21,380 bases of DNA, taken from the IMG/VR virus record IMGVR_UViG_3300028275_000298, positions 1 through 21,380 of that record; one strand, written 5' to 3'. The notes beneath the pieces were generated by a model, which saw nothing but the letters and a program-made list of their open reading frames with translations, ran no database searches and was not told the origin of the DNA. Positions 1 through 21,380 of this stretch are shown piece after piece. Numbering within the stretch: the stretch's first letter is position 1; each line of letters starts with the position of its first letter. The position numbers and the translations under genes were made by a program. The stretch comes from a virus.

Positions 1-392
1 AGAGGTTCCCCTTGTTCATTTTTCTTACCGCTGACAATTTGAGACATTCCGTCTTGGTCTGTCATAATTCTTAAAACCGTTGCAGCCCATTTCTTATCTT
101 CAGGGTCAACGGGAATGCCATTGACAACGTCATTCATAATCAAACTAGGAACATCCCAGGTTTGATACTTTTTAATCATTCTATAAAATGCTAGATATAC
201 CACGGTTCCGTGTTTGGTGATTAATTTTTCGTAGAGCTTTTGATCTAAATTTACATTACGAAAAATTGTAACCAAAGACTTTAAATGTAATTGTCCAATC
301 TCCATCCATTCTTCTTCAGTCATCGAATAAAAATCTACATCATCGATAAACACACCAAACCTACCCAACCCCGGAATCTTTGTAATTTTCAT
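1..392 (-). CDS. TauD/TfdA-like Fe(II)/2-oxoglutarate dioxygenase, partial (N-terminal part)
   Basis: The window edge cuts this gene; about 130 N-terminal residues are visible. The protein begins MKITKIPGLGRFGVFIDDVD, followed by a stretch resembling the TauD/TfdA start: a glycine-rich strand, a D-x-D turn, the helix EEEWMEIGQLHLKSLV, then TIFRNVNL and a KHG turn. Further on, VLRIMTDQDG and GKKNEQGEP lead towards the place where family members carry the first iron-binding H-x-D, which lies outside the window. Family members oxidise small substrates using iron and 2-oxoglutarate; the substrate here is unknown. The ATG at 392 is preceded by an AAGGGC Shine-Dalgarno-like sequence. The call rests on N-terminal similarity only, because no catalytic residue is visible. 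Confidence 0.55.
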   Translation of the reverse strand, partial: MKITKIPGLGRFGVFIDDVDFYSMTEEEWMEIGQLHLKSLVTIFRNVNLDQKLYEKLITKHGTVVYLAFYRMIKKYQTWDVPSLIMNDVVNGIPVDPEDKKWAATVLRIMTDQDGMSQIVSGKKNEQGEP

Positions 393-467
393 AATTTTGC
401 CCTTAAACTCATATAAGAGTATTTAATTCCGCTAATGAATGTAAATAACAAACAAGGAGATTTAACT

Positions 468-755
468 ATGTTAAAACTATTAGCAAAACTTTTTGGTCGC
501 AAGTCCGCAGAACAACCAGTTCCAGAACAAGCGCCATACAAAGTAGAAGCACCAAAAGCACCGGCAGAAGTAGAAGTAAGTGCTGCAAAATTTGAAGGCG
601 AATTGAAGAGCCCGTCTGAACTTCAAGTAGAAGTTTTACAAGCTCAAAAAACAGAAGCCAAAAAGAAAGCACCTGCTAAAAAGAAGCCGGCGGCTCCTAA
701 AAAGGAAGGTGCAAAGAAAGGCGGTCGTAAGCCTAAATCAACGACCCAGGCTTAA
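468..755 (+). CDS. Lysine/alanine/proline-rich basic protein, histone H1 tail-like
   Basis: A 95-residue protein. The start at 468 is preferred over the in-frame ATG at 435 because AAGGAG at 454-459 is correctly spaced for it. The N-terminus MLKLLAKLFGRK is short and amphipathic. The middle (about residues 20-60) is rich in Glu, Pro, Ala and Val. From about residue 65 the chain is dominated by Lys, Ala and Pro in AKKKAPAKKKPAAPKK-type repeats ending GGRKPKSTTQA. Such tails resemble the C-terminal domain of histone H1 and bacterial H1-like proteins, so nucleic-acid binding is a reasonable inference, but there is no folded domain to prove it. It is one of only two plus-strand genes before 13.5 kb, and its 3' end overlaps the end of the convergent UvdE gene by 18 bases. 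Confidence 0.7.
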   Translation: MLKLLAKLFGRKSAEQPVPEQAPYKVEAPKAPAEVEVSAAKFEGELKSPSELQVEVLQAQKTEAKKKAPAKKKPAAPKKEGAKKGGRKPKSTTQA

Positions 756-1763
756 TGCCTGTTGGTAGAGATCAAAACTAGCTAAGTTCTTAGCTTTCGA
801 TTCGCACATAATGTCGAACTGATCTCTAAAGCTCAGTGCCCATTCGTTAACATCTGTATTCCAATAGAAGTTAGAGTGAGCTCTGAGCTTTGCCTTTTTG
901 TGTCCGGATTCTAAGAGGGTCGGAAGATCGGGACGTAATCCAGTGGTATGACCAGGGAGTACATCTTCGCGAGACACACTATAATGGCAAGTAGGACGCA
1001 CACCGCGCCAACTATCAATAACACGTTTAACGCGGTCATCGCTAGGGTTGATATACTCACCCGAGTTAATCCAGTGATGGTGTATGTCAAGTACAATTGG
1101 AACGATATCAGCAAGTTCCAAACAGGTGTCCAAATTGTGTGTAATTTCTTCATTTTCGATTGTGAGTGTGTTTCGTGCTTCGGGAGTTAAGCGGCCCAAA
1201 ACAGCACGTATTCCATTGGGGCCTCGTCTACCAGCGATATGAACGTTGATCTTAAAGTCTTGAAACGCTTGGCCAAATCCCATCCAGCGAGCCATGTCCA
1301 CATGATATTCAAATTCCTCTATGCTGCGAGTTACAATATCATCTGACTCAGACGCCAACACGCAAAACTGACCAGGATGCATACTAAGCCGAACACCAGC
1401 CTGACGACCCAGATCTCCAATGGCTCTAAATCCTTTTTCGCAATAGGCTCGTACATCGGGATTCCGCCAATACCCGCGCCAACTTGGCTCAGTGTATACA
1501 GGAAGAATATCGCTACTGAGTCGTACCATTCTAAGATTTTCATCAAGTGTACCTACCCTCTCAACAAGTTTACGAGTTGCTTCGATGTTCTGTACCATTA
1601 GGTCCCAGAGCTTTTGTTCGGCAACATCTCGTGTCTGTCTATTTAACCAAGCAACGGTGGTTGCTCCGGTATTGTAGATTTTACACTCGTCTTTAGGTTT
1701 AATGCCGTCTACTTGATCGGGACGGTCAATCCATTTGCAGGCAAAGCCAATACGTTTATTCAT
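738..1763 (-). CDS. uvdE: UV damage endonuclease UvdE/UvsE
   Basis: A 341-residue protein, close to the usual UvsE length (about 300-350). Family motifs of this metal-dependent TIM-barrel endonuclease appear in order: GFACKW at the start, RLSSDILPVY near residue 85, RLSMHPGQFCVL, FKINVHIAGRRG, LTIENEE, IVLDIHHHW, CHYSVSRED, and KLRAHSNFYW close to the end. The His, Glu and Asp residues in these blocks are the expected metal ligands. Members nick DNA 5' of UV photoproducts, giving an alternative to photolyase or nucleotide excision repair. The start at 1763 (MNKRIGFACKW) fits the family N-terminus. There is no Shine-Dalgarno sequence; a perfect sigma70 promoter at 1770-1798 places the expected transcription start at or beside the ATG. 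Confidence 0.93.
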   Translation of the reverse strand: MNKRIGFACKWIDRPDQVDGIKPKDECKIYNTGATTVAWLNRQTRDVAEQKLWDLMVQNIEATRKLVERVGTLDENLRMVRLSSDILPVYTEPSWRGYWRNPDVRAYCEKGFRAIGDLGRQAGVRLSMHPGQFCVLASESDDIVTRSIEEFEYHVDMARWMGFGQAFQDFKINVHIAGRRGPNGIRAVLGRLTPEARNTLTIENEEITHNLDTCLELADIVPIVLDIHHHWINSGEYINPSDDRVKRVIDSWRGVRPTCHYSVSREDVLPGHTTGLRPDLPTLLESGHKKAKLRAHSNFYWNTDVNEWALSFRDQFDIMCESKAKNLASFDLYQQALSLGR

Positions 1764-1769
1764 AACACT

Positions 1770-1798
1770 ATTATACAATCTTTATTGCCAGTTGTCAA
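1770..1798 (-). promoter_or_regulatory. Perfect-consensus sigma70 promoter for uvdE
   Basis: On the minus strand the sequence reads TTGACA (1798-1793), a 17-base spacer, then TATAAT (1775-1770). Both hexamers match the consensus fully. The -35 box lies inside the last codons of the glycosyltransferase gene. Six bases separate TATAAT from the uvdE ATG, so the expected +1 is the A of the ATG or next to it. Confidence 0.85.
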
Positions 1799-2486
1799 CA
1801 ATAACAGGATCTTCAACGTCATGCGGATTTGGATCTCCGTGAAAAACTAAAATTGAACAATCGTTTGGAATGGGTGGATTTTTAATTGTTTTAAATTTTC
1901 TTGGCATGGTTCCAAAAGAAATCTCTGTACGATCTCTAATCTCCCATTTGTAACTCATAATAAATTGATCGGGCCAAAAAATAATTCTACCTTTTGCTAC
2001 TTGGAAAATCCAATCTTGATCTCCGTGTAGTTGTTGTGCCTTATTCATATTATTTTTGAATACGGTATAAATGTCTGGATGTTGTCCGGCTATCCAACTC
2101 ATTACTGAGCTATTTAAAATTTTCCAACCAGGGTTAAATTTTCTGTTAAAATCTCTTATACCTAAAAATTCATTTTTAGTATAATCTTTAACAAGTTTAT
2201 CTATATTATTAACTATTACAACATCTAAGTCGAGATATAAAATCCTGCCATTTAATCCAAGACTAGGGTCAAACATATGAACTTTGTGCCACCATTTTTT
2301 TGTATATCCTTGATCGGACAGGATAATATTTCTAACACCTTCAATTGGGTGTTGATCGTCTGTTAGGCAAACAAATTCATAAGGAATTGTTAAGTGTCGA
2401 GCAACCATGTTCCGGAGTCTTTCTACATACTCCGGACCATACTTATTACCAAAACGAACACATAGAACGGTTAGTTTAGATTCCAT
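1782..2486 (-). CDS. GT-A type glycosyltransferase, phage family
   Basis: A 234-residue protein. Its N-terminus (TVLCVRFGNKYGPEYVERLR) and the central block GRILYLDLDVVIVNNI, with a D-x-D metal-binding motif near residue 85, indicate a GT-A fold enzyme using a nucleotide-sugar donor. The C-terminal SILVFHGDPNPHD block resembles the terminal loop of similar phage and LPS-type transferases, where a His helps bind the metal. The acceptor is unknown; modified phage DNA, surface glycans or protein are all possible. The start overlaps the end of queD by 11 bases, suggesting translational coupling, and the last codons contain the -35 box of the uvdE promoter. No signal peptide or membrane segment is seen. 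Confidence 0.7.
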   Translation of the reverse strand: MESKLTVLCVRFGNKYGPEYVERLRNMVARHLTIPYEFVCLTDDQHPIEGVRNIILSDQGYTKKWWHKVHMFDPSLGLNGRILYLDLDVVIVNNIDKLVKDYTKNEFLGIRDFNRKFNPGWKILNSSVMSWIAGQHPDIYTVFKNNMNKAQQLHGDQDWIFQVAKGRIIFWPDQFIMSYKWEIRDRTEISFGTMPRKFKTIKNPPIPNDCSILVFHGDPNPHDVEDPVIVDNWQ

Positions 2487-3027
2487 CTCTATAAAAAACT
2501 GAGCGGCTCTTAGGAGTTTCCCACCATTCGATACGCTGAACGGTGACTCCTAAGTCTTTCATTTTTTCTTGTACCAGTTCCGCCATCCACGAACTAAGAT
2601 GTTCTGAAGTAGGAACAAAATTTACAACCATAAACCCTTCATAGTACTCATACTCGGGTGTGTTTGGTTCGAGTCCTGTAAGATCCAAATGAAAGCCTGC
2701 TACGTGCCCGGTGCCAGGAACCATTACTGGAATTAATCCCCTGTCTCCGATAATTTTATTGTACAGCGGATCGCTTGAGTCAATAATAAATTGATGGTCA
2801 ATGTACTCGTTAATCCATTTCTTTAGCCATTCCAAATGTCTAAAGTCAGTAACCATGCCAGTTCTATCTAGCTCGGGTGCTGTAAGGAACACTTGCATTT
2901 TGCCTTCGTGTCCGTGTAAATGACGACAAGCGCATTTTAGGTCAGCGGCATATTCGCCGTTTAGTGTTTGTGTATGAACTCTGTGACCGTAGCAGAATTC
3001 AAAAGTTTTGTCAATGATCCAAGTCAT
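2476..3027 (-). CDS. queD: QueD-like 6-carboxy-/6-pyruvoyl-tetrahydropterin synthase
   Basis: A 183-residue member of the T-fold PTPS/QueD family. QueD converts dihydroneopterin triphosphate to 6-carboxytetrahydropterin on the way to 7-deazaguanines. Visible features: GHRVH with zinc ligand H15; C34-R-H-L-H38-G-H40, giving the catalytic Cys and two more zinc His in the same C-x3-H-G-H spacing as known QueD; FVPTSEHLSSW (PTSE block) near residue 140; and WWETPKSRSVFY (ET block) near the end. It is longer than a typical 120-residue QueD because of an insertion in the middle (about residues 85-125), common in phage versions. The start at 3027 is preceded by AAAAGGGCAAGAG. A T4-type late promoter lies at 3119-3126. 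A QueC-like gene occurs 17 kb away at 19803. Confidence 0.85.
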   Translation of the reverse strand: MTWIIDKTFEFCYGHRVHTQTLNGEYAADLKCACRHLHGHEGKMQVFLTAPELDRTGMVTDFRHLEWLKKWINEYIDHQFIIDSSDPLYNKIIGDRGLIPVMVPGTGHVAGFHLDLTGLEPNTPEYEYYEGFMVVNFVPTSEHLSSWMAELVQEKMKDLGVTVQRIEWWETPKSRSVFYRDGI

Positions 3028-3093
3028 CTCTTGCCCTTTTAAGTAAGTTTGATGACACGCAGAGTGTTTAAAGTGGGATGAGCGTCAAGTCCA

Positions 3094-3113
3094 CTAGTAT
3101 ATTAGTATACTAG
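3094..3113. repeat. Perfect inverted repeat at the predicted 5' end of the queD transcript
   Basis: Arms CTAGTATA and TATACTAG (8 bases each, perfect) flank a 4-base loop TTAG. The repeat lies immediately downstream of the minus-strand late promoter at 3119-3126, whose expected +1 is about position 3113. The transcript would therefore start with this hairpin, leaving about 65 bases before the queD RBS. It could protect the 5' end of the mRNA or be a protein-binding site. Confidence 0.55.
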
Positions 3114-3118
3114 AAAGA

Positions 3119-3126
3119 TATTTATA
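3119..3126 (-). promoter_or_regulatory. T4-type late promoter (TATAAATA)
   Basis: The minus strand reads TATAAATA, an exact match to the T4 late promoter octamer recognised by the gp55-type late sigma factor. It overlaps the last codons of the 3122-3691 gene and points at queD, with the start codon about 92 bases away. The other two octamer matches in the window (GATAAATA at 5705-5712 and 5727-5734) flank structural genes. Confidence 0.65.
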
Positions 3127-3691
3127 ATGCAAGAAATTTTACGTTATTTTTCTGCCATTCCTTTGGAATTTTCCAGTTGGCAGTATTTAAGATTGTAAAA
3201 TTTTTATTAGGAAAACATTCAAATACTTTTTTAATTTGATGCAACCAATAATTTGGATCAACAGCATTTGAATTAGATGAAGAATAATTTGCGGTGTCTT
3301 TGTAAATGTTATTAACTTTATTATTATTACTCCACAGGTCAAACCCTATTAATGTAACATTGTCTGAATGCATTGCTGCGAGTAATACAGCATAAGGACC
3401 GCTATTCCAATGGAAAGGATTATCAATTCTTAATGATCCTTGGTAAGGTAACTCTGGGAGTTCTTGTACATTTGAGAAAAAAGTTATCCACTCTTTTCTA
3501 GTATATATTATTGTTTTTTTAGAATTAAGATTGTTTTGTGCTTCTCTAACCATTCTCATATCGCAACATACAAGATGATCTACAAACATATCTCTATGTA
3601 TTGCATTACAACCTATTAAGGTATAATCTTTAAATTGTGAAAGATTTATTTGTTTTCTACTTTCACCGTTGCCGATTACTAAAGAGTTCAT
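3122..3691 (-). CDS. Hypothetical protein, possibly CstI/DUF115-like transferase
   Basis: A 189-residue protein. It starts MNSLVIGNGESRKQINL, the type of glycine-rich nucleotide-binding turn (G-N-G-x-S) seen in CstI-like sialyltransferases and in DUF115 proteins, followed by YTLIGCNAIHRD, where those families carry a conserved Cys-Asn. Around residues 90-120 it has NSGPYAVLLAAM and VTLIGFDLW, again reminiscent of these families. Together this suggests a Rossmann-like transferase, perhaps a glycosyltransferase acting with the one encoded downstream at 1782-2486. The similarity is motif-level only. Its start overlaps the stop of the upstream tail-like gene (TAATG), with AAGGGAT as RBS. Confidence 0.4.
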   Translation of the reverse strand: MNSLVIGNGESRKQINLSQFKDYTLIGCNAIHRDMFVDHLVCCDMRMVREAQNNLNSKKTIIYTRKEWITFFSNVQELPELPYQGSLRIDNPFHWNSGPYAVLLAAMHSDNVTLIGFDLWSNNNKVNNIYKDTANYSSSNSNAVDPNYWLHQIKKVFECFPNKNFTILNTANWKIPKEWQKNNVKFLAL

Positions 3692-4545
3692 TATCCCTTA
3701 ATGTCACCAAAGGATAACCATTCACCCGGTTCTCCTGAACGAACGCATACCCAGCCAACAGACTTTCCTTTTTCTGGAGCAGCATTCCATACAATGTCTC
3801 CGCGTTCGTGAGAACCAAACTCTGGAGGGCTTGCTCTATATTGATGTAACTTATCATTAAACTTGATTGGACCTTTAACATGAAGGTCTGCTCTCGAGTC
3901 CATTGTTTGCACACCAACGGATATTTTTCCGTGTACAGAAACCTGTATAGGCCCTTCTGCTTTGTTGCCAAGTTTGATGTTTCCGTTGGATTCAATAGTA
4001 ATTCTAGCAGTATTGTCAGTGACAATGTTTAAATCGTTGCTGGCAAAAGTTCCAATCTTTCCTTTAGAATTTTCCGCACCGATAACAATTTCTAAACCTT
4101 CTTCTGCAACACTTAATGCAGAATTTGGCATTTCAATACCAATACCAACTCTACTGCTTGTAGATTTATAAAATACATATTGGTCAATGACAACATCACC
4201 GTCAACTAAAAGACCTTTTAATCTTCCAAGTTGTCTTAGATTACTTTTGGTTACGCTATTGCCTAATTCGTTTACTGACAACACAGGTGCATTATCAATT
4301 AAAACAGACTTGTCTTTTCCTAATTCAATATTTTCAGAAATAAAGAATCTATCAGGGTTTCCGTTAAACACAATTTGTTTAGCATTTCCTTGACCTGACC
4401 AAATAAACCCTTTTCCATAGAGTCCTGTATCGTTTGATTTAAATTCAACAAATGTAGGATTACTAATTGATCCTTCTCGACCTTCTGTGAGATCTTTTAA
4501 TGCTTTAGTAATTGCGTCTAATGCAAGATTGATTTTGTCTGACAT
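3691..4545 (-). CDS. Tail/fibre-like structural protein, short paralogue
   Basis: A 284-residue protein clearly paralogous to the neighbouring product of 4555-5697. Shared blocks in order include KGxxWxGxGNAKQ, NGNPDRxF, VxKSNLRxxGRLKGLLVDGDVV, DQYVFYxSTxSR, GIExPNxxxSVAExGxEVxxG, IVTDNxxRI, PIQVSVHGK and a C-terminal WVCVRSGEPGEW. Long runs of short beta-forming segments, repeated IG/LG/GN turns and the terminal WxCVRxGxPGEW module suit a phage tail or fibre-like beta-structured protein. Compared with its partner it lacks about 97 residues near the N-terminus. Exact position in the virion cannot be read from sequence. It starts 9 bases after the stop of its paralogue, with a GAGTAAGAGAAC leader. 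Confidence 0.65.
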   Translation of the reverse strand: MSDKINLALDAITKALKDLTEGREGSISNPTFVEFKSNDTGLYGKGFIWSGQGNAKQIVFNGNPDRFFISENIELGKDKSVLIDNAPVLSVNELGNSVTKSNLRQLGRLKGLLVDGDVVIDQYVFYKSTSSRVGIGIEMPNSALSVAEEGLEIVIGAENSKGKIGTFASNDLNIVTDNTARITIESNGNIKLGNKAEGPIQVSVHGKISVGVQTMDSRADLHVKGPIKFNDKLHQYRASPPEFGSHERGDIVWNAAPEKGKSVGWVCVRSGEPGEWLSFGDIKG

Positions 4546-4554
4546 ATTGTTCTC

Positions 4555-5697
4555 TTACTCTAATTTACCAAATTTTTTCCATTCGCCGGGATTACCTGCT
4601 CTAACACAGATCCAGCCGGCATGTGTTTGTGGATTGGTATTCCAGACAACATCACCTGGTTTAAAATTTCCTGATGTTGGAGAAGCATCTGCATATTGAT
4701 GAATATGACCGTGGAATCTAACAGCACCGCCAACATGTAGATCAACTTCGGGATCTGGATTTTTAACTCTTATAGCAACTTTTCCGTGAACAGAAACTTG
4801 AATAGGTTGTTCTGTGGTATTGCCTAAAAGAATATCCCCGCCAGCACCAATACTAATCCGAGATATGTTATCAGTTACAATATCAAATTGTTTACTAGCA
4901 TATGTACCAATAATACCTCTAGTTTGTTCTCTGCTACCGACCATAACTTCAATGCCATCTTCTGCAACAGAAAATCCTGCATTGGGCAATTCAATCCCTA
5001 CACCTAATCGACTAGCGGTAGAATTATAAAATACATATTGATCGAGTACAACATCCCCGTCAACTAATAAACCTTTTAGTCTACCAACTTCTCTCAAGTT
5101 ACTTTTAACAACGGTATTTCCAAGAGCGGTTGATGAAAGAACAGGAATATTATCAATTCCTATATGTTTATCTTTGCCTAGATAAATGCTTTCTGATGAA
5201 AATAATCGGTCTGGATTTCCGTTGTAAACAAATTGTTTGGCATTTCCTTCGCCTACCCAAAGAATTCCTTTACCAAAAATTCCTTCTTGATCTGTCTTTT
5301 TAAATTCTAATGAGCTTGATCTTTCTAATCTAAGATCAGCTTTTAATTCGTTTACTTCTATAGTTTGAGCTTTTAATGTTCCTAAGACATTGATGTTTTC
5401 AGCAATTACTGATTTTTCAACAGATAAATCTCCAAGCACCTGTCCTGTTCTTATTTTTGAAATGTAAACATTGTTATCTTCAACAATAATTTGCTCGGCA
5501 GTAGCTTTGTCATTGATCCCGGCACTTGCAAATCCTAGGATTTTTCCGCCAGAAATATGATCGCCACTGAGACTTCTTTTTGGAAGGTCTTTGTGAAAAG
5601 TAGCAAGGTTAATACCTGGTTTATCAGCGGTTTCAACTAGGGATTGAATGCTGCTTGCTAGGTAAGTTAGGGCTTGATCGATATTGTTTTTGCTCAT
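4555..5697 (-). CDS. Tail/fibre-like structural protein, long paralogue
   Basis: A 380-residue protein. Residues 1-25 (MSKNNIDQALTYLASSI) match the start of the 284-residue paralogue downstream, which supports the ATG at 5697 over an upstream in-frame TTG at 5739. Residues about 28-125 form an extra module (SLSGDHISGGKILGFASAGI, then alternating short strands up to IEVNELKADL). From residue 130 to the end it aligns with the paralogue. The extra segment reads like the shaft repeats of phage fibres: ISGGKI, VEDNNVYISKI, VLGDLSVEKSVI, VLGTLKAQTI. There is no Shine-Dalgarno sequence; a GATAAATA late promoter ends seven bases upstream of the ATG, so the mRNA may be almost leaderless. Confidence 0.68.
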   Translation of the reverse strand: MSKNNIDQALTYLASSIQSLVETADKPGINLATFHKDLPKRSLSGDHISGGKILGFASAGINDKATAEQIIVEDNNVYISKIRTGQVLGDLSVEKSVIAENINVLGTLKAQTIEVNELKADLRLERSSSLEFKKTDQEGIFGKGILWVGEGNAKQFVYNGNPDRLFSSESIYLGKDKHIGIDNIPVLSSTALGNTVVKSNLREVGRLKGLLVDGDVVLDQYVFYNSTASRLGVGIELPNAGFSVAEDGIEVMVGSREQTRGIIGTYASKQFDIVTDNISRISIGAGGDILLGNTTEQPIQVSVHGKVAIRVKNPDPEVDLHVGGAVRFHGHIHQYADASPTSGNFKPGDVVWNTNPQTHAGWICVRAGNPGEWKKFGKLE

Positions 5698-5704
5698 AGT
5701 AAGA

Positions 5705-5712
5705 TATTTATC
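5705..5712 (-). promoter_or_regulatory. T4-type late promoter (GATAAATA), leftward
   Basis: The minus strand reads GATAAATA, one base from the T4 late consensus TATAAATA. It points at the tail-like gene starting at 5697. Expected +1 is around 5699, leaving about two untranslated bases. Confidence 0.6.
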
Positions 5713-5726
5713 AATAGTTGTTTTAC

Positions 5727-5734
5727 GATAAATA
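5727..5734 (+). promoter_or_regulatory. T4-type late promoter (GATAAATA), rightward
   Basis: The plus strand reads GATAAATA. Expected +1 is about 5740, directly before the AGAGGAG ribosome binding site at 5741-5747 and the ATG at 5754. It is the mirror copy of the leftward promoter. Confidence 0.65.
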
Positions 5735-5753
5735 TCCAAAAGAGGAGTTTTTT

Positions 5754-6164
5754 ATGCCGGTCGCAACAACAGATGCGTTTAGAAATATTACAATTGGAGC
5801 AACAACTATTAGGGCAGAGCAAGTAGGAGATACCCTTACTATTTCTGCGGGTGGCAATATTACACTAACACCGAACGGTACAAATGACTCTTTTGAAATT
5901 GCAGCAGGTCTTACATTAACTGCTGATAATTCTACAAATGCTTCAAATTATCTAATATTTTCCGATTCAGCTACAGGATCTTTTACACCTAGAACCGATA
6001 TAAATTTGTATTATAACCCTAGTACAGATACATTAACTGCGGGAGTATTTGCTATTTCAGCTGTATCTACATCAACAGGAACCCCGTCGAATACTACAAC
6101 TCCGACGGGGTATATGCAAATAACTATCAACGGAACACAACGATATGTTCCTTATTTTACTTGA
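5754..6164 (+). CDS. Small structural (tail/head-fibre-like) protein
   Basis: A 136-residue protein, low in charged residues and rich in Thr, Ser, Asn, Gly and Ile. It begins MPVATTDAFRNITIGATTIR and continues with beta-repeat patterns such as GDTLTISAGGNITLTP and DINLYYNPSTDTLTAGVF. The C-terminus GYMQITINGTQRYVPYFT resembles the ends of phage fibre proteins, where a short domain aids trimerisation. AGAGGAG at 5741-5747 fixes the start at 5754 rather than upstream in-frame codons. It is served by the rightward late promoter. Its stop abuts, without overlap, the stop of the convergent 6165-7352 gene. Its function as a minor virion protein is inferred from composition and promoter type. Confidence 0.6.
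   Translation: MPVATTDAFRNITIGATTIRAEQVGDTLTISAGGNITLTPNGTNDSFEIAAGLTLTADNSTNASNYLIFSDSATGSFTPRTDINLYYNPSTDTLTAGVFAISAVSTSTGTPSNTTTPTGYMQITINGTQRYVPYFT
6081..6111. repeat. GC-rich hairpin inside the end of the 5754-6164 gene
   Basis: ACCCCGTCG (6081-6089) and CGACGGGGT (6103-6111) are perfect 9-base reverse complements with a 13-base loop. It sits about 50 bases before the stop codon. No T-run follows on either strand, so it does not look like a standard terminator, but it is the strongest hairpin near the convergent junction at 6164/6165. Confidence 0.55.
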
Positions 6165-7352
6165 TTAGGCAAGTTTTAAAAGAATAACTTCTTCGTTGAT
6201 ACGTCCGTTGAGCTTAATATCAACTGCTTTAATATCTTCTAAAAACTTACGTAGAGCTACTTTACCAGCTGCTTTAAACTCTTTAAGTTGTTCCTCGGGC
6301 TTGCGCAGAGTCTTTTGTACACTCTTAAACTCGTCATAGCCAGTAATCGAAGTACCTTTTACGCCAAGTTCTGAAAACTCACCAGCAACATATTTGCCTA
6401 GTTTTCGACTCTTAGTATTAAAGACCCACAACTCTTTAGAGCCAATAATATCCGCAGGATTAATACTAACCAATTTAAGTTTATCATCTTGCTTTAGATA
6501 TTTGAGTTTAGCAACAAGTTTATCTGCACTTACCGCTTTCTTAGCACGTGGTTTACGATTAACTTTTGCTTCCTGCATTAGCATATCGCAGGCACTGAGG
6601 ATTTCGTGATAAAATGCAAGAATCTTTTTAATTTGAGCTTTGCTAAAATGAGCGTATGCTTCTTTAAGCTGTTCACATTTTCCTTCTTGAAGCTCTACGT
6701 ACTCGTCGTGCTGACGTTGATAAAAATCTTTAATAATACGAGCATGAGCGGCCTTGGCCTGCTTACCCCTTAGCAAATTCATAAGTTTAAATGCTTTAGG
6801 ATCAAATGCTTCTGGATCCATAGAAAATGATTCAATGGCGTCTTCAATTTCTTCGGTCATTGCAAGACTAGTTTCTCGAACACGTTCTTGGATAGAAACT
6901 ACAGGTATAGTTTCTTTTTTCTCAACAACTTCTTCGTCTTCGGTATCGTCCTTGCCCTCGGCAATGACTCTATTGATAGCAGTCTCCAACCATTTAGCAG
7001 TATCACGACCTTCGTTAAATCCTGCGTGTACCTCTGGCATGCCTCGTAGCAGACAGGCAGCAATACCACCCATGGTACCTGAACAGCGATTGTCTTTAGT
7101 CTTTTTAAATTCAGCAACGGTTTCTGAATTCCAGCCTTGGAGTTTCATCCATTCTACAACTTTAGGTTTTAGATCTTTACCGCTGTACTCAAGACGATAG
7201 TATTCCATAGAGCGACGAAAATGAGCATTAAACTGATCCGCACCCCAATCTTCAGCACCGTCCCATCGAGGGCTCAAATCACGAGTTGATTTAGTACGAT
7301 GTTCGATTACTTGTTTTTTGGTAACGCGAGTTTTGGTTGCTGCTTTAGCCAT
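6165..7352 (-). CDS. Hypothetical phage protein, Lys- and Glu-rich, 395 residues
   Basis: Not recognised as a named family. The N-terminus is basic (MAKAATKTRVTKKQVIEHRTK), followed by a Trp-rich segment (RWDGAEDWGADQFNAHFRRS, YYRLEYSGKDLKP, WMKLQGW). Around residues 85-110 comes NRCSGTMGGIAACLLRGMP. Residues about 130-150 are very acidic, and 155-280 are largely helical with a likely coiled-coil character. Near residue 270 a short basic patch (RKPRAKKAVSADK) precedes a C-terminal domain with strands such as KELWVFNTKSRKLGKYV. Size, charge pattern and mixed domains suggest a nucleic-acid-associated or virion-associated protein, but this is a guess. It has its own sigma70-type promoter (7385-7413) and a good AAGGAG RBS, so it is probably expressed early or throughout infection. 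Confidence 0.7.
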   Translation of the reverse strand: MAKAATKTRVTKKQVIEHRTKSTRDLSPRWDGAEDWGADQFNAHFRRSMEYYRLEYSGKDLKPKVVEWMKLQGWNSETVAEFKKTKDNRCSGTMGGIAACLLRGMPEVHAGFNEGRDTAKWLETAINRVIAEGKDDTEDEEVVEKKETIPVVSIQERVRETSLAMTEEIEDAIESFSMDPEAFDPKAFKLMNLLRGKQAKAAHARIIKDFYQRQHDEYVELQEGKCEQLKEAYAHFSKAQIKKILAFYHEILSACDMLMQEAKVNRKPRAKKAVSADKLVAKLKYLKQDDKLKLVSINPADIIGSKELWVFNTKSRKLGKYVAGEFSELGVKGTSITGYDEFKSVQKTLRKPEEQLKEFKAAGKVALRKFLEDIKAVDIKLNGRINEEVILLKLA

Positions 7353-7384
7353 TTTGAGTCACTCCTTAATTAAACAATAAAGAT

Positions 7385-7413
7385 ATTATAACACCAATTT
7401 ACTCAGAAGTCAA
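7385..7413 (-). promoter_or_regulatory. Sigma70 promoter with extended -10
   Basis: The minus strand reads TTGACT (7413-7408), 17 bases, then TATAAT (7390-7385), preceded by TGT so that an extended -10 (TGnTATAAT) is present. The -35 region overlaps the last codons of the 7399-7590 gene. The start codon of the 395-residue protein follows at 7352 after an AAGGAG RBS. Confidence 0.8.
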
Positions 7414-7590
7414 CCGTTCGATTTCAATTATATCTCCGTCTTCTGTTTCTTTATATATAATTGTAGCAGGAAAATCGACTAACGATGCTTCTGCTATTTC
7501 ACGTGCTTCTTTAAGACTTTTGGTAGTATCTACCAATTCTTCGTGTCCGTCAACGTCGACAGACCAGACCTCGTATAGTTCCCAGGTCAT
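7399..7590 (-). CDS. Small hypothetical phage protein (63 residues)
   Basis: The product reads MTWELYEVWSVDVDGHEE followed by LVDTTKSLKEAREIAEASLV and an acidic tail ending IIEIERLTSE. The order strand, turn, helix, strand suggests one small alpha/beta domain. The pattern YEVWSVDxDGxEELVDTTxSLKEAxxxA looks like a substrate- or protein-binding module rather than an enzyme. No family is claimed. Its start lies just inside the end of the 7592-8149 gene's operon, with AAGGAG and AAAAGG upstream. Its last codons carry the -35 box of the promoter for the next gene. Confidence 0.6.
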   Translation of the reverse strand: MTWELYEVWSVDVDGHEELVDTTKSLKEAREIAEASLVDFPATIIYKETEDGDIIEIERLTSE

Positions 7591-7591
7591 T

Positions 7592-8149
7592 TTATTTTAC
7601 CTTTTCTCCTTTGGTGTTAAAATCTTCCCAATCTCCACCGGGCGCCAAAGCCCAGCCAAGACGTTGGAGATCATTCCGGATCTCGTCGGTAATATAACCT
7701 TCCGGCACAAGATTTACATCAAGGTTGTCGTCGTAGCTCATACCGCCGCGAATGCCTGAACAATACCAATCGATGTAGTCGCCTTTTTGTTGCATATCTG
7801 CAATTATGCCGCCTGCATAACGCCAAGAGCAACCCCATTCTTCTTGTTTAAGAATAGGAATGACATCCAATTTAATAAAACCGTTGTTACACATTGCCGC
7901 ATACAAATTTTGGGCATAGACATCATTAGCACGAACTTTCTCTAAAATCCATTCAGTGGTTAAGAGATCGTACTCCATATTATTCTTATGAGTTTCTGGA
8001 TCGTCAAACTTGTGATCGTGCTGTTCGAGAATTTGATCGAACATGTCAAGATAGGCCTCGTTTACAGGTTCACCTTTTTCTGCCTGACGCTTAACATATC
8101 CTTCCTTTTGGAAAGAATGTCGTTCGGGGCTTTTAGATATTTCTTTCAT
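7592..8149 (-). CDS. Hypothetical phage protein (185 residues)
   Basis: Not recognised. The N-terminal 60 residues are charged and probably helical (KSPERHSFQKEGYVKRQAEK). The rest looks like one compact domain: NMEYDLLTTEWILEKVR, YAQNLYAAMCNNGFI, then EEWGCSWRYAGGIIADMQQ, GDYIDWYCSGIRGG and a C-terminal RLGWALAPGGDWEDF. Three Cys and many Trp occur in the second half. The start ATG overlaps the stop of the 8146-8676 gene (ATGA), so the two are probably translated together. An internal ATG (NMEYD, about residue 58) could also be used, but the coupling favours the longer form. Confidence 0.6.
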   Translation of the reverse strand: MKEISKSPERHSFQKEGYVKRQAEKGEPVNEAYLDMFDQILEQHDHKFDDPETHKNNMEYDLLTTEWILEKVRANDVYAQNLYAAMCNNGFIKLDVIPILKQEEWGCSWRYAGGIIADMQQKGDYIDWYCSGIRGGMSYDDNLDVNLVPEGYITDEIRNDLQRLGWALAPGGDWEDFNTKGEKVK

Positions 8150-8676
8150 TTTACTTCTGGATCTTTTGATACATACTGACCAGTTTCTTCGTATATTTTA
8201 TTACATTCTTCTTGTGTACGCAATTTTACTTCTCGTATAACGGTGCCGTCTTCGTTGCAAAATTCAACTTTATAAGGACCCAATACAACAACGTAACTAT
8301 CTTCTTCCTGCCAATCGTGCTCGCCATCATAGAGCCAACCAGCACCGCACATACCGTCGTCGTTGCCTTCTAAGTATAGACGCTTAATTTCTTCTTGTTC
8401 TTCTTCGCCAATGTCGTCACTAAATTCAAACCAACAAGCAACCTGATCGTCTAAATCACAACTATCGTATTCTCCGTCTTCGGCCTTACAATATTGTGTA
8501 GGACTTTCGGCTCCGCTAAGATTGCACTCCATATCTTCAGCAAGAAACCCTTTCCCCCAACGATAATGATCCTCTACATTGAACCAACTAATAGTACCGT
8601 CATCATTTTCACGATACATTTCGTAGACAATGTAAATGCTTTTCTTTTCAAGAGGAGTAATTGTATAGTGTGCCAT
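8146..8676 (-). CDS. Acidic hypothetical protein, paralogue A
   Basis: A 176-residue strongly acidic protein of unknown function. It shares a pattern with the next gene upstream (8676-9092): a WG motif after a basic-aromatic start (HYRWGKGF here, GFRWGTWF there), a run of Asp/Glu-rich sequence, a D-D-x-x-x-CW core, and near the end GAGWLYDGEHDW followed by LGPYKVEF, compared with EAGWVNDDTEYW and YGPLQLV. The N-terminal MAHYTITPLEKKSIYIVYEMYRE looks beta-stranded. The acidity could mean DNA mimicry, but nothing proves this. The start overlaps the stop of the upstream paralogue and is preceded by GGGGAAG. Confidence 0.6.
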   Translation of the reverse strand: MAHYTITPLEKKSIYIVYEMYRENDDGTISWFNVEDHYRWGKGFLAEDMECNLSGAESPTQYCKAEDGEYDSCDLDDQVACWFEFSDDIGEEEQEEIKRLYLEGNDDGMCGAGWLYDGEHDWQEEDSYVVVLGPYKVEFCNEDGTVIREVKLRTQEECNKIYEETGQYVSKDPEVK

Positions 8677-9092
8677 TATTCTTCCCCAGTAAATTCTTCC
8701 CCAGTTTCTTCGTTAACAAGTTGTAGTGGACCATAGATCCAATATTCGGTGTCATCATTTACCCAACCTGCTTCTTCAACTGCTGAGTAAGAGTCCTCCT
8801 CCCATAGCTCATCAAACTCTTCTACATCGTCATCATTAGCACCGTCACCTGCACGAGTCTCTGCCCAACATCCGTCGTCCATCATGTCAAGCTCCCATTC
8901 ATATTCGCCACCCCAACCTACTTCGTATCCGTCTGGATTCTTAAGGTCAACATCGGGCTTTTCGTCAGTTTCGCAAAACCAGGTTCCCCAGCGGAAGCCT
9001 TCTTCTCGAATAATAGTTTTGCCGTCTTTAGTCCAGTATTGATATTCAACTGCATTTTTCTTATGAAGGTTAGAAATTTTCCATGTTGCCAT
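8676..9092 (-). CDS. Very acidic hypothetical protein, paralogue B
   Basis: A 138-residue protein with 40 Asp/Glu (29 percent) and about ten Lys/Arg. The first 35 residues (MATWKISNLHKKNAVEYQYW) are near neutral; the rest is mainly acidic, with WG and CW positions shared with paralogue A. The start at 9092 is preferred over an upstream in-frame ATG at 9101 because AAGGAG lies 11 bases before it; the ATG also overlaps the stop of the 9092-9559 gene. Function is unknown; a DNA-mimic inhibitor is one untested possibility. Confidence 0.6.
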   Translation of the reverse strand: MATWKISNLHKKNAVEYQYWTKDGKTIIREEGFRWGTWFCETDEKPDVDLKNPDGYEVGWGGEYEWELDMMDDGCWAETRAGDGANDDDVEEFDELWEEDSYSAVEEAGWVNDDTEYWIYGPLQLVNEETGEEFTGEE

Positions 9093-9559
9093 TATACACA
9101 ATCTCCTTGAATAGCTTCTATAATTGCCTGATTAACTTTTGGATCTTTTTGATTTTTAAATTCTTTTACATCTTTAATAGCAGATTTTAATGTTTCAGAG
9201 TAATTAAGAGCCTGTTGTTCACTCATTGTGATTGTGGTTTCGCATCTTACATAACCCTTAGTCCAAATGGTCCAAGTTAATTTTAATCTTGTAAAGAGAC
9301 CGTTAATGATATCTTTAACAGCCCAATCAAATTCTTGAAGCCAAACATTATCAATATCGTATCGTTTTTTGATTACTTCAGTCCAATAATCTGTTTTAAC
9401 AGACACAAATACATTTACATTTACACCGCATTCGTCCGCTTCAACTTCTAGATTATGATCGTGTGACTCTTGTCCGCAGCCACAGACTATTTGATAATAT
9501 TTAGAATCTCCAAAATCGTTGCGTTTTAATATACCTTCTGCCGGTGTTTGTAATTTCAT
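9092..9559 (-). CDS. Hypothetical phage protein with a Cys-rich N-terminal motif
   Basis: A 155-residue protein. Near residues 22-45 it has YYQIVCGCGQESHDHNLEVE with further Cys at ADECGV, a C-x-C ... H-x-H ... C arrangement that could hold zinc. The remainder alternates strands and helices (VNVFVSVKTDYW, LKLTWTIWTKGYVRCETTITM) and ends in a helix EFKNQKDPKVNQAIIEAIQ. Function is unknown. Its start ATG overlaps the stop of the 9559-9780 gene (TAATG). Confidence 0.6.
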   Translation of the reverse strand: MKLQTPAEGILKRNDFGDSKYYQIVCGCGQESHDHNLEVEADECGVNVNVFVSVKTDYWTEVIKKRYDIDNVWLQEFDWAVKDIINGLFTRLKLTWTIWTKGYVRCETTITMSEQQALNYSETLKSAIKDVKEFKNQKDPKVNQAIIEAIQGDCV

Positions 9560-9780
9560 TATAAGGTCCCAGTATCAAATGTTTTGACATTATGTCTGTT
9601 TTCGTACATTGTGTCCATAATTTTAAGATAATTTTCCTCAGACATAATTGTTTTATAAAAACTAAATGCCTGCACAGCCATGACAGCAGCAATTTCTTCT
9701 GGTGAGTATTCTTCTAACATAATGTTATTGAAAGCCAAATACTTGCTGTATAGGTCTTCGTGTTTAGATTTTTTTGTCAT
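9559..9780 (-). CDS. Small helical hypothetical protein (73 residues)
   Basis: The start at 9780 (MTKKSKHEDLYSKYLAFNN) has an AAGGAA RBS directly upstream; a longer in-frame reading from 9894 is rejected because it lacks an RBS and would cover the 57-residue gene in another frame. The product is mostly helix: EEYSPEEIAAVMAVQAFSFY and IMSEENYLKIMDTMYENRHN. It overlaps the gene upstream by 17 bases. Function is unknown; it may be a small regulatory or adaptor protein. Confidence 0.6.
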   Translation of the reverse strand: MTKKSKHEDLYSKYLAFNNIMLEEYSPEEIAAVMAVQAFSFYKTIMSEENYLKIMDTMYENRHNVKTFDTGTL

Positions 9781-9937
9781 GTATTCCTTGTTGATAACGA
9801 TATTCTCTCTTAAGCCACCATTTAAATTTTTGAAAATATTCTTCGTGTGTGTATTTGGGAATGTTAGCCTGAAAATGTTCCTCACAATTTTCATACCATA
9901 GTTCTCTGACCCAAGTTCTAAACGAAGAAGTTTTCAT
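9764..9937 (-). CDS. Small basic/aromatic hypothetical protein (57 residues)
   Basis: The open frame from ATG at 9937 to TAA at 9764 fills the gap between the 9939-10754 and 9559-9780 genes exactly. The product starts MKTSSFRTWVRELWYENC, then EEHFQANIPKYTHEEYFQ, KFKWWLKREYRYQQG and ends IHDKKI. High Trp, Tyr, Arg and Lys content and the lack of other coding on this strand argue that it is real. It is likely a small helical protein; function is unknown. It is not preceded by a strong Shine-Dalgarno sequence, so translation may depend on coupling to the upstream stop two bases away. Confidence 0.62.
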   Translation of the reverse strand: MKTSSFRTWVRELWYENCEEHFQANIPKYTHEEYFQKFKWWLKREYRYQQGIHDKKI

Positions 9938-9938
9938 A

Positions 9939-10754
9939 TTATGTCCAAAGTGATTGACGGATTTTAATTAGACGAATCATCATTTCTTCGTCCTCTTTCT
10001 CATATTGTGCTTCCAGTTTGTGAAGTTTGTCAAGAGCTTTTTTAGATTCGGCTTTTTCTTTTTTGGTATCGTCTTCTGGAAAGAATTCGTCTGGGTGTTT
10101 CTGACGACGATTTTCGCAAATAGCTGACCAGCCACTTACATCATAGGGATCTGGACGAGCAGGACGTTCGTACTTCCACCATTTGTAAAGGATTTCAATC
10201 TCCGCAGCAGCAAGTGCCTGCGAGGTAGGTACAGCTTCGTGCTTTTTATCTTCGTCTAGGAAATCCGCATTGGTTAAAGTTTTTGCCCAAGCGCAGTAGG
10301 CCATTGCTGCTTCTTCAGAACGCCAGTTACGATACCAACGACGCCACCAAGGGTAAGAATACTTCTTACGAGCTTCGTCGTCCCAAACGCAGAAATTCCA
10401 CGCTAGTTCGATTTCAACGAAGTCAACAAGTTCGTTAAAAAGGCATGGCAGGAATCGATTCCCAACATCGCACCAAGTGCCACGCTTGATATCGCTAGGG
10501 CTAGCAGAAAGACAATGAGTGCGAGTAACCCAACGATTATTAATATAATATCTAACATCATTGATCCTATCAGGTATAAACATCCAAACGTCTTGGATGT
10601 GGTCAAGGCCCTCTTCGGCTAGCCAATAACGGAAAGGATGCTTTTCTTTAGAAGCACGTTTCCATTGCGCCCAGCCTTTAGAAGTTTCGGCGGTCGGCTT
10701 AGATGAACCGCGAAGCCAATCTGCAAATTTTGTACAAGTCCAATAATTTCTCAT
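9939..10754 (-). CDS. Trp/Tyr-rich hypothetical phage protein (271 residues)
   Basis: Starts MRNYWTCTKFADWLRG, followed by W/K-rich segments (GWAQWKRASK, PFRYWLAEEGLDHIQD), RYYINNRWVTRTHCL near residue 70 and ELAWNFCVWDDEARKK, PWWRRWYRNWRSEEAAMAY in the middle. Residues 180-230 contain KWWKYERPARPDPYD and the last 40 residues are a charged helix. Four Cys and many Trp suggest a compact protein, but no catalytic motif is visible. It is the first gene after a sigma70-type promoter (10782-10810), so probably expressed early. Function is unknown. Confidence 0.65.
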   Translation of the reverse strand: MRNYWTCTKFADWLRGSSKPTAETSKGWAQWKRASKEKHPFRYWLAEEGLDHIQDVWMFIPDRINDVRYYINNRWVTRTHCLSASPSDIKRGTWCDVGNRFLPCLFNELVDFVEIELAWNFCVWDDEARKKYSYPWWRRWYRNWRSEEAAMAYCAWAKTLTNADFLDEDKKHEAVPTSQALAAAEIEILYKWWKYERPARPDPYDVSGWSAICENRRQKHPDEFFPEDDTKKEKAESKKALDKLHKLEAQYEKEDEEMMIRLIKIRQSLWT

Positions 10755-10781
10755 AATAGTTTTTCTCTGTAGAACACTTTA

Positions 10782-10810
10782 ATTATACAAGAAATTAAAA
10801 AACCCGTCAA
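10782..10810 (-). promoter_or_regulatory. Sigma70 promoter, -35 box overlapping the upstream stop codon
   Basis: The minus strand reads TTGACG (10810-10805), 17 bases, then TATAAT (10787-10782). The TGA of the -35 box is the stop codon of the DUF2061 gene (10807-10809). The start codon of the 271-residue protein follows at 10754. Confidence 0.78.
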
Positions 10811-11016
10811 GATGATTCAATTTTGCCCCATTTAATTTTTAGCCAAATTCGTTCGTGTATGTAATAATCAATACTTAAAAGTATGTGTAGAGCTGTTGCA
10901 AAACCAGTTGCACTTCCAATATCTCCTGTGAACAGATATGTCCAAAATATTGTGAACAACCAAGCAGTTAGTCTGTAACTAACCATTCTTGCGATAGTCC
11001 GTTGGTGTGTTTCCAT
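10807..11016 (-). CDS. DUF2061 family small membrane protein
   Basis: A 69-residue protein with two hydrophobic segments: residues about 13-30 (YRLTAWLFTIFWTYLFTG) and about 34-50 (GSATGFATALHILLSI). The end YYIHERIWLKIKWG is the signature of DUF2061 proteins, which consist of a basic start, two transmembrane helices, a TG turn and a terminal YY-HERxW. It probably sits in the host inner membrane; function is unknown. The start ATG overlaps the stop of the 11016-11402 gene (TAATG), with AAAGGAAAA as RBS. Confidence 0.75.
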   Translation of the reverse strand: METHQRTIARMVSYRLTAWLFTIFWTYLFTGDIGSATGFATALHILLSIDYYIHERIWLKIKWGKIESS

Positions 11017-11402
11017 TAAATTTTCCTTTGATATCCTGCCAAATTAAGCATGATCGAATACTGCTCGTAGGCTTTTTGGACAGCAGGATTGGTATGCCGA
11101 TAGTGTGCTTCTTCTCTTTCTTTGTCCATTAAAGTTTGGAACATATCGATCTCTCCTTTAGAATGGTTGTGCCACCTAAAGAAACGTTTTTCTAATTCTA
11201 TAAGAGTGCGGAGTCTACCTTCTGGTATTTCTAAAGTAATGACTTTTTCAGTTTCGTATTCTACAACATCATTTCGGATGATGTCAGCACGTTCTGGTTC
11301 TGTAAAAAATCTAGGAGGATGATATCGTGCCCTACGCTTTTGATCGTTTAGGACACGAACCTCATAATTTTGACAGAATGCATTAACAAGATCGTTATCC
11401 AT
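11016..11402 (-). CDS. Hypothetical phage protein (128 residues)
   Basis: Highly charged, with an N-terminal NAFCQNYEVRVLNDQKRRAR and YHPPRFFTEPERAD, a middle beta segment (EKVITLEIPEGRLRTLIELEKR) and a C-terminal helix (EAHYRHTNPAVQKAYEQY). There are no clear catalytic or metal residues. It starts inside the last codons of thyX (8-base overlap). Function is unknown; co-transcription with ThyX and DUF2061 suggests an early gene, without saying what it does. Confidence 0.6.
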   Translation of the reverse strand: MDNDLVNAFCQNYEVRVLNDQKRRARYHPPRFFTEPERADIIRNDVVEYETEKVITLEIPEGRLRTLIELEKRFFRWHNHSKGEIDMFQTLMDKEREEAHYRHTNPAVQKAYEQYSIMLNLAGYQRKI

Positions 11403-12081
11403 TTTGTACTAAACTCTCACTCATTGGAAAGATTGCAGCAATGGCCTTAGCACAGGCCACAGCAACTTCTTGATGCTCTTTCTGTGTCCCGTTTGCTGAC
11501 CTAAGTTCAATAAAATGAATCCAAGAACGAAGTGTTCCGTTCATATACAATCTACTTTCAATTAGGCCTTCTGGTAAAACAGCACGAGCTTGCTCTTTAG
11601 CAATGCCGTTTTCAATAGCAAAGTTGTAGGCCTCTAAGGCAGCAAGTTTAACACGAGTCTGTGCTTTCTCCCATTCTTGTGTTAGTCTTCGAGCTTCCGG
11701 ATTATCCTGTACAAGTTCTATACTATTTTGTCTATTTTTGGGATCTTGGAGTCTTGGTTCTCTAAGTACAAAGCTGAGATCCTTTGTTGGGTCAGCGTAA
11801 CGCTGACTGAACTCTTGGAAACTAAAACTTCTGTGACGTAAGATTTGCCGTGCAATATCTCGTGTTGTCGTAATCTCCATGCAAGCTGATACCATTTCGA
11901 GAGGACTCCAGTGTGCGTGTCTAACGAGATACTTGATAAGTTTTTCACTTGTGTCTGTGTTGAGCTGATTGCTTGGGTTTGAGACTCTGGCACAATAGGC
12001 GATGAGTTCTTGTGCATCGTCGATTCCCTTGTCGGCAAAATCGGCAGTTGGTTGTGAATAGGAGACGAGCTTAACATCCAT
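11395..12081 (-). CDS. thyX: Flavin-dependent thymidylate synthase ThyX
   Basis: A 228-residue protein, within the normal range (about 210-260). The ThyX signature R-H-R-x7-S is present as R82 H83 R84 ... S92, followed by Q93-R94-Y95. Other family blocks: ELIAYCARVSNPSN near residue 25, HAHWSPLEMVSACMEIT (the H-x2-x-P block), ARAVLPEGL near residue 165 and RSWIHFIELRS. ThyX makes dTMP from dUMP using FAD and methylene-tetrahydrofolate and, unlike ThyA, produces tetrahydrofolate directly. Phages carry it to supply thymidine for DNA synthesis. The start follows AGGAAA. It lies downstream of an oxygenase gene and upstream of a small gene that overlaps its 3' end. Confidence 0.95.
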   Translation of the reverse strand: MDVKLVSYSQPTADFADKGIDDAQELIAYCARVSNPSNQLNTDTSEKLIKYLVRHAHWSPLEMVSACMEITTTRDIARQILRHRSFSFQEFSQRYADPTKDLSFVLREPRLQDPKNRQNSIELVQDNPEARRLTQEWEKAQTRVKLAALEAYNFAIENGIAKEQARAVLPEGLIESRLYMNGTLRSWIHFIELRSANGTQKEHQEVAVACAKAIAAIFPMSESLVQNG

Positions 12082-12092
12082 TTATTTTTCCT

Positions 12093-12632
12093 TTAAATTG
12101 CTAGATTAAAATTGATAGCACATCGGGGACCGTTTTTAGGAATGCCGCCACCGTGCTTATGATTACCATCGAATAATACAACTCTACCTTTCTTAGGTGT
12201 TACACGTTGAACAACATTATTATTGTTATCAAAGAATACGGTATCCCCGTCGCTGTCATTAACGTAGTATAACACAACTAAGTGAGGATAGGGCAAGTCT
12301 GTATGAGGGTCATAGTATTCTTTATTAGTTTTATACGGCATTAAAACAAAAATCCGTCCAACTAATATATCTTTAAATTGAATATTTTCTTTTGCAAATA
12401 CCAGCTGAGGAATTAATCCAAAGTTTGGCAGATGTGTCGAAATAGTGTTTGATGATTTAAGAACATGAACAAAACTAAGCGGAGCGAAAGATTCTTCTCT
12501 TGCGGTAAGTTCATATTTGCATTTTAGGTCTACTATCGGATGCATCATTTTATCTCCGCTGAGACCTAAAATACTTAATTCAAAGTAATCCTGAAGGTGT
12601 TCAGGAATTACATCATCTAATACTTTTATCAA
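12093..12632 (-). CDS. 2-oxoglutarate/Fe(II) oxygenase, prolyl-4-hydroxylase-like
   Basis: A 179-residue protein. The double-stranded beta-helix iron motif is H110-x-D112 (YYDPHTDLPYPHLVVLYYVND) and H160 (NHKHGGG), with R170 (GPRCAINFNL) positioned to bind 2-oxoglutarate. The block DGDTVFFD and KKGRVVLFDGNHKH are typical of small phage P4H-like oxygenases. The substrate is not known: protein, nucleobase or metabolite are possible. The start is TTG at 12632 overlapping the TGA of the upstream gene (TTGA), with GAAGAAG as RBS; no ATG occurs until residue 29, and the N-terminus MIKVLDDVIPEHLQDY matches the usual family start. Confidence 0.82.
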   Translation of the reverse strand: MIKVLDDVIPEHLQDYFELSILGLSGDKMMHPIVDLKCKYELTAREESFAPLSFVHVLKSSNTISTHLPNFGLIPQLVFAKENIQFKDILVGRIFVLMPYKTNKEYYDPHTDLPYPHLVVLYYVNDSDGDTVFFDNNNNVVQRVTPKKGRVVLFDGNHKHGGGIPKNGPRCAINFNLAI

Positions 12633-13147
12633 TTTTGATCTTCTTCCGGTTCATCAAAACATAAACTTTCTAGAGTTTTATAATGTTCGTATGCCTTTTT
12701 CAAAGCTGCAAACTTTTCAAGTTTTTTTGGATCTGGAACAAGGATTGATAATCTATCTTCCATTCTTTTTAAAAACTCTTTTAGGCTTACATCACCTAAT
12801 TTAATGTCTGCTTCTTTATCTAATTGTATTCCGTTTCCATCAAAGTTAACCCTAGGAGGCGAAACATTTAGCGTACCATAACACGTTGAACCTGTGTTCA
12901 TAGTATAACAAGATCCAGTCCAGGTATTGGTATATGATATACCACTAGTACTTGGCAAAGTTATTGTGGTGATCGGGGCTGTTGTTAACGAATCTAAAGA
13001 AGAAATTGTTATAGTGTCAGTGCCGCTATAAGATAAATCATAGATTGATTGAGCAGCACCAACAGCGCCGGGATCTAAAACAACATCTTCGGATATACTT
13101 TCTATTTCTTCCGAGCTAATTGCTTTAAGTTGATCGGCGGTTAACAT
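12629..13147 (-). CDS. Structural-type hypothetical protein with C-terminal helix
   Basis: A 172-residue protein. The start at 13147 (MLTADQLKAISSEEIES) has AGGAAAA upstream; an earlier in-frame start at 13201 would overlap the end of the histone-like gene. Residues 20-110 are Ser/Thr/Ile-rich, with strands such as GTDTITISSLDSLTTAPITTITL and a Cys-containing TGSCYTMNTGSTCYGTLNV. Residues 110-172 form a helical segment, ADIKLGDVSLKEFLKRMEDRLSILVPDPKKL, that looks like the C-terminal coiled-coil of small phage structural proteins. A minor virion protein is the best guess. It is downstream of the tRNA-like and histone-like genes. Confidence 0.55.
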   Translation of the reverse strand: MLTADQLKAISSEEIESISEDVVLDPGAVGAAQSIYDLSYSGTDTITISSLDSLTTAPITTITLPSTSGISYTNTWTGSCYTMNTGSTCYGTLNVSPPRVNFDGNGIQLDKEADIKLGDVSLKEFLKRMEDRLSILVPDPKKLEKFAALKKAYEHYKTLESLCFDEPEEDQN

Positions 13148-13148
13148 G

Positions 13149-13343
13149 TTATTTTCCTTTAGCTTCTTTACGAGCGTTCTTTTCCTCTGTAATTTCTCCA
13201 CGACGTGCTTTGACTAATTTAGCAACTTCTTGTAATGCTTTACGTGCTCTTGTTCCTGCTGCACCGTTACCTGATGTAAATTTTGCATCTTCTGCTAAGA
13301 ATGCTTCGAATTGAGCTTTTAATTGTTCTACGGTATTTGACAT
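13149..13343 (-). CDS. Histone Hc1-like DNA-binding protein
   Basis: A 64-residue basic protein. It starts MSNTVEQLKAQFEAFLAEDA, then KFTSGNGAAGTRARKALQEV, AKLVKARRGEI and TEEKNARKEAKGK. The GNxAAGxRARKxLxxxxKLxxxxRxEI pattern matches short histone H1/Hc1-like proteins found in chlamydiae and many marine bacteria. These proteins bind DNA non-specifically and compact it. A longer in-frame reading to 13466 is rejected because it would run through the tRNA-like gene; the start at 13343 has AAGGAAA upstream. It sits directly behind the tRNA-like gene and may be co-transcribed from the promoter at 13483-13511. Confidence 0.75.
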   Translation of the reverse strand: MSNTVEQLKAQFEAFLAEDAKFTSGNGAAGTRARKALQEVAKLVKARRGEITEEKNARKEAKGK

Positions 13344-13362
13344 ATTATATTTTTCCTTATAT

Positions 13363-13476
13363 TGGTGTGGTCGGTAGGTTTCGAACCTACAAGAACTGCG
13401 GGCTACGCCCATCGTCCCGGCCCCTTTCCAAACTATGGGTTTGGCGGGAGGTCTGCCATATTCCACTCACGACCAC
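13363..13476 (-). tRNA. tRNA-like gene, encoded CCA, unusual enlarged middle; isotype uncertain
   Basis: On the minus strand the acceptor stem GTGGTCG (13476-13470) pairs perfectly with CGACCAC (13373-13367), followed by discriminator A and encoded CCA (13365-13363). The T arm is GTAGG-TTCGAAA-CCTAC, perfect. A D-loop-like AGTGGAATATGGCAGAC follows the acceptor strand and resembles class II (Leu) tRNAs. The middle is about 25 bases longer than normal. One fold has anticodon stem TCCCG/CGGGA enclosing a 25-base loop with an inner CCAAA/TTTGG hairpin, then a GGGC-GTA-GCCC variable arm. A second fold uses CCAAA-CCCATAG-TTTGG as the anticodon arm (CAT anticodon). Neither has U33. The 114-base length, the odd loop and the CCA end make it either a diverged working tRNA, a pseudo-tRNA, or one with an insertion in the anticodon loop. 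Confidence 0.7.
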
Positions 13477-13482
13477 ATACTT

Positions 13483-13511
13483 ATTATATACTCGCAATGC
13501 GCCTAGAACAA
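13483..13511 (-). promoter_or_regulatory. Sigma70-like promoter for the tRNA and downstream genes
   Basis: The minus strand reads TTGTTC (13511-13506), 17 bases, TATAAT (13488-13483). The expected +1, about seven bases downstream, falls on 13476, the first base of the tRNA. The -35 box is weak at its last three positions. Confidence 0.6.
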
Positions 13512-13539
13512 CTGATTGTGGCTTAAATATGTTCAGTTT

Positions 13540-14526
13540 ATGAATATCAATTTTCAAGAAATACCATTTCAAAATATAACAAGGTTTGGACAACGAACTA
13601 TGTTGTCCGATAATTTATTTTCCGTTAGTTGGATTCTAGGAAGGTTTTGCAATTACAAATGTAGTTACTGCTGGCCTTATGCTAGATCGGATAAGTTAGA
13701 CTATCAAGAGTTTAAGGTTTACACAAATGCTATCGATGAAATAAAAAGACAGGCAAGAAAAAATGGTTTTGATAAGTTTCATTGGTCGTTCAGCGGTGGG
13801 GAACCCACCGCATATAAGCAACTTTTAGATTTGGTAAAATATATTGATGACGGTCCGGGGACACCTTATCAGAGTGTTCATATGACTACAAATTTAAGTC
13901 CGGGTAGCAAATGGTGGAAAACTTGGTGCTCCAATACCGAAATGCTTCAACGGAGAAGTATTACGGCAAGTTATCACGCTGAATTTGCCAAAGAACAAGA
14001 GTTTGGAGACAAATGTCTACAATTAATGTATGAACTAGTTCATGTTACCGTTAATCAAGTAATGGTACCGGAGAATTTTTTTGAGCTATATGAGAGGTGT
14101 GAAAGATTACATAACAGAGGTATTAATGTAACTCTAAAACCTCAAAGTGATCCTACCGCTAGCCATGTTGTTGACGGATATACTGAAGAAATGATTCACC
14201 TTATGCAAACAGGATTCCCTCAACGTGCCAACGGTGAAGATGTTTATCAGATAGCATTATATGATGCAGACGGAAAAGAATATCTTTTTGATCAAGCAGA
14301 ACGGTTTAATGCGTTTGGATTTAATAAATTTCAAGGATGGAATTGTAATGCAGGATATCAAAGTGTTATAATAAGAGGTAATGAAGTCAAAAGAAGTTAT
14401 AGTTGCCACGATGCTCCGTTGGGAACATTAACAGATGGCTTTGAACTTATTACTAAACCTAGAGTTTGTGTAACTCCTACGTGTGTTAGTTCGGCAGATA
14501 GTAAGATACCAAAACAAAAATTATGA
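13540..14526 (+). CDS. Radical SAM protein rSAM1 with C-terminal Cys cluster
   Basis: A 328-residue protein. The radical-SAM cluster motif is C37-NYK-C41-SY-C44-WP (CX3CX2C), and S85-G86-G87-E88-P89 supplies the SAM-binding GGEP motif. The C-terminal third holds further Cys: GWNCNAGY, SYSCHDAP and RVCVTPTCVSSADSKIPK, suggesting an auxiliary iron-sulphur cluster of SPASM/twitch type. The chemistry and substrate are unknown. It is paralogous to the next gene (shared CNYKCxYCWP, GW-x-C-x-x-G and a Cys-rich end). No Shine-Dalgarno sequence precedes the ATG; a CTTAAATA octamer at 13522-13529 could be a late-type promoter giving a five-base leader. It is the first gene of string A; its stop overlaps the next start (ATGA). 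Confidence 0.8.
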   Translation: MNINFQEIPFQNITRFGQRTMLSDNLFSVSWILGRFCNYKCSYCWPYARSDKLDYQEFKVYTNAIDEIKRQARKNGFDKFHWSFSGGEPTAYKQLLDLVKYIDDGPGTPYQSVHMTTNLSPGSKWWKTWCSNTEMLQRRSITASYHAEFAKEQEFGDKCLQLMYELVHVTVNQVMVPENFFELYERCERLHNRGINVTLKPQSDPTASHVVDGYTEEMIHLMQTGFPQRANGEDVYQIALYDADGKEYLFDQAERFNAFGFNKFQGWNCNAGYQSVIIRGNEVKRSYSCHDAPLGTLTDGFELITKPRVCVTPTCVSSADSKIPKQKL

Positions 14527-15527
14527 ATTTAGTATCTATAGATAACAATTGGCGAGATGAAGTCTTAAACATAGACTTGAATCTTGGCAATTATTGTAAT
14601 TACAAGTGTTGGTACTGCTGGCCAGACTCAAATGCAGGCACATATAAATTTCCTAACATAGAAGTGATAAAGAAAAATATGTCTCATTTCTTAAATCATT
14701 ATCTAAAGAACACAAATAAAAAAGTTTTTGATATACATTTCTGTGGAGGGGAGCCCACCCATTGGAAAGACTTACCAGAGTTTGTTAAGTTTTTAAAAGA
14801 AAATTTTAATTGTCTAATTTCAATGACCTCCAACGGTTCGAAAAAAATTGAATGGTGGAAAAATAATGCTAGATATTTTGATAGAATTCATATGAGCTGT
14901 CATCGAGAATATGTAGACATAGAACAATATAGAGATTTATGTGATTATCTGTATGATCAAAAAGTAGTTGTAAGCGTATCAGTTATGATGGATCCTACTG
15001 CGTGGGATCAATGTGTTGGGATGGTTGAATATCTTAAACGTAGTCGTAGAAAATGGACTATTCGTTATGTTGAGCTTATTGGAAAAACAATAGACTATAC
15101 TGCTGATCAAAAAAAATTATTGTCTAAACACAGAGCAAGGCGAGTAAGTCTATGGTTCTTTTGGCGTAATAACAAATATTATCGAAGCATAGTAACCGCC
15201 AAAGACAATACAGGTAAAAAATATAGATTAGAAGAAAACGAAATTTTATTAAAACGATTAAACAACTTCTATGGATGGGAATGTAGTTTAGGAATTAATT
15301 GGGTTCATATCTCAATGGCAGGAGATATCACCGGAACTTGTAATCAATTTTTGTACGGAAATGATTTTCATTACAATTTATACGACTTAGATTTTGATAA
15401 AAAGTTTAATCCAATAGTACAATCAGTAATATGTGCCAAAACTTCTTGCGTATGTAATATAGAAACAAATATGCCAAAGAAAAAAATAAACAATACTAAT
15501 AAAGTGATACCAATTTATGAAAATTGA
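14523..15527 (+). CDS. Radical SAM protein rSAM2, paralogue of rSAM1
   Basis: A 334-residue protein. Motifs are C25-NYK-C29-WY-C32-WPDS and F73-C74-G75-G76-E77-P78. The C-terminal part has GWECSLGINWVH, GDITGTCNQFLYG and VICAKTSCVCNIETNMPKKK, the same layout as rSAM1 with one more Cys in the last group. The centre (residues 150-215) is lysine- and arginine-rich, which might contact an anionic substrate such as RNA, DNA or a nucleotide. It overlaps rSAM1 by 4 bases and the following methyltransferase by 11 bases. The pair could act on the same substrate in succession or as a heterodimer. Confidence 0.8.
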   Translation: MNLVSIDNNWRDEVLNIDLNLGNYCNYKCWYCWPDSNAGTYKFPNIEVIKKNMSHFLNHYLKNTNKKVFDIHFCGGEPTHWKDLPEFVKFLKENFNCLISMTSNGSKKIEWWKNNARYFDRIHMSCHREYVDIEQYRDLCDYLYDQKVVVSVSVMMDPTAWDQCVGMVEYLKRSRRKWTIRYVELIGKTIDYTADQKKLLSKHRARRVSLWFFWRNNKYYRSIVTAKDNTGKKYRLEENEILLKRLNNFYGWECSLGINWVHISMAGDITGTCNQFLYGNDFHYNLYDLDFDKKFNPIVQSVICAKTSCVCNIETNMPKKKINNTNKVIPIYEN

Positions 15528-16131
15528 TCTAGAACATTTACACTACTGGATGTGTGCTATTCGTGAAAGCGAAAATCCTATGAGGACTCTTGATGCGTTC
15601 TGGTCAGGACAATTAAAAAGCAAAGAATGGTTAATAGAAAATCTAGTCTATTACATCTATCCTGAGCGTAATAAAGAATTAGACTTTCCTCTTTCTGTGG
15701 ATATTCACGGTGGATGGGTTGGTGTACTATCAAGTATGCTGTTTCAAAGTGCTATTCCTATTAAAAATATTCGTAGCATTGATATAGATCCTAGTTGTGA
15801 ATCTATTGCTACTATGATGAATAAAAAAGAAGAGATAGAAGGGCGTTTCAGAGCAGTCACAGCAGATATGTGCGCCATACGCAGTGACGCCGACATTATC
15901 ATAAACACCAGCTGCGAACATATTACACAAGATCAATACGACCTATGGTTAAGTGGTCATCCTCAGGATAGTTTATTAGTTCTTCAAAGTAATAATTATG
16001 ACATTCCAGAACACATTCGAATTGCCAAAGATCTAGAAAACTTCAAACAACAATGCGGAATTAATGTATTGTGGGCAAGAGAATTAGAGCTACCGTTGTA
16101 TAAAAGATTTATGGTGATAGGTAAAAAATAA
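15517..16131 (+). CDS. Class I SAM-dependent methyltransferase-like protein
   Basis: A 204-residue protein. The Rossmann signature is SVDIHGGWVGVLSSML near residue 60 (motif I, with a DxHGGW in place of the usual GxGxG) followed by IRSIDIDPSCESIA (acidic end of strand 2 that binds the SAM ribose). ADIIINTSCEHITQDQYD (about residues 125-142) is motif IV. These features fit small phage class I methyltransferases. The substrate is unknown. Its position between rSAM2 and rSAM3, with overlapping ends on both sides, argues for a role in the same pathway. The altered motif I leaves a small chance that it binds SAM in another way or is degenerate. Confidence 0.72.
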   Translation: MKIDLEHLHYWMCAIRESENPMRTLDAFWSGQLKSKEWLIENLVYYIYPERNKELDFPLSVDIHGGWVGVLSSMLFQSAIPIKNIRSIDIDPSCESIATMMNKKEEIEGRFRAVTADMCAIRSDADIIINTSCEHITQDQYDLWLSGHPQDSLLVLQSNNYDIPEHIRIAKDLENFKQQCGINVLWARELELPLYKRFMVIGKK

Positions 16132-17219
16132 TGTTTAAATTTAATGAGCTAAAGCAGCTTCATTTAGAAATATCAAACAATTGCCAAGCAAGCTGTCCTA
16201 TGTGTACTAGAAATATTCACGGCGGTGTTGAGAATCCCTTGATCAAAATTGAATCTTGGACCTTGGATAGATATAAAAATATTATCAATAAAGAAGTTCT
16301 TGATCAAATTTCTTCTATATATTTTTGTGGCAACTACGGAGATCCGTTGTTAAATTCTCAATTGTTAGAAATGATTGAGTATACCAGCTCAACTAGTCCA
16401 AATATTGAATTAAGGATTCACACAAACGGTAGCCTCCGAAGCAAATCTTGGTGGGCAAAGTTAGCAATGGTATTGCCCAAGAACCATAAGGTAATATTTG
16501 CCATAGATGGACTAGAAGACACTCAGGCAATTTATCGAGTTGGCACAGACTATGAAAAGATTATAGAAAACGCTCGAGCATTTATACTTGCCGGAGGCAT
16601 TGCTGAGTGGGCATTTATTAGATTTAAACACAACGAACATCAGGTTGAACTAGCTAAACACAGAGCTCATTCTCTAGGCTTCAAAGAATTTACTATGAAA
16701 GATAGTTCTAGGTTTTTATTAGATGCAAAATTTCCTGTTTACAATAAAAACAAAGAAACAATATATCATTTAGAACCTAGTCAATATACAGAAATAAAAT
16801 TTATTGATAAACGAGTAATTGACAACTATAAAGACATAGTAAAGAAAACTGAAATTAAATGTTATGCACTCAAAATGAAAGAGGTATACATTAATGCCCA
16901 GGGGCACGTATTCCCTTGTTGTTGGTTATCTATGATTCCCTACCAACCACCAGACGAGTTATCAGAATTAACCGCAGTAAGAAACGATATGTTTCATCAA
17001 TACCAACAGCTTGTGGAAAGTCTAGGCGGAATTGATAACCTAGACGCAGATAAAAAATCTTTAAAAGATATTATTGATTCTAAAGAATATCAATCTGTTT
17101 GGGACTACTACTGGAATGAAAATAAATTGATTACCTGTGTAAGAACCTGCGGAGTCCAACCGGAGTTATTCTCTACTCCACAGGATCAATTTATCAGTAA
17201 AACTAAACTAGAGTCCTAA
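16131..17219 (+). CDS. Radical SAM protein rSAM3 with SPASM-like C-terminus
   Basis: A 362-residue protein. Cluster motif C18-QAS-C22-PM-C25 (CX3CX2C). The GGEP motif is replaced by GNYGDP (FCGNYGDPLLN). The middle block VIFAIDGLEDTQAIYRV is where radical SAM enzymes such as SPASM members carry the ribose/SAM contact. C-terminal Cys blocks are IKCYALKMKEVYINAQGHVFPCCW and ITCVRTCGVQPE, typical of SPASM auxiliary clusters. It is strongly similar to the convergent rSAM4 (shared FKHNxHQxELA and CYA...VFPCC). SPASM enzymes often modify peptides, but this pair could equally act on small molecules. Its start overlaps the methyltransferase stop (TAATG). Confidence 0.83.
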   Translation: MFKFNELKQLHLEISNNCQASCPMCTRNIHGGVENPLIKIESWTLDRYKNIINKEVLDQISSIYFCGNYGDPLLNSQLLEMIEYTSSTSPNIELRIHTNGSLRSKSWWAKLAMVLPKNHKVIFAIDGLEDTQAIYRVGTDYEKIIENARAFILAGGIAEWAFIRFKHNEHQVELAKHRAHSLGFKEFTMKDSSRFLLDAKFPVYNKNKETIYHLEPSQYTEIKFIDKRVIDNYKDIVKKTEIKCYALKMKEVYINAQGHVFPCCWLSMIPYQPPDELSELTAVRNDMFHQYQQLVESLGGIDNLDADKKSLKDIIDSKEYQSVWDYYWNENKLITCVRTCGVQPELFSTPQDQFISKTKLES

Positions 17220-18254
17220 TAGGCCTTCGATAAGGCTATTGTTTTCTGAACACTTGCCACAGATTGCAGCACATAGGGGATTTCTGCCCTGTGACATTGT
17301 CAAAGCCCAGGACTCTTTGATCCTATTAAATGTCTTAGAAGATAAAATATCTTCAAGTTTATTTCGATATAGACTTATTTCGTTCTTGTTAAAATCATTT
17401 TTAACTGATTTGATCCAATTATACTTTTCTGGAAGAAGGTCATCGCTGAGTAAAAATATACTAGCGGTATGACAACAGGGAAAGACCAATCCATCTGCTG
17501 AAATATACAAGTTTCTTTCTTCGATAGCATAACATTTGATGTTAACAGAATTAAGATATTCTTCAGTCTTATCCATTCTGACAAAATCTAATCGTTGTCC
17601 CTGATGTGCAAACCTAGGATCGTCACTGGGCTCAACAGCATTGTTTGTGTTTTGAGGTTGGTTTAATAGATCTCTATGAGAAATTTTAATTTTAAACTGA
17701 CTGAATCCCATATCCTTGCTCATCTGCTCAGCTAGTTCAGCCTGATGTTGATTATGTTTAAATGGAATAAACTGCCAAGTACTGGTTGCTCCTGTGCTGA
17801 TGTATGCTCGTGCATTCTGCATCAGCTTATTCCATTTAACATTAACTCTATAGATATGATTTGTGTCTTTTAATCCGTCTATGGCAAATATTACATTACC
17901 GTTGGTGCCTATGATATTTCCTAATTCTTGCCACCATTGCGGTTGTTGAACACTACCATTGGTATAAACTTCTAAAAATATATTAGGATTTTGTTTTCGA
18001 AACCATTTAAGAATGTTTAACAGGTCTTTGTTCATTGCGGGTTCGCCAATGTTTCCGCTGAAGGATGCAATTTCTAACGTGGCTGCAACTTCTTTAGGAA
18101 AGAATATATCAAAGAAACTTTCTTTAAGATGGACTTGATTGAAAAAACTATAGTCACCGTTTTGGCTTTCTCTCATACAATGCGGACATCTAGCATTACA
18201 ATAAGATGAGGGTTCTATATCTAATATTTTTAGAGGTTGAGGGTAGAAAGTCAT
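17208..18254 (-). CDS. Radical SAM protein rSAM4 with SPASM-like C-terminus
   Basis: A 348-residue protein. Cluster motif C19-NAR-C23-PH-C26, with GNIGEP (FSGNIGEPAMN) at the GGEP position. Blocks VIFAIDGLKDTNHIYRV and FKHNQHQAELA match rSAM3. The C-terminus has IKCYAIEERNLYISADGLVFPCCH and NPLCAAICGKCSENNSLI, giving SPASM-like Cys. It is the second gene of string B and overlaps the oxygenase stop (ATGA). Its 3' end overlaps the 3' end of rSAM3 by 12 bases, so the two paralogues are encoded tail to tail on opposite strands. Confidence 0.83.
   Translation of the reverse strand: MTFYPQPLKILDIEPSSYCNARCPHCMRESQNGDYSFFNQVHLKESFFDIFFPKEVAATLEIASFSGNIGEPAMNKDLLNILKWFRKQNPNIFLEVYTNGSVQQPQWWQELGNIIGTNGNVIFAIDGLKDTNHIYRVNVKWNKLMQNARAYISTGATSTWQFIPFKHNQHQAELAEQMSKDMGFSQFKIKISHRDLLNQPQNTNNAVEPSDDPRFAHQGQRLDFVRMDKTEEYLNSVNIKCYAIEERNLYISADGLVFPCCHTASIFLLSDDLLPEKYNWIKSVKNDFNKNEISLYRNKLEDILSSKTFNRIKESWALTMSQGRNPLCAAICGKCSENNSLIEGLLGL
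17218..17245 (+). terminator. Terminator-like hairpin at the end of string A
   Basis: Just at the rSAM3 stop codon, AATAGGCCTT (17218-17227) pairs with AAGGCTATT (17232-17240), with one bulged G and a CGAT loop, and is followed on the plus strand by GTTTT. This fits a weak factor-independent terminator for the plus-strand operon. It is located inside the rSAM4 coding end. Confidence 0.45.
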
Positions 18255-18919
18255 ACAGGTCTAAGTGATACTATAAATCCTTTGTCTTGTAATTCTTTGA
18301 TCTTGGAATCTAAGATAGGAGGATTACAATTTAATAACACTTCTTTTTCGCTTACCTTTTCAAATCCTGTGATATATTTTGATTTAATTGTTTTATTAAA
18401 GAACGACATTAGTGTGGTGTATGACTCTTGTTTCCAATCATAGTCTCCACCTTCAATTTTTAACAAATATCCCGGGCTTGTAAACTTGGGCAATGCTACT
18501 CTTATGTTCAAATGAATACGAGGCCTTGCACCAAAGTTTGCGGCCACGTGCATCTTACTGGTATCCATATGCCAGACTTCACCGTCTACAGGCAAATGAT
18601 ATAGTTTATTGTCGTCAAGATCGATAAGATAAGAATTTGGATTAGTTGTTATTGCTAAATGAATGCGATCATCTGGGTCAGCGTGTGCTGTGTAAGACTC
18701 TGCAGAATTTAATTTAAGCAATCTTGCTTCGCCTACATTCCCTATCACTGACAGGGCATTTCCTATTGGAGTTCCTACATACTCTGGTTTTGTCGTATAA
18801 GGTCCGTTAAGGAGTTTACCAGTTGTATAGTTTAAGGTTAGGCTCTTTTCAAAATCTAAAGACAATACCTGTTCTATAATTGGATCAATATCTAATTTAA
18901 TATTCAATTTTGTCAGCAT
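18251..18919 (-). CDS. Aspartyl/asparaginyl beta-hydroxylase-like 2OG/Fe(II) oxygenase
   Basis: A 222-residue protein. Iron ligands H79-x-D81 (YTAHADPDDRIHLAI) and H124 (MHVAANFGARPRIHLNI), with R134 in position to bind 2-oxoglutarate, match the AspH/cupin-like layout, including RIHL near the first motif and H-x6-x-RxxLN in the second. A WHMDTS step precedes H124. Substrate hydroxylation is likely; the target could be a side chain on a peptide or a small molecule made by the neighbouring enzymes. The start at 18919 is chosen over a longer in-frame reading to 19021, which would overlap the divergent gene. It lacks a Shine-Dalgarno sequence; CATAAATA lies four bases upstream. Confidence 0.75.
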   Translation of the reverse strand: MLTKLNIKLDIDPIIEQVLSLDFEKSLTLNYTTGKLLNGPYTTKPEYVGTPIGNALSVIGNVGEARLLKLNSAESYTAHADPDDRIHLAITTNPNSYLIDLDDNKLYHLPVDGEVWHMDTSKMHVAANFGARPRIHLNIRVALPKFTSPGYLLKIEGGDYDWKQESYTTLMSFFNKTIKSKYITGFEKVSEKEVLLNCNPPILDSKIKELQDKGFIVSLRPV

Positions 18920-18928
18920 AAAATATTT

Positions 18929-19813
18929 ATGTGCTACTATTACTCGGTTAAATATCTTGTGGACAGAATAAAAACAGCAGCAACTTACGATAATAAATGG
19001 TTGGAAATTGAACGACCACAACCTCTATCGGATCAGAGGATTGAAGGTTTAATTCAAGAAGTATTAAGTGGTAAATTAGAAAAAGATATTAGTGATCAAG
19101 TCTACACAAATTTTAAAACAGAGTGCAAAGAATGGTTACTTAAATCCAAATTAAACACTCTTAAGGGTCTTGATACCTTTAATCGTACGGATATAATTAT
19201 TGGCTGCACACAATTTATAGACAATATCTATATGCAAGGACCTGTACAGGTTCTTCGCAATGACTATAGATATCACCAACGACTAGGATTAGCGTATGTT
19301 AAAGATGTGGGCTCGCTGATTCCTGATATTCCTTTAATCGTAGCAATGCCATTTCCCAGCATTGGTGCTCCACATCCGGATATGGAGGAAATATTATATG
19401 AATGCAAAATTAAAAACATTGCGGTACACGTTGATGGCGCTTGGATCAGTTGCTGTCGTGATATTAGTTTTGACTTTAGTGATGAAGTTATTAGATCCGT
19501 TGGTATCAGCCTTAGTAAAGGTCTTGGTCTAGGATGGAACAGAATAGGTCTACGTTGGACCAAAGATACCCGAGCAGACAGCATTAGTATTATGAATGAT
19601 TTTAATATGAATAATCGTGCCCTGGCAATGATCGGTCTACATTTTATACGTAATTTAGAATCCGATTATCTATGGAATGCTCACGGAAAACGATATTATA
19701 AGGTATGCAGCGATTTTAATCTAACACCGACTAACTCGATTTATCTAGCATTACAAGATAATAGACCAGTTGGTCTGAGCCCGTTGATAAGGTATTTAGA
19801 AAATGCAACTTGA
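18929..19813 (+). CDS. PLP-dependent fold-type-I enzyme (aminotransferase/decarboxylase-like), short
   Basis: A 294-residue protein. The pattern VHVDGAWISCC (D169, binding the PLP pyridine nitrogen), then ISLSKGLGLGWNRIGLRW with lysine K197 as the Schiff-base candidate and R205 near it, is the core of PLP fold-type-I enzymes. The usual families are about 350-430 residues; this protein is shorter, mainly because the small C-terminal domain is reduced. An aminotransferase, lyase or decarboxylase role is all that can be said. It starts 9 bases from the divergent oxygenase start, and its stop overlaps the QueC-like start by 11 bases. The start at 18929 has no Shine-Dalgarno sequence and is less certain than its frame. 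Confidence 0.72.
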   Translation: MCYYYSVKYLVDRIKTAATYDNKWLEIERPQPLSDQRIEGLIQEVLSGKLEKDISDQVYTNFKTECKEWLLKSKLNTLKGLDTFNRTDIIIGCTQFIDNIYMQGPVQVLRNDYRYHQRLGLAYVKDVGSLIPDIPLIVAMPFPSIGAPHPDMEEILYECKIKNIAVHVDGAWISCCRDISFDFSDEVIRSVGISLSKGLGLGWNRIGLRWTKDTRADSISIMNDFNMNNRALAMIGLHFIRNLESDYLWNAHGKRYYKVCSDFNLTPTNSIYLALQDNRPVGLSPLIRYLENAT

Positions 19814-20540
19814 TACGATAAACATAGACGGAGTAGAAATACCGTTTGATTTTACGTGGAAGAACATTGCTATCAGTCTTAGTGGTGGTGCTGATAGTGC
19901 ATTATTAGCATATCTACTATGTGACATTGCCCGTAACAATGACACGACAATTCATATTATCAATCATATACGCTGTTGGAAAACTAAACCTTGGCAACAA
20001 TATGATGCTGAACACGTATATCAATGGTTATTCCAACACTTTCATAACACTAAATTTAATCGTCATACAAATTTTATAGCACCTGAATTAGAGTATGGCA
20101 ATATAGGACCAACGTTAACTGATGAATACGGAAAACGAGTCAGCGGTGACAACATTCAACAACGTGCCTATGCAGAATTTATCTGTAACAAATACAATAT
20201 AGATGCATATTATAATGCGGTAACTCGCAATCCTAGAAATCTAGACCTTGGAGGTATGCGGGAACGTGACATTGATCCAACAGAAGATAATCAACATCTA
20301 ACACTGATGAAACATATGGACCGTTGGGCAATCCATCCGTTTAGATTTGTAGAAAAAAACTGGGTCATAGGCCAATACCTACGATTAGACATTGTGGATC
20401 TACTTGGCATCACTCGCAGTTGTGAAGGTGAGTTTGAAGGTACTGATTACAAAACATACGAACCAGGACAATATGTTCCTGTCTGTGGTAAATGTTTTTG
20501 GTGTAAAGAAAGGAAATGGGCAATTGAGCAATCAAAGTAA
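19803..20540 (+). CDS. QueC-like PP-loop ATP pyrophosphatase (7-cyano-7-deazaguanine synthase-like)
   Basis: A 245-residue protein. The N-type ATP PP-loop is S25-L-S27-G28-G29-A30-D31-S32. The C-terminal CGKCFWCKERKWA, plus an upstream Cys in TRSCEGEF, gives the four zinc Cys of QueC (C...CGxCxxCxxR). QueC converts 7-carboxy-7-deazaguanine to preQ0 using ATP and ammonia. The overall shape agrees, but the middle (AVTRNPRNLDLGGMRERDI, QHLTLMKHMDRWAIHPF) is unusual, so a related amidating or adenylating PP-loop role on another substrate is possible. It forms string C with the PLP enzyme and rSAM5; coding ends overlap on both sides. The co-occurrence with QueD at 2476-3027 supports a 7-deazaguanine link. 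Confidence 0.75.
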   Translation: MQLDTINIDGVEIPFDFTWKNIAISLSGGADSALLAYLLCDIARNNDTTIHIINHIRCWKTKPWQQYDAEHVYQWLFQHFHNTKFNRHTNFIAPELEYGNIGPTLTDEYGKRVSGDNIQQRAYAEFICNKYNIDAYYNAVTRNPRNLDLGGMRERDIDPTEDNQHLTLMKHMDRWAIHPFRFVEKNWVIGQYLRLDIVDLLGITRSCEGEFEGTDYKTYEPGQYVPVCGKCFWCKERKWAIEQSK

Positions 20541-21380
20541 AACATTCTGTATGCACCCTTTCACAGGGCTGGCCACACGAGAGGATGGCGCCATACAGGT
20601 CTGCTGCCGCAGCCATCCAATTGGTTTTATACAAAAAGAAACCCTAGAAGAAGTGTGGAATAATGACACAATGAAACGTATTCGTAAGTCAGTACTTACT
20701 AACATACGCCCACCAGAATGCGAACCCTGCTTTAGCCTAGAAGATCAAGGCGTCGAATCCCTGCGACAACGTCATATAAGCGGTGTAATTCCTGAAGCTA
20801 GGGTCAACTTATACCCTAACGCCTTAACTGCTTTACGCGACGATTATACAATGCCCTTTGAAATTCCTACAATGGAGTTAAAATTAAACAATTTGTGTAA
20901 CCTTAAATGTCGTATGTGCCACCCCGGGGACAGCACAAGTTGGAACGATTGGGATGTAATAAAAGAGTATTACAAAGATTCAGGTAAGGTTATCTTTGAT
21001 CTAGTAGAGGAACACGGATTAGAGAAAAAGCCGTTGCTGGACAAGTTTGAAGACAATCCTAATTGGTGGGCAAGTTTAGAAAAGAATATTCCCTACTTTA
21101 GACGAGTAGAGTTTGCCGGCGGCGAGCCCCTAATGGATCCGCAACACTATCGCATATTAGATATGCTTGCTCCATATGGCCATCAAATTGAAATCAAGTA
21201 TGCAACCAATTTGAGTATGCTGGGAAAAAGAAATCGCACTATCTGGGAATACTGGCCTAAGTTTAAAAGTGTAGCAGTTAATGTCAGCATTGACGGTATG
21301 GGCTCAAGCTATGAATACATTCGTGGCAATGCTTCGTGGGCAGAACTTATCAATAATGTCAAGCAGATACAGACCATTCC
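20524..21380 (+). CDS. Radical SAM protein rSAM5 with N-terminal twitch-like Cys module, partial
   Basis: Runs off the window; 285 residues are visible. The likely start is TTG at 20524, with AGGAAA (20511-20516) upstream; the first ATG at 20551 would cut off a conserved Cys. N-terminal twitch-like motif: C9 (KTFCMHPF), C27-C28 (AIQVCCRS), C66 and C69 (PPECEPCFSLE). The radical-SAM cluster motif follows at C125-NLK-C129-RM-C132, with FAGGEPLMDP near residue 200 and VNVSIDGMGSSYEYIRG near residue 260. A twitch/SPASM-like module before the core instead of after it is typical of a group of marine phage and bacterial radical SAM proteins of unknown product. It overlaps the QueC-like gene by 17 bases, so it belongs to string C. 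Confidence 0.8.
   Translation, partial: MSNQSKTFCMHPFTGLATREDGAIQVCCRSHPIGFIQKETLEEVWNNDTMKRIRKSVLTNIRPPECEPCFSLEDQGVESLRQRHISGVIPEARVNLYPNALTALRDDYTMPFEIPTMELKLNNLCNLKCRMCHPGDSTSWNDWDVIKEYYKDSGKVIFDLVEEHGLEKKPLLDKFEDNPNWWASLEKNIPYFRRVEFAGGEPLMDPQHYRILDMLAPYGHQIEIKYATNLSMLGKRNRTIWEYWPKFKSVAVNVSIDGMGSSYEYIRGNASWAELINNVKQIQTI

Follow-up and report, generated by a model that had tools for sequence, protein, structure and literature searches.

The viral record analysed here (IMG/VR record IMGVR_UViG_3300028275_000298, 21380 bases in full; the window) carries at 13540-21380 roughly the first quarter of a 26-36 kb biosynthetic island of large phages, which is gained and lost as a unit and shares common ancestry with a chromosomal gene set of the Bdellovibrionota. 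The island is a real, co-inherited system, and its product is probably an unusual chemical, most likely a surface-sugar decoration. Our preferred reading, to which we give a probability of about 0.4, is that the core makes a heavily modified or amino-acid-substituted sugar which decorates a glycan on the surface of the infected cell (or virion).

Gene content of the island

ORF, motif and domain analysis revealed nine close-packed genes, A to I (Table 1). They form the three strings with overlapping ends described in an earlier note on this DNA, A-B-C-D, E-F and G-H-I, with intergenic gaps of -12 to +10 nt. The 3' end of the record falls mid-island, inside the fifth radical SAM (rSAM) gene, a truncation which the earlier note overlooked; the island spans 26-36 kb in relatives and includes 8-13 rSAM genes.

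Table 1. Features at the island edge and in the part of the island present in the window
Feature	Position	Strand	Assignment	Model score
tRNA-like RNA	13363..13476	-	non-decoding; acceptor, D, variable and T arms plus encoded ACCA; no anticodon loop	
A	13540..14526	+	rSAM, C-terminal Cys cluster (twitch/SPASM-like)	PF04055, 44.6 bits
B	14523..15527	+	rSAM, paralogue of A	PF04055, 43.9 bits
C	15517..16131	+	Rossmann, SAM-dependent type by motif; candidate methyl- or aminopropyl-transferase	
D	16131..17219	+	rSAM/SPASM-like	PF04055, 30.7 bits
E	17208..18254	-	rSAM/SPASM, paralogue of D	SPASM PF13186, 26.3 bits (over cut-off)
F	18251..18922	-	AspH-like 2-oxoglutarate/Fe(II) oxygenase	PF05118 (Asp_Arg_Hydrox), 26.7 bits (cut-off 22.6)
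G	18929..19813	+	fold-type I PLP enzyme, aminotransferase-like (AF2 model vs PDB)	
H	19803..20540	+	PP-loop ATPase/ligase, C-terminal Zn-type Cys cluster	
I	20524..21380	+	N-terminal-twitch rSAM, cut by contig end (start approximate)	NF033640, 243.7 bits

The products of A, B, D, E and I belong to the radical SAM superfamily, possessing CX3CX2C and a PF04055-type partial TIM barrel (for A also the AF2 fold). A, B, D and I passed the PF04055 cut-off, and E fell slightly short of it (24.4 against 29.5 bits). Three types were recognised, A/B with a C-terminal Cys cluster, D/E (SPASM-like) and I (N-terminal twitch), in agreement, by ORF, motif and domain, with the five proteins of at least three types reported previously. 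B is 25% identical to A over its full length, and E 33% identical to D. The start of I, a TTG at 20524, was inferred to take in the first twitch Cys. Though incomplete, I exceeds the 170-bit cut-off of the N-twitch model, for which a paralogue in L010 reaches 405.7 bits; its full-length orthologues show 67-85% identity.

Gene A is the most conserved of the island: CX3CX2C, four C-terminal Cys and a VSSADSKIPK motif are all invariant in 23 diverse copies. The top structural matches of its AF2 model (pLDDT 82) are BlsE, anSME and MoaA, and it is also structurally like EpeE. The similarity to BlsE (PDB 7vob; Z 15.4, rmsd 3.7, 266 residues, 13% identity), the blasticidin S rSAM decarboxylase and a sugar-nucleoside enzyme, is one of common fold only and does not imply the same reaction. 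The peptide maturases anSME, SkfB and SuiB score just 1-2 Z units below BlsE. With peptide-maturase equivalog models all five rSAM proteins remained far under the cut-offs. A viperin-type antiviral role was rejected, A and B scoring 35.9 and 41.5 bits with NF038283 against a cut-off of 180.

Two further assignments of the earlier note, an AspH-like oxygenase and a PLP fold-type I enzyme, were confirmed. F possesses the AspH-type iron ligands H80-x-D82 and a His further downstream. G has no Pfam match; its AF2 model, of modest quality (pLDDT 68.5), matches aspartate and aromatic aminotransferases in Foldseek (E 3e-7), and the catalytic Lys (K197) and PLP-binding Asp (D169) are invariant. Two others stood in part. 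Gene C, formerly called a class I methyltransferase, has conserved Rossmann/SAM-like motifs (GGWVG...DIDP...INTSCEHI) but no Pfam, NCBIfam or PDB match, so it is a putative methyltransferase at most; its bacterial homologues gave weak spermidine-synthase-like matches (E ~0.08). In H, SGGADS and C228/C231/C234 are invariant in 12 copies, which upholds a PP-loop enzyme, but the likeness to QueC is weak, the library matches (TilS_N, ATP_bind_3 and QueC) all being sub-threshold. The record also carries QueD-like and ThyX genes. A queuosine-type role for H was rejected because the resemblance is weak and QueD lies outside the island, ~10 kb away.

Related islands carry a halogenase (Trp halogenase), an NDP-sugar epimerase, a class III aminotransferase, a B12-rSAM (KedN5-type), a kinase-like family and AspH-type enzymes, and the presence of E, F, G and H varies as well. 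An amidinotransferase-like gene (sub-threshold PF02274) occurs in some related islands only, and there is none in the window. PDB profile searches with the C, G, GT-like, SGNH-type and 2OG-type families gave no usable match, and no Pfam, PHROG or PDB match backs the GT-like family (N75) that precedes A.

Recurrence in phages and a chromosomal counterpart

The core genes A, C and D, often with the N-twitch rSAM and B, were found in >100 viral contigs. A search with gene B gave 44 viral loci, and one with the flanking RNA ~120 further loci, most with A. Recurrence of at least four members in unrelated phages, the test set by the earlier note, was thus observed. In 42 of 45 loci no more than 3 kb separates C from A; in an rSAM-blind sample of 24 A loci having 6 kb downstream, D was present in 23 and the N-twitch rSAM in 16. 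Same-strand neighbours are spaced by -30 to +20 nt in 79% of cases. Of 32 related viral records, 31 contain between 2 and 19 PF04055 genes, which mostly sit together in a single block of 20-30 kb; the clustering of rSAM genes thus exceeds chance.

At empty sites (L123, L167 and L049) the tRNA-like element is followed directly by N53/N52/N41, while at occupied sites (G001, G007, G012, G015 and G016) there is an insert of 26-36 kb, which indicates an island of the gain/loss type. Island-free phages exist, and gene order and accessory content differ widely among islands. The single pathway suggested earlier is supported in part: a core recurs in phages and Bdellovibrionota, but one fixed pathway is not what is seen; the variation in order and accessories points to a core with swappable tailoring.

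A search of 50,697 phage records found no clear orthologue of any of the core types A, B, C, G and H. Host assignment via cultured relatives was rejected, as the core is absent from cultured phages and the backbone gene at 6165-7352 is 28-42% related to PA5oct-like jumbo phages and Sinorhizobium phages.

Homologues of A, C, D and the N-twitch rSAM were all found on Bdellovibrionota chromosomes, with identities to the phage core of 45-54% (A), 53-60% (N-twitch) and 30-40% (C and D, the D homologues at 37-40%). In trees, the phage copies of A group together next to Bdellovibrionota A (100/99), those of C also form a single clade (97/94) and those of the N-twitch rSAM nearly do so; the phage island and the chromosomal set share common ancestry. 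Among Bdellovibrionia genomes C is present in 13 of 15 with A versus 17 of 129 without it (Fisher p 9e-9), though the two genes are often unlinked. Among chromosomal neighbours no Pfam family is as frequent as Glycos_transf_2 (GT2; 15/103). A GT2 is found no more than 10 kb from A in 6 genomes out of 12, against 1.1 expected (p 3e-4); the remaining half of the tested A loci have no GT2 within that distance. Compared with phage islands, chromosomal sets have fewer accessories, are often unlinked and are without the tRNA-like RNA. Chromosomal loci with C and without A show no clear context, one having rSAM genes and a GATase_7-domain protein.

The tRNA-like RNA, also overlooked earlier, adjoins gene A and is the usual neighbour of the island. 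Its structure is backed by covariation (95.1% paired, 10 pairs with double changes, 0/500 shuffles). ARAGORN called no tRNA, and the RNA scored at most 26.5 bits with the Rfam tRNA model, against a threshold of 29. Where a tRNA has a 5-bp stem with a 7-nt anticodon loop, this RNA has an arm that is rod-like or ends in a UUCG or GNRA cap. An intron-containing class II tRNA of the ordinary kind was rejected, since tetraloops close the arms in 96-119-nt copies. Nor is the RNA an obligatory part of the island: A is not nearby in 20 of 97 RNA-bearing contigs, and the RNA is also missing at chromosomal loci and at 7 of 21 A loci, the last figure being from an independent count, loci fetched via the RNA being unfit for this frequency. 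This anticodon-less molecule is a separate and widespread phage RNA, apparently undescribed.

The product of the island

Glycan decoration is favoured because glycosyltransferases lie near the chromosomal copies and the fold of A is closest to BlsE. The five rSAM enzymes (A, B, D, E and I) would act in succession on a nucleotide-linked or glycan-bound sugar, oxidising its C-H bonds, epimerising, dehydrating or decarboxylating it. With SAM as donor, C may attach a methyl or comparable group; G may aminate a keto position, H would consume ATP to form an amide or amidine, and F would hydroxylate. Further variety in the product may come from enzymes encoded by other islands, namely SGNH-type enzymes, a B12 methylase, a flavoprotein of the Trp-halogenase type and an amidinotransferase-like enzyme. 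Exchange of tailoring genes would then vary a surface antigen, as might be expected for excluding competing phages or changing host contact. Against this model, proven glycosyltransferases are few within phage islands, half of the chromosomal A loci tested are without a nearby GT2, and the Z scores of peptide maturases come close to that of BlsE. The 2OG, AspH, halogenase, amidinotransferase-like and kinase-like genes suit protein side chains or free amino acids equally well.

Perhaps the product is instead a diffusible small molecule, such as a modified amino acid or an aminoglycoside- or nucleoside-like metabolite, that aids the infected host in competition or inhibits rivals. The mixture resembles an antibiotic cluster (a BlsE-like rSAM, KedN5-type B12-rSAM, Trp halogenase and class III aminotransferase), and a metabolite is one option offered for a cyanophage halogenase/2OG cluster (Iyer et al. 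2021, PMC7824862). We nevertheless consider it rather unlikely: no carrier-protein, NRPS, exporter or resistance genes were recognised among the island proteins examined, accessories turn over quickly, as for an antigen, and GT2 genes lie near the chromosomal copies.

Peptides are frequent substrates of SPASM/twitch rSAM enzymes, and A is structurally like anSME, SkfB and EpeE. The rSAM/SPASM, AspH-type, B12-rSAM methylase, halogenase-like, amidinotransferase-like and kinase-like enzymes might thus each alter side chains of tail fibre, other virion or host surface proteins; one backbone has tail-fibre-like genes no more than 10 kb away. This too we judge unlikely, since the islands examined encode no conserved substrate protein, RRE or leader, the F7-type backbone has no tail-fibre gene near the island, and the core is also near glycosyltransferases on bacterial chromosomes. 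A RiPP cluster with an encoded precursor was rejected, as none of 30 small ORFs in the gaps of 217 kb of island is conserved between islands; the earlier statement that no precursor-like small gene is present holds over this whole length.

It is improbable that there is no single pathway and that independent auxiliary genes have collected at a hypervariable hotspot. The wide variation of accessories and order, and phages without the island, would fit such a hotspot, but the A-C-D(-N-twitch) core is near constant, with genes overlapping in frame, and its members co-occur in bacteria even if unlinked.

Of the three products earlier envisaged (modified nucleobase, surface sugar or amino acid), the nucleobase is the least supported. 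Hypermodification of phage DNA bases or tRNA, suggested by QueD-like and ThyX genes on the same record, the weak QueC/TilS likeness of H and the tRNA-like RNA, is very improbable: many islands are without H, QueD is not an island member, the chromosomal core is without the RNA, and the island yielded no gene for DNA glycosylation or base activation. Least probable by our estimate, and hardly to be expected, is that the CCA-ended RNA is an aminoacylated carrier whose aminoacyl group would be remodelled by the rSAM, PLP and PP-loop enzymes and then transferred to glycan or protein.

If the surface-glycan reading is true, the antigen-diversifying chemistry of phages reaches far past glycosyltransferases; if a metabolite is made, large phages have been neglected as a source of enzymes for natural products.

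Comparison with known systems

Clusters of rSAM genes in phages have been without explanation since CP220 (2010), and a core with a counterpart in the partly culturable Bdellovibrionota makes the question testable. The Campylobacter phages CP220 and CPt10 (Firehammervirus) have 11 and 12 rSAM genes, respectively, of unexplained function, and an interchangeable cluster of five rSAM genes and a putative glycine amidinotransferase (PMC2853527). They resemble the island in having many rSAM genes and an exchangeable block, and D matches CP220 at 28% identity. Identities are, however, just 20-28%, and neither a tRNA-like element nor a Bdellovibrionota counterpart is reported for those phages.

Pelagimyophages contain a hypervariable host recognition cluster in which glycosyltransferases are joined by rSAM cassettes and for which a change of the host's surface has been proposed (PMC7029224); there the rSAM genes are a minor addition, ~27% related to the island, with a different position and core. 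The giant Aeromonas phage 332-Vera has eight clustered rSAM genes, their function undiscussed (PMC12390700), and is similar as a large phage with many such genes in a cluster, but these lie inside the structural gene cluster. The cyanophage cluster of halogenase, 2OG oxygenases and carbamoyltransferases has been proposed to decorate capsular polysaccharide or to make a metabolite (Iyer et al. 2021, PMC7824862). Although its core enzymes are others and radical SAM is unmentioned in the main text of that paper, it is like the island in being a natural-product-like tailoring set of large phages.

Gene content of the window

The window corresponds to one entire viral record (21380 bases), whose end falls within the fifth radical SAM (rSAM) gene, I. 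From position 13540 onwards it carries nine genes in three strings, A-B-C-D, E-F and G-H-I, with intergenic gaps of -12 to +10 nt within the strings. Motif and library searches revealed CX3CX2C together with radical SAM or SPASM/twitch domains in A, B, D, E and I, and a library match identified F as AspH-like. Gene H contains a cysteine cluster and a PP-loop. Gene G had no match in the domain libraries; its AlphaFold2 model (pLDDT 68.5) resembles fold-type I aminotransferases, with the lysine and aspartate conserved. The rSAM island described in the earlier note is confirmed in its five CX3CX2C proteins, AspH-like F, fold-type I PLP-like G, PP-loop H and three strings, while "QueC-like" for H has less support than the note gives it. 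The same holds for "methyltransferase" as applied to C, whose motifs suggest a SAM-binding Rossmann enzyme but which matched nothing in any of the libraries and PDB profiles searched; its bacterial homologues matched spermidine-synthase-like families only at E about 0.08.

Features of the window and sizes of five related islands
Feature	Position	Strand	Size and content
UvdE-type UV endonuclease, GT8-like protein (by resemblance) and QueD/PTPS homologue, in a row	738-3027	minus	
2OG-Fe(II) oxygenase (PF13640; weakly FlmC-like)	12093-12632	minus	
Conserved protein	12629-13201	minus	
tRNA-like RNA	13363-13476	minus	114 nt; acceptor, D, variable and T arms, encoded ACCA
A	13540-14526	plus	
B	14523-15527	plus	
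C	15517-16131	plus	
D	16131-17219	plus	SPASM-like rSAM
E	17208-18254	minus	
F	18251-18922	minus	
G	18929-19813	plus	
H	19803-20540	plus	
I	about 20524-21380	plus	N-terminal-twitch rSAM
G015 island			about 34 kb, 13 rSAM (from coordinates)
G016 island			about 36 kb, 8 rSAM (from coordinates)
G012 island			about 30 kb, 9 rSAM (from coordinates)
G007 island			about 29 kb, 11 rSAM (from coordinates)
G001 island			about 26 kb, 10 rSAM (from coordinates)

Outside the island, the conserved protein has 68 homologues and, in the ThyX-type backbone, is the island's neighbour; its N-terminal part is variable and Gly/Ser/Thr-rich, its C-terminal part is conserved, and it looks like a virion protein. The oxygenase beside thyX is the second of its kind and falls outside the span of the earlier note.

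Extent, ends and composition of the island

Using gene B, 44 viral loci were recovered, in which ORF calling and clustering revealed the same families in shifting order; ORFs were called by a simple procedure and the records are mostly metagenomic fragments. PF04055 genes numbered 3-12 per record in 14 records and reached 19 in one 281 kb record, and 17 of 18 further records matched. A second, distinct rSAM cluster (NTwi76 types; locus L171, G015:142000-161999) lies about 80 kb from the first in this 281 kb record.

In the longer stretches fetched, the left end of the island is the tRNA-like RNA plus gene A, and the right end is N52, a calcineurin-like phosphoesterase gene named from its sequence pattern. 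The five tabulated islands lie between these ends, whereas at loci L123, L167 and L049 backbone genes of the N53/N52/N41 type directly follow the RNA, which makes this an empty site. The G025 island is inverted and at another position. The island is a gain/loss element, of which the window contains roughly the first quarter.

In a sample blind to rSAM, fetched via the tRNA-like RNA pattern, C lies within 3 kb after A at 42/45 non-redundant loci. Where 6 kb was available (n=24), D was found at 23 loci, the N-terminal-twitch rSAM at 16, family F10 at 12 and B at 11. Same-strand neighbours are -30 to +20 nt apart in 79% of cases. Accessories of other islands include B12-binding rSAMs (one KedN5-like), a Tes/TrsS-like rSAM, a Trp halogenase-family flavoprotein (E 3e-88), a class III aminotransferase, glutathione peroxidase, NDP-sugar epimerase, an AspH-like enzyme and a kinase-like family; SGNH-type, amidinotransferase-like and further 2OG-type members are putative, from motif reading or sub-threshold matches. 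Flavoproteins of the halogenase family occur in or near islands at L173, L175, L179 and L182 (family N79) and at L012 and L034 (F57). ORFs of at least 90 aa occupy about 98% of island DNA (217 kb), and no small ORF family common to the islands was found in it.

The tRNA-like RNA and bacterial counterparts

The tRNA-like RNA is represented by 83 unique copies in 143 loci (e.g. L105:3026-3125, L114:8036-8135), all with discriminator A and encoded CCA, the search pattern itself having specified the CCA as well as the final two acceptor pairs. Among 47 diverse copies 95.1% of cells are paired, double changes occur at 10 pairs, and covariation scores 0.247 vs 0.132 after shuffling (0/500 shuffles). 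In place of the anticodon arm are UUCG- or GNRA-closed hairpins, or longer rods; neither ARAGORN nor Rfam reported the RNA. As an observation in its own right, a strongly covarying tRNA-like RNA without an anticodon loop is widespread in phages. Gene A adjoins 77/97 copies with sufficient flank, and the RNA is present at 14/21 independently fetched A loci and absent at the Bdellovibrionota A loci. It marks the island edge and is not obligatory.

Scanning genomes with the A profile yielded 26 close homologues, of which almost all belong to Bdellovibrionota, and at several loci (e.g. L204, L207, L210) homologues of D, the N-terminal-twitch rSAM and C adjoin chromosomal A. Phage A forms a single clade (100/99) adjoining two Bdellovibrionota sequences, and phage C a clade of its own (97/94); the phage N-terminal-twitch proteins nearly do so, with L044 apart. 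Among 144 genomes of one class, A is found in 15 and C in 30, with both in 13 of the 15 A-bearing genomes (Fisher p 9e-9, a guide only, since shared phylogeny inflates it). The two are often on separate contigs in co-bearing genomes, and their co-occurrence links them functionally without relying on proximity. Five MAG contigs with rSAM-rich A loci (L192, L198, L209, L211, L214), labelled Rickettsiales, Gammaproteobacteria, Chloroflexi and Acidimicrobiaceae, group together and are possibly misbinned viral contigs.

Possible function and known rSAM-rich phages

Glycos_transf_2 is the most frequent family, with 15 members, among 103 neighbours of chromosomal A; GT2 genes lie within 10 kb of A in 6/12 genomes, against about 1.1 expected (8-23 GT2 per genome). 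The highest-Z structural match of A is BlsE (Z 15.4); anSME and SkfB reach 14.1. Together with the sugar-type accessories, the GT2 proximity and the BlsE match favour a product that putatively decorates a surface glycan. This is not proof, since the same enzyme classes also work on peptides and metabolites, and a GT-like family adjoining A in basal phages was not confirmed as GT. Surface-glycan decoration is in line with prior proposals on host-recognition clusters of phages (PMC7029224) and cyanophage tailoring clusters (PMC7824862).

In Campylobacter phages CP220 and CPt10 (PMC2853527), rSAM genes number 11-12; an exchangeable module holds five of them together with a putative glycine amidinotransferase. 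Eight rSAM genes are known from Aeromonas phage 332-Vera (PMC12390700), and pelagimyophages carry rSAM cassettes (PMC7029224); all these sets were left unexplained. Since rSAM-rich phage modules are thus already known, and the island has no close sequence relative among them, we regard it as a new version of such a module.
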